From assembly GCF_026537325.1 (NCBI RefSeq), contig NZ_JAFNMJ010000006.1, forward strand, positions 1 to 64,000: a DNA stretch of 64,000 nucleotides, read 5' to 3'. The notes beneath the pieces were generated by a model. The model saw nothing but the letters and a program-made list of their open reading frames with translations, had not been told where the DNA came from and did no database searches. Made by a program: the position numbers and the translations under genes. This document shows, piece by piece, positions 1 through 64,000 of the stretch. Each line of letters begins with the position of its first letter. Position 1 is the first letter of the stretch. Source of the DNA: Bifidobacterium sp. B4142 (GTDB lineage: Bacteria > Actinomycetota > Actinomycetes > Actinomycetales > Bifidobacteriaceae).

Positions 1-2
1 GC

Positions 3-200
3 GCTGACGCCCAGGGAAGGTTCCAAGGAGGAAACCAGTCAGCCGTCGTGTCGCAGACGCTGGAGTTCCGTCCTTCCAACTCGGCCCTGCCGTTGACGGG
101 CGGGTGGCCCCTGGCCGTGTTCAGGATCCTGCTGCTGATGGCGCTTGGCCTGGTCGGCTTCGTGGCCTGCCTGAGGAACAAGCAGGAAAACCGCCACTGA
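3..200 (+). CDS. C-terminal end of an LPXTG-anchored surface protein (partial)
   Basis: The frame is open from the left edge to a TGA at 198-200. The last 65 codons give a sortase sorting signal: LPLTG, then a hydrophobic stretch of about 22 residues rich in Leu, Val and Ala, then a basic tail ending RNKQENRH. This is the standard layout of a cell-wall-anchored protein of Gram-positive bacteria. The start and the functional domains lie outside the window, so the role (pilin, adhesin or enzyme) cannot be told. No sortase gene follows directly; tRNA genes on the other strand come next. Confidence 0.85.
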   Translation, partial: ADAQGRFQGGNQSAVVSQTLEFRPSNSALPLTGGWPLAVFRILLLMALGLVGFVACLRNKQENRH

Positions 201-279
201 CCTAGGACGCATCAGCCAGGGCCCGCCCCCATTTTTCCAATTCCATGGAGATGAAGGCAGGCCCTGTTCTTAATACCTG

Positions 280-360
280 TGCGCGAGATGGGACTCGAAC
301 CCACACGTCCGAAGACACAGGAACCTAAATCCTGCGCGGCTACCATTACGCCACTCGCGC
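280..360 (-). tRNA. tRNA-Leu (anticodon TAG)
   Basis: On the minus strand the sequence folds as a tRNA. The acceptor arm GCGCGAG pairs with CTCGCGC and the discriminator base A is at 280. The anticodon stem CAGGA/TCCTG encloses the loop TTTAGGT, so the anticodon is TAG. The T arm has GTGGGTTCGAGTCCCAT. The variable arm is enlarged, as in class II tRNAs such as Leu. CCA is not encoded. Confidence 0.93.
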
Positions 361-401
361 CTGCTGCATACCTAACCCCTGCAAAGGGCAGCTGTCAAAA
401 G

Positions 402-474
402 AGCCACTTGACAGAATCGAACTGTCGACCTTCTCATTACGAGTGAGACGCTCTGCCAACTGAGCTAAAGTGGC
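402..474 (-). tRNA. tRNA-Thr (anticodon CGT)
   Basis: Minus-strand cloverleaf of 73 nt: acceptor GCCACTT pairs with AAGTGGC, the D arm contains AGCTCAGTTGGCAGAGC, and the anticodon stem TCTCA/TGAGA encloses CTCGTAA, giving anticodon CGT. The T arm is present. CCA is not encoded. It lies 41 bp upstream of tRNA-Leu on the same strand, so the two may be co-transcribed. Confidence 0.94.
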
Positions 475-595
475 CTTTGCCTTACCTCCGGGCTGGCCGG
501 ATGAAGACAGCAGGTTTAATCATACTGGATGCTCGGGATAAAAACGCCTTGGTCCTCGGGCCAAGGGTGTACAAGCTCCTTGACACAATAGGGGC

Positions 596-1720
596 ATGGA
601 CCTCGATAATTTCTATGCCGTCATTCCGGCCGGTGGGGTGGGTACCCGGCTCTGGCCCCTGAGCCGCCAGGACCGGCCCAAGTTCCTCTATGACCTCCTG
701 GGGTCAGGCAGAACAATGATCCAAGGCACCTTTGACCGGCTGGCCGGCATCTGCGGAGCGGACCATGTGGTCGTCTCCACAGGGCAGCGGCATGTGGCCC
801 AGGTGCGTGAGCAGCTTCCGGAACTGGCTCCGGACGCGCTCTTCGCTGAGCCCGTTCCACGCGACTCCACGGCGGCCATAGCCCTGGCTACGGCTGTGCT
901 GGCTCAGCGACATGGTGGGGAGATCATCGTGGGCTCCTTCGCCGCAGACCACATCATCCGTGACGACAAGGCGTTCGCTGCCTCAGTGGGACAGGCGGTG
1001 GCGGCGGCCCGCGCCGGCTACGTGACCACCATCGGCATCGCCGCCTCCCGTCCTTCCACCGCCTTCGGCTACATCCACCAAGGTCCCTCCCTGGCCGATC
1101 GCATTCCCGGGGCCCCTGATGCCCGTCTGGTCAGCGAATTTGTCGAGAAGCCGGATGCCTCTACGGCACAGGCCTACCTGTCCACAGGAGAGTATCGCTG
1201 GAACGCAGGCATGTTCGTCATGCAGGCGCAGGTGCTTCTGGACTGCCTGCGTCGTTACAAGCCGGAGCTATACGCTGCGGTCATGGCCATCGCCCAGGTC
1301 TGGGACCAGGGTGAGCAGGCCCGCAGCGAGGCCATGGAGGAGCACTGGCCGGGCATCGAGAAGATCGCCTTTGACTATGCTGTGGCCGAGCCCCTATCGG
1401 CGGCCGGCGGTGTGGCGGTTGTTCCGGGGGGATTCGATTGGGATGACATCGGCGACTTCAATTCAGTGGCCGGCCTGCTTCCGTCATCCAACAGGCGCAA
1501 CATCAAGATTCTGGGTGACGCTGACCGGGTCATGTATTTGGATTCAGCCGGAGACATGGTCGTGCCGGGCTCGGAACGCACGGTCGCCCTTCTCGGTGTG
1601 AATGACATGATCGTCGTCGATACTCCCGATGCTCTCCTGGTGGCCCCCCGGGCCCGCAGCCAGGAGGTCAAGGACATGGTGGCCAAGCTGGCCCAGTACG
1701 GTCGTGACGACATACTCTGA
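596..1720 (+). CDS. manC: mannose-1-phosphate guanylyltransferase (GDP-mannose pyrophosphorylase)
   Basis: This enzyme makes GDP-mannose from mannose-1-phosphate and GTP in the cytosol, feeding mannosylated lipids and polysaccharides. The 374-residue protein opens with the nucleotidyltransferase loop AGGVGTRLWPLSR (about residues 12-24) followed by the PK pair. It also carries FVEKPD near residue 181 and WNAGMFV near residue 201, all typical of mannose-1-phosphate guanylyltransferases. The length fits the single-domain form without the C-terminal isomerase of bifunctional ManC. A weak AGGGG lies just before the ATG. A polyprenol-phosphate mannosyltransferase at 57.5 kb would use its product. 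Confidence 0.9.
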   Translation: MDLDNFYAVIPAGGVGTRLWPLSRQDRPKFLYDLLGSGRTMIQGTFDRLAGICGADHVVVSTGQRHVAQVREQLPELAPDALFAEPVPRDSTAAIALATAVLAQRHGGEIIVGSFAADHIIRDDKAFAASVGQAVAAARAGYVTTIGIAASRPSTAFGYIHQGPSLADRIPGAPDARLVSEFVEKPDASTAQAYLSTGEYRWNAGMFVMQAQVLLDCLRRYKPELYAAVMAIAQVWDQGEQARSEAMEEHWPGIEKIAFDYAVAEPLSAAGGVAVVPGGFDWDDIGDFNSVAGLLPSSNRRNIKILGDADRVMYLDSAGDMVVPGSERTVALLGVNDMIVVDTPDALLVAPRARSQEVKDMVAKLAQYGRDDIL

Positions 1721-1849
1721 CAGCGATTCGGCTCGGTTAAGAAGATTGACTGATTTTGTTGTCTTCTGTCTGCTTTTGTGAGTAGTTTGGGTTACAGAAC
1801 CGGGTGCTCGGTAGAACGGGCATCACCTCATGAAAGGACCCAAATAACC

Positions 1850-3547
1850 ATGGCCATCAATCCTCCAGTGGATGCTACCAGTACCAAGGCCTGGGCGGCC
1901 TTGCGCCAGCACTTCGACGACATGCAGCGCCAGGGGATCGATCTGCGCGCATGGTTCGCCAAGGACCCGCAGCGCACCGAAAAGCTGAGCTTCGAGCTGG
2001 GTGATCTCTATATTGATCTGTCAAAAAACCTGATTCGGCCCGAGACTCTGTCCCTGCTGGCCCAGCTGGGACGCGAGGTCGGCCTTGAGGAGCGGATCGA
2101 AGCCATGTTCAATGGCGAGCACATCAACAACACCGAGGACAGGGCCGTTCTGCATACAGCCCTGCGCTGCCCCGAGGAGGATCGCGGCCGGCTGGTTGTG
2201 GACGGCCAGGATGTGGTGGGCGATGTCCGCGACACTCTTAAGCGCATCTATGCTTTTGCCGACCAGGTCCGCTCGGGCAGCTGGACCGGTCTGACCGGCA
2301 AACGGATCACCACCGTGGTCAACATTGGCATCGGCGGCTCCGACCTTGGCCCGGTTATGGCTTACGAGGCCCTGAAGCCCTACGCGGATGCGGGCATCAG
2401 CGCCCGCTATATCTCCAACATCGATCCCAACGATCTGGCCGAGAAGACGCGCGACCTGGATCCGGAGACCACGCTCTTCATCATCGTCTCCAAGACCTTC
2501 ACGACTCTGGAAACACTGACCAACGCCCGCCAGGCCCGTGCCTGGCTCCTGAAGAGCCTAGGGGGGCGTGGCCTGCTGTCCAAGAACGGTGAGGACCTCT
2601 CAGCCGAGGCCATCCGCCGGCACTTCATCGCCGTCTCAACCGCCCTGGACAAGGTCCGCGACTTTGGCATCGATCCGGACAACGTCTTCGGTTTCTGGAA
2701 CTGGGTCGGCGGACGGTACTCGGTGGATTCCGCCGTGGGCACCTCCTTGGCCATCACTATCGGACCGGACCGCTTCGAGGAGTTCCTCAAGGGCTTTAAC
2801 ACCGTGGATCGCTACTTCCGCGCCACTCCTCTGGATCGGAATGTAGTTGCCCTGATGGGCCTGCTCAACGTCTGGTATGTCAATTTCTTCGGCGCCCACT
2901 CCCACGCCGTGCTGCCCTACGACCAGTATCTGCACCGCTTCCCGGCCTATCTGCAGCAGCTGACCATGGAGTCCAACGGCAAGTCTGTGCGCTGGGACGG
3001 CACGCCAGTGACCAGCCTGACCGGCGAAATCTTCTGGGGGGAGCCGGGCACTAACGGCCAGCATGCCTTCTACCAGCTGATCCACCAGGGCACTCGCCTG
3101 ATTCCCGCTGACTTCATCGCCTTTGCCAATACTCCCAATCCGGCCAAGGACGGCGACCAGGACGTGCATGAGCTCTTCCTGGCCAACTTCCTGGCCCAGA
3201 CCAAGGCTCTGGCCTTCGGCAAAACCGCCGACGAGGTCCGCGCCGAAGGTACTCCGGAGGCCATCGTCCCGGCCCGGGTCTTCACCGGCAACCGCCCCAC
3301 CACATCCATTTTCGGTGATGCGCTTACTCCGGCCGCCCTGGGCGAGCTGATCGCCCTCTACGAGCACATCACCCTGACCGAGGGCACAGTCTGGGGCATT
3401 GACTCCTTCGACCAGTGGGGCGTTGAGCTGGGCAAGAAGCTGGCCCGTGAAATTACGCCGGCCATCTCCCGGGACGACCAGGCGCTGGCCGAACAGGATC
3501 AGTCCACAAAGTCCCTGATCGCCTTCTACAGGGCCCATCGCCGCTGA
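1850..3547 (+). CDS. pgi: glucose-6-phosphate isomerase
   Basis: Converts glucose-6-phosphate and fructose-6-phosphate, supplying the fructose-6-phosphate phosphoketolase (bifid) shunt if this is a bifidobacterium. The 565-residue protein has the substrate loop [11 protein letters not shown] near residue 158, SKTFTTLET near 214, and both PGI signatures: [12 protein letters not shown] near 285 and [13 protein letters not shown] near 519. The frame stays open upstream to 1778, but the ATG at 1850 is preferred because an AAAGGA site precedes it and family members begin there. It stands alone between manC and rplS. Confidence 0.96.
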
Positions 3548-3673
3548 TGTTCAGCCGGGCCCTTGCAGGTCCGGCTCGTGGTATATTATCGGAGAGTTAT
3601 TCGCCGGAAGGGCGGCTGCCGCATGGGCTCCCTTCCTTTCAGGTCCAGCCGGATGCTCCGGCGGATCGGCACC

Positions 3674-3693
3674 CCCGACGGCAGACCGTCGGG
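3674..3693 (+). promoter_or_regulatory. perfect hairpin in the rplS leader
   Basis: CCCGACGG and CCGTCGGG form a perfect 8-bp stem around the loop CAGA, about 75 bases before rplS. A TATATTAT box lies near 3590, so a leader of roughly 170 nt is plausible. Ribosomal protein genes are often autoregulated through such leaders. There is no T-run, so it is not a simple terminator. Confidence 0.4.
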
Positions 3694-3769
3694 TTCCGTC
3701 CAGGATCGCCTCCTTTGGTGGTTGCGGTCCATGTCATGGGTCGATGTGCGGCGGCCATGGAGGAACAGC

Positions 3770-4141
3770 ATGAACGCGATTCAGGAATTTGACGCCAGCC
3801 ACATGAAGCCTGCGGAGCAGATCCCCGACTTCCGTCCTGGCGATACCGTCGAGGTCAACGTCAACATCACTGAGGGCAACAACTCCCGTATCCAGGCCTT
3901 TACGGGCGTAGTGATCGCCCGCCAGGGCGCCGGCGTGCGCGAGACCATCCTGGTGCGCAAGGTCAGCTTCGGCGTGGGCGTCGAGCGTCGCTTCCCTCTG
4001 CACTCTCCGCAGATTGACTCCATCAAGGTGCTGCGCCACGGCCGTGTCCGTCGCGCCAAGCTCTACTATCTGCGTGGGCTGCACGGCAAGGCCGCCCGCA
4101 TTGTCGAACGGCGTGACAACAAGGCTGAGTCCAACAAGTAG
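3770..4141 (+). CDS. rplS: 50S ribosomal protein L19
   Basis: Structural protein of the large subunit at the 30S-50S interface. The 123-residue product shows the L19 hallmarks: [43 protein letters not shown] and the basic segment [14 protein letters not shown]. The start at 3770 is fixed by GGAGG at 3759-3763, six bases upstream. The frame is open further 5' but that part is the leader and does not resemble L19. An intrinsic terminator follows. The order rplS-lepB-rnhB is common in actinobacteria. Confidence 0.96.
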
Positions 4142-4180
4142 GTTCGGTCCGGGCGATCCAGCCCAGGCCTGGCCGCTAAC

Positions 4181-4208
4181 ACCCGGGATGCAGTTCTCCC
4201 GGGTTTTT
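4181..4208 (+). terminator. intrinsic terminator after rplS
   Basis: ACCCGGGA and TCCCGGGT form an 8-bp stem with an 8-base loop, followed directly by TTTTT. It lies 40 bp after the rplS stop codon. Confidence 0.88.
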
Positions 4209-4284
4209 CCATGCTTGGGTGTGTACGCTATGAGGCATGCGGAATCTTTTGCGTGCGGGTTCCTGCTGATGACAAGGAGTGGAT

Positions 4285-5049
4285 ATGGTTTTTCGGGATG
4301 AGGAAGCGACCCCGTCGGGAATCCCGTACCCGGACGGCATACGGGCCACCTCAGCCCCAGTGCCGCCCCGCCATGCCTTAGACCGTCCTGGTGGACGTGG
4401 CTCCACCAAGGGCAGTCATCCACGGCTGGGCGAACGCGGTTTTCTACCCGAGTTTCTGTTCGAGCTGGTTGCCCTGTTGGCCGTCGTCGCCATCCTGCGC
4501 ATATTTTTGCTCAGCATCTACGTCATCCCTTCCGGGTCCATGGAGAACACCCTCGGCATCGGGGACAGAATCCTGACCACTCACAGGCTGACCAGATCCA
4601 TGGTGGCCCCCCGCCGAGGGGATGTGGTGGTCTTCACCGACCCTGCTAACTGGCTAGGCGAAGAGTCCACGCCAAGCTTCCGCGGCAGTCACCTGGTCAA
4701 ACGCCTGATCGGCATGCCCGGTGACACAGTGGCCTGCAAGGGTCATGGCGCCCCAGTCACCGTCAACGGCGTCGCCTTGGATGAGAGCTCCTACCTACGC
4801 CCAGGAGTGGAGCCCAGTTCCTTTGCCTTCAAGGTCAAGGTGGACCCTGGGTACGTCTTCGTCATGGGCGACAATCGCTCCAACTCCGCCGATTCCCGCC
4901 TGCACAAGGATGACGGTCACAATGGGCTGGTCCCCATGGAGAACATCAAGGGCACCGGTTTGCTGACTTATTACCCTGTGGGCAGCTGGAAGCTGCTCAA
5001 CAACCAGCACAAGGTCTTCGACGCCGTGCCCGAGCCGACGCAGGACTGA
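4285..5049 (+). CDS. lepB: signal peptidase I
   Basis: Membrane protease that removes signal peptides from exported proteins. The 254-residue protein has a Pro/Arg-rich cytosolic N-terminus, one membrane segment (about residues 57-77), the catalytic Ser85 in IPSGSMENTL and the catalytic Lys139 in HLVKRLIGMPGD, then the conserved box VFVMGDNRSNSADSR. The ATG at 4285 has AAGGAG five bases upstream; a GTG at 4279 in the same frame overlaps that site and is less likely. It is followed 7 bp later by rnhB. Confidence 0.93.
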   Translation: MVFRDEEATPSGIPYPDGIRATSAPVPPRHALDRPGGRGSTKGSHPRLGERGFLPEFLFELVALLAVVAILRIFLLSIYVIPSGSMENTLGIGDRILTTHRLTRSMVAPRRGDVVVFTDPANWLGEESTPSFRGSHLVKRLIGMPGDTVACKGHGAPVTVNGVALDESSYLRPGVEPSSFAFKVKVDPGYVFVMGDNRSNSADSRLHKDDGHNGLVPMENIKGTGLLTYYPVGSWKLLNNQHKVFDAVPEPTQD

Positions 5050-5056
5050 ACCGGCT

Positions 5057-5764
5057 GTGAGGCGGATCTTGCCGACCCTGGCGACCGAGGCTGCTCTAGC
5101 TGACCAGGGAGCTGAGTATGTGCTGGGCCTTGATGAGGTCGGCCGCGGTGCCCTGGCAGGCCCGGCCATGGTCGGCGTGGTGGCGGTCCGGTCCGCTGAC
5201 CTGCCTCATTTGACAGTCCCTGAGGGGGTGGCGGACTCCAAGATGCTGACCCCTGCGTGTCGGCTGGCCATGTACCGTGATCTTGAGGACTGGGCTGCTG
5301 GCTGGGCGGTGGGGGCCTGCTCCAACCATGAGATCGACCAGTGGGGCATCGTTCATGCCCTGGGCATCGCCGCCCTGCGTGCACTGGCCGAATTGGAGCA
5401 TGGGATGGGCCTGGGGCCTGGCTGCCGGCTGGCCGCCATCCTTGACGGCCCCCACGACTACATCACCTTGGCCGCCGATAGCTTTGACGCACCCGACCTT
5501 CCGGTTCTGCCCAAGGTTTCCACACAGGTCAAGGGCGACGCCCACTGCGCCAGTGTGGCCTGCGCAGCGGTCATCGCCAAGGTCACCCGTGACCAGCTTA
5601 TGGTTCGGCTGGCCGCCTCCGATCCAGCCCTGGCCCCATACCAGTGGGAGCGCAACAAGGGGTATGGGGCGCCTGCCCACCTGGAGGCCATTCGCCGTCT
5701 GGGGCCCAGCCGTCTGCATCGTGTCAGCTGGCATCTGCCCTCGTCCAGTCCCGGCGGGAGCTAA
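5057..5764 (+). CDS. rnhB: ribonuclease HII
   Basis: Cleaves the RNA strand of RNA-DNA hybrids and single ribonucleotides in DNA. The 235-residue protein has the active-site motif GLDEVGRGALAGP (Asp26, Glu27), a further Asp in AAILDG near residue 131, and KGDAHCASVACAAVIAKVTRD, typical of RNase HII. The GTG start lies 7 bp after lepB and lacks a strong Shine-Dalgarno site, which suggests translation coupled to lepB. Confidence 0.93.
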   Translation: MRRILPTLATEAALADQGAEYVLGLDEVGRGALAGPAMVGVVAVRSADLPHLTVPEGVADSKMLTPACRLAMYRDLEDWAAGWAVGACSNHEIDQWGIVHALGIAALRALAELEHGMGLGPGCRLAAILDGPHDYITLAADSFDAPDLPVLPKVSTQVKGDAHCASVACAAVIAKVTRDQLMVRLAASDPALAPYQWERNKGYGAPAHLEAIRRLGPSRLHRVSWHLPSSSPGGS

Positions 5765-5802
5765 TATCGGAACGGTCGACACGGCTATCGGAAGAAGGTC
5801 AT

Positions 5803-6924
5803 ATGCCCGCAGGCAGCGGCGGCAATGCACGGTCCAAGCGCCCCTCCATGTTCGAGGTCGCACGGCTGGCCGGAGTCTCCCACCAGACCGTGTCCAGAGT
5901 CATCAACAATTCCAAGGATGTCTCACCCGCTACCCGGATCAAGGTCCAGCAGGCCATCAGGAAGCTGGGCTACCGACCCAGCAACTCCGCGCGGGCACTG
6001 GCATCCAGCCGCAGCAGGACCATAGGTCTGGTGGCTGGCGGCGTCAGTCTCTTTGGGCCTGTCTCGTCGATTACGGCCATCGAGACCGTGGCTCGTTCCC
6101 ATGGTTTGTTCATGTCGGTCATGATGGTGGACGAGTCGGCCTGCACTCTTAGGGGTTTCCAGGAGCTCTGCGGCACCTTCCTTGAGCAGAATGTGGATGC
6201 CTTCATTTTTCTGACGCCCACCGACACCATGTTCCAGGCCGCCTGCCAAACAGAGGTAGGTCAGCCCCGGGTCATCGTCACTTCCACGCATGGCATCACC
6301 AGCGTCGAGGAGGCCCTGGGTCGCAGGCGGGGCGACGGACGGATAGCCCTGACTGGAATCGACCAGTGGGGAGCCGTCCAGCGTCTGGCCAGGCTGCTGG
6401 TCTCCCGGGGCCATCGGCGGGTGCTGTACATGGCCGGTCCTTCGCAGTGGCGAGATGCGGCCACGCGACTGGCCTCCTGGAAGGTGGCATGCGCCCGGTG
6501 CCGCATTCGGACGGCCGTGGTCCATGCCCGCAGTTGGGAGGCGGGGGAGTCCTACATGCTGATGAACCATCTGATCGATCAGCGGGGCATGAGCGGCGCC
6601 TCCCTGCCCTCGGCTGTGGTCACTGCCAACGACAACCAGGCTGTGGGCGTGGCCCGGTCCCTGCAGGAGCACGGCATCCGCATTCCAGGGGACATAAGTC
6701 TGGTGGGTTTCGACGACGTTCCCACTGTGGATAATATGTTTCCGCCGCTGGCCACGGTTCGTCCCCGCTTCGAGGATCTGGGGGTGGCCACCATGCGGCA
6801 GGTTCTGGCTCTGCTCCACCAGGGCCAGCCGGTGGACTTTCCCGTCACCCGTCATGGGGTGGGGCTTATCCAGGCGGATGTGGTTCCGCGTCGGTCGCTA
6901 GGCTACGCCGTCAAGCGGTTCTGA
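5803..6924 (+). CDS. LacI-family transcriptional regulator, probably of the arabinose genes
   Basis: The 373-residue protein has an N-terminal LacI helix-turn-helix (about residues 15-37, MFEVARLAGVSHQTVSRVIN) with the hinge helix YRPSNSARALASS, then a periplasmic-binding-like sugar domain ending in the usual VGFDDVPTV and FPPLATVRPRFEDLG. The ATG at 5803 follows AGAAGG; the frame is open further 5' inside rnhB but that part has no LacI similarity. It lies just upstream of araB-araD-araA, and a palindrome follows the araB promoter, so control of arabinose catabolism is inferred. Bifidobacterial AraQ/AraR-type regulators are the obvious comparison, but the exact orthologue is not certain. Confidence 0.85.
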   Translation: MPAGSGGNARSKRPSMFEVARLAGVSHQTVSRVINNSKDVSPATRIKVQQAIRKLGYRPSNSARALASSRSRTIGLVAGGVSLFGPVSSITAIETVARSHGLFMSVMMVDESACTLRGFQELCGTFLEQNVDAFIFLTPTDTMFQAACQTEVGQPRVIVTSTHGITSVEEALGRRRGDGRIALTGIDQWGAVQRLARLLVSRGHRRVLYMAGPSQWRDAATRLASWKVACARCRIRTAVVHARSWEAGESYMLMNHLIDQRGMSGASLPSAVVTANDNQAVGVARSLQEHGIRIPGDISLVGFDDVPTVDNMFPPLATVRPRFEDLGVATMRQVLALLHQGQPVDFPVTRHGVGLIQADVVPRRSLGYAVKRF

Positions 6925-6951
6925 TCCCGTCGGCCCGCATTTTCCCCGGGC

Positions 6952-6980
6952 TTGCCTGTCGCTTCGGTCTCGGATACAAT
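6952..6980 (+). promoter_or_regulatory. promoter of araBDA
   Basis: TTGCCT at 6952-6957 and TACAAT at 6975-6980 are separated by 17 bp, a good sigma-70-type match. The predicted start of transcription is near 6987, immediately before the operator palindrome. Confidence 0.6.
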
Positions 6981-6991
6981 CGGGACCAGAT

Positions 6992-7009
6992 TATGTGAGC
7001 GTTAACATA
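6992..7009 (+). promoter_or_regulatory. LacI-type operator before araB
   Basis: TATGTGAGCGTTAACATA is an 18-bp imperfect palindrome with the central CG typical of LacI-family operators. It covers about +5 to +23 of the predicted transcript, a position suited to repression. The adjacent LacI gene at 5803 is the likely partner (inference). Confidence 0.6.
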
Positions 7010-7027
7010 TCAGGCAAAGGAGCAGAC

Positions 7028-8641
7028 ATGGCGGTAGGCGAGCAAGGTGTCATCGTGAGCGAACTGGAGGAGGGCAAGACCAGTCTGGGCATCGAATTCG
7101 GTTCCACCCGCATCAAGGCTGTGCTGATCGACCATGACTACCGGACGCTGGCCACCGGGGACGTCGAGTGGGAGAACCGGCTGGAGGATGGCCTGTGGAC
7201 CTACTCCATGGAACAGGTCCACCAGGGTCTGCAGACGGCCTACTCGGCCATGGCCGAGGATGTCCTCCGCCGGTACGGAGTGACGCTGACCAGGATCGGC
7301 GCCATGGGGATATCGGCCATGATGCACGGCTATCTGGCCTTCGACAAGGACGGCCGGTTGCTGGTGCCCTTCCGCACCTGGCGCAACACCAACACCCGCC
7401 AGGCCCACGAGGCCCTGTCAAAGGCCTTCAGGATCAACATTCCCGAACGCTGGTCCATCGCCCACCTCTACCAGGCCATCCTGAACGGCGAGGAGCATGT
7501 GCCCAGGGTGGCCTACATCACCACGCTGGCCGGCTATATGCACTGGAGGCTCTCCGGCCGCAAGGTCATCGGCATCGGCGACGCTTCGGGCATGTTCCCC
7601 ATCGATTCCTCCCGCAAGGAGTTCGATCAGAGCCTGCTGGACATCTTCTCCAAGCTGCCCCGGGTTCAGGCGCAGCCCTGGGACATCCACGACCTGCTGC
7701 CTGAGCCGCTGACCGCCGGCAGCCGGGCGGGCGCACTGACCTCCGAGGGTGCCGCCCTGCTGGATCCCAGCGGCCGGCTGCAGCCCGGCGTGCCCATGGC
7801 GCCGCCCGAGGGCGATGCTGGAACCGGCATGGTGGCGACCAACGCGGTCCGCCCCCGCACCGGGAACGTGTCTGCAGGCACGTCCATCTTTGCCATGGTG
7901 GTCCTGGAGCATCCCCTGCGCGATTTCCATCCCGAGGTGGATCCGGTCACCACCCCGGCTGGAGATCCGGCCGGCATGAGCCACGCCAACAATTTCACCT
8001 CGGATCTGAACGCCTGGGTGGGCTTGTTCGGAGACTTCGCCAAGGTGGTAGGCCTGGACCTGAAGGGGGATGCGCTCTACGCCGCATTGTTCAACCAGGC
8101 GCTCCGGGGTGACAAGGATGCCGGCGGGCTGATCAACTACTGCTTCTATTCCGGGGAGTTCCTGGCTGGCCTGGAGGAGGGCCGCCCGGTCTTTGCACGC
8201 GGCCCCGAGGGGCGGATGACCCTGGCCAACTTCATGCGGGCCCAGCTCTATTCGGCTTTCTCGCCGGTCACCATCGGCATGGATGTGATGACCCGCCAGG
8301 AGCATGTCCAGGTGGATACCATGGTCGGTCACGGCGGCATCTTCGCCACCCCTGTGGTGGCTCAGCGGATCCTGGCGGCTGCCTTCAACGCCCCCATCAA
8401 GGTTATGTCTACAGCGGTCGAGGGGGGCGCATGGGGCATGGCCGTCCTGGCCGACTACCTGGGCCATGCCGACCAGACGCTGGCCGATTACCTGGACGCC
8501 AATGTCTTTGCGGGCGTTCAGTCCACTACAGAGCAGCCGGACCCGGCCGACGTGAAAGGCTTCAGAGCCTTCTTCGGCCGCTTCGCCAAGGGCCTGCCCA
8601 TCGAACAGGCGGCCGTAAAGACCATTCCCTTGCAGGGATGA
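7028..8641 (+). CDS. araB: L-ribulokinase (FGGY family)
   Basis: Phosphorylates L-ribulose in the second step of arabinose catabolism. The 537-residue protein starts with the FGGY phosphate-binding segment [11 protein letters not shown] (residues 20-30), has [16 protein letters not shown] near residue 100, the nucleotide-site stretch [13 protein letters not shown], and the C-terminal [19 protein letters not shown] and [11 protein letters not shown]. The ATG at 7028 has AAAGGAG five bases upstream. It heads the order araB-araD-araA. FGGY kinases are hard to tell apart by sequence, but the neighbours settle the substrate. Confidence 0.92.
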
Positions 8642-8708
8642 GGCAGGGAACGAAATAAACGTCAAGCGGCCGGATCAGCGGGATCGGGCCGGGAAAAGGA
8701 GTTGCAGA

Positions 8709-9401
8709 ATGGTGTCCTTGGCTGATTATTCACCCCAGGTGCGCGACGAGGTGAAGCTGGTGCGCGAACAAGTGGCCACCCTCCATGCGCAGCTGACCAG
8801 GTGGAATCTGGTGGTCTGGACGGCGGGCAACGTCTCGCAGCGTTTGCGTTCTGCCGATCTGATGGTCATCAAGCCCTCGGGGGTGCGCTATGAGCATCTG
8901 ACCCCGGGATCCATGGTGGTCACCGATCTGGATGGCAATGTGGTTGACGGCGCCGAGGCCCCCTCCTCGGATACGCTGTCCCACGCCTATATCTACCGGC
9001 ACATGCCCGAGGTCTACGGCGTGGTCCACACCCATTCCACCTATGCCACCGCCTGGGCGGCCACCGGCAGGGACATCCCCTGCGTGCTGACCATGATGGG
9101 CGACGAGTTCGGCGGTCCCGTTCCCGTGGGCCCCTTCGAGCTGATCGGTTCGGAAGCCATCGGCAAGGGTGTGGTCGACACCCTCAAGGGCCACCCCGGC
9201 TGCCCTGCCGTGCTCATGCGCAACCATGGGCCATTCACTGTGGGAGCCGATGCTGAGGCCGCGGTCAAGGCGGCCGCCATGACCGAGGAGGTGGCCCACA
9301 CGGTCTGGGCGGCTGAGCAGATCGGCACGCCCAAGCCTATCGATCCGGCCGACATAGCCCGGCTCAACGACCGCTACCAACACGTCTATGGCCAGCGCTG
9401 A
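8709..9401 (+). CDS. araD: L-ribulose-5-phosphate 4-epimerase
   Basis: Converts L-ribulose-5-phosphate to D-xylulose-5-phosphate, which enters the phosphoketolase pathway. The 230-residue class II aldolase-like protein has the zinc ligands in VVHTHSTYATAWAA (about residues 105-115), GNVSQRL near the N-terminus, KPSGVRYEHL for phosphate binding and MRNHGPFTVG. An AAAAGGAG site precedes the ATG. It lies between araB and araA on the same strand. Confidence 0.95.
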   Translation: MVSLADYSPQVRDEVKLVREQVATLHAQLTRWNLVVWTAGNVSQRLRSADLMVIKPSGVRYEHLTPGSMVVTDLDGNVVDGAEAPSSDTLSHAYIYRHMPEVYGVVHTHSTYATAWAATGRDIPCVLTMMGDEFGGPVPVGPFELIGSEAIGKGVVDTLKGHPGCPAVLMRNHGPFTVGADAEAAVKAAAMTEEVAHTVWAAEQIGTPKPIDPADIARLNDRYQHVYGQR

Positions 9402-9449
9402 ACCGGTCGGGCAATCACATCGCACAAACGCATAAGCAAAGGAGCAAGC

Positions 9450-10964
9450 ATGAGCATGAAAAATCCATTCGAAGGCAAAGAGCTTTGGTTCGCCGTCGGT
9501 TCCCAGGACCTCTATGGCGAAGAGACCCTGCGCCAGGTGGGCGTTCAGGCTGCGGACATTGCCAAGTCCCTCAACGAATCCGGTCGCATCCCGGTCAAGC
9601 TGGTCCTGAAGCCCACACTGAAGGATTCTGATTCCATCCTGAACTTCATGGTCGAGGCCTCTTCGGACCCTGCCTGCATCGGCGTGGTGGCCTGGATGCA
9701 TACCTTCAGCCCGGCCAAGATGTGGATCCGTGGCCTGGAGAGGCTGCGCAAGCCGCTCCTGCAGCTGAACACCCAGCACCATATGGAGATCCCCTGGGAC
9801 ACCATTGACATGGACTTCATGAACCTGAACCAATCGGCTCATGGAGACCGGGAGTTTGGCTACATCCTGACCAGGCTGGGGATACCGCGCAAGATCGTGG
9901 TCGGCCATTACACCGATCCCGAGGTCGCCGACAAGATCGGCGTCTGGGCGCGCGCCTGCGCCGGCTGGGACGCCGCCAACAACATGAAGGTCTGCCGCTG
10001 GGGCGACAACATGCGCGATGTCGCCGTCACCGAGGGCGACAAGACCGAAGCCGAGCGGGTCTTTGGAGTCTCCGTCAACACCTGGCCGGTCAATGAGCTG
10101 GTAGACCATGTGAACGCCGTCGCTGACGACCAAGTCAAGGATCTGATCGAGGACTACAAGAACAGCTATGAGGTGGCTCCCGAACTTCTGGACTCCCGGT
10201 ACGACTCGCTGGCTGTGGCCGCCCGCGAGGAGCTCGGCATGCGCGCCATGATGGAGGAGGTGGGCGCCTCGGCCGCCGTGGACAACTTCCAGGATCTGGG
10301 TGGCCTGCATCAGCTGCCCGGCGTGGGGGCCCAGCGGCTGATGGCTGACGGGTATGGATTCTCGGCAGAGGGCGACTGGAAGACCTCGGTTCTGATCCGT
10401 ATCGGCAACGTCATGGGCTATGGGCTCAAGGGCGGCTGCTCGCTCATGGAGGATTACTCCTATAACTTTGTGCCAGGTCACGAGGAGATCATGGGCGCCC
10501 ACATGCTGGAGGTCTCGCCCACGCTGCTGACCGAGGGGCGGCCCCGCCTGGAGATCCACCCGCTGTCCATTGGCGACAGAGAGGACCCTGTGCGTCTGGT
10601 CTTCACGGCCACACCCTGCACGGATGCCGTGGTCATCTCCCTGGCGGATGTACGTGAACGCTTCCGCCTGGTCATGAACGTGGTGGATGTGGTTGAGCCC
10701 GGCGGATCCCTGGCCAAGCTGCCTGTGGCCCGTGCACTCTGGAAGCCCCGGCCCTCGCTCAAGGTCTCGGCTGAGTGCTGGCTGCGCGCTGGCGCGGCGC
10801 ATCATACCTGCATGACCACCACCGTGGGCCGTGAGGCCTGGGAGGACTTCGCGCGGATGGCCGGAGTGGAGCTGGCCGTCATTGACGAAAACAGCGAACC
10901 CAGACGTTTCGAGGCCGACCTGCGAGCAGCCGAGCTCTACCATCGGCTGGACAACCGGCACTGA
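9450..10964 (+). CDS. araA: L-arabinose isomerase
   Basis: Isomerises L-arabinose to L-ribulose, a metal-dependent first step. The 504-residue length matches the family (about 500). The metal-binding residues known from the E. coli enzyme are recognisable: Glu307 in SAEGDWK, Glu334 in LMEDYSYNF, the His in PGHEEIMGAHMLEVSP, and the His pair in AAHHTCM. The Shine-Dalgarno AAAGGAG lies seven bases before the ATG. A hairpin follows the stop. Confidence 0.97.
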   Translation: MSMKNPFEGKELWFAVGSQDLYGEETLRQVGVQAADIAKSLNESGRIPVKLVLKPTLKDSDSILNFMVEASSDPACIGVVAWMHTFSPAKMWIRGLERLRKPLLQLNTQHHMEIPWDTIDMDFMNLNQSAHGDREFGYILTRLGIPRKIVVGHYTDPEVADKIGVWARACAGWDAANNMKVCRWGDNMRDVAVTEGDKTEAERVFGVSVNTWPVNELVDHVNAVADDQVKDLIEDYKNSYEVAPELLDSRYDSLAVAAREELGMRAMMEEVGASAAVDNFQDLGGLHQLPGVGAQRLMADGYGFSAEGDWKTSVLIRIGNVMGYGLKGGCSLMEDYSYNFVPGHEEIMGAHMLEVSPTLLTEGRPRLEIHPLSIGDREDPVRLVFTATPCTDAVVISLADVRERFRLVMNVVDVVEPGGSLAKLPVARALWKPRPSLKVSAECWLRAGAAHHTCMTTTVGREAWEDFARMAGVELAVIDENSEPRRFEADLRAAELYHRLDNRH

Positions 10965-10987
10965 GCCCCCGTTCCTGGAAAGACTGC

Positions 10988-11019
10988 AAGGCCCCGACCA
11001 CAGAGCATGGCGGGGCCTT
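10988..11019 (+). terminator. hairpin after araA, probable terminator
   Basis: AAGGCCCCG and CGGGGCCTT form a perfect 9-bp stem around a 14-base loop, 24 bp after araA. Only a short T stretch follows, so termination may be partial or need a factor. Confidence 0.55.
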
Positions 11020-11207
11020 CGCATGTTCGGCTTGTCGGTTTGCGTTGTCCATATTTTGTCGGTACAGTGATGATTAGGCAATGGGAACAGTGGCATGTCC
11101 CAAAGTTGACATATTGCCCACCCCCCTGAGTCGGGGCAGTAAACGGTTGGGGAGGTGAAGATGTGCCTGGCCATCCTGTGCCTATTAACAAAGAAGGGAA
11201 TGCGTGC

Positions 11208-13205
11208 ATGCACATGCAACGAGATAATGAAGGGACAAGGCTCCCTAAGCTTTTAGGCTTAGCGGTTGCCGGAGCGACGCTCCTGGCGGGCATGGTCGTC
11301 ATGCCTGTCACCCAGGCTTCGGCCGCTGATGCTGATGCCTATGGATTTGCACCTGAAGATAACTTCGTAGCAGGCGATCTGGATACCAACAAGGTGCCTC
11401 AGTTAACTGTCACCAAGTATCTGTCGCTGAATGACGGCTATGCGCCTACCGGTTCAGCCAATGATGTCGTACAGCTGGACAAAAATAAAGATCTGGCTCC
11501 TGCTCAAGGCATTCTGTTTAATGTTAAAGAAGTCGAGCCAACAGAAGGCAAGAGTTTAGCTGATATCGATGCAAATAACGCTGAAACCTACACTGTTAAG
11601 AGTGGTAGCACGCTATTTGCTGGTGTGACTGACGGCCATGGTGTCATTGATAAATGGTACGCAGGCAATGCAGACGGGACAGCAACTAGCACAGCAGCGA
11701 CTTTCCCCGCAGGCCCTAATCATTACTATATCCTGTCTGAGAACAAGGACCTTTCTCCTGCTTTCCTCGACAGCAACCCAAACAAGCTTGACAAGACGAA
11801 GTACAAGGCTGCAGCAAACTCGTTCTTCGGTCTGCCTTATGCAACTAATGGATCGGATGCAAACCAGACTCGTGGTTTTATCTATCACCTGCACCTGTAT
11901 CCCAAGAATGTCAATACACAGTCTTTCGCTAAGACTGTGCAAAGCGTGAAGAGTAAAAACGGTGCAGTCAAGAGTCAAACCACAGCGACTGCGGGTGATA
12001 CGATTACATACAAGCTGTCTCAGAAGATCTACAATGAAGGTAGTGCCCGTGCTAAGAATGACGGGAAGCTTGACGTCCAGGAATTGGGTGGTACTGGCTC
12101 TGATGTGAGGCTTGCTGATCGTATGTCTAGCTCGCTGAAGGGCGACCCAGCCACCATCAAGGCTGTCATTCGGAGCGCTGATGGTACGGTGGTACCACTG
12201 GTAAACGCAACTGATTTCGATTCAGATACAAGTGCTAATGCAAATCCCGCTCGTCTGAATGCTGCAGATCAGAAGATGTTTGCAGATGCGCCTTCGGCTA
12301 ATGTGACTTACTGGGTATTCAATTTCTTTACCAAAAGCGGAGTTTCAAAAGCGCAGACTGTCGAAGCATCAGTGATGGAGCTTGAAGTCACCTATGATGC
12401 ATTGGTTACAGGAGATGGTGATTCTACAGGTACTGGTGGTGTAGTCAACGATGCAGCATCCGACTTTAGTGAAAACAAGGATTCTAAGGGCAATCCACTG
12501 GATCCTGTGCCATCTCATACAAACGTTACCAATGCAGTGTTAGCATTTGGTTCTGTGCAGAGCAAGAATCAGAATCCAAAGTACGGAGCTTTGCCCGGTA
12601 CAGAATATCGTCTTGTTAAGGATGCCAATTCGACAGATAAATACTTGGGTTCGGATGGTAACTTCTATGGCTCGAAGGATACCCTTCCTGACGGTGTTCA
12701 GGTTTATAAGGCTACTGCCAACGATAAGGGCCTGGTAGTCTTCGCGGCATTGCCTATCTTCGAAGCCGGATCTACTGCTGCAAAAGCAGCCGACAAGACA
12801 GTCCAAAATACAAGCTGGATGTTGGTTGAAACTAAGACGCCACAAGGTTGGCGTAACCCTGGTATACCCTTGGGAACTGTAACTTATGAGGATGCCGGCT
12901 TGACTGAGGAAGCCATCGTTCAGAAGTATGGCAGTAACGCTACTGTGCAGCCAGACTACTCGAAGCTGAACTTTGGCCGCTTTGACGCTCCTGCAGGTGA
13001 CGTGCCAGCCGATACTCAGATGAAGTTCAACAATGTGGCAATCAGTAAGTATCTGGCTCACTACAAGACCACTGACAGTGATGCGCCTCTGGCCCTGCCT
13101 TTGACTGGTGGTCGCGGCATCCTGCTGCTGCTGGTTGTCGGCGCCCTGATCATGGGTGGTGCCCTCTACGCCCGCAATCGGCGCAATAACGCCGCCCGGG
13201 CCTGA
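11208..13205 (+). CDS. sortase-assembled pilus major subunit (LPLTG)
   Basis: This looks like the shaft pilin of a sortase-built fimbria. The 665-residue protein has a signal peptide (about residues 1-39), a pilin motif ending YPKN with Lys233 as the probable polymerising lysine, a C-terminal E-box ETKTPQGW with Glu541, and the sorting signal LPLTGG at 630-635 followed by a hydrophobic segment and a basic tail. All these are hallmarks of the FimA/SpaA/SpaH type. A GAAGGGA site lies nine bases before the ATG at 11208. The gene is much less G+C rich than its neighbours (24 of 60 bases at 11521-11580, against 38 of 60 at 10561-10620 in araA), which suggests transfer or diversifying selection. 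Confidence 0.9.
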   Translation: MHMQRDNEGTRLPKLLGLAVAGATLLAGMVVMPVTQASAADADAYGFAPEDNFVAGDLDTNKVPQLTVTKYLSLNDGYAPTGSANDVVQLDKNKDLAPAQGILFNVKEVEPTEGKSLADIDANNAETYTVKSGSTLFAGVTDGHGVIDKWYAGNADGTATSTAATFPAGPNHYYILSENKDLSPAFLDSNPNKLDKTKYKAAANSFFGLPYATNGSDANQTRGFIYHLHLYPKNVNTQSFAKTVQSVKSKNGAVKSQTTATAGDTITYKLSQKIYNEGSARAKNDGKLDVQELGGTGSDVRLADRMSSSLKGDPATIKAVIRSADGTVVPLVNATDFDSDTSANANPARLNAADQKMFADAPSANVTYWVFNFFTKSGVSKAQTVEASVMELEVTYDALVTGDGDSTGTGGVVNDAASDFSENKDSKGNPLDPVPSHTNVTNAVLAFGSVQSKNQNPKYGALPGTEYRLVKDANSTDKYLGSDGNFYGSKDTLPDGVQVYKATANDKGLVVFAALPIFEAGSTAAKAADKTVQNTSWMLVETKTPQGWRNPGIPLGTVTYEDAGLTEEAIVQKYGSNATVQPDYSKLNFGRFDAPAGDVPADTQMKFNNVAISKYLAHYKTTDSDAPLALPLTGGRGILLLLVVGALIMGGALYARNRRNNAARA

Positions 13206-13243
13206 TGATCACGGTCATATCAAGAATCATGTGAGGTGACCTG

Positions 13244-13280
13244 ATGGCGGACGGTTCCTCCGTGAATCGTCCGCCATTTT
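13244..13280 (+). terminator. intrinsic terminator after the major pilin
   Basis: ATGGCGGACG (13244-13253) and CGTCCGCCAT (13268-13277) form a 10-bp stem with a 14-base loop, followed by TTTT. It lies 38 bp after the major pilin gene and would limit read-through into the minor pilin gene. Confidence 0.8.
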
Positions 13281-13400
13281 CATATGGACTGTTGAGATCT
13301 TCTTCGGTCCGCGCATGTCGGGACGCTGGTCTGATTCCATTTGAGCCAGCGGATCTGACGCAACCACGTCGTCGAAAGGCGGCCTTGGAAGGGAAGGTTT

Positions 13401-14228
13401 ATGAAGGGAATTGCCTTGCCGAAATGCCTCACCCGCCGGGTCCTGCTTTGTCTGATTGCGGCCTTGGCCTGTTTAGGACTTACCGCTTTCGATATGACGC
13501 CGGCGGCAGAGGCGGCGACGGTTAACCCGACCCTGACGGTGCAACTCAAGAGAGGGCATTCAGGTCAAGGAGGCCAGAATGACATCCTGCCGAGTGCTCC
13601 TGTATCTGCTGGAGCAGGGTACGTCTTTCGTGCCCTAAGACTGGATGCAGGCACTCTCAAGAGCCGGGTGGAGGCACTTGACCATAATCCAGGCGCTGAT
13701 AAGGCACAAGCGGCCATCAGCAACGAGGTGGCAGCCAATCCAGATGCTTTCAAAGACAAGACGCAGCCCGCTGAATATTACGGTGTCTCTGATCAAGAAG
13801 GCACTATAACCAATGCGTCAGAGGCGAAATCGCAAGGTGTTTGGCTTACTGGGGCCAATCTCGATTCAGACGCATCCAGCCTGACCGGAGGCAGCCCGGC
13901 TGTTTTTGATGGCGACTACTTCCACGCTTCGTACTGGTTGGTCACTATGGTAGCCACACCTAAGAATGCAAAGGTAAAAGCCGACCCTGTAGTTGTACAG
14001 TTGCCGCTCTACCGCGAGCAGGGGGAGGTCCATCCGCTTTATGATGTGACTATAAGCCCCAAGCTTGTGGACGTGCCTCAGGTCGTGCCAGTGGTGCGAT
14101 CTGGGCCAGGCAAACTGGCAGCTACCGGTGCATCCATGGTGGCGCCTGGCATTTTGCTTATGATTCTGGCCATGATGGGCATCTACTTGGGGGTAGTTGC
14201 ACGATCCTGGAACCGGGATGAACGCTAG
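13401..14228 (+). CDS. minor pilus subunit or surface protein with an LAATG sorting signal
   Basis: The 275-residue protein has a signal peptide (about residues 1-39, cut near AEAAT), a compact exported domain of about 190 residues with no family I recognise, and a C-terminal sorting signal: LAATG at 239-243, a hydrophobic span of about 20 residues and the basic tail RSWNRDER. The place between major pilin and sortase suggests a tip or base subunit. The sorting motif differs from the LPLTG of the major pilin. No YPK pilin motif was seen, in keeping with a terminal rather than a shaft subunit. Confidence 0.78.
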   Translation: MKGIALPKCLTRRVLLCLIAALACLGLTAFDMTPAAEAATVNPTLTVQLKRGHSGQGGQNDILPSAPVSAGAGYVFRALRLDAGTLKSRVEALDHNPGADKAQAAISNEVAANPDAFKDKTQPAEYYGVSDQEGTITNASEAKSQGVWLTGANLDSDASSLTGGSPAVFDGDYFHASYWLVTMVATPKNAKVKADPVVVQLPLYREQGEVHPLYDVTISPKLVDVPQVVPVVRSGPGKLAATGASMVAPGILLMILAMMGIYLGVVARSWNRDER

Positions 14229-14297
14229 GTATTCTCATGGCGATGTCGGCATGTTGCCACCAAATGGCATCGTAGGCATCTGTGAGGATGCGTAAAG

Positions 14298-14330
14298 ACC
14301 GGCGGTATCATACAGGTACCGCCGGTTTTT
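14298..14330 (+). terminator. intrinsic terminator between minor pilin and sortase
   Basis: ACCGGCGGTA and TACCGCCGGT form a perfect 10-bp stem around a 9-base loop, followed by TTTTT. It lies 70 bp after the minor pilin gene and 58 bp before the sortase gene. Confidence 0.9.
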
Positions 14331-14387
14331 ATATGTCAAAAAACTGGCAACTGGACTATAGGAAGCGCAGTACGAGGAAGGCTATAG

Positions 14388-15872
14388 ATGGACCAGAACA
14401 CTGACTCGGCTACTATCAGCCCAGTAAATGCCACCGGCAACGGTGATGTAGCATATGAGTCCATTCCGACAGTATCGTCCTCATTAGAAAAGCCTGCTGT
14501 GCAAGCGGATATGCCGCCTGCCTATGCTCCAAGTTCCGATGTACCCCCTTCCTATCCACCTTCGGCAACACCTGAGGATCGCAGAGCTGTAGAGTCGGAT
14601 AATTCAGATGCAGTAGCGGCTCCAGCGCCTGTTCCAGGCAAAGCTACCACGTCGGCTCCTATAATTATTGTTTCAGGAAATCATGCTCAGGACGCAGGCC
14701 AGACAACTGTGGCTGCGTCCAAACAAGCTAAGAACAATGGCAAGGCCAGCAAGTCAGGGCGAGGGTTCGGCCTCCTGGAGACCTTGGCTTTCCTGATTGG
14801 TCTGGCAATCTTCCTCTATCCGTTGCTGGCAGCTTACGTGAACTATTCCAAGGATTCCGCCGCAGTCGACAACTACGATCAGATCGTGGATGCACTCTCG
14901 CCTGCACAGCGCAAAGCCATGTGGCGCGATGCCAAGAAGTACGACGAGGAATTAGGCAAGCCTACGCTGAGGGACCCCTTCAAATACAAGGAAGTCAAGG
15001 AACCACTGGGTCGCTACTACAAGATCCTCAATGTGGACGGCAAGGGCATGATGGCCTATGTGGAGATCCCCAAAATCAATGTCAAGCTGCCCGTGCGCCA
15101 TGGAACAAGTGATGCGGTGCTCAAGGACGGCACAGGACATATTGCCACGACCCACGTGCCTACAGACAACCGAACCATCCATGCCGTCATCACCGGGCAT
15201 ACCGGTGAGGTCGGGTACATGCTTTTCGACAACCTGACCCAGTTGCGCAAGGGGGATGTTTTCCAGATACGAGTGCTCAAACGGCACATGAGCTACAAGG
15301 TGGACCAGATTAAGGTCATCTTGCCTACCGATGTCAGCGCACTGCAGCCAATCCAGAATTCCAACTACGTGACCCTGTTGACCTGCTATCCCTATGGCGT
15401 CAACTCCCACCGACTGATCGTGCGTGGGCATTATATCGGTGATGATGTACCCCCCACTCAACCTGAGGGGGCGCCCATCTACATGGTCTGGGTGCTCCTT
15501 GCCCTGTTTGCGGCCAGCCTTGTGGGCTGGTACCTGCTCTCGCGCCGCCGGCGCAGCTGCCGTCAAGACCTGGAGCAGATGGAGCATCTGGTGTCTCGGG
15601 CCACAGGATCCGGAACCGTGGGGGAGCCACTGGCCACGATCATGGTCAGCCATGAGCAGGAGACCCGAGCCGAAGCCACCCGTCGTCGCCGGTTGATCAA
15701 AACACGGCGGATCTGCAGCGCACTCATGTGGCTGCTGGCTCTGCTCTGTCTGTTCTTCGCCTGGGGTTCGGTCGGCATGATGATGCGGATCGGCTTCCTG
15801 CCTGTATTCGACCTTGGCTATCACTGGTTCGACACCCACCTGCTGTACTTCTTCGGCATCGCCAAATTCTAG
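14388..15872 (+). CDS. class C (pilus-assembling) sortase
   Basis: Transpeptidase that joins pilin subunits at their sorting signals and hands them to the cell wall. The 494-residue protein has an unusual Pro/Ala-rich cytosolic N-terminus of about 125 residues, a membrane segment at 128-150, a lid segment with DPF at 196-198, catalytic His271 in ITGHTGEVGYMLF, catalytic Cys333 in LLTCYPYG, and the catalytic Arg in HRLIVRG. Two further hydrophobic segments follow near the C-terminus; class C sortases normally have one. It follows the two pilin genes, separated by a terminator, so it may have its own promoter. Confidence 0.92.
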   Translation: MDQNTDSATISPVNATGNGDVAYESIPTVSSSLEKPAVQADMPPAYAPSSDVPPSYPPSATPEDRRAVESDNSDAVAAPAPVPGKATTSAPIIIVSGNHAQDAGQTTVAASKQAKNNGKASKSGRGFGLLETLAFLIGLAIFLYPLLAAYVNYSKDSAAVDNYDQIVDALSPAQRKAMWRDAKKYDEELGKPTLRDPFKYKEVKEPLGRYYKILNVDGKGMMAYVEIPKINVKLPVRHGTSDAVLKDGTGHIATTHVPTDNRTIHAVITGHTGEVGYMLFDNLTQLRKGDVFQIRVLKRHMSYKVDQIKVILPTDVSALQPIQNSNYVTLLTCYPYGVNSHRLIVRGHYIGDDVPPTQPEGAPIYMVWVLLALFAASLVGWYLLSRRRRSCRQDLEQMEHLVSRATGSGTVGEPLATIMVSHEQETRAEATRRRRLIKTRRICSALMWLLALLCLFFAWGSVGMMMRIGFLPVFDLGYHWFDTHLLYFFGIAKF

Positions 15873-15999
15873 CTGGTGCATGGGGAAGCATGTTCGACCA
15901 CAGGTATCAGTTCTGTCCGGGTCCGGCTCTTCCCCGGCTCTAGAATGGAGCGAGCATGGCCCGGCAGACTGCCGGGCTGCATCATGGAAGGTGTGGGCC

Positions 16000-16848
16000 A
16001 TGGCAGCAGTCCCTGACGTTCTTTTGTCTGACGGCAACCGCATTCCGCAGGTGGGCTTGGGCGTGCTCAGAATCGACGATGATCAGACCGCTGGGGCGGT
16101 GCGCTCTGCCTTGGAATTGGGTTATCGCCACATCGACACCGCGGCGGGCTACCGCAATGAAGGCGGGGTGGGCCGTGGTCTCAGGGCTTTCGGCTGTCAG
16201 TGTGGCCCTGAGCGTGCTCGCCTGTGGCTGACCACCAAACTGCGTGACTCCGAACAGGGCTACGACAGTGCTCTTCGGGCGTTCGACCGCCAGCTGGCTC
16301 TGCTGGGCACTGACTATGTCGACATGTATATGATCCACTGGCCCACCCCCTTTGATTGGCGGGCCGACCAGGTCTGGAGCGCATTCCATCGGCTGCGTGA
16401 TGAGAAGCGAGTGCGGACTCTGGGGGTCTGCAACTTTCTGCCTGAGCATCTGGAAAGGCTGCACCGGGAGACGGGGGAATACCCTGCCGTGGATCAGATC
16501 GAACTGCATCCCAGCTGGCAGCAGCGCACAGTGACGGCTTTCTGCAAGGAACACGGCATCGCTGTCCAAGCATACTCGCCATTGGCGCGCGGCGCAGACC
16601 TGGCAGTCGGCGGCGGAAGACTGGAGAAAATCGCCCAGGCCCACGGGGTTACGCCGGCCCAGGTGGTACTCCGCTGGCACATCGAGAACGGAACCATCAT
16701 CATCCCCAAGTCCGTCCACAGGAAAAGGCAGGCGGAGAACTTGGACCTGTTCGGTTTCAGCCTGACCTCTGAGGAGCATGCCTCCATCGATGCCATGGAC
16801 ACTCCGGTGCGTGCAGGACACGACCCAATGACTTACGCCTACGCCTGA
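16000..16848 (+). CDS. aldo/keto reductase
   Basis: NADPH-dependent carbonyl reductase of about 282 residues with the AKR tetrad visible: Asp in HIDTAAGY, Tyr in the same motif, Lys in LTTKL and His in MIHWP. The cofactor segment IIIPKSVHRKRQAENLDLF is also present. It resembles 2,5-diketo-D-gluconate reductase-like enzymes, but AKR substrates cannot be read from sequence. GAAGG lies nine bases before the ATG at 16000. It stands between the sortase and a nuclease gene and has no clear functional link to either. Confidence 0.85.
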   Translation: MAAVPDVLLSDGNRIPQVGLGVLRIDDDQTAGAVRSALELGYRHIDTAAGYRNEGGVGRGLRAFGCQCGPERARLWLTTKLRDSEQGYDSALRAFDRQLALLGTDYVDMYMIHWPTPFDWRADQVWSAFHRLRDEKRVRTLGVCNFLPEHLERLHRETGEYPAVDQIELHPSWQQRTVTAFCKEHGIAVQAYSPLARGADLAVGGGRLEKIAQAHGVTPAQVVLRWHIENGTIIIPKSVHRKRQAENLDLFGFSLTSEEHASIDAMDTPVRAGHDPMTYAYA

Positions 16849-16902
16849 GCGCTATGATGGAGATTTCATGCATGCAGCCGGCATAGGAGGTATTAGCGGC
16901 AG

Positions 16903-17700
16903 ATGACCGATTCGAGACGCAGAAGACATCGATATCGGAGCCGCGGCCGGTACGGTTCGACATTGAGGAATCCCGCCCCGGCCCGCTTTCGTCGCGAATC
17001 GCTGACGGAACGTGTGTTGATCCTTCTGGTGGTGGCTGTGGTCTTGGGCATCACTATCGGCCTGATATTGCCAAGGGTCAATGGTGGAGTCGGACGGCTG
17101 ACCGGCCGATATACGGCAACCGGCGATGCGGCCCAGACCCTGCAGGGTTTGACAGTGGACGATCATGCCCGACCGGGCCGCCAGTACCGGCGCGAGGCTT
17201 TCGGCTTCAAGGAGACCGATGAGGACGGCAACGGCTGCAATGTGCGAGAGGATGTGCTGACTCGCGATCTGACTGATCTGCGCACTACCACCCCCGGCGG
17301 TTGCAAGGTGGCCAGTGGCCGTCTGCAGGACCCCTACACTGGGCGGACCATTGAATTTATCAGAGGCCCTAAGACTAGCTCGGCTGTGCAGATCGACCAC
17401 GTGGTCGCCCTGGAGAATGCCTGGCGGTCAGGAGCCAGCAAATGGGACACGGCCCGCCGTTACCGTTTTGGCAACGACCCCTACAATCTCCTTGCCGTGG
17501 ACGGCCCGGCCAACCAGGCCAAGGGGAGTGCTTCGGCCGACTACTGGCTGCCCGAGAACAAGGACTATCAGTGCTCCTATGTAGCCCGTCAGATAGCAGT
17601 CAAGGACAAGTACTCCCTGAGCGTCACCAGCTCGGAAAAGCAGGCCATGCTGGCCATTCTGCATACCTGCCCGGGCCAGCCCCTTCCGCAGGATCGCTGA
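16903..17700 (+). CDS. membrane-tethered HNH (DUF1524-type) nuclease
   Basis: The 265-residue protein has an Arg-rich cytosolic start, a membrane segment near residues 38-58 and an exported domain of the DUF1524/HNH type: QIDHVVALENAW with the catalytic His, then FGNDPYNLLAVDGPANQAKG and KDYQCSYVARQIAVKDKY. Similar proteins are common in actinobacteria and may degrade extracellular DNA; this is inferred from the family. Two Cys pairs may form disulphides. AGGAGG lies 12 bases before the ATG, slightly far. A gap of 244 bp with a C15 run follows. Confidence 0.82.
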   Translation: MTDSRRRRHRYRSRGRYGSTLRNPAPARFRRESLTERVLILLVVAVVLGITIGLILPRVNGGVGRLTGRYTATGDAAQTLQGLTVDDHARPGRQYRREAFGFKETDEDGNGCNVREDVLTRDLTDLRTTTPGGCKVASGRLQDPYTGRTIEFIRGPKTSSAVQIDHVVALENAWRSGASKWDTARRYRFGNDPYNLLAVDGPANQAKGSASADYWLPENKDYQCSYVARQIAVKDKYSLSVTSSEKQAMLAILHTCPGQPLPQDR

Positions 17701-17801
17701 TTGCTGGCCTTTCCCTGATAGGCGGAAACAGACCGTGATGGACGGGTCTGCTCGTATAGGATCGTCACAATCCCTCTCCTCCTTCGTTCTATTGCTTCTC
17801 T

Positions 17802-17816
17802 CCCCCCCCCCCCCCC
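17802..17816 (+). repeat. C15 homopolymer next to the GH43 promoter
   Basis: Fifteen consecutive C at the end of a pyrimidine-rich stretch, four bases upstream of the putative -35 box of the GH43 gene. Such tracts change length by slipped-strand mispairing and can change promoter activity. Confidence 0.9.
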
Positions 17817-17820
17817 TGCT

Positions 17821-17851
17821 TTGATCCGGGCCTGTTCTGGTGTGGTAGAAT
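17821..17851 (+). promoter_or_regulatory. putative promoter of the GH43 gene
   Basis: TTGATC at 17821-17826 and TAGAAT at 17846-17851 are 19 bp apart, longer than ideal. The -10 to operator distance equals that at the related promoter at 19909, which supports the -10 call. Confidence 0.5.
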
Positions 17852-17860
17852 GATTGGAGG

Positions 17861-17880
17861 TTGATACACAGTTGTATCAA
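17861..17880 (+). promoter_or_regulatory. LacI-type operator, copy 1
   Basis: TTGATACACAGTTGTATCAA: perfect 8-bp half-sites TTGATACA and TGTATCAA around CAGT. It starts 10 bp after the -10 box. A copy with one mismatch is at 19947. The LacI regulator at 25578 is the likely partner (inference). Confidence 0.75.
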
Positions 17881-17944
17881 CCGCATGGATTCCTGAATTT
17901 CTCAGGTTCTATGCCCGCAGCCATCGGCAACAGGGAGGTTGGCC

Positions 17945-19912
17945 ATGAACGGCAATCGTGGTTCGCATATGCCAGGGGAAGGGCATCACATAGGGGGCCA
18001 TATGCTGAAAAGCCGCAAATCGGCCATTCTGCTTGTCGCCCTGGCTGTGATTATGGGTTTGTCATTCGTGGCGCCAAAGACGGTCGCCGCTCAAGAAGCG
18101 GGGCAAAAATCTCATTCTGCAGGCGGAAGCGGGCAAATCGTCAATGACCGTTTCTGGAATGACGCCGACGGCAATCCGATGTATATGCAAGGCGGAGGAA
18201 TCTTCGATTTCCCGGATCCTGCCACGGGGAGGGTCTCTCACTTTTGGTATGGTGTTCACTTTTCACAGGCGGAAACTTACCGTCATGACCCTACCCATGC
18301 GCTCACCGGCAATGACTTCATTTCAGTGGATGTCTACAAATCCGAGAATCTGTCCGACTGGCGCTATCAAGGCGTGGCTTTGGACAGAGCACAGGCCGAT
18401 GCCTTCTCCGGTGATTTCGGTGGCCGCCGTGCGGGTTGGGTGTGCAGAACGGGGGTTGCCTATATCCCCGAGCTGCAAACCTATGCCATGCTCATCCAGC
18501 ATGAGATGCCTATTGATGCCACTGGTCGCGATTTCGACAAAAAGGTGCTGATCGCTACGGCCCATTCACCTGCTGGCCCGTTCAAAGCCCAGAGGCGTAT
18601 CGACATGCGCGATTACGGACTGGGCACCAGCAATACCGGGGACCAAAGCGTCTTCCAGGATGAGGACGGCACAGGTTATCTGATCTATTCCTATGGCCGT
18701 GGCCGCGGCAGTGTCTGGGCAGCCAGAATAGGCGCCAGAAACGGCCGGGTGGATTTGCTGGAGCCTACCAAGCTCTACCAGGGTTTTGGGCGTGAAGGCA
18801 ATGCGCTTTTCAAGCACGCTGGCCGGTATTATCTTGCTGGCTCCGATCTGTTCGGGTGGGATGCTTCCCGAATTCATTTCCAGGTTGCAGATCACCTTTT
18901 CGGCCCGTATCAGCCCGTCAATCAGACGGTGATCATGGATGGCAGCCGAGCAGATTTCGGCCATATCACCCAGACTGGTTTTTACTACACCTTGCGTGGC
19001 AGCAGAGCGGAGACCGTCATCCACTGCGGCGACCGATGGGCTGACTTCGCAGGCAACGGACTTGGCTACAACCAGTGGAATCCGCTGAGCTTCGATGATG
19101 TCGGCACGCCCCGCTTCAATTCCATGAGCCAGTGGAGGCTGGATGCGGATACCGGCCTTTGGTCGGTTGGCGAGGCCAATGACTACGTGCTCAATGGGTC
19201 CTTCGAAGCGGACAGGATTTCGGTAGGCGAGCACGGGTATCGGGATAAGGATGGCCAGGTGATTGGCGATATCGCCGGATGGCGGCGTGTCAATCCGGAT
19301 GCTGTGGCCAACGTAGCCGATGCCTATGGGCGAGTGGGCGACTTCGACCTGCGGTTCGCTCCCGGGAGATCCCGCGACGCCTCCATTGTCCAGGATCTTA
19401 ATGCACCGGGACATGTTCCCCTGCACGCGGGCCGCTACCTTCTGAAACTCTCCTATATGAATCCCAAAGGCATGGATCGGGCCAGGATCGCAATCGAATC
19501 CGGTGGGAGAACCTCTGAAATCGACCTGGCTGACTCTACTGGCACAGGCTGGAGGCAGGCCTCCTTGCCGGTCGAACTGGTTGGCGGCCAGACCAGGATC
19601 GCTGTCGAGGCTTCCGGCAGGTCGGGCCAGACCCTTCATGTGGACGACGTGTCTCTGACAGATGCGCCTGACAAGGGGGCTGAAAGCAATGGTGAAATCA
19701 ATCAGGGCGCAAATGTGCTTCCGGCGGTCCATGCAGGAGGAGGGGCCGTCTCCGTTCGTCTTGGCGTCGAGAGCGCGGTTTCATCCCATGCATTGGCTGC
19801 CGGGGGCATCGCCGCCGGCAGCATTCCGATCTTCGCGGCCGGCTGTGTGGCGGCGGGCGTTCTGTTGATGGCTGTAGCCGGGCGTGGGCGGCGTCTTCTT
19901 GCGCTGAATTGA
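17945..19912 (+). CDS. secreted, membrane-anchored GH43-like glycosidase (possible exo-beta-1,3-galactanase)
   Basis: The 655-residue protein has a signal peptide (cut near residue 49), a catalytic domain at about 60-400 resembling GH43 subfamily 24 (GGGIFDF...WYG, YKSENLSDWRYQGVAL, QDEDGTGYLIYSYG), a beta-sandwich region near 415-560 that looks like a carbohydrate-binding module (NGSFEADRISVG, VDDVSLTD), and a C-terminal membrane span with a basic tail. GH43_24 enzymes release galactose from beta-1,3-galactan of arabinogalactan. The subfamily is judged from memory of motifs. The ATG at 17945 follows AGGGAGG by six bases. An ABC importer and a GH42 beta-galactosidase follow under the same operator type. 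Confidence 0.75.
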   Translation: MNGNRGSHMPGEGHHIGGHMLKSRKSAILLVALAVIMGLSFVAPKTVAAQEAGQKSHSAGGSGQIVNDRFWNDADGNPMYMQGGGIFDFPDPATGRVSHFWYGVHFSQAETYRHDPTHALTGNDFISVDVYKSENLSDWRYQGVALDRAQADAFSGDFGGRRAGWVCRTGVAYIPELQTYAMLIQHEMPIDATGRDFDKKVLIATAHSPAGPFKAQRRIDMRDYGLGTSNTGDQSVFQDEDGTGYLIYSYGRGRGSVWAARIGARNGRVDLLEPTKLYQGFGREGNALFKHAGRYYLAGSDLFGWDASRIHFQVADHLFGPYQPVNQTVIMDGSRADFGHITQTGFYYTLRGSRAETVIHCGDRWADFAGNGLGYNQWNPLSFDDVGTPRFNSMSQWRLDADTGLWSVGEANDYVLNGSFEADRISVGEHGYRDKDGQVIGDIAGWRRVNPDAVANVADAYGRVGDFDLRFAPGRSRDASIVQDLNAPGHVPLHAGRYLLKLSYMNPKGMDRARIAIESGGRTSEIDLADSTGTGWRQASLPVELVGGQTRIAVEASGRSGQTLHVDDVSLTDAPDKGAESNGEINQGANVLPAVHAGGGAVSVRLGVESAVSSHALAAGGIAAGSIPIFAAGCVAAGVLLMAVAGRGRRLLALN

Positions 19913-19936
19913 CAATCCATGGCTAAGGGTTACACT
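19909..19936 (+). promoter_or_regulatory. promoter of the sugar ABC transporter genes
   Basis: Consensus TTGACA at 19909-19914 (overlapping the end of the GH43 gene), 16 bp spacer, TACACT at 19931-19936. Predicted start of transcription is near 19943. Confidence 0.65.
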
Positions 19937-19946
19937 GAATACCACG

Positions 19947-19966
19947 TTGGTACACAGTTGTATCAA
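19947..19966 (+). promoter_or_regulatory. LacI-type operator, copy 2
   Basis: TTGGTACACAGTTGTATCAA, identical to the site at 17861 except for one base. It begins 11 bp after the -10 box, as in copy 1, and so overlaps the start of the transcript. Confidence 0.75.
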
Positions 19967-20034
19967 CGATCGGAAGGAGTGGGGCGTCAAAACCTTATCA
20001 AGGACGTGGTTTTTCAAACATCGAAAGGTTCATC

Positions 20035-21360
20035 ATGCATTCTGCACGGAAACTCATGACCATGGGCATCACCGTGGTCGCCCTGGCTTCGTTCGCTGCC
20101 TGTGGAAGCAGCGGCTCCGGATCAACATCGAAGCCGGCGGACGCCAGCAAGGCATCGGGGCGCATAGTCTTTTGGGGCTGGGGCAATGGCATCAAGGAGA
20201 CCATTGCCGCCTTTGAAAAAGCCAATCCCGGCATCACCGTGAAGTACAACAACACCGGCACTGCTGGTGACACCCAGGTGGCCTTGTCCAATGCGGTCGC
20301 TGCAGGCAAGGGCATCCCCGACGTCACCATGCTGGAGGATCCTACCGTCCAGCAGTTTGCCATTGAAGACAACCTGGAGGATCTGTCGGGGTATGGGGCC
20401 GACAAGTTCGCTGACGACTTCACCCCGGGGCCATGGAACAAGGTCCAGTACGACGGGAAACCCTATGCGCTGCCCATTGATGCCGGTCCCGAGGTTTTCT
20501 TCTACAACAAGGCGGTCTTCGACAAGGCCGGCATCCCCGATCCTCCTAAGACCTGGGATGAGTACTATCAGGATGCCAAGAAGATCCGAGCCGCAGGTTC
20601 CTACATCACCAACAACGCCGGTGACAAGAATGCCTATCAGCCTTTTACTGCACAGGCCTGGCAGGCCGGGGCGCATCCTTGGAAGGTCGATGGGGACAAG
20701 ATCACCATCAACATGACCAAGGACCCCGGCATGAAGCGGTATATCGACTTTCAGCAAAAGCTGATCGACGAAGACCTGCTCGATACCAAGACCGCCAACT
20801 GGTCCGATGACTGGAACAGGGCGCTTAATGATGGGTCGGTGGCCTCGCTGACCATCGGCGCCTGGATGCCCACCAATCTGGAGTCCGGCGCACCCGACCA
20901 GAAGGGCAACTGGAGGGTCGCGCCCCTGCCGCAGTGGGAAGAAGGGGGCAGCGTGTCCGCCGAGGACGGGGGCTCGGCTCTTGTTGTGCCCAAGAAGGCC
21001 AAGAACAAGGCGGCAGCCTGGAAGTTCGCAGAATATCTGACACACGGCAAGGGAGCCCAGGTCATGGCTGACCAGGGCAGTTTCCCCTCTCTGAAACGCA
21101 TCCTGAGCTCAGCTGAATTCACCAGCAAGAAGAATGAGTACTTCGGAGGCCAGGAGGTCAACAAGGTCCTGACCGAGGCAGCCAACCTCAAAGTCTCCAA
21201 ATTCCAGTATCTGCCCTACAACCCCTTCGCCCAGTCGACCTACGGGGATTCCATCGGCAAGGCCTACATGAAGCAGACCAGTCTGGAGAAGGCTTTCGAG
21301 AACTATCAGCAGAAGCTGGTGGATCATGGCAACCAGCAGGGGTACCAGGTCAACAAGTGA
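20035..21360 (+). CDS. sugar ABC transporter, solute-binding lipoprotein
   Basis: The 441-residue protein is a family 1 extracellular solute-binding protein. A lipoprotein signal peptide ends in SFAAC with the lipidated Cys23, followed by a Gly/Ser linker. The mature part has IVFWGWGNGIKETIAAFEKANPGI at its start and KNKAAAWKFAEYLTHGKGAQ late in the chain, both typical of oligosaccharide binders. A GAAAGG site precedes the ATG. Two permease genes follow; no ATPase gene is present, so a shared MsmK-type ATPase elsewhere is expected. Substrate galactan-derived oligosaccharides is inferred from GH43 and GH42 neighbours. Confidence 0.93.
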   Translation: MHSARKLMTMGITVVALASFAACGSSGSGSTSKPADASKASGRIVFWGWGNGIKETIAAFEKANPGITVKYNNTGTAGDTQVALSNAVAAGKGIPDVTMLEDPTVQQFAIEDNLEDLSGYGADKFADDFTPGPWNKVQYDGKPYALPIDAGPEVFFYNKAVFDKAGIPDPPKTWDEYYQDAKKIRAAGSYITNNAGDKNAYQPFTAQAWQAGAHPWKVDGDKITINMTKDPGMKRYIDFQQKLIDEDLLDTKTANWSDDWNRALNDGSVASLTIGAWMPTNLESGAPDQKGNWRVAPLPQWEEGGSVSAEDGGSALVVPKKAKNKAAAWKFAEYLTHGKGAQVMADQGSFPSLKRILSSAEFTSKKNEYFGGQEVNKVLTEAANLKVSKFQYLPYNPFAQSTYGDSIGKAYMKQTSLEKAFENYQQKLVDHGNQQGYQVNK

Positions 21361-21368
21361 ATGATGAA

Positions 21369-21394
21369 GGAGACGGCCGATCAGGGCCGTCTCC
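21369..21394 (+). promoter_or_regulatory. hairpin between binding-protein and permease genes
   Basis: GGAGACGGCC and GGCCGTCTCC form a perfect 10-bp stem with a 6-base loop, 8 bp after the binding-protein stop and without a T-run. Such hairpins protect the upstream message from 3' decay or attenuate transcription, giving more binding protein than permease. Confidence 0.7.
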
Positions 21395-21424
21395 GGACGG
21401 CTACAGGAGAGAAGGGCAGGCATT

Positions 21425-22387
21425 ATGAGTGAAGCCGAAGGTTCGTCTGCGCGGGTTCTGGCCCCTGTGCGGGATCAAGGCCCTGGCGAAACCGGCGGGG
21501 GCCGCACTGGGGAGCGGCCCCGCAGACCAGATTGGCGTGGATGGAAGTTCATGGGGCCCTTTGTTGTGGTCTTCGTGTTCGTTTTCGTTCTGCCGGTGCT
21601 CTATGCCATCTACCTGAGTCTGTACGAGAAGCGCATGATCGGAGGGAACGTCTTTGTAGGCCTGGCCAATTACGCCAGGCTGCTCAAGGATGGGCAGTTC
21701 TGGTCATCAGTGGGCCGTGTGGCCCTCTTCACTGTGGTCCAGGTGCCCATCATGCTCCTTCTGGCGGCATTGATGGCGCTGGCTCTGGACTCGCTCAAGC
21801 TGCACGGCACGCGCTTCTTCAGGATCACCACCTTCCTGCCCTACGCAGTGCCCGCCGTGGTGGCGGCTTTGATGTGGGGGTTCATCTACGGCACCAAGTA
21901 CGGAATGGTAGGTTCCTTGAATCAATGGCTGGGCACGCATATCGACGTTCTGCAGCCCAGCGTGCTCCTGGCCGCCATAGGCAACATCAACACCTGGGAG
22001 TTCACGGGCTACAACATGCTGATTTTCTATTCCTCGCTGTCGACTGTGCCGCACTCGCTCTATGAGGCGGCGGCTATTGACGGAGCCTCGGAGTGGCAGA
22101 TCGTGCGCAGCATCAAGGTTCCCGAGCTCAAGAGCTCCCTGGTCATCACGGTCATCTTCAGCATCATCGGCAGTTTCCAGCTCTTCAATGAGCCCTCGGT
22201 GCTGCAGACCATGGTCCCAGGCAATGCGATTACCACCTATTACACCCCCAACATGTATGCCTACAACCTGAGCTTCATGGGCGGTCAGAGCAACTATGCG
22301 GCGGCCTTGGCCATCGTCATGGCCATCATCACCATGGTCGCTGCCTACGCCGTCCAGCTCAGGGGCATGAAGGAGCAGATGCAATGA
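21425..22387 (+). CDS. sugar ABC transporter permease (MalF type)
   Basis: The 320-residue protein has an Arg/Gly-rich cytosolic start and six predicted membrane segments. The ATPase-docking EAA motif is seen as YEAAAIDGASEWQIVRSIKV near residue 212. It belongs to the MalF/UgpA type of carbohydrate uptake transporter permeases. Its last four bases overlap the start of the second permease (ATGA), so the two are translationally coupled. It acts with the binding protein at 20035. Confidence 0.92.
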   Translation: MSEAEGSSARVLAPVRDQGPGETGGGRTGERPRRPDWRGWKFMGPFVVVFVFVFVLPVLYAIYLSLYEKRMIGGNVFVGLANYARLLKDGQFWSSVGRVALFTVVQVPIMLLLAALMALALDSLKLHGTRFFRITTFLPYAVPAVVAALMWGFIYGTKYGMVGSLNQWLGTHIDVLQPSVLLAAIGNINTWEFTGYNMLIFYSSLSTVPHSLYEAAAIDGASEWQIVRSIKVPELKSSLVITVIFSIIGSFQLFNEPSVLQTMVPGNAITTYYTPNMYAYNLSFMGGQSNYAAALAIVMAIITMVAAYAVQLRGMKEQMQ

Positions 22388-23352
22388 GCACGGTTGATTC
22401 CACGGCTGTCGACGGGGCCAAGGCTGAACGTATGCGCGCCCGACGCGTCGCCCGGGATGAGCGTGCGGAACGCCAAAGGGCAGCTCGAACAGGATTCTCC
22501 AATCCGGACAATCCGCGGCGCAGCTGGCCGTTGACCCTTGCCGCGGGGATCTTCGCCCTCTACTGCCTGTTTCCCCTGATCTGGCTGGTCATCAATGCCA
22601 CCAAGACCCAGTCGGATTTCATCGGCACCTTCGGTTTGGCCTTTGGGCACAAGTTCGCCCTTTGGGACAATCTGCGCGAGGTGTTCACCTATGAAGGAGG
22701 AATCTTCGGGCGCTGGTTGCTCAATACCCTGCTCTACGTGGTTGTGGGAGCCGGTGGCGCCACCCTACTGGCTGTGCTGGGTGGATATGCCCTGGCTAAG
22801 TTCCGCTTTCCCGGCCGTCGCCTCGTCTTTGCTGTAGTCATCGGAGCCATCAGCGTGCCAGGCATCGCTCTTGCTGTGCCTCAGTTCCTGCTCTTTGCCA
22901 AGATCGGACTGACTGATACGCCTTGGGCCATGATCATCCCCAGTCTGATCTCGCCCTTCGGCCTATACCTGATGTGGATCTTTTCCGACCAGGCAGTGCC
23001 TACTGAGCTGCTGGAAGCAGCCCGAGTCGACGGGGCCGGGGAATTCCGCACTTTCTGGCAGATCAGTCTGCCTCTGCTGGCCCCCGGCATCGTGACTACG
23101 GCGCTTTTCACTATCGTGGCCACTTGGAACAACTATTTCCTGCCTCTGATCATGCTCAAAGATTCCAATTGGTATCCGCTGACGATCGGGCTCAACAATT
23201 GGAAGGACCAGGCGTCGACCGCTGGTGCCCATGCCATTCAGAACCTGGTGGTGACCGGCAGCCTTGTCACCATCATCCCCATCGTCGTCGCTTTCCTGCT
23301 GTTGCAGAAATACTGGCAGTCCGGTTTGGCTGCCGGCGCTGTCAAGGAGTAG
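22384..23352 (+). CDS. sugar ABC transporter permease (MalG type)
   Basis: The 322-residue protein has a basic, Ala/Arg-rich N-terminus of about 45 residues, six predicted membrane segments and the EAA motif LEAARVDGAGEFRTFWQISL near residue 211. It is the MalG/UgpE-type partner of the preceding permease, with which it overlaps by four bases. The GH42 gene follows after 25 bp, in the same presumed operon. Confidence 0.92.
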   Translation: MSTVDSTAVDGAKAERMRARRVARDERAERQRAARTGFSNPDNPRRSWPLTLAAGIFALYCLFPLIWLVINATKTQSDFIGTFGLAFGHKFALWDNLREVFTYEGGIFGRWLLNTLLYVVVGAGGATLLAVLGGYALAKFRFPGRRLVFAVVIGAISVPGIALAVPQFLLFAKIGLTDTPWAMIIPSLISPFGLYLMWIFSDQAVPTELLEAARVDGAGEFRTFWQISLPLLAPGIVTTALFTIVATWNNYFLPLIMLKDSNWYPLTIGLNNWKDQASTAGAHAIQNLVVTGSLVTIIPIVVAFLLLQKYWQSGLAAGAVKE

Positions 23353-23377
23353 CGGGAAGGCGCAGACGGGATCAGAC

Positions 23378-25528
23378 ATGAGCAGAACGGACTATCATGA
23401 CCGTCGGCAGCCCCAACAGTACAGACCTTACCGATGGCCGAAAGGCCTCGACGGTCATTCAGGGGAGATCTGGTTCGGTGGGGATTACAACCCGGACCAA
23501 TGGCCGGAGCGGGCATGGACCGAAGATGTCGCGTTGATGAAGCGGGCTGGCGTCACCATGGTGGCACTGGGCATTTTCTCATGGGCGCGTCTGGAGCCAA
23601 GCGACGGAGTCTGGGATTTCGGATGGCTGGATCGGGCGGTGGCTTTACTAGGTGAAGCCGGTATCGCAGTGGACATGGCTTCGGCTACAGCTACGGCTCC
23701 GTACTGGCTTTATCAGGCACATCCTGAGGTGTTGCCCGTGAAGGCGGACGGAACCCTGGTCCATCCTGGTGCTCGACAATCCTGGAGGCCCACCTCATCT
23801 GTTTTTCGGCGCTATGCCCTCCGCCTTTGCAGGGTCATGGGAGAGCATTTCCGCGACAATCCGACTGTGGTCGCCTGGCATGTCGGCAATGAATATGGAT
23901 GGAACAACGCAACCGACTACTCGCAGGATGCTTTGAAGGCCTTCCAAGGCTGGTGCCGCCGGCGCTATGGCAGCATCGAGGAGCTTAACCAAGCCTGGGG
24001 CAACGATTTCTGGTCCCAACGTCTGCAGAACTTCGATCAGGTTCCCCTGCCTGAACATGCCGGCGTGCGTGATGCCTTTATCAATCCAGCACTGCGTCTG
24101 GATTTTCGTAGATTCTGCTCAGATGCGCTGATGGATTTTTTCTGTGCCGAACGCGATCAGTTGCAGGAGCTCACGCCTGATAAACCCTTGACGACCAATT
24201 TCATGGTCTCTACAGACCAATGTGTCCTTGATTATGAGCGTTGGTCCCACCAGGTCGATTTCGTGGCCAATGACCACTATTTCGCTCATGGCCCCGGACA
24301 CCTGGATGAGCTCCTCTGCTCGGATTCCCTGGTGGACGCCTATGCTCAACGGCATCCTTGGTGTCTGATGGAGCATTCCACATCAGCCGTCAATTGGCGC
24401 ATTTTCAATGCTTCCAAGCGTCGAGGCGAACTGATCCGGGACGCTCTGGCCCACGTAGCTATGGGGGCGGATGCAGTCAACTTCTTCCAATGGCGGCAGT
24501 CCGCCTTCGGAGCAGAGGCCTTCCACTCGGCCATGGTCCCTCATGCAGGGCCGGATTCGGCAATTTATACTCAGGTTGCTGCTTTGGGAGACATTCTGCA
24601 CAGGCTCTCCGGGAGTGGACTGGCCGGGACCCAATTGGAGCCCTCGCCTATTGCTCTGCTTTTCGATGCCGACTGCCAGTGGTCTATGGCTGATTCGACT
24701 CTGCCCGATTGTTCTCTGGATCATTGGCAGCAGGTCTATATCTGGTATCAAGCCTTGCTTGACGTCGGGCTCAGAGCGGACGTAATGCCGCTGAAAGGGC
24801 AGTGGGAGCGCTATGACGTCGTGGTGTTGCCCGCCCTGATCCTGCTGGACCAGAGGCAAGCCGGCCGTCTGCGAGACTACGTGAGCGAGGGCGGCCGTCT
24901 GGTGGTGGACTTCGCCAGTGGCATTATGGACGGCCATATGCACGTCGGTCTGGGTGGGTATCCTGCGGTTTTGCGTGATTTGACAGGTATCGCTTCCCAG
25001 GAGATGATCGCCTTGGGCACGAGAGGCCAAGGCGGTGGATCCATCCTGGTATCAGAGGGCATTGAGGGCAATATATGGGTCAACGATCCCTTGAGCATAG
25101 AGGATTCGGTAAGGGTGCTGGCTCGTTACCATGGGCGTCGTTCCTATGACCTCGACATGGCCGGAAAACCTGCGGCGACCATCCATGGATACGGTCAGGG
25201 CCGGGTTCTCTATCTCGGGACTGGTTTCACCAAGGAATCGCTGGTCTCGGTGATCAATCGGATCTTTCCTCCTGATTTTCTCACTGGCGCGGCAGGGGCA
25301 GGGTTGCATAACGGACGTGATGGCGACCCGCGGTTGGTGCACCTGATCAGGTCCGGGCCACAGGGCTGTTATCATTTCTATTTCAACCGGGGGTCGACAG
25401 TTGTCAGAGATGTGTCCACCATGGGTGAGGCTTTGGTAGTTCAACGAGCGACCCGGTCCAATGGAGGCGGTTTATCCGGTAATCAGTACACTATAGGAGT
25501 GCATGGTGTGGTGATCACCCGTCAATAG
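23378..25528 (+). CDS. GH42 beta-galactosidase
   Basis: Intracellular enzyme (no signal peptide) that removes terminal beta-galactose. The 716-residue length fits GH42. It shows GGDYNPDQWPERAWTEDVAL near the N-terminus, the acid/base Glu172 in WHVGNEYGW and the nucleophile Glu332 in LMEHSTSAVNW, followed by the trimerisation domain with LPALILLD. The ATG at 23378 fits the usual N-terminus; the frame is open further 5' but that part overlaps the permease gene. Its place after the importer suggests it acts on imported galacto-oligosaccharides. Confidence 0.94.
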   Translation: MSRTDYHDRRQPQQYRPYRWPKGLDGHSGEIWFGGDYNPDQWPERAWTEDVALMKRAGVTMVALGIFSWARLEPSDGVWDFGWLDRAVALLGEAGIAVDMASATATAPYWLYQAHPEVLPVKADGTLVHPGARQSWRPTSSVFRRYALRLCRVMGEHFRDNPTVVAWHVGNEYGWNNATDYSQDALKAFQGWCRRRYGSIEELNQAWGNDFWSQRLQNFDQVPLPEHAGVRDAFINPALRLDFRRFCSDALMDFFCAERDQLQELTPDKPLTTNFMVSTDQCVLDYERWSHQVDFVANDHYFAHGPGHLDELLCSDSLVDAYAQRHPWCLMEHSTSAVNWRIFNASKRRGELIRDALAHVAMGADAVNFFQWRQSAFGAEAFHSAMVPHAGPDSAIYTQVAALGDILHRLSGSGLAGTQLEPSPIALLFDADCQWSMADSTLPDCSLDHWQQVYIWYQALLDVGLRADVMPLKGQWERYDVVVLPALILLDQRQAGRLRDYVSEGGRLVVDFASGIMDGHMHVGLGGYPAVLRDLTGIASQEMIALGTRGQGGGSILVSEGIEGNIWVNDPLSIEDSVRVLARYHGRRSYDLDMAGKPAATIHGYGQGRVLYLGTGFTKESLVSVINRIFPPDFLTGAAGAGLHNGRDGDPRLVHLIRSGPQGCYHFYFNRGSTVVRDVSTMGEALVVQRATRSNGGGLSGNQYTIGVHGVVITRQ

Positions 25529-25577
25529 ATCTGATTGCCATAGTGCCTTGGAGGTTGCTGCATTCTAGGGGGTGCCT

Positions 25578-26636
25578 ATGGCTACGGATGAAGGACGTCC
25601 AGGTAAACGGATCACCTTGCGCGAGGTGGCCAGCAAGGCGGGTGTCTCGCTGAAGACCGCGTCCAATGTGATCAATGGCAATGGCCGTATGTCAAATGCG
25701 ACCCGTGCGCGTGTGCAGCAGGTGATTGACGAATCGGGATACAAGGTCAATGCCGCGGCCCGCAATTTGCATCGAAACAAAACCGGTATCATTACGCTGG
25801 CCGTGCCTTCGCTGACACCTCCCTATCTGGCTGAATTGGCTAATAGGGTCATCGACAGCGCTCGCCTGCGGGACTATGCAGTATATGTCAGCACATATGC
25901 CGAGGGGTCCGCCAAGGGTGCGCATGAGATTTTGGCATCCTTTAATAGCACTATCAGCGACGGCATAATCCTTTCTATGTCGGAGCTTGAACGATTTGCC
26001 GTGGAGGACCTGAATGTACGCTATCCCCTGGTTTGCGTGGGTGCGCGGACCACCCATGGGGTGGCGGATCATGTCATGGTCGACGATGCCGAGGCAGCTC
26101 GGATGGCTGCAGAGTATCTATTTGATCGGTCGGTGCGTTCGTTGGCGGTCATCGGTCTGCATGCGCCGCTTGACCGGAATCAGTTGGAGGCTGCAGTCGA
26201 AGGCAATGCCGAGTTAAGGATGAAAGGCGTGCTTAAAGCGGTTCATGCCAGGGGGCTCCAGCTGGATGATCGGCTTCTGGGCGTTACCGGTTATGACTGG
26301 ACCTTGGGCAGCGGGTATCTGGCCATGCAAAGGATATTAGAGGCGGGGATGCCGTTCGATGGGGTGGTTGCTCTCAATGATCAGCTGGCTATCGGCGCCC
26401 TGTCAGCTCTGACTGCTTACGGCAGAGCCGTGCCCGACCAGGTTCAGCTCGTCGGGTTCGACAACATCGAAGAGTCGGCCTATCTGCAGACTCCGCTCAC
26501 TACCATGGATTCATGCTTGGGGTGGATCTCGCGGACCTGTGTTGACCGCGTCCTAGGACGTATTGGGGGCAGAGCTACGGTTCCCCAGGATCTTGTCATA
26601 GGATCGCGGGTCATAGCCCGCAAAACCACCCGGTAA
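25578..26636 (+). CDS. LacI-family regulator of the galactoside locus
   Basis: The 352-residue protein has a LacI helix-turn-helix (about residues 12-35, ITLREVASKAGVSLKTASNV) and hinge, then a sugar-binding core ending VGFDNIEESAYLQTPLTTMD. In the HTH the usual TVSR is TASN, a variant seen in other members. AGGGGG lies five bases before the ATG at 25578. It is 49 bp after the GH42 gene on the same strand. The two TTGATACA-type palindromes at 17861 and 19947 are its probable targets (inference). It converges with the MFS gene, whose stop codon abuts its own. Confidence 0.9.
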   Translation: MATDEGRPGKRITLREVASKAGVSLKTASNVINGNGRMSNATRARVQQVIDESGYKVNAAARNLHRNKTGIITLAVPSLTPPYLAELANRVIDSARLRDYAVYVSTYAEGSAKGAHEILASFNSTISDGIILSMSELERFAVEDLNVRYPLVCVGARTTHGVADHVMVDDAEAARMAAEYLFDRSVRSLAVIGLHAPLDRNQLEAAVEGNAELRMKGVLKAVHARGLQLDDRLLGVTGYDWTLGSGYLAMQRILEAGMPFDGVVALNDQLAIGALSALTAYGRAVPDQVQLVGFDNIEESAYLQTPLTTMDSCLGWISRTCVDRVLGRIGGRATVPQDLVIGSRVIARKTTR

Positions 26637-28208
26637 TCAGTTTTGTGTTTTGGAGTCGGCGGTGGAGGCAGTGACGGCAGGCGCATCGGTGTGGATGATG
26701 TGCATGTGACGCAGGAGCATGCGGGTCATCTGACGGCCGGAGCCGGCGCCGTTTCCGCGAACGCCGAAGTAGACCAGCAGGACCATGCCCAGGCAGATCA
26801 GTGCCGAGATGCGCAGAGCCCACTGCACCCCGAAAATGTTGGCTGCGATCTGGGTGGAGTGGCCGCCGCCCAAGGCGTTGTGGCGCAGGGTGGTGATGGT
26901 CTCCATAAGGATGACCAGGATGGGCGCGCCGACAGCTCCGGCGATCTGTCGGGCCGTGTTGGTGACGGCTGAACCGGCTGAAACATCCTTGGGGGCCAGG
27001 TTGTTCAGGGACCAGGTGGTCAGGGGCATCAGGGTGAAGCCCATGCCGATCTGACGGATGAACTGGCAGATGGAGACCAGGCCGATCCAGGTGTTGGCCC
27101 CAATCATGCTCATGGCGATGGTGCCCAGCAGCAGGACCGAGCAGCCGGTCATAGCTACGGGCCGAGCGCCCCAGCGGTCCAGCAGGCGGCCACCGAAGAA
27201 CTGAGCGATGGCGGTGCCGATGGCCCCTGGCAGCATGACCAGGCCGCTCATGGTGGCTGAGAAGCCACGATCCGTCTGGATGTACATGGGCAGGATGACG
27301 GTGACCGAGCTGAAGGCGAAGAAGGACATAGAGGCGATGATGGTTCCTACGGTGAAGTTCTTGATCCGCAGCACATGCAGGTCCAGCAGGGGTTTGTCGT
27401 GGTTGAGCTGGCGGAGGACGAACCAGATGATTCCGATCAGGCCGACCAGCATGAAGGGCCAGGTCATGAAGGAGGTGATGGGGAAGTTCTCGATGTTGGT
27501 GAAGCCGAACATGAGGCCGCCGAAACCGAAGATGGACAGGGCCACTGAGAAGAAGTCCGCCTTGACGCTCTTGTCTCGCTGCCCGAAGTTGCGTAGACCA
27601 AGGATCGACAGGAGCAGCGCCACGGCCCCGCAGATGCTCAGCGTCAGGAAAATGGAGCGCCAGCCGTTGGCATCGGTCTGCCATCCGCCCAGGGTGGGGC
27701 CGATGGCCGGGGCCACGCTCATGGCCAGGCCCACGGTGCCCATGGCCATGCCGCGCTTGGCCAGAGGATAGATGGAGAAGACGGTGATCTGCAGGACGGG
27801 CCACATGGTCCCGGTGCCCACGGCCTCCAGGATGCGCCCCAGCAGAACCATGGCGAAGGTCTGCGATTGCCAGCTCAGCAGGGAACCCAGTGTGAAGACC
27901 GCCATGGAGGTGATGACGATTTGCCTAGTGGAAAAACGCTTGGTCAGAAAGCCGGTCAACGGCACCATGACGCCCATGACCAGCTGAAAGACCGAGGTCA
28001 GCCACTGACCGGTGGTCAGGGTGATGTGGAACTCGTCCACTATAGTGGGCAGTGCCGAAGCCAGCTGCAGCTGGGTGAAGTTGCCTAGGAAGGTGATGAC
28101 GGTCAGGATGGCCAGCGACAGGAAGGCCTCACGGGTGAGTCTTCCGTTGACGAAGGCTCCATCCTTGCTGAGGGTCCGCCCCTGTTTGGCGAGCTCCTGC
28201 TTCCTCAT
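26637..28208 (-). CDS. MFS multidrug exporter, DHA2 (14-TMS) type
   Basis: The 523-residue membrane protein has about 14 hydrophobic segments. It carries ASALPTIVDEFHIT in the first membrane region, motif A as GFLTKRFSTRQI, and GPTLGGWQTDANGWRSIFL (motif C and following), which marks the EmrB/QacA drug:H+ antiporter group. The ATG at 28208 is preferred over an upstream alternative at 28307 because the protein MRKQELAKQG fits the family. The substrate is unknown. It is convergent with the LacI gene and divergent from pstS; no local TetR or MarR regulator is present. Confidence 0.88.
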   Translation of the reverse strand: MRKQELAKQGRTLSKDGAFVNGRLTREAFLSLAILTVITFLGNFTQLQLASALPTIVDEFHITLTTGQWLTSVFQLVMGVMVPLTGFLTKRFSTRQIVITSMAVFTLGSLLSWQSQTFAMVLLGRILEAVGTGTMWPVLQITVFSIYPLAKRGMAMGTVGLAMSVAPAIGPTLGGWQTDANGWRSIFLTLSICGAVALLLSILGLRNFGQRDKSVKADFFSVALSIFGFGGLMFGFTNIENFPITSFMTWPFMLVGLIGIIWFVLRQLNHDKPLLDLHVLRIKNFTVGTIIASMSFFAFSSVTVILPMYIQTDRGFSATMSGLVMLPGAIGTAIAQFFGGRLLDRWGARPVAMTGCSVLLLGTIAMSMIGANTWIGLVSICQFIRQIGMGFTLMPLTTWSLNNLAPKDVSAGSAVTNTARQIAGAVGAPILVILMETITTLRHNALGGGHSTQIAANIFGVQWALRISALICLGMVLLVYFGVRGNGAGSGRQMTRMLLRHMHIIHTDAPAVTASTADSKTQN

Positions 28209-28537
28209 GCAACCACCACTTCCTTTGGGCTCAGTTTCCGCTGCGTATACCACTCCCTGCGGTGCCGTCCTAGAAAAGGAATCAGGGCATACCGATACCG
28301 GTGACACTAAGAAAAGCTAGAGAGTGAAGCGTCTGACAATGTCCTTATAATATACCCGGCTGTGGATTGTGATTGAGCTTTTCCGCTTGGCTGACGCGGT
28401 TGCGGCGGCCTTGTCCTGCGGTCAGCGTTTCCAGTATGCTGTTGTTGAGCGGGCTTCGGTAATGTGAATGCAGGAGGGTCCGACACGGGCTGATGAGGAC
28501 GGACGTTTGAAATGCAACGGCGGTCGAGGTAGGTAAC
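28209..28537. other. divergent intergenic region between the exporter and pstS
   Basis: About 330 bp without a credible gene. On the plus strand TTGTCC at 28411-28416 and TATGCT at 28435-28440, 18 bp apart, are a possible pstS promoter. A TATAAT box lies at 28346-28351 without a clear -35. I could not identify a Pho-box-like repeat. Confidence 0.45.
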
Positions 28538-29686
28538 ATGCACGCACATGGTCATGGTCGTGGTAGATTTGCGGCCCTCCTCGTGTCCTTGGCAATGTTG
28601 ATCCCCCTGGCGGCCTGCGGCGACAACGTCCCCATCGAAGGCGGCGGAGCAATCGATACTCCAGATCAAGCCTTGTTCCAAGGCGAGTTCGCCGGATCCG
28701 GCGCATCCTCCCAGCAGAGCGCCGACGAGGCTTGGATAGCCGGCTTCCGCAAGCAGCATCCAAGTGCGCGCATCTCCTATGATCCAGCAGGTTCCGGTGC
28801 TGGGGTCAACGCCTTCCTTTCGGGTTCGGCCATCTGGGCCGGCACTGATGCACCGCTGACTTCAGACCAGCTTGAGCGCTCGCGCAAGGTCTGCGGTTCC
28901 GGTACGGCCATTGATCTGCCCGTTTACGCCACCCCAATCGCCGTGGCCTATAATCTCCCCGATCTGTGGCCAAAGGGTTCCGGCGGCCATCTGCGGATGG
29001 ACCCGGCTCTGATCGCCATGATCTTCTCCGGAAAGGTCACCAATTGGCGGGATCCGCGCATAGCAGCCCTCAATCCGGGGGCTAATCTGCCCGACTTGGA
29101 CATCACGGTGATCCATCGTTCGGACAAGTCGGGCACTACGAAAAGTTTTCTGTCCTACCTGCACGACACGGCCGGGTCTGCCTGGCCTTACCCAGCGGGC
29201 GAGAATTGGCCCAACGACTTAGGACAGGGCGCCAAGGGCACTGCCGGAGTGGTCATGACCATGAACCAGGCGAAGGGTACCTTTGGCTATGCGGACGCGG
29301 CCCAGACCACGGGGCTGGGCACGGTGGCGGTCCAGGCGGGGAAGACCTGGCAGCCGCCTACAGCCAAGACCGTGGCCAACCTGCTGGATGCAGCCCAGCG
29401 GGATCCGCAGGCCAGCCAGCCCGGCCGGGTGGTCCTGACCGTGGACCATCGCACCAGCCGGGAGCATACTTATCCCATTGTTTTGGTCTCCTACAACGTG
29501 GTCTGCACCGCCTATCGAGATGATCAAGACGGATCCAAGACCCGGTTCGCCAAGGCCTGGCTGACCTATCTGCTGAGCGAGCAGGGTCAGCGCATGGCTG
29601 CGGCAAATGCGGGCAGCGCCGAGCTGGGGCAGGGGCTGCGCAACCAGGCCATGGCCTCGGTGGAGACCATCGGGGGGAAGGCATGA
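28538..29686 (+). CDS. pstS: phosphate ABC transporter, phosphate-binding lipoprotein
   Basis: Binds inorganic phosphate outside the cell for the Pst importer. The 382-residue protein has a lipoprotein signal ending PLAAC (Cys27), then FAGSGASSQQSADEAWIAGF, the phosphate-site segments YDPAGSGAGVNAFLSG and FAGTDAPLT-like AGTDAPLTSDQ, and RSDKSGTTKSFLSYL. The gene overlaps pstC by four bases (ATGA), showing a coupled pstS-pstC-pstA-pstB operon. Expression under phosphate limitation is the family norm; no PhoU or two-component gene lies in the window. Confidence 0.94.
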   Translation: MHAHGHGRGRFAALLVSLAMLIPLAACGDNVPIEGGGAIDTPDQALFQGEFAGSGASSQQSADEAWIAGFRKQHPSARISYDPAGSGAGVNAFLSGSAIWAGTDAPLTSDQLERSRKVCGSGTAIDLPVYATPIAVAYNLPDLWPKGSGGHLRMDPALIAMIFSGKVTNWRDPRIAALNPGANLPDLDITVIHRSDKSGTTKSFLSYLHDTAGSAWPYPAGENWPNDLGQGAKGTAGVVMTMNQAKGTFGYADAAQTTGLGTVAVQAGKTWQPPTAKTVANLLDAAQRDPQASQPGRVVLTVDHRTSREHTYPIVLVSYNVVCTAYRDDQDGSKTRFAKAWLTYLLSEQGQRMAAANAGSAELGQGLRNQAMASVETIGGKA

Positions 29687-30636
29687 ACGAGAAACTGGAC
29701 GGGGCTGCAACCCTGAACAAGGCTAAACGGGCGGATCGGATTTTCAAGGCCTGCGCCACCGGTGCGGGCATTCTGATCCTGCTGGCCCTGGCTGCTGTCA
29801 CCCTCTTTCTGATCCTGCGGGCCTTTCCGGCCTTCACTGGGGACCCAGATTCCCGCACCCAGGCCATCCTCTCCCTGAGCGGGGGGCGGGCGGGCAGTTT
29901 CCTGGGCTATGTGGGTCCCCTGGTTTTTGGCACCATTTTGATTGCCGGTCTGGCCCTGCTCTTGGCCTTCCCTGTCTCCCTTGGCATCGCCCTCTTCATC
30001 GGCTACTACGCTCCCGCCCGCCTGTCCACGTTGCTTAGCACGGTGATCGACCTGCTGGCCGCCGTGCCCTCGGTGATCTATGGGCTTTGGGGGGCTCTGG
30101 TCTTGGTTCCCAATATCACAGGCTTCTGGCGTTGGCTATCTGTTCATTTGGGATGGATTCCGCTGTTTGCCGGACCCGTTGCAGCCCCTGCCCGGTCCGT
30201 GGCCACTGTGGCCCTGGTGCTGGCGGTCATGATCCTGCCCATCATCACCTCGATCACCCGTGACATCCTGATCCAAGCCCCTCGATTGCAGCAGGAGGCT
30301 GCCTTGGCTCTGGGCGCTACAAAGTGGGAAATGATCCGGCTCGCGGTCCTGCCCTTCGGCCGTTCGGGCATCATCTCGGCCTCCATGCTGGGCCTGGGCC
30401 GCGCTCTGGGCGAGACCATGGCGGTGCTGATGATTCTTTCGCCAGGCTTCAGCTACTCCCTGCGGCTGCTGCAGGCTTCAAACAGTCAGACCATCGCTGC
30501 CAACATCGCCGCCCAGTTCCCGGAGGCGGACTCCCAGGGTGTGGCCCTTCTAGTGGCTACCGGTCTGGTCCTCTTCATCATCACCTTCATCGTCAACTAC
30601 ATGGCGCGCAGGATCACAGCGAAGGCGGGTGTATGA
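29683..30636 (+). CDS. pstC: phosphate ABC transporter permease PstC
   Basis: Membrane channel subunit of the Pst importer. The 317-residue protein has about six membrane segments, the long first periplasmic region with GRAGSFLGYVGPLVFGT, and the EAA-type motif EAALALGATKWEMIRLAVLP with GRALGETMAVLM typical of PstC. It overlaps pstS by four bases and pstA by four bases (ATGA), so all are translated from one message. Confidence 0.94.
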   Translation: MNEKLDGAATLNKAKRADRIFKACATGAGILILLALAAVTLFLILRAFPAFTGDPDSRTQAILSLSGGRAGSFLGYVGPLVFGTILIAGLALLLAFPVSLGIALFIGYYAPARLSTLLSTVIDLLAAVPSVIYGLWGALVLVPNITGFWRWLSVHLGWIPLFAGPVAAPARSVATVALVLAVMILPIITSITRDILIQAPRLQQEAALALGATKWEMIRLAVLPFGRSGIISASMLGLGRALGETMAVLMILSPGFSYSLRLLQASNSQTIAANIAAQFPEADSQGVALLVATGLVLFIITFIVNYMARRITAKAGV

Positions 30637-31613
30637 TGGCGAGCCGAACTGATCGTGGGCCGGTCATCGATTTTGATCGTTTCAGGCCTACAAGGTCCTC
30701 CATCCGTGCTCGCAAGCGCAAGGACCGGCTGATGACCGTCCTGATCGGGTTCTCCTTCCTGGTGGCCCTGATTCCGTTGGTTTCGGTGCTCTGGGTCAGC
30801 CTGTCCAAGGGTGTGCGACGGCTGACACCGGACTTCCTCACCCACAACATGAGCGGTGTGGTAGGGGGCAACCCCACGCCGACCGGAGGCTATGGCGGCA
30901 TCCTGCACGCGGTAATCGGCACCCTGGAGATTACCTTTGGATCCATGGTCATATCCATTCCGGTGGGCGTCATGTGCGCGGTCTACCTGGTTGAGTATGC
31001 CCATGGAGGCCGCCTGGCCAAGGCCATCAGTCTCATGGTGGACGTGATGAGCGGGATTCCCTCCATCGTGGCAGGCCTCTTTGCCTTCTCCATGTTCGCC
31101 TTGGTGGTTGGACCGGGCACGGTCAATGGCCTGGCCGGCTCCGTGGCGCTCTCCCTGCTCATGCTGCCCACGGTGGTCAAGACCTCCGAGGATATGCTGA
31201 CGGTGGTTCCCAATGACCTGCGTGAGGCGGCCTATGCCCTGGGGGTGACCAAGCAGCGGACCATCACCCGTATTGTTCTGCGCACGGCCCTGCCTGGAAT
31301 CGTCTCGGGCACTATTCTGGCCGTGGCACGGGTCATCGGGGAAACGGCGCCCCTGCTGATAGCCTCGGGCTTCATCGCCACCACCAACCCCAACCTCTTC
31401 TCCGGAAGGATGACCACCCTGCCGGTCTTCGTCTACAACGAGTATTCCCAGGGTCTGGCTGTCTGCGGGCCAGGCGCTGACCCGGGATGCCTGGCTGATG
31501 TCCACATGCAGAGGGCCTGGGCTGCGGCTCTGGTGCTGATCCTTATTGTTCTGCTGCTCAACCTGCTGGGGCGACTGGTCTCGCGCATTTTTGCTGTTGG
31601 GCGGACCCGTTGA
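30633..31613 (+). CDS. pstA: phosphate ABC transporter permease PstA
   Basis: Second channel subunit of the Pst importer, 326 residues. It has [55 protein letters not shown] (EAA motif) and [15 protein letters not shown], all standard for PstA. The ATG at 30633 overlaps the pstC stop. An in-frame ATG at 30636 directly follows; the overlap favours the first. pstB follows 31 bp later. Confidence 0.94.
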
Positions 31614-31644
31614 GCGCCGCCATGAGAGGAACGGAGGCCGGAAT

Positions 31645-32424
31645 ATGGGCCAACGCATAGACATCAGCCATCTCAACGTCTACTACGGCGATTTCTTGGC
31701 CGTCCAGGACGTGAACATGCGCATCCGAGCCAACAAGGTCACCGCCTTCATCGGTCCCTCCGGCTGCGGAAAGTCCACGGTTCTGCGCACCCTGGACCGC
31801 ATGCACGAGATCACCCCGGGGGCGCATGTGAGCGGGCAGGTGCTCCTGGAGGGGCGCGACCTCTATGGACCGGATGTAGACCCGGTCGAGGTACGGCGGG
31901 ACGTGGGCATGGTCTTCCAGAGGGCCAATCCCTTCCCGACCATGTCCATCCGGGAGAACGTCCTGGCTGGCATACGGCTGAACAAGAAGCACATTGCCAA
32001 GTCTGACGCCGACGATCTGGTGGAGTGGGCCCTGCGCGGGGCCAATCTTTGGAACGAGGTCAAGGACCGTCTGGACAAGCCGGGCATCGGGCTCTCTGGC
32101 GGTCAGCAGCAGAGGCTCTGCATTGCCCGTGCCGTGGCCGTGCACCCCCAGGTCCTGCTCATGGACGAACCCTGCTCGGCCCTAGACCCCATCTCCACTC
32201 TGGCCGTAGAGGATCTGATCAACGAGCTCAAGCGGGACTACACCATCGTCATCGTCACCCATAACATGCAGCAGGCCGCCAGGGTCTCGGACTATACGGC
32301 CTTCTTCAATCTCAAGGCCGTGGGTCAGCCCGGCCACCTGGTGGAGATGGACGACACCACCACAATCTTCTCCAACCCGCACGAGCCGGACACCGAGCGT
32401 TACATATCCGGTCGCTTCGGCTGA
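31645..32424 (+). CDS. pstB: phosphate ABC transporter ATPase PstB
   Basis: ATPase that powers the Pst importer. The 259-residue protein has the Walker A motif GPSGCGKST (37-45), the Q-loop VFQRANPFP, the signature [14 protein letters not shown], Walker [14 protein letters not shown] and the switch His in [19 protein letters not shown]-type Q-loop context and the closing YISGRFG identify PstB. ACGGAGG lies before the ATG at 31645; the open frame extending upstream overlaps pstA and is not used. Confidence 0.96.
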
Positions 32425-32492
32425 GACAGAACCGGTCTGCGCACCCGCTCGTCAGGTATCATGGTTCCGGCATCCGTGGAAGGAGCGAGAGC

Positions 32493-33479
32493 ATGGGAGC
32501 ACTGCTGGAACCGGCCACCCTCTTGGGCATCATCCTGGTGGGCTACCTGTTCAAGCGGTTTGGACTCTTTCGCCCGTTGGACTACCGGGTGCTGCAGACT
32601 GTCGTGTTCGATCTGGTCCTGCCCGGGGCCATCATCTACTCCTTCGCCACCAGCCCCCACGATCCCAGCCTGCTTCTGGTCTCGGCCTTCGCCTTCGTGG
32701 CTTCGCTGACTCCACCCCTGGCCATCTTCCTGACCAGCAGGCATCGTCCTACGGCTCAGCGGGCTTTTCTTATGCTCAACGGATCGGGCTTCAACATCGG
32801 GTGTTTCTGCTTCCCCATGCTCCAGTCGCTGCTGGGCACGGCGGCCCTGGTCCCCGCCGCCATGTTCGACATCGGCAATTCGGTTATGGTCTCTGCCGGC
32901 ACCAACGTCATGACCCAGGGGCTTCTGCATATTCGACCGGGCCAGTCCCTGGATCCCGATGCGGGGGAGACGGTCAAGCTGGATGACCCAGATGCCCGCA
33001 AACTCCACCGCAAGGCTGCAGCCCTCTCCATAGCCAAGGGCTTCCTGAGCTCGCCCTCATTCGACACCTACTTGGTCATGGTGGGATTTACGCTGGCCGG
33101 GATCTCATTGCCTGACTGGTCGGCCCAAATCACCCGTCCATTCTCGGCGGCCAACGCCTTCTGCTCCATGCTCATGGTGGGCATGCTCATGGAGCTGCCC
33201 GGCGGACGGGCTGACATCAAGGCCGTATTGCAGATTCTGGGCTGGCGACTGCCCTTCGGCATCCTGTTCGCGGCGGCCGCATGGTATCTGTTGCCCTTCG
33301 AACCCTTGATCCGTCAGGCGGTGGCCTTGTGCTGCCTGGCTCCGACGGCGGTTTTCGCCACCATGTTTACTGACAAGGTTCTTGGCAACGCCCGTCTGGC
33401 GGGATTCACCCTGGCTCTGACTGCGCTGATCGGTGCCGTGCTCATGGTTTTGGCGCACCTGCTGATGGGCGCCCTCTGA
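32493..33479 (+). CDS. AEC-family permease (auxin efflux carrier type)
   Basis: The 328-residue protein has about 10 hydrophobic segments arranged as in AEC transporters: LLGIILVGYLFKRFG at the start, NGSGFNIGCFCFPMLQSLLG with the family Asn/Gly pattern, and LAPTAVFATMFTDKV near the end. Known members move malate, malonate or other small anions; the substrate here is unknown. AAGGAG lies before the ATG. It stands alone after pstB and converges with a small minus-strand gene 4 bp away. Confidence 0.85.
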   Translation: MGALLEPATLLGIILVGYLFKRFGLFRPLDYRVLQTVVFDLVLPGAIIYSFATSPHDPSLLLVSAFAFVASLTPPLAIFLTSRHRPTAQRAFLMLNGSGFNIGCFCFPMLQSLLGTAALVPAAMFDIGNSVMVSAGTNVMTQGLLHIRPGQSLDPDAGETVKLDDPDARKLHRKAAALSIAKGFLSSPSFDTYLVMVGFTLAGISLPDWSAQITRPFSAANAFCSMLMVGMLMELPGGRADIKAVLQILGWRLPFGILFAAAAWYLLPFEPLIRQAVALCCLAPTAVFATMFTDKVLGNARLAGFTLALTALIGAVLMVLAHLLMGAL

Positions 33480-33483
33480 GGAA

Positions 33484-33687
33484 TCAATCCTCCTTGTCGT
33501 TTTGGCGCTGGTCGCGGCGTTCCTGCTCCTGACGCAGGGTTCGGCCCTCGCGGGTGCGTTGCTTGTTGACTGTGGCGGCTGCAATCCGCTCGGCGGAGCG
33601 CTCGTCCTGTCCGCGATCGACTTCGCTGTCATGCACGTGCTGATACTGCTTCTGATCGTCCGGATCCCAATGATTGTTCCTGGCCAT
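33484..33687 (-). CDS. small conserved highly charged protein
   Basis: A 67-residue protein rich in Arg, Gln, Asp and Glu. It begins MARNNHWDPDDQKQYQHV and contains SEVDRGQDERSAERIAAATV then NKQRTREGRT. Similar short proteins, often loosely labelled plasmid-stabilisation or Rho-like, are widespread in actinobacteria; the function is unknown to me. A strong GGAGGGG site lies four bases before the ATG, which makes the gene credible despite its size. It lies between two plus-strand genes. Confidence 0.8.
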   Translation of the reverse strand: MARNNHWDPDDQKQYQHVHDSEVDRGQDERSAERIAAATVNKQRTREGRTLRQEQERRDQRQNDKED

Positions 33688-33888
33688 ATACCCCTCCTCA
33701 ACAGTGCCCGCCCATCAGCTCATCCCCATGTGGGACGGCTTCAGGGCCGTGCCGGTATGCCGATTATAGATGAGCGGAAGGTGGTGGGGCGGTATTGGAG
33801 CCTGGAGGAGGTCTTGTAACAAAAAAGCCGAGCGCTCGTGATATTCTGCTCTTGTCTCATCGCCAAATAAGACAATAAGGAATCGAAT

Positions 33889-35289
33889 ATGCATAAGCTA
33901 TTTCGGCTTTCGGATAATAATACCACAGTCTCTACGGAAGTGGTAGCAGGCATTACCACCTTCTTCGCCATGGCCTACATCATCGTGGTGAATCCCTCGG
34001 TGCTTTCCACGGCGGGCATGCCTTGGGGTGCCGTCTTTCTCGCCACCCTGATCGCTGCTGTCATCGGCACTTTGATCATGGGTCTGGTGGCCAACGTGCC
34101 CTATGGCGTGGCGCCAGGTGTCGGGTTGGATGCCTTCTTCACCTTCACCGTGGTCAAGGGGCTGGGCTTCACTTGGCAACAGACCATGTGCATGGTCTTC
34201 CTGTGCGGCCTGATCAACATCCTGGTCACGGCCACCAAGCTGCGCAAGATGATCATCCAGGCCATTCCGCCCCTGCTTCAGCATGCCATCGGCGGCGGCA
34301 TCGGCGTCTTCATCGCCTATGTGGGTCTGCTCAATGTGGGCATTATCAAGTTCGCGCCCGACAAGACTTCGGCAGCAGGCGCCAACCCTGGACTGACCAC
34401 CTTCAACACCCCCGGGGTCATCCTCTTCGTCATCGGATTGTTGCTGACCGTCTTCCTTCTGATCTTCAAGTTCAAGGGCCGCCTTGCCTTCATCAACAAG
34501 GGCGCCTTCGTCATCGCCATCATCGCAGTCACGCTCCTGGGCATTCCCATGGGGGTCACCAGCATGGCCAAGTCGGTCGATCTGGGCCAGGCCTGGTCAC
34601 AGCTGCCGCAGACCTTCCTGGCCATTTTCAGTCAGGATGGGTTCCCTGCCCTCTTCTCGGACCCGGCTAAGCTGCCCTTGGTTCTGGTGACCATCTTCGC
34701 TTTCTCCCTGTCTGACACCTTCGACACCATCGGTACCTTTGTGGGCACCGGCCGGCGCTCAGGCATCTTCTCAGCCGAGGATGAGCAGGCTCTGGAAAAC
34801 GGCCGAGGGTTCAGCTCCAAGATGGATAGGGCCCTGTTCGCCGATGCTACGGCCACCTCCATCGGCGCCCTCTTCGGCACCTCCAACACCACCACCTATG
34901 TGGAGTCCGCAGCCGGCATCGCGGCCGGTGGCCGGACCGGACTGACCTCGGTGGTCATCGCCGCCTGCTTCGCGCTCAGCGCCGTCTTCGCTCCGCTGAT
35001 ATCGGCTGTGCCTTCGGCGGCTACTGCACCCGTTCTGGTCATTGTAGGCTGCATGATGATGGGCTCCTTCGCGGAGATTGAGTGGGGCGAGCTGTCTGAG
35101 GCCATTCCGGCCTTCTTCACAGCCATCTTCATGGGCTTTGCCTACTCGATTTCCTACGGCGTGGCCGCCGGCTTCATCACCTACTGCCTGACCATGGTCT
35201 GCAAGCGCAAGGGCAAGGAGGTCCACCCCATCATCTGGGCGGTCTCAGCCCTCTTCATTCTGGACTTCGTGCTCCAGGCCGTGCTCTAA
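33889..35289 (+). CDS. AzgA-type purine (adenine/guanine/hypoxanthine) permease
   Basis: NCS2-superfamily proton symporter of 466 residues with about 12-14 membrane segments. It shows TEVVAGITTFFAMAYIIVVNP, VPYGVAPGVGLDAFFTF, ISFSDTFDT-like AFSLSDTFDTIGTF and GTSNTTTYVESAAGIAAGGRTGL, the signature of the AzgA/PbuG group. AAGGA lies before the ATG. A perfect palindrome CGAGCGCTCG at 33830-33839 lies 50 bp upstream and might be an operator. I saw no purine riboswitch. Confidence 0.92.
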   Translation: MHKLFRLSDNNTTVSTEVVAGITTFFAMAYIIVVNPSVLSTAGMPWGAVFLATLIAAVIGTLIMGLVANVPYGVAPGVGLDAFFTFTVVKGLGFTWQQTMCMVFLCGLINILVTATKLRKMIIQAIPPLLQHAIGGGIGVFIAYVGLLNVGIIKFAPDKTSAAGANPGLTTFNTPGVILFVIGLLLTVFLLIFKFKGRLAFINKGAFVIAIIAVTLLGIPMGVTSMAKSVDLGQAWSQLPQTFLAIFSQDGFPALFSDPAKLPLVLVTIFAFSLSDTFDTIGTFVGTGRRSGIFSAEDEQALENGRGFSSKMDRALFADATATSIGALFGTSNTTTYVESAAGIAAGGRTGLTSVVIAACFALSAVFAPLISAVPSAATAPVLVIVGCMMMGSFAEIEWGELSEAIPAFFTAIFMGFAYSISYGVAAGFITYCLTMVCKRKGKEVHPIIWAVSALFILDFVLQAVL

Positions 35290-35419
35290 GCACGTTTTCG
35301 CAAACACGGCATCCTCAAGAAGTATTTGTCAGGAGCATTCCCCGGTCGCGCAAGCAGTTGCCATGCGGTTGTCAGGGTTTGAGGGTGCGCATAGAGCAAA
35401 GTAGATACAGAGACCGCAG

Positions 35420-35454
35420 CAAGGCCCCGCCATGTATGTAGTGGCGGGACCTTG
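35420..35454. terminator. hairpin between convergent genes, possibly bidirectional
   Basis: CAAGGCCCCGCCA and TGGCGGGACCTTG pair with one mismatch (12 of 13) around a 9-base loop. It lies between the convergent purine permease and the RCC1 surface gene. No good T-run follows on either strand. Confidence 0.6.
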
Positions 35455-35491
35455 CTTGTTCGTGGCCTGGTGATGTGGTTGGCACTTCGGG

Positions 35492-38400
35492 TCAGTGCTC
35501 GTGTCGGACGTTCGTCCTTCCACCTTGTCCACTTTGCATTTCAACCCGCTGACGTTTTGCGGCCAAGCCACTGATTGCGGCCAGCGATCCAGCCAAGATG
35601 GTGATCAGGATGCCTGTTTCTCCTGTCAAGGGCAGGACGCCATAGTGGATGAAACGGAAGGCATTGGTCTCATCCTCGGGTTGTGGAGCCCCATTGAGCG
35701 TCCAAGTGATGCTGACAGTCGTGTCGCCGGCCTGGTGGTTTGGCGTCAGCACGGTCCATGCGCCGTCCTCCTGCCCCGTGAAGCTTGGACTGGTTCCTCT
35801 GGTGTTTCCGAATTTCACTGTGGATGGGATACCGAGTCTGAAGGGGAAGAGTGCGTCGACAGGGGAATAGGCTGTCTGCGTTGCATTGTTGCCCAAGCGT
35901 CCTTGGCCGTTGTCTCCCCAGCCCAAGGTGCTGCCGCTGGAGGCTATAGCCAGAGTGTGGTCAGTGCCAGCACTGACCTTGACGAAGTGGTCGATGCCTG
36001 ATGGATTGCCCATCTTGGTTGGCTTGTTCAGGCTGCCTGTATTTCCGGTCCCCAGCATGCCTGATGAGTTTTGACCCCAGCCCCAGATGTTTCCGTTCTG
36101 GTCCAGAGCCAGTGAATTGCCGCTAGCTCTGCTGGCTGTCAACTGAGTGAACATGCTGACGTTTGTAGGCATGGCTACCAGGGACGGAGCAGTCCTTATG
36201 TTGGTGTCGCTCAGGCCGAGCTCTCCATTGCTGTTTCCGCCCCAGGACCATAGGCGTCCCAGCTCATCGAGGGCGAAGGAGTGGCCTGTGCTTGCCAATA
36301 TTTGCACAGGCTTGAAGCCGCCTGTCGGGTTGGTGTCTGGCTTGGCCTGGACAGGTATGGAGGTGAAACCATTGAGTGTTACATCGCTCGTGTTGCCGAG
36401 GACACCGTTCTGGTTCGATCCCCAGCCCCAGGCATGGCCTTGGGTGTCAGTCGCCAGGGAATGTGAACCGCCCGCACTGACCTGTGCATAGCGGAATCCC
36501 GTCGTTTCGCCTTGCGGAGTTGCAACCTGGACGGGTCTGGTGGCGATTCCTGTCGTCGCTACAGTGCTAGAAGGAACGCCTAGTTTGCCGAACTCATTGG
36601 ATCCCCAGCCCCAGGCTCTGCCCTGCTCGTCTACGGCGAGGACATGAGTGATTCCCGCGCTGATACCAATGAGACTGAAGTTTGTTGCCGTCATCCCGCT
36701 TGGGGCTTGCACGCGAATCGGGCTCGAGCTGTATGCAGCTGAGCCATTGGTAGCAACGGCATTGTTGCCCAGCTGTCCGGAGCTGTTGAGTCCCCATGCC
36801 CAGACGTGGCCCTGTCCATCCAGAGCCAATGAGAAGGCTCTTCCCGCACTGACCTGTGTGAATCGGATTACGCCTGTCGGTTTGGGAATCTGAACCGGCG
36901 TCAAGCGGTCCGTTGTGGTCCCATCGCCCAGCTGTCCGTATTTATTGGCCCCCCAAGAATAGACGTTTCCATCCGATCCGAGAGCCAATGAATGATCGTC
37001 GCCGGCACTGACTTGGCTGAACCTAATGCCCCGTGCTGCAGGTGGTATCAGGATCACCTTGGTCTGACCGCTGTCGGGACCCTGCTTGGGAGAGGTGGTC
37101 CATTGCCCGGCGCCTGCCGTCCAGTGGGCTGTCAGTTTCGTGGGACCCTTGACGGGGGAAGAAAAGTCGTAGGCCGCATCGCCGTTGAACCAGCCGTCGA
37201 ATAGGAAGCCCGGTCGGGTCGGGTCTTGATCTGGTCTGGGAACCGTTTGGTCCTCGATGACCGACTGACTGGTGGTCTGGCTGCCGTCAGCCTTATCGAA
37301 AGAGACGACATATCTGGGCGGGTCATAGGTGTAATTCAGGATTTCATCGAACTGCTGGCCATAGAGATTCCAGGTAATGGTCGCATCTACTCGCCCCTTC
37401 CTATGAGCTGGGGTCATCACCTGCCAGTTCGTACCTGCTTTTTTGATATCGTTGACCAGTGTTTGGTCGAATTTGACCGCAGTAACATCTGGCGAAAGCG
37501 GGAAAGCAGCCAAGCTTGGTGTCAGCCTCATCGCCTGCTTATTATCCGTACCTATAGGAACGTCTGGATCACCTAACTGTCCGCCGTTGTTCCATCCCCA
37601 GGTGTACAGGTTTCCATCTGATCCTAATGCAGATGATTCTTCCCATCCTGCATTGATCTGAGCCCAAGTGAATTTCTGGGCAGTTGTAGATGTTGGTTGA
37701 TTGACAATGTGTGGTCTATTGATGTATGAACCGTCGGTGCTTATATCTTTGATACCTAGTTGGCCGTGATCGTTTCGTCCCCAGGAATAGAGATTGCCGT
37801 CCGAGCCAATGGCTAGGACGTGAGAGTCTCTTATCATGACTCGTATCCAGGTAAACCCTGACGGTGCTCCGTTGGGTGGAGATATTAAAGTGGGTGTTTT
37901 TCTATCTTCTGCATTGCTGCCATCTCCTAGCCGTCCGTATCCGTTCCATCCCCAAGCGTAAAGATCTCCATTCGTGCTGATTGCGAAACAAGATGTATCT
38001 CCCGCGTTGAACTGGGAGAAGGTAACGCCGGCGGGTTGGTGGACCTGAACAGGAGTAGATCGCGGAATATCGGTCCCATCTCCTAGCCGTCCGTATCCGT
38101 TCCATCCCCAAGCGTACAAGTTGTTATCTGAGCCTAGGGCAAAAGAGTTATACCGTCCAGCACTTAACTGAGTGAAAGTGACTCCTGCTGGCCTGCTGAC
38201 AAGTACAGGTTTGCTGCTATACGCATCGGAATTATCGGTGCCAGTAGGGACGCTGGTGTTGCCGAGCTGGCTGTACTCGTTCCATCCCCAGGCATAGAGA
38301 TTGTGATCTGAGCCTAATGCCAGGGTGTGATCCCATCGGGTGCTTACTTGGGTCCAGGTAAATCCATTTGAGACACCGGCAGGCTTCGGAACCTGGATAG

Positions 38401-39339
38401 GAGCCGACCGGTTTGTGGTAGTTCCATCGCCAAGTTGTCCACGGGTATTGTTCCCCCAAGCATAGAGGTTACCGTCAGAACCTATAGCGAAAGAGGAATG
38501 GTCGCCAGCGGCAATGGTAGTGAAAGTGAATTGGGCTGACGTATTGGCCGGCTTGTTTATTTTCACTGGTGTTTGTCGCAGAGTGTTGGTGCTGTCGCCC
38601 AATTGTCCTGAACTATTATCACCCCAGGCGTAGAGGTTTTCATCCGACCCAAGAGCCAAGGAATGGGTTGCTCCTGATGTGATTTGAGAGAATTTGATGC
38701 CACGGATTGCTGGGGGAGTCAGTGTCACTGCAGTATTTCCCGATGCAGCTCCGTGCGCAGGTGCCAGAGACCAATGGCCATCGCCGGCTGTCCATTTTGC
38801 AGTCAGCTTCAGGTTGCTGGTGACGGGCTGGTTGAAGTCGTAGGCTACCTGGCCCGTAAACCAGCCGTCGAAGAGGTATCCGTGCTTGGTGGGATCTGTC
38901 GGTCGTTTCGCCAGACCTCCCGAAGGGATAATTTGTGCGACAGGGGCTTCTGTGTCAGCTTGGACCGTGTCAAAGGTGACCGAACATTGACTATTGGGGC
39001 AGGAGCTTATCGACCGAGTGGAAAGAGCGGGGCTTGCTGAGTCTAGTGAAGTGGGGGAGGGCAAAGCCGGAGAGGGTGTTAGTTGAATAGAGGAATCCAG
39101 CTTTTGAGTTATAGGTGGTGTGGAAATATTAGAGGGAATTTGAGTAGAGCCAGGTATACTTGAAGTCCCCCCCCCCCCCCCGTCCCCGGATTTTTCATGC
39201 TTTGCGATGCTATTGGGGATGCGGTGGCATCTGCCTGTGCTAGGTCAATCCACGAAAGGTTTGCCAATATAAACCCTGATACGATAATAGCTATAAGAGA
39301 AGCAATGCAGCATGCGCGATTCTTATATAACAATTGCAT
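35492..39339 (-). CDS. phase-variable LPLTG-anchored surface protein with two RCC1 propellers (frame OFF at a poly-G run)
   Basis: The true start is ATG 39339, preceded by AAAAGGA. It gives a signal peptide (MQLLYKNRACCIASLIAIIV...). After 52 codons the frame enters G15 (39167-39181 on the complement) and ends at 39109. The rest is open in another frame from directly after the run to 35492 without a stop. With G16 or G13 the frames join into about 1,282 residues. Order after the run: Ser/Pro/Thr-rich linker, InlB-type repeat (GYLFDGWFTGQVAYDFNQPV), seven RCC1 repeats (pattern SLALGSDxNLYAWGxNxxGQLG), a second InlB-type repeat (GFLFDGWFNGDAAYDFSSPV), seven more RCC1 repeats, an Ig-like stretch, LPLTGETG, a hydrophobic span and a basic tail. 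Two seven-repeat sets imply two closed seven-bladed propellers. The likely role is adhesion (inference). A sequencing error in the run is the main alternative. Confidence 0.88.
39167..39181 (-). repeat. poly-G tract (G15) inside the RCC1 surface gene
   Basis: Fifteen C on the plus strand, read as G in the gene, at the exact junction between the signal-peptide frame and the long downstream frame. Length 3n+1 restores one continuous frame; the present 15 does not. Confidence 0.93.
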
Positions 39340-39533
39340 ACGGTCCTTTTCAAAAGCAACAGCGCATACAACATTGCAACTGCATCTCCGACTCAATCCG
39401 CACGGCCAACGTGTATGTCGCTCAATTATGATTAGTTTATCACAGCTCTGGAATACCGAGGTTTCAGTGATGGCCTTCTCTCGCTTGACGATCGGATTAT
39501 CAGCAGGTAATTGGAACAGGTCGTGTCTCAGGC

Positions 39534-39575
39534 AAAAAAGAACTTCCGGTAAGCCGAACTAGCCTACCGGAAGTT
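39534..39575 (-). terminator. intrinsic terminator of the G5/transglycosylase gene
   Basis: On the minus strand AACTTCCGGTA and TACCGGAAGTT form a perfect 11-bp stem with a 13-base loop, followed by C and six T (39539-39534). It lies 26 bp after the stop of the gene at 39601. Confidence 0.92.
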
Positions 39576-39600
39576 CCTGGTTGAGTTGTATGAAAACGAA

Positions 39601-40608
39601 TCAGTACCAGTTGGATGACTGGGAATGAGCCCATGCGCCACAGGGTGTCCCATAGCGGCCCTGGATATAGTCCAGTCCCCAGACGATCTGAGTGTGGGCG
39701 TCTGTCTGCCAGTTGGGGCCGGCCGAGGCCATCTTGCTGCCGGGCAACGCTTGTGGAATGCCATAGGCGCCTGAGGGGTTGGCGGCATTGGTCCGCCAAC
39801 CGGACTCCTTGTTCCACAGCTGCACCAGGCAGGTGAACTGGTCTTCGCCCCAGCCGCGGGAGGCGACCACATCGTGGGCGATGCTCTGGGCTTCGCCTAC
39901 AGGCGTCGTGGTGGTAGTCGAGCCGGACTGTGCAGGGGTTCCGCCACCAGTGCCCACCAGGATTACCTTATCGACGGGGACGGTCTTAACGAAGGATGCG
40001 AAGATATTGCTGGCCAGATGTTTGCTGCCGGCTTCGGTGACCAGGCTAGTGGTCTCCATGACGCCATTCTGCCCCTCAGTCTTGACCTTGGTGGTGCCTG
40101 CCGGCAGGGAGTCGGTCTTTTCTTCGATGGTGTTGAAGGGGATGGGCGACTCGTCAGTTTTGACTTGGGCGTTGGCCCGGTCGATGCGGATGATGGTCTT
40201 CTCGTTGATGCGAGTGGTCAGCGACGGGGCGATCTGGTCTCCCGGCTGCAGGGTAATGTCCCCGGCTTCCAGCACGGATTTGACATCGGTGAAGCCGTTG
40301 CCCAGCACCACCTTGTTCTTCCCGTTGATCTGCACATTCACGTAGGATGTACCGGAGTTGGCACCGCCCGCACCATTGCGGATGGCCTGCCTAGTGCTGC
40401 TGCGGGACACCGTGCCAAGATCCTGGGTGGCGGAATAGGATGTTACGCCGGACTTGGCCGAGTTCTCAGTGGATGCGTAGAAGTCGCGCGAGGCGAAACC
40501 CGCGCCAATGACCATACCGAGAACAGTAACACCGGCGGCTAGACGCAGCCACTGACGCTTGGTCAGAGCCTTGACCGCACTCATCCGTCCTCTACGGTGG
40601 TTCGCCAT
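39601..40608 (-). CDS. secreted G5-domain lytic transglycosylase (Rpf-like)
   Basis: Probable peptidoglycan-cleaving enzyme of 335 residues. The N-terminus has a basic stretch and a membrane/signal segment (about residues 22-40). A ubiquitin-like DUF348 module (VNVQINGKNKVVLGNGFTDV) and a G5 domain (about 150-215) follow, then a Gly/Thr linker and a C-terminal lysozyme-like domain with the probable catalytic Glu in LWNKESGWRTNAANPSGAYG. This domain order is common in actinobacterial Rpf-like proteins. GGAG precedes the ATG. A strong terminator follows, so the RCC1 gene downstream is transcribed separately. Confidence 0.88.
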   Translation of the reverse strand: MANHRRGRMSAVKALTKRQWLRLAAGVTVLGMVIGAGFASRDFYASTENSAKSGVTSYSATQDLGTVSRSSTRQAIRNGAGGANSGTSYVNVQINGKNKVVLGNGFTDVKSVLEAGDITLQPGDQIAPSLTTRINEKTIIRIDRANAQVKTDESPIPFNTIEEKTDSLPAGTTKVKTEGQNGVMETTSLVTEAGSKHLASNIFASFVKTVPVDKVILVGTGGGTPAQSGSTTTTTPVGEAQSIAHDVVASRGWGEDQFTCLVQLWNKESGWRTNAANPSGAYGIPQALPGSKMASAGPNWQTDAHTQIVWGLDYIQGRYGTPCGAWAHSQSSNWY

Positions 40609-40757
40609 TACTCTCCTCTGTTGGACCGACAGATCCTCAGTGATCAGTCGATTTAATGCTTCTTATCGACCGCATGCTTCCGGTAAGACCGAAATGGTCA
40701 CTGGACAAATACATCTCTATTTTAGTACAAACCTGCCTTGGAGCCAACTCGACCGGC

Positions 40758-41102
40758 TCAGGGCTGCGCAGGGGTTGACAAATCGGCCTTACGTGCCTGG
40801 TTGATCAGGTCGTCCAGATCCGAAGACCTGAGCGCGCCGGCCTGCTTGAAGATGATCTGCCCCTGCTTGGTGATCATCAGCGTGGGCACCGCCTGGATGT
40901 CGGCCGCCGCGGCCAAATCCCGATTCTGGTCGATATCCACTTTACCGAAGACGATGTCGGTGTTGGCCTGCGAAGCCTTCTCGAAAATGGGGCCAAAGGC
41001 CTTGCAGGGCCCGCACCAGGTGGCCCAGAAGTCAATCAGCACCAGGTCGTTGTCCTTGATGGTCTGCTCGAAGTTTTCCGAAGTGATAGTCGTGGTGGTC
41101 AT
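40758..41102 (-). CDS. trxA: thioredoxin
   Basis: Cytosolic dithiol reductant of 114 residues with the active site WCGPCK (Cys30, Cys33), the preceding VLIDFWAT strand, the cis-Pro in VPTLM and the terminal helix. The ATG at 41102 follows AAGGAG and gives the usual thioredoxin length; the open frame further upstream is not needed. It is transcribed alone, divergent from the DUF4916 gene. Confidence 0.95.
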   Translation of the reverse strand: MTTTTITSENFEQTIKDNDLVLIDFWATWCGPCKAFGPIFEKASQANTDIVFGKVDIDQNRDLAAAADIQAVPTLMITKQGQIIFKQAGALRSSDLDDLINQARKADLSTPAQP

Positions 41103-41273
41103 AATGACGCTCCTTGAAGTCGCTTGACTGTCGCGCGGGAAGCTCCCGTGTTTAGCAACCGCTTTCAACCATCAGCATTTCATCAAGGCTGGAGAAAGCG
41201 CCCGAATATGCTCTGGGTGGAGATGTCCGTCGGGGTCCCGTGGGCGGTCAAGCCTGGTGCGGATAATGGAACC

Positions 41274-41903
41274 ATGCCAGTGCTGAACGACGAGATTCCC
41301 GATGATGACGACTTCGATGCCGATCGCGACCGTGGCGCCTTCTCGCACATCACTCCAGAGGACTTCAACCGGGGTTTTTCGGGTTCGAATCCTCCCGGAT
41401 GGCTGGACCGTGATGCCATTGACCGTGCGCGGCGATGCCTACCCATGCCCTATGTGGAGGTAGTGCCGGTTCGCGTGGATGAAATGAGCGCTGTCACCCA
41501 AGTGGGCACTCTTCTGCGCGTGGATGATCAGGGCAACATTGAACGCACCCTGATCACCGGACGGATCCTCTACCATGAAACCATCAGGGAGGCTCTGGCC
41601 AGAAACATCGCCAAGGATCTGGGCCAGCTGGCCCTGCCTATGCTGCCTGCCAGCCCACAGCCCTTCACCGTGGCTGAGTTCTTCCCCACACCGGGGGTCT
41701 CGGAGTACTACGACCCCCGCCAGCATGCCATCGCTCTGTGTTATCTGGTGCCGGTGGCCGGGGACTGCAAGCCCCAGGACGAGACCCTGGATGTGGAGTG
41801 GATCGATCCCAAGGCGGATATGCTGGAGTCCTTCATGAGCCAGATGCCTGGTGGGCACGGCAAGGTGCTGATGAGCGCCCTGACCTGGGCTGGTGCACTA
41901 TGA
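41274..41903 (+). CDS. DUF4916 (Nudix-related) protein
   Basis: A 209-residue protein, acidic at the N-terminus (NDEIPDDDDFDADRDRG), that matches the actinobacterial DUF4916 family: PPGWLDRDAIDRARRCLPMPYVEVVPVRVDE and LLRVDDQGNIERTLITGRIL. These resemble Nudix folds, but the classical Nudix box is absent, so hydrolase activity is doubtful. The ATG at 41274 was chosen because upstream residues are not family-like. It overlaps the next gene by four bases (ATGA), and that gene overlaps nudC the same way. Confidence 0.8.
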   Translation: MPVLNDEIPDDDDFDADRDRGAFSHITPEDFNRGFSGSNPPGWLDRDAIDRARRCLPMPYVEVVPVRVDEMSAVTQVGTLLRVDDQGNIERTLITGRILYHETIREALARNIAKDLGQLALPMLPASPQPFTVAEFFPTPGVSEYYDPRQHAIALCYLVPVAGDCKPQDETLDVEWIDPKADMLESFMSQMPGGHGKVLMSALTWAGAL

Positions 41904-42784
41904 GCCGTGAAACCTTGGAGGCGGGCATGAACATCGTCAATACCGTATATCGACAAGGGGAGGGGCTGCCCTTGGTGCTGGTCCATGCTTTCCCTGTGGA
42001 CCACCGCATGTGGAATCGGTGTGCGGCCTTGCTGATTGACCAGGCGGATCGTGCTGGTATGGCCCCCTTTCCTGTCTTTGCGCCAGATATGCCCGGAGCA
42101 GGCGATTGCCCCCTGCCTGAGCCGGCGTCCTGCGGCCCGGCAGACTCTGATGGCGCCCTGCCTAGTGCTCTGGATGCCATGGCTCGAGCCTTTGTGGATA
42201 TGGTCGCCGCCACGGGGGCGCAGAAGGCCATCTGGGTCGGACTTTCCATGGGAGGCTACCTGGTCGAAGCCATAGCCAGACTTTATCCACAGATGGCGGC
42301 CGGGCTGGCCCTGTGCGACACCACCATGATGGCTGACCGTCCAGTCTCCCGGGCCAACCGGCTGCGGATCGCCCAAACTTGTGAGGTGGAGGGGACGCTG
42401 GATCCGGTCATGCACTTCGCCAGGCCTCAGGAGGGCGATTCCAAGGTCAAGCGTTCGTCTGCTTTCGTGCAGACCATGACCGAATGGATACAGTCCCAGG
42501 ATCCTCGCGGCATCGCCTGGCGAGAGCGGATGGCTGCAGGCCGCCCGGATCAGAGCGATCTTGTCGGCCGCATCAGGGTGCCCGTGGCTCTGGTCAGCGG
42601 TCGCTGCGATCCATCCAGCCCCCCACGTGCCATGGAGCCTCTGGCCCAGGCCATGCTTCAGGCAGGAACCGACGTTACTTTTACCGCTATCGACGACTGT
42701 GGCCACTTCAGCGCCGTCGAGCATCCGCATCAGGTGGCCGTTGCCCTGTTGGATCTGGTTCGTCGCGTGGGGAGGCTCTCATGA
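41900..42784 (+). CDS. alpha/beta-hydrolase
   Basis: The 294-residue protein has the alpha/beta-hydrolase layout: oxyanion region VLVHAFPVDHRMW, nucleophile Ser in VGLSMGGYLVEA, acid Asp in SGRCDPSSPP and His in DDCGHFSAVEHP. It may be an esterase or thioesterase; the substrate cannot be read. It overlaps both neighbours by four bases, so DUF4916, hydrolase and nudC form one coupled operon. An internal ATG at 41929 is an alternative start nearer the usual family N-terminus. Confidence 0.85.
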   Translation: MSRETLEAGMNIVNTVYRQGEGLPLVLVHAFPVDHRMWNRCAALLIDQADRAGMAPFPVFAPDMPGAGDCPLPEPASCGPADSDGALPSALDAMARAFVDMVAATGAQKAIWVGLSMGGYLVEAIARLYPQMAAGLALCDTTMMADRPVSRANRLRIAQTCEVEGTLDPVMHFARPQEGDSKVKRSSAFVQTMTEWIQSQDPRGIAWRERMAAGRPDQSDLVGRIRVPVALVSGRCDPSSPPRAMEPLAQAMLQAGTDVTFTAIDDCGHFSAVEHPHQVAVALLDLVRRVGRLS

Positions 42785-43818
42785 GCAATCCTAAAACGGT
42801 CTTCTCCCCGTTGGCACTCACCGAGCCCCTGCCCTTCCTGCCCCTGGCACAGGGGGATGTGGACTACGACACGGCATCGCGGCCGCAGCCCGGTCTGCTT
42901 GACCACCTGCTGGACCAGGACGGCACGGGGGTCATCCTGGTGAGGGGCGAGAAGGTGGCCGTGCCCAGGGGGGAGGGAGCCTTGTCTGGCCGCACCGGAG
43001 CCAGCATCCGTCTGGCCACACTGCCCGCTGCATACTTGCGGGGTCCTCTAGCAAGCTCGACAGACCAGTTCGAGCCGCCCTGCTACTACCTGGGGAAGGC
43101 CGACCAGCAGGCCTGGCTGGCCCTGGATCTGGATCTAGCCTGTGCCGGTCGGGTCGTCCATGACCCTCTTCGTGACCTGGTTCAGGCTGCGGATCAGCGC
43201 TTCGACTGGCTTGGCCTGCGCGAGTATGCCCCTCATGGACATCCGCGTCAGGTGGGCCTGGCAATCTGCGCAGTCGCTCTGTCCGTATGGCATGGACTCC
43301 AGGTCTTCTGTCCCCACTGTGGCGCACCGGTTCATCCCTGCCAGGCTGGATGGGCTCAGATCTGCCAGGGGAATGTGTCGGGGGACAGACACACGCTCTT
43401 TCCCCGCATCGAGCCCGCAGTGATCATGACCGTGGTGGACGGCCATGATCGGCTTCTGCTCCAGCACAACCGGAAGTGGGTTCCTGGCTTTCGTTCGGTC
43501 ACTGCTGGATTCGTTGAGGCTGGAGAGAATCTGGAGCATGCAGGCCGGCGTGAGGCTCTGGAAGAGGTGGGCCTGAATTTGGGGGAGATGCGTTACCTGG
43601 GCTCTCAGCCCTGGCCTTTCCCCTCCTCCCTGATGGTGGCCTTCAAGGCCAGATCCCTGAATACGAATATCCGGGTGGATGGTCAGGAGACCGAGGATGC
43701 CGGCTGGTTCACACGGGAGGAATTCAGCAATGCTCTGGCCTCGGGCCGGTTGCACATACCCCAGGCGGCCAGTGTTGCCAGACATATGATTGAACAATGG
43801 TATGGCAGCGAGCTCTGA
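42781..43818 (+). CDS. nudC: NAD+ diphosphatase / NAD-capped RNA decapping hydrolase
   Basis: Splits NAD(H) to NMN(H) and AMP and can remove NAD caps from RNA. The 345-residue protein has a zinc-ribbon start CPHCGAPVHPC, the Nudix box GFVEAGENLEHAGRREALEE with the following VGL, and the NudC-specific SQPWPFPSSLM. It overlaps the hydrolase gene by four bases. The N-terminal third is long and divergent, as in actinobacterial NudC. Confidence 0.92.
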   Translation: MSNPKTVFSPLALTEPLPFLPLAQGDVDYDTASRPQPGLLDHLLDQDGTGVILVRGEKVAVPRGEGALSGRTGASIRLATLPAAYLRGPLASSTDQFEPPCYYLGKADQQAWLALDLDLACAGRVVHDPLRDLVQAADQRFDWLGLREYAPHGHPRQVGLAICAVALSVWHGLQVFCPHCGAPVHPCQAGWAQICQGNVSGDRHTLFPRIEPAVIMTVVDGHDRLLLQHNRKWVPGFRSVTAGFVEAGENLEHAGRREALEEVGLNLGEMRYLGSQPWPFPSSLMVAFKARSLNTNIRVDGQETEDAGWFTREEFSNALASGRLHIPQAASVARHMIEQWYGSEL

Positions 43819-43899
43819 CCTGTTTGGGAAGGCCCGTGCCTTTGGGTTTGGTTCTGTCGTAAAATATTTTGTGGAAATGTAAGTAGCGAAAGGTGCGTT

Positions 43900-45504
43900 A
43901 TGGCCATGGAGGGGCAAGAAGAGCCTCGTATTCCGGATGTCGACCAGACTGAAACTGTGACCATGCCGCCCGCGACCGGTAACGGGCCCGACCCAGTGGA
44001 CCTGTTCGCCGACGAACAAGCAGAGCGGGCTTTCGGCGCAGGTGCCAGCGACAAGACTCCTTCGAGTGGTCATCGAGGACGCACTATCCTGGCCATGTCG
44101 CTTCTGGCTGTGCTGATTCTGGTAGGCTGCTGGTTCGGCGTTCGTGCTTTCTTCCGTGATCGGGTGGCCCCCGGCGTCACCTTAGGCGGAAAGGTCATGA
44201 TGGGCCGGACCAGCGACCAAGTCCGGCGGATCGTCGATCAGCAGGTGCGCGACTCCCAGGTGGAGCTCAAAGGCAATGGCGCCTCTGCGCGGGCTGGGTT
44301 GAAGGATTTGGGCGTGAGCGTGGATCAGGATGCCACAGTCACAAGAGTCATGACAGCCAAGGGCTCTGCAGGCCTCTCCCGGCTCAACCCCTTCTATAGC
44401 GAGGCGGTGCCGCTGGTGGCAGAACGGGATCAATTGGCCATGAATAAGTATTTGACTGAACGTTTCATCCCCAGTCAAGATCGCTCTGTTCCTTCCACCA
44501 TCGTCTTTGATTCCGGTGCTCATGCTTTTAGAGCCCAGGAGGGACGTGGCGGCAAGGGGGCTGAACTGGGCCGTGTGCAGAGTGCTGTCTCCTCCTTGAT
44601 AGACCAGCCAGGCAGGCAGCTGGCTGTTGGGCTGGTCTACAAGGATGTGGGCATGCCCATCAGCCTGGACACCGCCAATCAGGTGGCATCTCAAGCCAAC
44701 CAACGGCTGGCCAAGGATCTGGTCATCAAGGGAGCTGATGACGATGTCATGACTGTTCCGGCCGCCACTGTAGCCACCTGGGTCAAGCCGGTGACAGACC
44801 TCAGCAAGGGAACCATGGAGCTGGGCTTCGATCGGCAGGCCATCCAGCAGTATCTGGATCAGGAGCTAGCTCGGCATCTGGATCGGGATATGGTCACCGC
44901 CGTCAATGTCAAGAACACCAAGGGCGATGTAGTGGCTGAGACCACCAAGGGCGTAGACGGGGTCCGTGTTACGAATGTGCCCGCCACAGCTGATCTGGTC
45001 GTCAAGGCCCTGGTCCAGGGCGACGTGAACCCGATCCAGGCGAGCGCTGAGGTCACGCCTCACAAGGAGCAGACTCGGGTGGCCCGCTATGACGTGCCTG
45101 ACGGCGACATCTGGATCCGAGTCAACCTGAGCGATCAGACAGCCACCGCCTACCATGGGACCACCGAGGTTAAGGCCTTCCCTATCTGTTCGGGCAAGCC
45201 CTATGACGGGGACTGGTCAGATACAGGCACTTTCTTCATCAATGTGCGCTATACCGTTCAGACCATGCGCGGCCCCGGCTACGTGTCGCCCAATGTCAGA
45301 TGGGTCTCCTACTACAATGGCAGCGAGGGCTTCCATACGGCCGATTGGAACTACGGAGGCATTGCCAAGGGCGACCCCACTCACTACGGATCACACGGCT
45401 GCATCAACATGTATGAGCAGGATGCCAAATGGATCTACGACAACGCACCGGTCGGGACCATGGTCAAGGTGGAGGGACAGGTTCCGCCAGGTCCGGCCCG
45501 ATAG
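43900..45504 (+). CDS. L,D-transpeptidase (YkuD domain)
   Basis: Cell-wall enzyme forming 3-3 peptidoglycan crosslinks or attaching proteins. The 534-residue protein has an acidic cytosolic start, a membrane segment (62-83), two tandem PG-binding-type regions (about 90-380; GVTLGGKVMMG opens the first) and a C-terminal YkuD domain with SHGCINM, whose Cys501 is the catalytic residue. GAAAGG lies before the ATG at 43900. It is monocistronic, followed by gcvH after 39 bp. Confidence 0.92.
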   Translation: MAMEGQEEPRIPDVDQTETVTMPPATGNGPDPVDLFADEQAERAFGAGASDKTPSSGHRGRTILAMSLLAVLILVGCWFGVRAFFRDRVAPGVTLGGKVMMGRTSDQVRRIVDQQVRDSQVELKGNGASARAGLKDLGVSVDQDATVTRVMTAKGSAGLSRLNPFYSEAVPLVAERDQLAMNKYLTERFIPSQDRSVPSTIVFDSGAHAFRAQEGRGGKGAELGRVQSAVSSLIDQPGRQLAVGLVYKDVGMPISLDTANQVASQANQRLAKDLVIKGADDDVMTVPAATVATWVKPVTDLSKGTMELGFDRQAIQQYLDQELARHLDRDMVTAVNVKNTKGDVVAETTKGVDGVRVTNVPATADLVVKALVQGDVNPIQASAEVTPHKEQTRVARYDVPDGDIWIRVNLSDQTATAYHGTTEVKAFPICSGKPYDGDWSDTGTFFINVRYTVQTMRGPGYVSPNVRWVSYYNGSEGFHTADWNYGGIAKGDPTHYGSHGCINMYEQDAKWIYDNAPVGTMVKVEGQVPPGPAR

Positions 45505-45543
45505 GTGCAACTGTCGCGGCAGACGGCCGAGTAGGCTGGAACC

Positions 45544-45957
45544 ATGAGCGATGAACACAGTGATGGAACTTCCCGTCTGGATGTGCCCGACCATCTGCAG
45601 TATTCCCAGGATCACGTCTGGATCGACCCTAGCCAGTCCCCGGCGCCCATGGGTGTGACCGAGTATGCGGCGGATCAGCTGGGAGAACTGGTTTTTCTGG
45701 ACCTGCCCGAGACCGGCACCCACGTCGATGCCGGTGATGAGGTCATCGAGCTGGAGTCCTCCAAGGCTGTTGAGCCGGTGGTCTGCCCGGTGGCGGGCAC
45801 CATCGCCTACGTCAACAGGGCGGCCTCGGACGATCCGGAGGTCATCAACTCCGACCCCTATGGGGAAGGCTGGATAGCCAAGATCGATCTGGAGGACGAT
45901 GAGCCCGATCTGATGAGCGCCGAGGAGTACGGTCAGCTGCTGAAGAGCCTGAACTGA
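45544..45957 (+). CDS. gcvH: glycine cleavage system H protein / lipoyl carrier
   Basis: A 137-residue lipoyl-domain protein with the attachment site ESSKAVEPV (Lys74), the GcvH start YSQDHVWI and the segment GVTEYAADQLGELVFLDLP. GcvH normally shuttles aminomethyl groups with GcvP and GcvT, neither of which is in the window. A lipoate ligase lies 5.7 kb downstream, so this protein may be its substrate. If the genome lacks GcvP/T, the role would be that of a lipoyl carrier. Confidence 0.93.
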   Translation: MSDEHSDGTSRLDVPDHLQYSQDHVWIDPSQSPAPMGVTEYAADQLGELVFLDLPETGTHVDAGDEVIELESSKAVEPVVCPVAGTIAYVNRAASDDPEVINSDPYGEGWIAKIDLEDDEPDLMSAEEYGQLLKSLN

Positions 45958-45967
45958 CGGTCCGGTG

Positions 45968-47158
45968 ATGACCAGGCGATCCGGCCGCAATGAAGGGCCT
46001 CTGCGGGTCCGATCGGTCAGCACTACCTTCGATTCGGCCGCGCCCGGTGAGGGCATCGAAAGCAGACCAGCCCCGGTGCGTCTGCTGCGTCGCCTGATTA
46101 CTGGCGCTTTCGACCTCTGGGTGGGGCTGTCCATCAATATGACCGGCCGCCTGGGCTGGTCGCCCGACGTTCAGCCCTATGTGGGCTACGGCACCGAATC
46201 ATATTCCCGGCTGATCTGCCGCACCATTCTGACTGACGGCCGCAGACGCGGGGATCCGGCCATTCGGGGCATCCGTGGCCTGCTGACCGTACCTGCGCCC
46301 AGGACCAGGGTCAGTCTGGCCATCGACAGCACTGCCATCGGGAGGGTCCAGGTGGGTGACTCCTCGGTCTACGATGCTGTCGATCCCGCCCGCAGCCTGA
46401 GCGCGGATGCGGTCTTCTCGGACCGATCGGGCTATCTGGATCTGGTGGCCGAGCATGGTCTGGTCCCAGGCGTGCACCGTGTCTCCTACCAGGTACGGGG
46501 CCGCCGGCCCATCAATGCGCCGCTCTACATCGTGCCCGGTCAGACTCCTGTCGGCGTCATATCCGACGTGGACGACACCATCATGATCAGCCAGGTGCCG
46601 AATCATTGGAAGGCTGCCTGGAACCTGCTCCTTTCGAATCCGCACCGCCGGTCCTCGGTGCCGGGCATGGCCGTGCTCTACAACCGCATCCGCGATCTGG
46701 ACCCCCGGATGCCTTTCTTCTACCTGTCGGCCTCGCCCTGGAATGTGGAGGGATCCATACGCGGATTCATCCGCGATCATGGCTTTCCTGCCGGGCCTCT
46801 GCTGCTACGGGATCTGGATCCCAGGCCCAAGACCTTCGTGCCTTCCATCGTGCAGCACAAGATGGAGTTCATCCGCCAGCTCATGGCCGACTTTCCCAAG
46901 ATGCGCTTCGTGCTCATGGGCGACGACGGCCAGAGCGATCCCTCCACCTTCGCTCAGGTGGTACGGCAGTATCCGGGCCGGGTCCTGGCCATCGGCATCC
47001 GTCAGTTGAGTCCCCAGGAGACCGGGCTGGGAACCTTGGTCAAGCGCACTGCCACACAGCCGGTGCCCGTGACGGAGGTGCCTGTCTTCTACGGGACCAC
47101 GGGCGCCAATCTGATGCGGACCCTGCTGCCTTATCTGCGTCGCCGCGCCCGAATATAA
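45968..47158 (+). CDS. APP1-type phosphatidate phosphatase domain protein (DUF2183)
   Basis: The 396-residue protein has a C-terminal DUF2183/APP1 domain with the HAD-like motif SDVDDTIMISQV (Asp200, Asp202), followed by FFYLSASPWNV and FVLMGDDGQSDP. The N-terminal half carries a beta-rich region. Yeast App1 dephosphorylates phosphatidate; the substrate here is not proven. A GTG at 45965 directly before the ATG at 45968 is an alternative start. It lies just after gcvH and before the peptidase gene. Confidence 0.85.
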   Translation: MTRRSGRNEGPLRVRSVSTTFDSAAPGEGIESRPAPVRLLRRLITGAFDLWVGLSINMTGRLGWSPDVQPYVGYGTESYSRLICRTILTDGRRRGDPAIRGIRGLLTVPAPRTRVSLAIDSTAIGRVQVGDSSVYDAVDPARSLSADAVFSDRSGYLDLVAEHGLVPGVHRVSYQVRGRRPINAPLYIVPGQTPVGVISDVDDTIMISQVPNHWKAAWNLLLSNPHRRSSVPGMAVLYNRIRDLDPRMPFFYLSASPWNVEGSIRGFIRDHGFPAGPLLLRDLDPRPKTFVPSIVQHKMEFIRQLMADFPKMRFVLMGDDGQSDPSTFAQVVRQYPGRVLAIGIRQLSPQETGLGTLVKRTATQPVPVTEVPVFYGTTGANLMRTLLPYLRRRARI

Positions 47159-47165
47159 TCGCCCC

Positions 47166-49589
47166 ATGAGTTTTTCGGCCGTCAACCCCGCCCCTCCTCG
47201 TGCGGAACGCCGTCCTGCTGATCGATGCTTTCATGGGGATCACTTCGAGGATCCCTACGAGTGGATGCGCAACCGGGAGGATCCTGCCACCAAGGCCTAC
47301 GTGCGCGACCAGAATCGCTACTGCCAGGAACGGCTTGCCGGCCAGAAGGGTTTGCGGGCCACCCTGCTCAAGGAGTTCACCGACCGGGTGCAGCAGACCG
47401 ACATGTCGGTGCCCACTCGGATGCATGGTTACTGGTACTTCTCCCGGACGCTCAAGGGCCAGGAGTATGGGGTGCAGTGCCGCCTGCCGGTGCGCGACCA
47501 GCATGACTGGGACCCTCCTGCTGTCCAGGCCGATGCAGCACCTGGATCCATGCCTGACGAGGAGGTCATCTTCGACGCCAATGCCGAGGCCAAGGGGCAT
47601 GACTTTTTCTCTCTAGGATGTCTGGACCTGAGCGCCGATGGCCGTTGGATGCTCTATGGACTGGACACCAGGGGCAATGAGCGCTACGACCTGCGCATTC
47701 GTGATCTATGTCAAGGCCGAGACCTGCTTGATCGAATCGACCAGGTCTCCTCAGGGGCAGTGCTGACCCCCGACGGCCACTGGGTCTTCTACACCGGCCT
47801 GGACAAGGCCTGGCGTCCGGACACGGTTTGGCGGCATAAGGTGGGTACTTCGGCCGATCAGGATGTCATGGTCTATCAGGAGGATGATGAGCGCTTTTGG
47901 GTGGGGCTGGGCCTGAGTTACGACGAATCCGCCATGCTGATTGCCACCGGGTCCAAGATCACCAGTGAGGTGCTCACGCTGGACCTGAAGGATCCGCAGG
48001 GCGAATTTGTGCCCCTGATCCCCCGCAAGGAGGGAATCGAGTACGACATCAGCCTGGCCCGGTTCGAAAATGCCGGTCCCGCGGGGGAGGACCTGCCGGT
48101 GGCTGTGGTCTATCACAATGTGAACAACCCCAACTTTGAGGTGGATCTTATCGATCTGCGCAGCCATCGTCCGCCATTTCGGCTGGGAGAAGGGGTGCGG
48201 CTGGCCCAGGGCAGCCCCTATGGCTGCGAGCGCTCCGGAGACCTAGCCTCCCTGCCGCCAGAGAAGCCCTATCGGGATCCAGGCAATCCGGCCATCCTCC
48301 AAGGCGCTCGTGGGCTAGGCATCGAGGGGCTGGGCATCCACCGCAGCTTCGTGGTCCTGACCTACCGGGCCGACAGCATGCCCCACATGGCTGTTATCGC
48401 CAAGGACCAGGCGCTGGAGGATCTGCGGGCGGGCCGACCCTGGCGCTTCCGCGAGGTTCTGCCCGACCAGGCCAGGGACGGCATCGACCGTCTCTACAGC
48501 ATAGGCCCCACGGACAATCCCTCCTACAAGGCTCCTGGGCTGCGCTACATCCGGGGCAGTTATGGGACCCCCGCCGAGCTGCGGGAGCTGGATCCGGTCC
48601 GGGGCGTGGATCGGTTGCTCAAGCGGGCCAGGGTGCTGGGCGACTTCCGGCCGGAGCGCTACGCCGAGCGTCGAATTCTGGTCCGTGTCAGGGATGGGGC
48701 CCTGGTGCCGGTCTCCCTGGTCTGGCGGCGAGGCATGCATCCGGCGCTGGATGCCTGCGGGAGGACTGGTCTTGATGACACGGTCATTCAGGCCCCCGAC
48801 CATCCTGAGCGCCGTCCCTGGCCGGACCAGGATCAGGACAAGCCTGCTCCCATGTTCATCACCGGGTATGGAGCCTACGAGATCAGCCAGGACCCTGGTT
48901 TCTCCACAGGCAGGCTCAGCCTGCTTGACCGAGGCGTGCTCTACGCCGTCCCCCATGTGCGTGGCGGCGGGGAGATGGGCCGCGCTTGGTACGAGCAGGG
49001 CCGTCGGCTGCACAAGGTCAATACCTTCCTGGACTTCATCGACGTGACCGCCGCACTGCAGGCTCAGGGCTGGGCGGATCCCCGTCATACCGTGGCCAAC
49101 GGCGGGTCGGCCGGTGGGCTGTTGATGGGGGCCGTGGCCAATATGGCTCCCCAGCTCTATGCCGGCATCGAGGCGGATGTGCCCTTCGTGGACGCGCTGA
49201 CCAGCATCCTGGACCCGAATCTGCCGCTGACCGTGACTGAATGGGACGAGTGGGGAGACCCTCTGCATGACCAGCAGGTCTACCGGTATATGCGCTCCTA
49301 CTCGCCCTATGAGAACGTTCCTGACGCCGATAGCAGGCTCCGGCTCTTCAACAGCGACCACTTCCCTGCCATCCTGGCGACCACATCCATGAACGACACC
49401 CGTGTGCTCTACGTGGAGCCGCTCAAGTGGGTTGCCAGGTTGCAGGAGCCGCAGGTAGGTGCCGATGCGCTGATCAGGATCGAGGTCCAGGCAGGCCACG
49501 GAGGCATCAGCGGACGCTACCGGCAGTGGGAGGAGCTGGCCTTCGAGAACGCCTGGTGCCTGTCCATCATGGTTCCTGAAAGCCGCTGA
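47166..49589 (+). CDS. ptrB: oligopeptidase B (S9 serine peptidase)
   Basis: Cytosolic peptidase cutting after Arg/Lys in short peptides. The 807-residue protein starts with the propeller region (DPYEWMRNREDPATKAYV), and the C-terminal catalytic domain has FITGYGAYEISQDPGFS, VPHVRGGGEMGRAWYEQGR, nucleophile Ser648 in NGGSAGGLLMG and the His in QAGHGGISGRY. At 807 residues it is longer than typical OpdB (about 690), with insertions in the propeller. The ATG at 47166 is only 7 bp after the preceding stop. Confidence 0.93.
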   Translation: MSFSAVNPAPPRAERRPADRCFHGDHFEDPYEWMRNREDPATKAYVRDQNRYCQERLAGQKGLRATLLKEFTDRVQQTDMSVPTRMHGYWYFSRTLKGQEYGVQCRLPVRDQHDWDPPAVQADAAPGSMPDEEVIFDANAEAKGHDFFSLGCLDLSADGRWMLYGLDTRGNERYDLRIRDLCQGRDLLDRIDQVSSGAVLTPDGHWVFYTGLDKAWRPDTVWRHKVGTSADQDVMVYQEDDERFWVGLGLSYDESAMLIATGSKITSEVLTLDLKDPQGEFVPLIPRKEGIEYDISLARFENAGPAGEDLPVAVVYHNVNNPNFEVDLIDLRSHRPPFRLGEGVRLAQGSPYGCERSGDLASLPPEKPYRDPGNPAILQGARGLGIEGLGIHRSFVVLTYRADSMPHMAVIAKDQALEDLRAGRPWRFREVLPDQARDGIDRLYSIGPTDNPSYKAPGLRYIRGSYGTPAELRELDPVRGVDRLLKRARVLGDFRPERYAERRILVRVRDGALVPVSLVWRRGMHPALDACGRTGLDDTVIQAPDHPERRPWPDQDQDKPAPMFITGYGAYEISQDPGFSTGRLSLLDRGVLYAVPHVRGGGEMGRAWYEQGRRLHKVNTFLDFIDVTAALQAQGWADPRHTVANGGSAGGLLMGAVANMAPQLYAGIEADVPFVDALTSILDPNLPLTVTEWDEWGDPLHDQQVYRYMRSYSPYENVPDADSRLRLFNSDHFPAILATTSMNDTRVLYVEPLKWVARLQEPQVGADALIRIEVQAGHGGISGRYRQWEELAFENAWCLSIMVPESR

Positions 49590-49655
49590 ACCTGGCCTGT
49601 CCGGGATTCGGTCGGGGTCGGGAAAGGGCCCTGGCAGGCTCGTTATGCTCGGGGT

Positions 49656-50699
49656 ATGACAAATAGCAAGCAGAAAACATGTCACATTGCAGTCATTGCC
49701 GGTGACGGCATCGGCAAGGAGATCGTTCCCCAGGCTCAGGCTGTGCTGGAGAAGGTGACCCGGGGCAAGGCTGATATCCGCTATGAGGACTTCGACCTGG
49801 GCGCTGAGCGCTACCTGTGCGATGGAGCCATTCTGCCCGACGAGGATCTGGACCGGCTCAAGCAGCAGGACGCCATCCTCCTGGGGGCCATCGGCGACCC
49901 CCGTATCAAGGCCGGCATCCTGGAGCGGGGACTGCTACTCAAAATGCGTTTCGAGCTGGATCAGTATGTCAACCTTCGGCCATCCAAGCTCTACAAGGGC
50001 GTGGTGTCACCCCTGGCCAATCCGGGTGACATCGACTTCGTGGTCGTGCGTGAGGGCACCGAGGGGCTCTATGCCGGGGCCGGCGGCTCCATTCGCCGGG
50101 GCACCCCCCAGGAGGTGGCCACCGAGGTCTCCATCAACACGGCATACGGGGCGGAACGGGTCATCCGTTACGCCTTCCAGCTGGCTATGAAGCGTCGCCG
50201 TCGCCTGACTCTGGTTCATAAGAAGAACGTGCTGACCAACGCGGGAGACATGTGGCAGCGGCTGGTCGACCAGGTGGGTCAGGAGTACCCTGACGTGGAG
50301 CGCGAGTACCTGCACATCGATGCCTCCACCATATTCCTGGTGACCGAGCCCAGCCGTTTCGACGTGATCGTGACCGACAACCTCTTCGGCGACATTCTCA
50401 CGGACGAGGCGGGGGCTGTGGTGGGAGGCGTGGGCTACTCGGCCTCCGGCTGCATCAACGCCTCGGGCACCTACCCATCCATGTTCGAACCCATCCACGG
50501 GTCCGCCCCTGACATCGCTGGCAAGGGGATCGCCAACCCCACGGCTGCCATTCTCTCGGCCGGGATGCTCCTGGATCATCTGGGCTTTGAGGACGAGGCG
50601 GCCAGCATCGAACGGGCCGTGGAGGACGACATCGAACGCTCCGGCTCCACCCAGCGGAGCACGGAGCAGATCGGCAGAGATATCCTAAGCCGGCTGTAA
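49656..50699 (+). CDS. leuB: 3-isopropylmalate dehydrogenase
   Basis: Oxidises 3-isopropylmalate in leucine synthesis. The 347-residue protein has [17 protein letters not shown] at the start, [21 protein letters not shown], the signature [20 protein letters not shown] and [20 protein letters not shown]. The family also includes tartrate and isocitrate dehydrogenases, but the LR-x-LRP-like substrate region fits LeuB. No other leu gene is nearby. Confidence 0.9.
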
Positions 50700-50735
50700 T
50701 CGGGCCGGATGGCGGCTAGACTGGAGGGCATGACT

Positions 50736-51674
50736 ATGGATGATGCCCCCCAGCCGGATGACCGGCAGTCCAGCGATATGCCGACAGGGAATCCCGGCTT
50801 CGGTCCCTCCCCGTCCCCGCAGGTTTCGCCCGAGCAACAGGAGCCCGCCGGGGGAGATACCGCTGCCAAATCTGCGCAGCCGGGCCAGTCAGGTCCAGAT
50901 GCAGTCGACGGGCAGCAACAGGCTTCGGGCTATCCCGCTGGCCATGATTTTGGCGGAGGGAATCAGAGTCCGTATCAGACCGGTCAGTATCCCACGAGTC
51001 AGTATCCCCATGGTGGGTATCCGACAGGTCAGAGGGCCAATGCCGGATACCCATTTGCCCCTCAGAACGGCGGCCAATATCCTGGGGCGTATCAGCCAGG
51101 GCCCTATCAGCCCAGTCAGTATCCGACCGCCGGGTATCCAGCTGGTCAACAATATCCAACCGGTCAGCAATATCCTGGTGGCCAGTATCCGCCAAGGCCC
51201 TATCAGCCGGGACAGGGCTATCCCGACCAGTACCCGTCTGGCCAGTACCCACCGAGCGGGTATCCGGGCAATCAATACCCAGCAGGCCAGTATCCAGGCA
51301 ATCAATATCCTGGCCGGCAGTATCCCCCGCAGGCTCCTATGCCTTGGCCCTATCCGGGCATGCCCCAGGGCGGGTATCCAGGGGCTATGCCTACCGGCAG
51401 GAGTCCCTATCCAATATCACCCACTCCGCATAGCAAGTCGGCGGCAGGTCTGCTCAGCATCTTTCTGGGCTGCTTCGGCGTGGGCAACTTCTACCTGGGC
51501 AGAACCGGCCGGGGTGTGGCTCAGCTCATGCTCACCCTGATCGGCTTCCTCTTCTTCTTCATTGGGCCGACCATTGCCATAATCTGGGGGCTGATCGAAG
51601 GCATCCTGATTCTGACATCTTCAACCGGCTCCTTCTGGCATCGTGACGCTCGCGGATGGGAGTTGACGGATTGA
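50736..51674 (+). CDS. TM2-domain membrane protein with GQYP-type repeats
   Basis: The 312-residue protein has an N-terminal half of tandem short Gly-Gln-Tyr-Pro units ([13 protein letters not shown], about residues 75-215), then a TM2 domain ([34 protein letters not shown]) with two membrane helices and the short cytosolic end. The repeats are disordered and prone to slippage at DNA level. The ATG at 50736 has GGAGGG seven bases upstream; in-frame ATG codons at 50709 and 50730 are less well placed. It overlaps the ligase gene by 19 bases. The function is unknown. Confidence 0.82.
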
Positions 51675-52882
51675 ATCCGGCCCTTCTGCACGGTGTCGGC
51701 AAGCAGATGGGCGGTAAACTTGCGGGCGTAACCCTGACCTTGGGCCGGGGGGCAGACTCCCGTCCAGTCATCACTTCCTGCAGGATTGACGGCGACTTCT
51801 TTACGGAGCCGGCTCCTACCGCCTCCCGTGAACCCGAGGATGATCATGGGCCGGTATCCCGGCTGGAATCCGCAATTTGCCGTATCCCGCTGCCCTTGGA
51901 TCCTGGTCTGGCTCTGAAGCGACTGGGCAGGATCATGGCAGAAGGGGATGGCCAACGGGTTGTCGGCGTGTCCCCATGGACCCTAGTGACTGCACTGGAG
52001 CGCGCCCTGCCGTCTGGGCTGGTCATCCACAGGCACGAGGAGCCCGACCAGGCGTCTTTTCAACAGTCGCAGCCGGACGAGGTCGAATGCCGCCGCCGTT
52101 GGTCTGGCCTGAAGCTGGACCTGATCAGGGACCGTCCACGTCAGCCGGCCATGCAGATGGCCATGGATCAGGCTCTCAATGATGTCGTGGCCCAGGGCCA
52201 GCTGCCACCCACCCTGCGCATCTGGAACTGGGCGGCGCCAGCGGTGATCCTGGGACGCTTCCAGTCCCTGAGCCGGGAGGTCCACGTGGAGCGGGCGCGC
52301 AGTCTGGGCTTTACCCTGGTTCGCCGCTGTACCGGCGGTGGCACCATGGTCATCCAGCCCGACCGGGCCATCACCTATTCCCTCTATCTGCCCCTGGACT
52401 TCGTCAAGGGGACCGACCTGATCGACTCCTACCGGATCTGCGACTATTGGCTGGTTCGTGGTCTGCGCATGCAAGGGATTCAGGCGGGCTGGCAGGGTAT
52501 GAATGACATCGCCTCCCCGCGGGGCAAGATGGGGGGCGCCGCCCAACGCAGATTGCCGCCAGGCTCCCGTGGGCCGGGCGGACTGCTCCACCACACCACC
52601 CTTTCCTACTCAGTGGATGCCGATCTGATGGCCCAGGTGCTCAACGTGGATCCGGCGAAATTCCACGACAAGGCCGTGACCTCGGTCAGAAGCCGGGTGG
52701 ACCCCATCGACAGGCAGACCAGTCTGTCCCGTCAATCCCTGATCAATGCCCTTCTGAACACCCTGCCCTCCCTGGTGGCGGATCTGCGCATATCCAGTCC
52801 AGCGCCTGAGGTCGAGCAACGGGCCCGCACTCTGCTCCGGCAGCGCTACGGCCGTGAGGAGTGGACCGCCCAGATCGCGTGA
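51656..52882 (+). CDS. lplA: lipoate-protein ligase A with an N-terminal accessory domain
   Basis: Attaches lipoate to carrier proteins such as GcvH. The catalytic domain (about 160-330) has [10 protein letters not shown] (residues 223-232; usual RRxTGGGAVxH), the adenylate-binding Lys in [13 protein letters not shown] and LHHTTLSY. Residues 8-105 look like the LplA accessory (LplB) domain: [18 protein letters not shown], then DGDFFTEP. In E. coli LplA this domain follows the catalytic part, so here the order is reversed. The start overlaps the TM2 gene by 19 bases. Confidence 0.86.
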
Positions 52883-52994
52883 TCGGAGGGGGTTGATGTG
52901 TGAGTATAATCGTGCTCAGTCGCGTCGAATCCGGCGTGAGGTCATCAACCAGTCGGTGTAGACCCGCCAAATATGGCGAAAAGGAGTGCGGAGT

Positions 52995-53714
52995 ATGGCG
53001 GTTCACAAGCCCAACGAGATTCCCGATGACGGGAACGCCCTCAGGCAGACCGCCCTATTCAAACAAGTTCCCAGGCAGGATGCCGACCAGCTTTTGGACA
53101 CCATGCACGAGTCCACTTACGCCAAGGGGTCCACGATCTTTCGACAGGGCGACACAGACCACCGCATGTATCTGCTGGAGGAGGGCCGGGTCAAGCTGGT
53201 CCGGCAGTCGCCCGACCGCCGCATCCAGCTGCTCAGCATCCACGGGCGCGGGGAGATTCTGGGCGAGATTCCCGTCTTTGACCCCTCCGGCGGGCCGCGT
53301 ACCGCCTCGGCTGTGGTCATGGTCAACAAGACCAAGGTGGCTGCCCTGGACCATGACGCCCTCTTTGACTGGCTCAACCAGCATCCCAAGGTGGCCGTGG
53401 ACATGCTTCAGGTGCTGGCCCACCGCCTGCGGACCGACAACGAGCGCATCTCCGACCTGGTCTTCCTGGACGTGCCGGCCCGCTTGGCCAAGACCCTGCT
53501 GGATCTGGCCACACGCTTCGGCGAACCCTTCGAGCAGGGGTTGATGGTTCCTTATGACCTGACTCAGGAGGAGCTGGCCCAGCTGGTAGGTGCCTCGCGC
53601 GAGACTGTCAACAAAGCCCTGATGGACTTCTCCAACCGGGGATGGATCTCTCGCAAGGGCCGCACCATCATCATTTTCCAGCCAGGACCGCTGATTCGAC
53701 GCTCACGCATGTGA
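52995..53714 (+). CDS. Crp/Fnr-family transcriptional regulator
   Basis: The 239-residue protein has a cyclic-nucleotide-binding fold (about 20-135, GSTIFRQGDTDHRMYLLEEG, GRGEILGEIPVFD) and a C-terminal winged HTH (YDLTQEELAQLVGASRETVN, KALMDFSNRGWI). It resembles the GlxR/Crp group of actinobacteria. The fold's effector residues are partly conserved, but the ligand cannot be confirmed. AAGGAG lies eight bases before the ATG at 52995. It is upstream of the class A PBP; targets are unknown. Confidence 0.9.
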   Translation: MAVHKPNEIPDDGNALRQTALFKQVPRQDADQLLDTMHESTYAKGSTIFRQGDTDHRMYLLEEGRVKLVRQSPDRRIQLLSIHGRGEILGEIPVFDPSGGPRTASAVVMVNKTKVAALDHDALFDWLNQHPKVAVDMLQVLAHRLRTDNERISDLVFLDVPARLAKTLLDLATRFGEPFEQGLMVPYDLTQEELAQLVGASRETVNKALMDFSNRGWISRKGRTIIIFQPGPLIRRSRM

Positions 53715-53755
53715 ACGCCGCTGTCAGGTAGAGCCAACGGCCTAGGATGGAGACC

Positions 53756-56017
53756 ATGCCCGAACAAAAGAAATCCATGTCGGTCAGGCGCTTTTTCACG
53801 CTGTTGCTGGCTTACCTCATCTTCTGCGTCGCAGGTGGCGTGGTCGTCTCTGGTTTTCTGTTCCCCGCAGTCTTCGGCATCAACGCCGTCTCCAAGAATC
53901 TGATGCCTGCTCTGAAGACGGAGAACATCGACTTCAACGTCAACGATCTGCCCCAGCAGTCCCGCCTTTACGCCTCCGACGGGCATACCGTCATCGCCAC
54001 CTTCTACGCGCAAAACCGGATTGTGGTACCCATCAAGGATGTCTCCGACTACATGCAGAAGGCCGTGGTGGCCCGTGAGGACCGTCGTTTCTTCGAGCAT
54101 GCGGGCGTGGATACCCAGGGCGTGCTCAGGGCCTTCATCCAGACCTACATCAAGCAGGGTGACACCCAGGGCGGTTCCTCCCTGACCCAGCAGTACGTCA
54201 AAAACGTGCTCATGAACCAGGCCGAGGAAAACAACGACCCCATCGCCGAGTATCACGCCCAGGAGGAGACCATAGCCCGCAAGATGCGGGAGATGCTGAT
54301 AGCGGTGCAGATGGAGAAGAAGTACTCCAAGGCCGAGATTCTTCAAGGGTACTTGAATATCGCCCAGTTCGGAACCAACGTCTACGGGGTTGAGTCGGCG
54401 GCCAGGCGCTATTTCAGCAAGTCGGCCAAGGAGCTGGATCCGGGCGAGTCGGCCACCATCGCCGCCGTGACCAAGAATCCCGCACGTTTCGACCCAACCG
54501 TCAATATCAAGGCCGCTCAGGAGCAGCGGAACATCGTCCTGGATCTGATGAGGCAGGAGAACTACATCAGTCAGCGCCAGTATGAGGAGAACAAGGCCAA
54601 GCCGCTGGATCAGATGCTGCATGTGCAGTCTGCGGACGCCGGCTGCCAGGCGGCCGGGGACGCGGCCTTCTTCTGCGACTACGTGACCAAGCAGATCCTC
54701 AACTCCAAGGAGTTCGGCAAGAGCCAGGAGGATCGCAACAAACTCCTCAAGGAGGGCGGCCTGGACATCTACACCACCATGGACGTCAATGCCAACGCCG
54801 CAGCCATGAAGGCGGCCCGGGACACCATCCCCGTGGATGATCCGACCGGCTTCGAAGTGACGATGGCGGCCATTCGTCCGGGCACCGGCGAGGTTTTGGG
54901 CTTCGGGATCAACCGCATTTACGACGCCACCCAGAACTCCGGCGGTGGCACCCGCACGGCCATCAACTATGCAGTGGACCAGCAGGATGGCGGCGGCTGG
55001 GGTTTCCCCGTGGGTTCCACCTGGAAACCCATCAATCTGGTGGCCTGGATGAAGGCCGGCAAGTCCATCAACCAGCCCCTGCGTACCTCTACCAGCTATC
55101 CGCAGACCGCCTTCGCCTGTAAGACGGCTGACGGTACCTCCTACGGATTCGGCACTGGCAGCTGGCACGTTGAGAACTCGGGCGGCGGCACCACTTCGCC
55201 TGAGAGCCCCCTGCAGGGCCTGATTCGCTCGCACAACACCACCCAGGCCTCCATGGCCCAGCAGATTGGTCTGTGCAGCATAGCGGATACAGCCAAGGAC
55301 ATGGGCTACCACAATTCGCCCAAGGACCAGATGGACATCCACTCAGACAACAGCTTCCAGCCGCCCATGACCATCGGATCGGTCCAGGCCTCCCCGCTGA
55401 CCATGGCCAACGTCTACGCCACCATCGCCGCCAAGGGCGTGGCCTGCAGCCCTATTGCCATGACCAAGGTGATCGATAAGAACAAGCGGTCCATCAAGGT
55501 GCCCAAGGCCAACTGCCATCAGGCCATCGACCCGGGCATCGCCGAGACCACCGCCTATGCCCTCAACCAGGGCGTGGTCCAGCCCGGAGGCGAGGCGGCC
55601 GTGACCCAGCTGGACGGGGGCCGCAAGACCTTCGCCAAGACGGGCACCCATGAGGACAAGTACATGCTGGCCGGCGGGTTCGTGCCCCAGGTGGCCTCCT
55701 TCGTCACTGTGGGCAATGCCGAGGGTCAGGTCTCCTTCAATGGCAAGGTCATCAACGGACGGTCCATGGGCACTTGGTACGGCATGTACATCGCCACCCC
55801 GGCATGGAAGGAGTTCATGAACACCTACCTGGCCGCTGCCAACATTCAGCCTGATAATTCCTACGGCAACCCCGACGCTCGCTTTACCGGCGGGGTCCAG
55901 CCTCAGCAGTCGGCTCCGATGCAGCAGCGTCAGATGACCCGTGGTGTAGGCGTGCAGGAGCCGGAGAGCGAGGAGCTCACTTCGGAAGCGACTCAGAGCG
56001 TGCAAGCGGCTGACTAG
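53756..56017 (+). CDS. ponA: bifunctional class A penicillin-binding protein
   Basis: Peptidoglycan glycosyltransferase and transpeptidase in the cytoplasmic membrane. The 753-residue protein has a short cytosolic start, a membrane segment (about 13-40), the GT51 domain (VVAREDRRFFEHAGVDTQGV, GGSSLTQQYVKN, KKYSKAEILQGYLNIAQFG) and a transpeptidase domain with SxxK in VGSTWKPINL, SxN in RSHNTTQASM and KTGTHEDKY. The disordered C-terminus is Gln/Glu/Ser-rich. The start at 53756 follows GGAG closely; ATG 53747 is possible too. Confidence 0.93.
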   Translation: MPEQKKSMSVRRFFTLLLAYLIFCVAGGVVVSGFLFPAVFGINAVSKNLMPALKTENIDFNVNDLPQQSRLYASDGHTVIATFYAQNRIVVPIKDVSDYMQKAVVAREDRRFFEHAGVDTQGVLRAFIQTYIKQGDTQGGSSLTQQYVKNVLMNQAEENNDPIAEYHAQEETIARKMREMLIAVQMEKKYSKAEILQGYLNIAQFGTNVYGVESAARRYFSKSAKELDPGESATIAAVTKNPARFDPTVNIKAAQEQRNIVLDLMRQENYISQRQYEENKAKPLDQMLHVQSADAGCQAAGDAAFFCDYVTKQILNSKEFGKSQEDRNKLLKEGGLDIYTTMDVNANAAAMKAARDTIPVDDPTGFEVTMAAIRPGTGEVLGFGINRIYDATQNSGGGTRTAINYAVDQQDGGGWGFPVGSTWKPINLVAWMKAGKSINQPLRTSTSYPQTAFACKTADGTSYGFGTGSWHVENSGGGTTSPESPLQGLIRSHNTTQASMAQQIGLCSIADTAKDMGYHNSPKDQMDIHSDNSFQPPMTIGSVQASPLTMANVYATIAAKGVACSPIAMTKVIDKNKRSIKVPKANCHQAIDPGIAETTAYALNQGVVQPGGEAAVTQLDGGRKTFAKTGTHEDKYMLAGGFVPQVASFVTVGNAEGQVSFNGKVINGRSMGTWYGMYIATPAWKEFMNTYLAAANIQPDNSYGNPDARFTGGVQPQQSAPMQQRQMTRGVGVQEPESEELTSEATQSVQAAD

Positions 56018-56151
56018 TACCTGGCCTGATCCGCTTGATGGGTTCCGGCTGGGACCCGAGCGAGGCTGTGCTTACAATGGAGACCATTAGGGATTCGTCG
56101 ACGGGCGGGACCACGAGGGGTACGGCCGTCCGCCGGGAGAGGCAGGAATAG

Positions 56152-57513
56152 ATGGTCCAGGAATATTCAGAGCTGGATGACAAGGCCCCTCGGGCCGACG
56201 GCCGGGTTCATGAGGATCAGGTGATGCCGGGGCCGGTGAGCGGCTCCGGCAGGTTGGATGTTTCCAAACCGATCTGGCCCTTTGAGCCGGATGCCGGCGA
56301 CGGCAAGAAGAAGACTGGCAAGGCTGCCAAGGGGATCAAATCGTCCAAGAAGGACAAGAAGGCCAAAAGAGTCAAAAAGGCCAGGAAATCAAAATCAGGA
56401 AAAAGGCGGGAGACGGCCCTGCCTGCGCTCTTCCAGCCCATGGAACTGCGCGACCAGCACATCCGCAATAGGATCTGGATGCCGCCCATGGACACCTATT
56501 CGTCCCTGCGGCATGACGGGGTTCCTACCAACTTCCACTATCAGCACTATGTATCCAGGGCCCTGGGCGGCTTCGGGGTCGTCATCGGGGAGGCCACGGC
56601 TGTAAATCCCCAGGGGCGGATCTCTCCCTGCGACGTGGGGCTATGGGATGACGAGCAGACCAGGGCCTGGCAGGGCATCGTCCGGGATGTCAAGGCCGCT
56701 GGAGCCGTCCCCATCGTCCAACTCAACCATTCGGGGCGCAAGGGCTCCTCCGGGTGCTCCTCCATGGGCTATATCAACGCCACCGTACCCGTGGCCGAAG
56801 GAGGATGGCAGCCCGTGGGTCCCAGCCCCATCGCCTTCGGGAGGATGGCGGTCCCGGTTCAGCTCTCGCGGGCGCAGATAGCCTCCATTGTGGCTGACTT
56901 CCGTTCAGCTGCCGTGCGAGCCGTTCAAGCCGGCTTCCTGGGAGTGGAGCTGCACGCCGCCCACGGCTACCTGCTCTCACAATTCCTGGATCCCCTGATC
57001 AACCGACGCAGCGACGAGTACGGGGGTGACCTGTCCGGCAGAATGCGCCTGCTGATCCAGGTGATCGATGCGGTGCGCGAGGTCATTCCCTCGGGCATGC
57101 CCCTGCTGGTGCGCATGTCCGCCACCGACTGGGCCACTGGCGGATGGGGTCTGGACGAGACCATCCGCACCGCCAAGGTGCTCAAGCTGCACGGGGTGGA
57201 TCTGATTGACGTTTCCACCGGGGGTCTGGTGCCAGGCGTGAAGATCCCAGCCGCTCCCAACTACCAGGTGCCCTTCTCCTACCAGGTGCGCAGTCAGGTG
57301 CTGATTCCCACCACAGCGGTGGGGCTGATCACCAAGCCCAGGCAGGCTGACCGGATCGTACGCAAGGGTCTGGCCGATGCGGTCGAGATCGGTCGAGCCA
57401 GTCTGCGCGACCCCTACTGGCCGCTCAGGGCTGCCTACAAACTGGGGCTGTCCGCTCAGCAGGCCCCCTACCCTGAGCCTTACCGGCGCGGGGCCTACGG
57501 CATCGCACGCTGA
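56152..57513 (+). CDS. OYE-family NADH:flavin oxidoreductase with a Lys-rich N-terminal extension
   Basis: FMN-dependent ene-reductase of 453 residues. The barrel starts near residue 90 (LPALFQPMELRDQHIRNRIW) and shows the YqjM-type pattern: IVQLNHSGRKGS, GVELHAAHGYLLSQFLDPLI, NRRSDEYGG, and the C-terminal EIGRASLRDPYWP. The N-terminal 88 residues are unusual: an acidic patch, then a run of Lys, Arg and Ser (about 52-88). Ordinary YqjM-type enzymes lack this. GAGAGGCAGG-type sequence lies before the ATG. Substrate unknown. Confidence 0.87.
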   Translation: MVQEYSELDDKAPRADGRVHEDQVMPGPVSGSGRLDVSKPIWPFEPDAGDGKKKTGKAAKGIKSSKKDKKAKRVKKARKSKSGKRRETALPALFQPMELRDQHIRNRIWMPPMDTYSSLRHDGVPTNFHYQHYVSRALGGFGVVIGEATAVNPQGRISPCDVGLWDDEQTRAWQGIVRDVKAAGAVPIVQLNHSGRKGSSGCSSMGYINATVPVAEGGWQPVGPSPIAFGRMAVPVQLSRAQIASIVADFRSAAVRAVQAGFLGVELHAAHGYLLSQFLDPLINRRSDEYGGDLSGRMRLLIQVIDAVREVIPSGMPLLVRMSATDWATGGWGLDETIRTAKVLKLHGVDLIDVSTGGLVPGVKIPAAPNYQVPFSYQVRSQVLIPTTAVGLITKPRQADRIVRKGLADAVEIGRASLRDPYWPLRAAYKLGLSAQQAPYPEPYRRGAYGIAR

Positions 57514-57521
57514 GAGCGGCC

Positions 57522-58265
57522 ATGGACGCTGTTCGTGGTGGAGCAGGGACCGTTGTGGTCATGCCTACCTATCAAGAGGCTGACAACATTGGGGTGACCC
57601 TTCCACAGCTGCTGGCCTGCTGTCCGGAAGTCGATGTCCTGGTCGTCGACGACAACTCGCCGGACGGCACCGGTGCCAAGGCCGAGGACATGGCCAAGCG
57701 CGACCCTCGCGTGCACGTCATCCATCGGCATGACCGCCGCGGGTTGGGTCCTGCCTACGTGCAGGGTTTCCGCTGGGCTTTGGGGCATGGCTATGGCCTG
57801 ATCTGCGAGATGGACATGGATGGCTCCCATCGACCCCAGGATCTGGCTAGGATGCTGGCGGTGGCCCGAGGTGAGGCGCATCCGGATCTGGTCATCGGCT
57901 CGCGCCGGGTGCGCGGAGGCCGCACTCAACATTGGCCCTGGTATCGGGACCTGATCTCGCGTATGGGATCCTGGTATGCGCGCACCGCCCTGGGATCCTC
58001 AGTGCGTGACATGACCGCCGGGCTGCGGGTCTATCGAGCGGATGTGCTCAGGCGCATCGATCTGGGAAAGGTTCGCTCCAGCGGCTACGTCTTTCAGGTG
58101 GATATGCTGCGTCGGGTCCAGGCCATGGGTCTGAGCGTCGTCGAAGTGCCTATAGTCTTCGTGGAGCGGGTTCGCGGCAGCTCGAAGATGGATGCCGGGA
58201 TCGTACTGGAGGCCATGGTCCAGGTGACCCTGTGGGGACTTGAACGGTTGACCCATCGAAACTGA
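57522..58265 (+). CDS. polyprenol-phosphate mannosyltransferase (Ppm1/DPM1 type)
   Basis: GT2 transferase that makes polyprenyl-phospho-mannose from GDP-mannose for lipoglycans or glycoproteins. The 247-residue protein has VVMPTYQEADNIGVTLPQLL, VLVVDDNSPDGTG, the DxD-type motif CEMDMDGSHRP and SGYVFQVDMLRRVQAMG. There is no membrane domain, unlike the longer fused Ppm1. GDP-mannose would come from the product of the gene at 596. It is 8 bp after the OYE gene. Confidence 0.9.
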   Translation: MDAVRGGAGTVVVMPTYQEADNIGVTLPQLLACCPEVDVLVVDDNSPDGTGAKAEDMAKRDPRVHVIHRHDRRGLGPAYVQGFRWALGHGYGLICEMDMDGSHRPQDLARMLAVARGEAHPDLVIGSRRVRGGRTQHWPWYRDLISRMGSWYARTALGSSVRDMTAGLRVYRADVLRRIDLGKVRSSGYVFQVDMLRRVQAMGLSVVEVPIVFVERVRGSSKMDAGIVLEAMVQVTLWGLERLTHRN

Positions 58266-58466
58266 CATTGCATCACCATCGTGTTCGCTTTCTCAGGCGA
58301 CCCAGCAGGCCCTTGTGGGCGACTTGAAGACAGAATGTGCCTTGGCTGACAGATTGCTGCAATAGCCGCGGCAGGCCTCTGGCATATGGAAGAATGGTCG
58401 GGGTATCGAGGAAACATCGATTGTTCGCCCCTGTTTTTGGACCGCGACCACAGTCCAATGGCCGGC

Positions 58467-58496
58467 TTGCCAATTTGGGCGAATGTGTGCGATAAT
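58467..58496 (+). promoter_or_regulatory. promoter of the DeoR gene, likely leaderless transcript
   Basis: TTGCCA at 58467-58472 and GATAAT at 58491-58496, 18 bp apart. The ATG follows 6 bp later at 58503, at the expected start of transcription, and no Shine-Dalgarno site lies between. Confidence 0.6.
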
Positions 58497-58502
58497 GTTC
58501 GA

Positions 58503-59336
58503 ATGATATCGTCACAACGCCAACACCTGATATTGAACCGGTTGCGTACTCGTGGCGCAGTCCGTATCACCGCCCTCTCCAAGGAGCTGGGCGTTTCCGC
58601 CATGACCATCCGTCGGGACATTGCCGACCTGGCGGACAAGGGCCTGCTCAAGAGGGTCCACGGAGGGGCCGTCACCACCAGCTCGCTGCTGGCTGAGCCG
58701 CTCTTCTCGGTCAAGTCGCAGATGGACATGGGCCTCAAGGACACCATCGCCCGTCATGCCATCGACTACGTTTCCCCGGGTGACGTCATCGCCATCGGCG
58801 GCGGAACCACGGCCTATGTCTTCGCCCAGCACCTCCTGGAGAGCCGTCAGTGTGCCGGCGTGACCCTGCTGACCAATTCCATCCCCGTGGCCGAGCTGGT
58901 TCAGGCCATGGAGAGCAAGGACGTCGAGGTCATCGTCACCGGCGGCGTCATCACCCGGTCCAACTCCCTGGTAGGCCCCATTGCGGATAAGGTCATTGCC
59001 TCCCTGCGGGTCAACACGGTCTTTCTGGGGACTCACTCGGTCTCCATCCCACGCGGCTTCCTGATGCCCAATTCCCTGGAGGCGGCCACCGATATGGCGC
59101 TGATGGACATCGCCGACCGGACCATCATCCTGACCGACCATACCAAGTGGAGCTGCACCTCCCTGTCCCTGTTCGCCTCCTTCGACCAGGTAGACACCGT
59201 CATCACCGACGACCAGCTGGACCAGGAGTCGGCCGAGGCCACCCGGTCCCTGGTCAAGCGGCTGGTGTTGGTGCCGGTAAACCCCGAGGAAGGCCAGGCT
59301 CAACCCACCGATGGGTCTGAGGATCAGGTTCAATGA
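58503..59336 (+). CDS. DeoR-family regulator, probably of galT-galK
   Basis: The 277-residue protein has the DeoR HTH (MISSQRQHLILNRLRTRGAV, VSAMTIRRDIADLADKGLLK) and a sugar-phosphate sensor domain (DVIAIGGGTTAYVFAQHL, VIVTGGVITRSNSLVGP, VFLGTHSVS, ILTDHTKW). The ATG at 58503 lies at the predicted transcription start, and upstream in-frame residues do not look like a DeoR N-terminus. It is 82 bp before galT on the same strand; a sugar-phosphate effector and control of galT-galK are inferred from position and family. Confidence 0.9.
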   Translation: MISSQRQHLILNRLRTRGAVRITALSKELGVSAMTIRRDIADLADKGLLKRVHGGAVTTSSLLAEPLFSVKSQMDMGLKDTIARHAIDYVSPGDVIAIGGGTTAYVFAQHLLESRQCAGVTLLTNSIPVAELVQAMESKDVEVIVTGGVITRSNSLVGPIADKVIASLRVNTVFLGTHSVSIPRGFLMPNSLEAATDMALMDIADRTIILTDHTKWSCTSLSLFASFDQVDTVITDDQLDQESAEATRSLVKRLVLVPVNPEEGQAQPTDGSEDQVQ

Positions 59337-59361
59337 GCGGCCGGTCACACTGGGGTGTGCG

Positions 59362-59383
59362 GGTTGCCATAGCTGGTTGCCAT
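59362..59383 (+). promoter_or_regulatory. direct repeats GGTTGCCAT before galT
   Basis: Two exact copies of GGTTGCCAT (59362-59370 and 59375-59383) lie 13 bp apart, 36 bp upstream of galT. DeoR-family proteins often bind direct repeats, so this may be the site of the regulator encoded just upstream (inference). Confidence 0.5.
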
Positions 59384-59418
59384 GGATTGTCAATCATCAC
59401 GGACGATGAAGGAGCAGC

Positions 59419-60698
59419 ATGAAGTCAGAGCAGTATGTCCCCCAACGGTATGTTCCCGGCGAGTATGCTAGGGAGCACATCCGCATCACCCCCACCAGGC
59501 TGGCCGACGGACGCCGGTTCTTCTACCTGGACGACGATCCTGAGTACGTCTCCGGCCGCAAGACCAGGCGTCTGGACGATCCCCGTCCGCTGACCGACCG
59601 GTTCGCCCCCCATCAGGACCAGGAGGGCAGGACGGTGCCCTTCCAGCCGCCGCAGATGCGTCGGGACCCTCTGACCGGCGACTGGATTCCCATGGCCACG
59701 GCCCGGATGAACCGGCCCATCACCGCCGGCCCGCAGGCCACCGCCAAGGGCAACCCCCTGGCCGCCAGAAAGCCCGGGGACCCCTACCAGGATGGGGAGA
59801 TCCCCGATGTGGACTACAACGTGGCGGTCTTCGAGAACCGTTTCCCCTCCATGATGCAGGTGCCCAATACCCAGGCGGTCGACCAGTCCTCCCTGGTGGA
59901 CGGCAACCCACTCTGGCCAGTGCGCGAGGCCAACGGGCGCTGCGAGGTGGTCTGCTTCGACCCCGATGAGCACGCGTTGCCCGCCGATCTGCCGGTTTCC
60001 CGTCTGCGGACGGTGGTGGAGGCCTGGGCCTTCCGGACTGCTGAGATCTCGACCATGGAGGGCATCGAACAGATCTTCCCCTTCGAGAACCATGGCCAGG
60101 AGATCGGCGTCTCCCTGGCCCACCCCCACGGACAGATCTACTGCTACCCCTTCATCGCCCCCCGGCTGGAGCAGGAGTTGAGGCAGTGCGCCGACTACCG
60201 GGAGCGCACCGGCGGCAACCTCCTGGCGGACATCCTCAAGGCCGAGCTGGACTCCGGGCGGCGGGTGGTCTTCCGCAATGCCACCTGGGTGGCCTATGTG
60301 CCTGCCGCCGCTCGCTGGCCCCTGGAAGTCCACCTGGCCCCCATCCGCGACGGGATCCTGAGCCTGGATCAGCTCAACGACCAGGAGCGCTGGGACCTGG
60401 CCGTCATGTATTCCACCCTGCTCAAGAGGGGCAACGCCTTCTTCGACAAGGGCGACGGCAGGGGGATGGATCTGCCCTACATCGCCGCCTGGCACCAGGC
60501 ACCGCTGCACGATCCGCGGCGGGAGGACTACCGGCTCAACCTGCAGTTCTTCTCCTTCCGTCGGGCCGTGGACAAAATCAAGTATCTTGCCGGATCCGAG
60601 TCAGGCATGGCTGCCTGGGTGTCGGATACCACTCCCGAGCGGATCGCCGACCGTTTCCGCCAGCTGGGGCCCCTGGACCTGGAGAATGGAGAAAATCA

Positions 60699-60702
<4 letters not shown>
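59419..60702 (+). CDS. galT: galactose-1-phosphate uridylyltransferase
   Basis: Leloir-pathway enzyme exchanging UMP between UDP-glucose and galactose-1-phosphate. The 427-residue protein has FENRFPSM, FENHGQEIGVSLAHPHGQIY with the nucleophilic His in HPHGQ (235-239), and WHQAPLHDPRREDYRLNLQF. AAGGAG precedes the ATG. It overlaps galK by four bases (ATGA). Confidence 0.95.
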
Positions 60703-61961
<1,259 letters not shown>

Positions 61962-62077
61962 ATCCGGACTGTAGACTTCTACGACCTTGCTTCTCCCGGC
62001 GCTCCTCTAAGCTGGGGGAGCGGGGATCCGGTTTTCACGGGATCCGGTCAAGGGCGAGGTGGATGAGGAGGACGGTC

Positions 62078-62350
62078 ATGGACAAGGCGATCATCACGGT
62101 GGTAGGCAAGGATGCCATCGGCATCATCGGCAAGGTCTGCACAGACCTTTCCCAGCAGGGTATCAACGTGCTGGACATCTCGCAGACCATTCTGGACGGC
62201 TTCTTCACCATGATGATGATTGTGGACTGCACCGCCTGCCGGGATGATTTCGATGCGTTGAGTCAGAGGATGGAATCCCTGGGAGAGGACATCGGAGTCT
62301 CCATCCGTTGCCAACGCGAGGAGATCTTCACAAGGATGCACCGGGTCTGA
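62078..62350 (+). CDS. ACT-domain protein (UPF0237)
   Basis: A 90-residue protein made of one ACT domain: [20 protein letters not shown] and [17 protein letters not shown]. It belongs to the UPF0237 family, which is regularly next to a DUF711 gene, as here (10 bp gap). GAGGAGG lies seven bases before the ATG at 62078. A ligand-sensing regulatory role is inferred from the ACT fold; the ligand is unknown. Confidence 0.9.
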
Positions 62351-62360
62351 GGAGGCAGCC

Positions 62361-63725
62361 ATGATCACACGTGACGAGGTCCTGGAGACCAACGACATGA
62401 TCGACCGGGAGCGCCTGGACGTGCGCACCATCACTATGGGCATCAGCCTGCTGGACTGCGCCAGCCAGGATGTGGACATGCTCTGCCGAAACATTCATCG
62501 CAAGATCGTCTCCCTGGCCAACGACCTGGTGCCCACTGGGGACTCCATCGCCCGCGAATACGGCATTCCCATCGTCAACAAGCGGATCACCGTCACCCCC
62601 ATATCTCTGGTGGCCGCCGGAGCCTGCCACACCGTGGAGGACTATGTGGCCGTGGCCAAGGCCCTGGACCGCTCGGCCCAAGAGGTCGGCGTCAACCTGA
62701 TCGGCGGCTACTCGGCCCTGGTCGGCAAGGGCATGACCCCGGCCGAGCGGCTGCTGATAAAGTCTCTGCCCAGGGCGCTGAGCCAGACGGAACGGGTCTG
62801 CGCCAGCGTCAACGTGGGCTCCACCAGAACGGGCATCGACATGGATGCCGTAGCCCTGATGGGCCGGGTCATCAAGGCCACTGCCGAGAGCACCGCCGAC
62901 TCGGACAGCTCCGGCTGCACCAAGCTGGTGGTCTTCTGCAACGCTCCGGACGACAACCCCTTCATGGCCGGCGGTTTCCATGGGGTCAGCCAGGGGTCGG
63001 CCGTCATCAACGTGGGGGTCTCCGGTCCTGGAGTGGTCAAGACCGCCCTCGAATCCGCGCGAGGGGCGGACTTCGGGCAGCTCTGCGAGACCATCAAGCG
63101 CACGGCTTTCAAGATCACCAGGGTGGGGCAGCTGGTGGCCCAGGAGGCCAGCCGTCGGTTGGACGTGCCCTTCGGGATCATCGACCTGTCCCTGGCGCCC
63201 ACCCCTGCCGTCGGGGATTCAGTGGGCGAGGTCCTGCAGGCCATGGGCCTGGAGCAGGTGGGCGCACCGGGGACCACCGCTGCTCTCGCCATCCTCAATG
63301 ATCAGGTCAAGAAGGGCGGCATCATGGCTTCCAGCTCGGTGGGCGGGCTGTCTGGGGCCTTCATCCCCGTGTCCGAGGACGCCGCCATGATCCAGGCTGC
63401 GCAGGAGGGGAGCCTGACCCTGGAGAAGCTTGAAGCCATGACCTGCGTCTGCTCGGTGGGGCTGGATATGATCCCCATCCCCGGGGATACATCTGCTGAG
63501 TCCATTGCCGGCCTGATCTCCGACGAGGCGGCCATAGGCATGATCAATCAGAAGACCACCGCTGTCAGGGTCATTCCTGTCATCGGCAAGCAGGTGGGCG
63601 AGTGGGCCGAGTTCGGCGGGCTCATGGGCGGCGGGCCGGTCGTGCCGGTCAATACCCGTTCCTGCGCGGACTTCGTCAATCGAGGCGGACACATCCCGGC
63701 ACCCATTCACAGCTTCAAGAACTGA
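62361..63725 (+). CDS. DUF711 / UPF0210 family protein
   Basis: The 454-residue protein matches UPF0210: [20 protein letters not shown] at the start, [38 protein letters not shown], and [20 protein letters not shown]. The family has a pyruvate-formate-lyase-like fold in structure reports as I recall, but its activity is unknown. The ACT/DUF711 pair is a conserved couple in many bacteria. AGGAGG lies before the ATG. Confidence 0.92.
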
Positions 63726-63740
63726 GTGCGCTCGCGGGGT

Positions 63741-64000
63741 TCAGCGACCGCCTTGGAATCCCAGTTGCCGCCAGGCCTCGTAGATGGCGATGGAGGCGCA
63801 GTTGGTCAGGTTCAGGCTGCGCAGGCTGGGTCGCATGGGCAGCCTGACCTGTTCGGCCACGTGAGGGCCGGCCATGATCTCCATGGGGTCGGGGATGTCG
63901 CCCGGTTCGGGGCCGAACAGGAGGATGTCGTCCGGCCGGTAGCTGACCTCGGTGTAGAGCTTGTCGGCGTGGGCGGTGAAGGCGATGATTCGGCTGTCGG
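63741..64000 (-). CDS. trmL: tRNA 2'-O-methyltransferase of SpoU/TrmL type (partial)
   Basis: The minus-strand frame is open from the right edge to TGA at 63743-63741. The last 86 residues include DILLFGPEPGDIP and the SPOUT knot motif RLPMRPSLRSLNLTNCASIA, followed by IYEAWRQLGF, which matches TrmL (methylation of wobble C/U34 in tRNA-Leu). The N-terminal part lies outside the window. It converges with the DUF711 gene, 15 bp apart. Confidence 0.9.
   Translation of the reverse strand, partial: DSRIIAFTAHADKLYTEVSYRPDDILLFGPEPGDIPDPMEIMAGPHVAEQVRLPMRPSLRSLNLTNCASIAIYEAWRQLGFQGGR

Follow-up and report, generated by a model that had tools for sequence, protein, structure and literature searches.

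Within the window, the whole stretch of 64,000 nucleotides that was analysed, a gene on the minus strand is split between two reading frames by a homopolymer of 15 Gs. The first frame (39109..39339) opens with an ATG at 39339-39337, preceded four bases upstream by a ribosome-binding-site-like AAGGA (39344..39348, read from the sequence), and encodes a signal peptide (MQLLYKNRACCIASLIAIIVSGFILANLSWIDLAQADA...), which was called by eye and with a home-made hydrophobicity score and lies in a different frame from the body of the protein. The G15 tract (39167..39181) is found just 3' of the signal peptide, in a linker rich in Ser, Thr and Pro. It codes for five glycines, and 18 residues separate the glycine run from a stop codon at 39111-39109, leaving a stub of 76 residues. 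The second, long frame (35492..39244; minus strand), whose phase is offset by 2 relative to the first, is free of stops as far as 35495 and terminates at 35492-35494; neither its translation nor the hydrophobicity score showed a signal peptide belonging to it. An earlier note had described this arrangement, and its positions for the start (39339) and the stop (39109), its tract of 15 Gs, the size of the stub with its 18 residues past the tract, and the 34 uninterrupted sense codons between the tract and a TTG at 39064 all agreed with the sequence and its translation. Its frame arithmetic, by which a tract of 16 or 13 Gs would join the two parts, holds as well, and the joined product of about 1,282 residues that it proposed fits the orthologues in which both parts are in frame (1,279-1,281 residues). 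An internal start as the source of the main product was considered and rejected, as the TTG at 39064 has neither a visible ribosome-binding site nor a signal peptide.

The long frame encodes RCC1 repeats and an LPLTG motif, again as had been noted. Pfam places 13 stretches of RCC1 (PF00415) and four of WD40_RLD (PF25390; E 8e-179) in it, the best of the latter covering an RCC1-like propeller at 35858..36862 (minus strand; residues 735-1069 of the 1190-residue frame). By our reading of the domain layout, the RCC1 stretches would make two propeller regions, and PDB entries related by sequence are RCC1-like propellers, among them UVR8, HERC1/2 and RCC1. Each RCC1 domain is preceded by a Flg_new domain (Listeria-Bacteroides repeat), of which Pfam recognizes two stretches, the best at 38795..38980 (minus strand; residues 29-90); the position of the second was taken from the translation. 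At the C-terminal end lies the LPLTG motif with a hydrophobic stretch and a basic tail (35558..35638, minus strand; residues 1143-1169), where the Gram_pos_anchor match falls below the Pfam cut-off (18.2 against 20 bits) and the motif itself is readable in the translation. We take the protein to be secreted and probably anchored by a sortase.

An intrinsic terminator-like site on the minus strand (39538..39578; an 18-pair stem and a T-run) lies between the upstream gene and the split gene, so the latter probably has its own promoter; a sigma-70 consensus promoter was not found within 39330-39640. One neighbour of the split gene ends ahead of this site, and the other is presumably permease-like. 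The sortase family (PF04203) has two above-cut-off matches in the genome, one on contig C15 and the other in the window at 15060-15431 (plus strand), about 20 kb from the split gene. The possibility that the gene is the first of a pilus operon with a dedicated sortase was rejected, since the neighbours do not fit and both sortase matches are remote.

On both strands of the window together, there are two G-runs longer than 6, each of 15, and none of 7-14, and a first-order Markov model of the window predicts 0.003 runs of at least G15, on which grounds we reject a chance origin of the tract. Nine-mer matches number 14, against a mean of 4.29 over 100 shuffles (largest 13). The second G15 run (17802-17816, minus strand) is intergenic, and 122 bases after it comes the first start codon of ORF 17939-19912 on the plus strand, which encodes a Glyco_hydro_43 protein with a signal-peptide-like start; this run may act on a promoter. 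Across the source genome we count 32 runs of at least G9, three of them at RCC1 signal peptides and many others intergenic or in unidentified frames. The exact count of 15 deserves more caution than the presence of the tract. The assembly of the source genome is a draft of 19 contigs, and contig C18 ends in a run of 85 Gs (L136:3397-3481), which is probably a sequencing or assembly artefact. The count may therefore err by one or more, which makes the OFF state of the allele uncertain, its switchable design less so.

Orthologues and the wider RCC1 family

A search in 26 congeners gave, among the matches listed, seven orthologues with 78-85% protein identity, making eight with the present gene. 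The named hosts are B. apousia W8102 (G004), B. asteroides VRA_9sq_n (G010), B. mellis Bin7N (G020), B. mizhiense S053-2 (G021) and Bifidobacterium sp. 7101 (G003), and we take the orthologue hosts to be bifidobacteria of bee origin. The source genome, too, falls within the bee-gut Bifidobacterium group. For the group as a whole, a bee origin is given in PMC4449606. The long frame is open in all eight genes. Five of them have just four or five Gs at the site, and all five are in frame (1,279-1,280 residues). The remaining three carry G15: one, in the single-contig genome G007, is in frame with 1,281 residues, and two are out of frame, with the stop after 56 residues in B. apousia W8102 and after 76 in the present gene. 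At this locus, the test proposed in the earlier note is passed only in part: the phase differs between species, but no difference in tract length was found among the three tract-bearing orthologues. With all three at G15, the phase difference stems from small changes in the adjacent bases of the flank. In an unrooted tree of the body, one branch (support 0.92) separates the three tract-bearing genes from the other five, so that a single gain or a single loss of the tract would suffice.

The body of the present gene has a dN/dS of 0.21-0.23 against its seven orthologues, compared with 0.13-0.27 among the other pairs and 0.13-0.16 among the closest of these. It contains no stop in the 1,152 codons compared, whereas simulated unconstrained drift at the divergence of its branch produced about 13 stops in the same number of codons, with none of 300 runs stop-free; when the divergence was set to 0.02 substitutions per site, 16 runs in 300 stayed free of stops. 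Judged from its codons, the out-of-frame body evolves under purifying selection.

To place the locus within its family, we took a census of RCC1 genes that covered 14 of the 27 genomes, in RCC1-rich regions chosen from the matches listed and not at random, together with the stretches around the tracts in G000, G007 and G002. An RCC1 frame was defined by at least three motifs and at least 250 residues, signal peptides were called with the home-made hydrophobicity rule, and frames beginning within 260 bases of the start of a region were excluded (21 of 162 in the last set). The first set comprised 112 RCC1 frames from the 14 genomes. A tract and a signal peptide are present in 55 of these, 11 in frame and 44 out of frame; among the 57 genes without a tract, the signal peptide is in frame in 53, out of frame in none, and was not found in four. 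The larger set, whose later regions come mainly from G002, holds 74 tract-bearing RCC1 genes with tracts of G10-G17, 18 of them ON and 56 OFF, a proportion not clearly different from one third ON (p 0.11). Excluded from the 74 were 17 rows in which a signal-peptide-scoring start is followed by a downstream frame of fewer than 300 residues. Three of these (one each in G002, G020 and G022) hold one or two RCC1 motifs and are all OFF, and may be decaying genes or genes cut by the ends of the regions.

Within the RCC1 frames, the tracts sit at the 5' junction. The 141 RCC1 frames, 11 of which are cut at the 3' end, contain 75 G-runs of at least 8. All but two lie no more than 400 nt from the start of the frame or no more than 200 nt before it, the two exceptions belonging to the same junction behind a longer open stretch, and a signal-peptide-scoring start lies ahead of every one of the 75. 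The length, on the other hand, varies behind one and the same flank: among 33 genes in which the tract is followed by TCGTCA, those with 11, 14 or 17 Gs are ON (eight genes) and those with 12, 13 or 15 are OFF (25 genes). G002, a single contig, has 27 tract-bearing RCC1 genes, of which eight have G10 and are ON and 19 have G11 and are OFF, with no other length present. A first sample from this genome had one gene in eight ON; expression of exactly one gene at a time was rejected once the larger set gave eight of 27. OFF alleles are also found in the other single-contig genomes (four of eight in G007 and five of nine in G019, next to the 19 of 27 in G002), and all three tract-bearing RCC1 genes of the source genome are OFF. 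Between similar genes, tract length is equal in 27 of 34 pairs (22 of the 27 at G12) and the state differs in six, the pairs overlapping and hence not being independent; in one example, two genes that match at 98.5% over 3,631 bases have G13 and G12, both OFF.

The state recorded for a tract is linked to the quality of the assembly. In near-complete genomes (G002, G007, G019, G022 with two contigs, and G011, which has no tract gene), 17 of 45 tract genes are ON, close to the third that random phase would give, against one of 29 in drafts (Fisher p 0.0006). Either drafts miscount such tracts or cultured strains differ, and the tract lengths in drafts, that of the present genome included, may therefore be biased. 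Long G-runs as such are a feature of the genus, with a median of 25 runs of at least G10 in 26 of its genomes against four in 75 genomes from the rest of the family, not all of which are complete; genus members with none or few include G009 (0) and G005 (6). In G002, 11 further tract genes lacking RCC1 motifs (at L235:8963-11434 and other loci) have the same layout with the tract in the signal peptide and 388-918 residues after it, one in frame and ten out of frame. One of their proteins looks leucine-rich-repeat-like by eye, with an LPTAG end.

Probable phase variation and its alternatives

We consider it very probable that the split gene is a simple-sequence contingency locus, belonging to a multigene surface family that undergoes phase variation by slipped-strand mispairing at poly-G. 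The features of such a locus are present, namely an early mononucleotide tract, frames that are open on both sides of it, and in-frame and out-of-frame alleles among relatives. Mispairing during replication would add or remove Gs; lengths that keep the frame would fuse the signal peptide to the body and bring the protein to the cell wall (ON), and with the remaining lengths, to which that of the sequenced allele would belong, the cell would secrete a short stub and lack the surface protein (OFF). Since the tract lies within a linker, changes by whole codons should do little harm. Slippage by the polymerase or the ribosome may also supply a low level of protein from OFF alleles. The ON/OFF reading of the earlier note is well supported at the level of the family, by the tracts at the junction, the alleles of both states, the several lengths behind one flank, the absence of any out-of-frame gene among the tract-less relatives and the purifying selection. 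Also in its favour are the two sortase-family loci of the genome and the experimental precedent in the genus (PMC9187656). Counting against it are the unvarying G15 of the three orthologues, the many similar gene pairs of equal tract length, the scarcity of ON alleles in drafts and the promoter that was not found. For this locus in particular, we infer slippage in living cells, selection for the switch and binding of the protein to some target in the bee gut; to name bee tissue, pollen or other bacteria as that target would be a guess from the domain types.

An out-of-frame count could also arise from an error of sequencing or assembly in a gene that is constant and in frame in the strain. The 19-contig draft with its 85-G contig end and the scarcity of ON alleles in drafts speak for such an error, as do annotated tract lengths that deviate from measured ones in the text of Penno et al. 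(PMC9187656). However, G007, which is a single contig, has the tract as well, out-of-frame tracts are frequent in single-contig genomes, and a miscount would alter the ON/OFF state assigned to the allele while leaving the switchable design intact, so that we regard this explanation as unlikely. Another source of a broken frame in this assembly would be a single frameshift by which the sequenced strain lost the gene. The dN/dS of the body does exceed that of the closest other pairs, though others reach 0.27, and the simulations at 0.02 substitutions per site argue only poorly against a loss confined to roughly the final fifth of the branch. Nevertheless, the stops that whole-branch drift would have left are missing, and most tract-bearing RCC1 genes (56 of 74) are OFF with the break at this very position, which makes a pseudogene highly improbable.

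The tract might instead work below the level of the genome, with slippage in transcription or frameshifting by the ribosome at G15 yielding full-length protein from every allele, in which case it would set the level of the protein and would not be a heritable switch. RNA polymerase is prone to slip on long G runs, which we count in favour of this view, and G15 has been kept in three species in different phases. But the way tract lengths in single-contig genomes divide into in-frame and out-of-frame ones, and the presence of just two lengths in G002, have the look of a genomic switch, and as a replacement for slipped-strand phase variation we find such slippage quite doubtful, more so than a miscount; it could well act on top of it.

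Beyond the single gene, we lean towards a view in which bee-gut bifidobacteria have a genus-wide combinatorial repertoire, each cell carrying from a few to dozens of wall-anchored RCC1 propeller proteins that would be toggled independently by poly-G. The same view has the tracts lying within the signal peptide or immediately after it, in several unlike flank contexts, and takes in other surface proteins in one genome. In the bee Bifido phylotype, the RCC1 surface proteins stand out as a family still lacking an explanation. If this repertoire is real, a beneficial gut symbiont would vary its surface within one host, much as pathogens do with their repeat-switched adhesins. If many RCC1 proteins switch, assemblies and annotations that capture one phase would misstate what a cell displays, and strain differences would escape gene lists. 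Bees can be raised germ-free, and would then offer a simple host in which to test how selection acts on phase variation when the symbiont is a beneficial one.

Comparison with known systems

Two papers on the RCC1 proteins of bee bifidobacteria, from 2012 and 2015, reportedly have Bottacini and Ellegaard as first authors. They describe RCC1-repeat LPxTG surface proteins (PMC3447821; PMC4449606), and the split gene shares the order given for the family in the latter, with Flg_new before each RCC1 domain and an LPxTG end, in a family arranged in tandem clusters. In their account of the family we found no description of switching, and frameshift, homopolymer and slipped/slipp do not occur in either main text. 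In line with the earlier note, which knew of no RCC1 case, our search of openly accessible papers turned up no RCC1 protein described as phase-variable, and looking there for phase variation or homopolymers in symbionts of the bee gut led nowhere. Site-specific inversion, a different mechanism, has been suggested for a plasmid-borne LPxTG gene of Apilactobacillus kunkeei.

The poly-G switching of bifidobacterial pilins that the earlier note mentioned is indeed on record. Penno et al. (2022; PMC9187656) describe a G-tract switch in two sortase-dependent pilus operons of Bifidobacterium breve UCC2003 (bbr_0113 and bbr_1889), in which replication slippage gives ON and OFF states that were quantified by Maximum Depth Sequencing. 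Tracts in other species are listed there, with no occurrence of asteroides in the main text, and a 2025 paper on B. dentium (PMC12104195) reports poly-G stretches at pilus clusters of that species. The likeness to the B. breve pili is close, both systems being bifidobacterial with a poly-G that parts a Sec signal peptide from an LPXTG body read in a different frame. They differ in tract length, which is 10-12 in the text and part of Table 1 of PMC9187656 compared with the longer G15 here, and in setting, as the B. breve tract lies in the gene that heads a pilus operon, which has a sortase of its own, whereas here it lies in the gene of a stand-alone RCC1 protein with many paralogues. The B. 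breve switch was moreover measured in populations, whereas the present one is proposed from assembled sequence.

The type of mechanism is thus already known from bifidobacterial pili; the scale of a family is what we have not seen described before. For that scale, the opa adhesins of Neisseria offer a parallel, being a multigene surface family in which each gene is switched by its own repeat in the signal-peptide region. The RCC1 genes resemble them in this per-gene arrangement, but the opa repeats are CTCTT, their products are outer-membrane barrels, and their hosts are Gram-negative.
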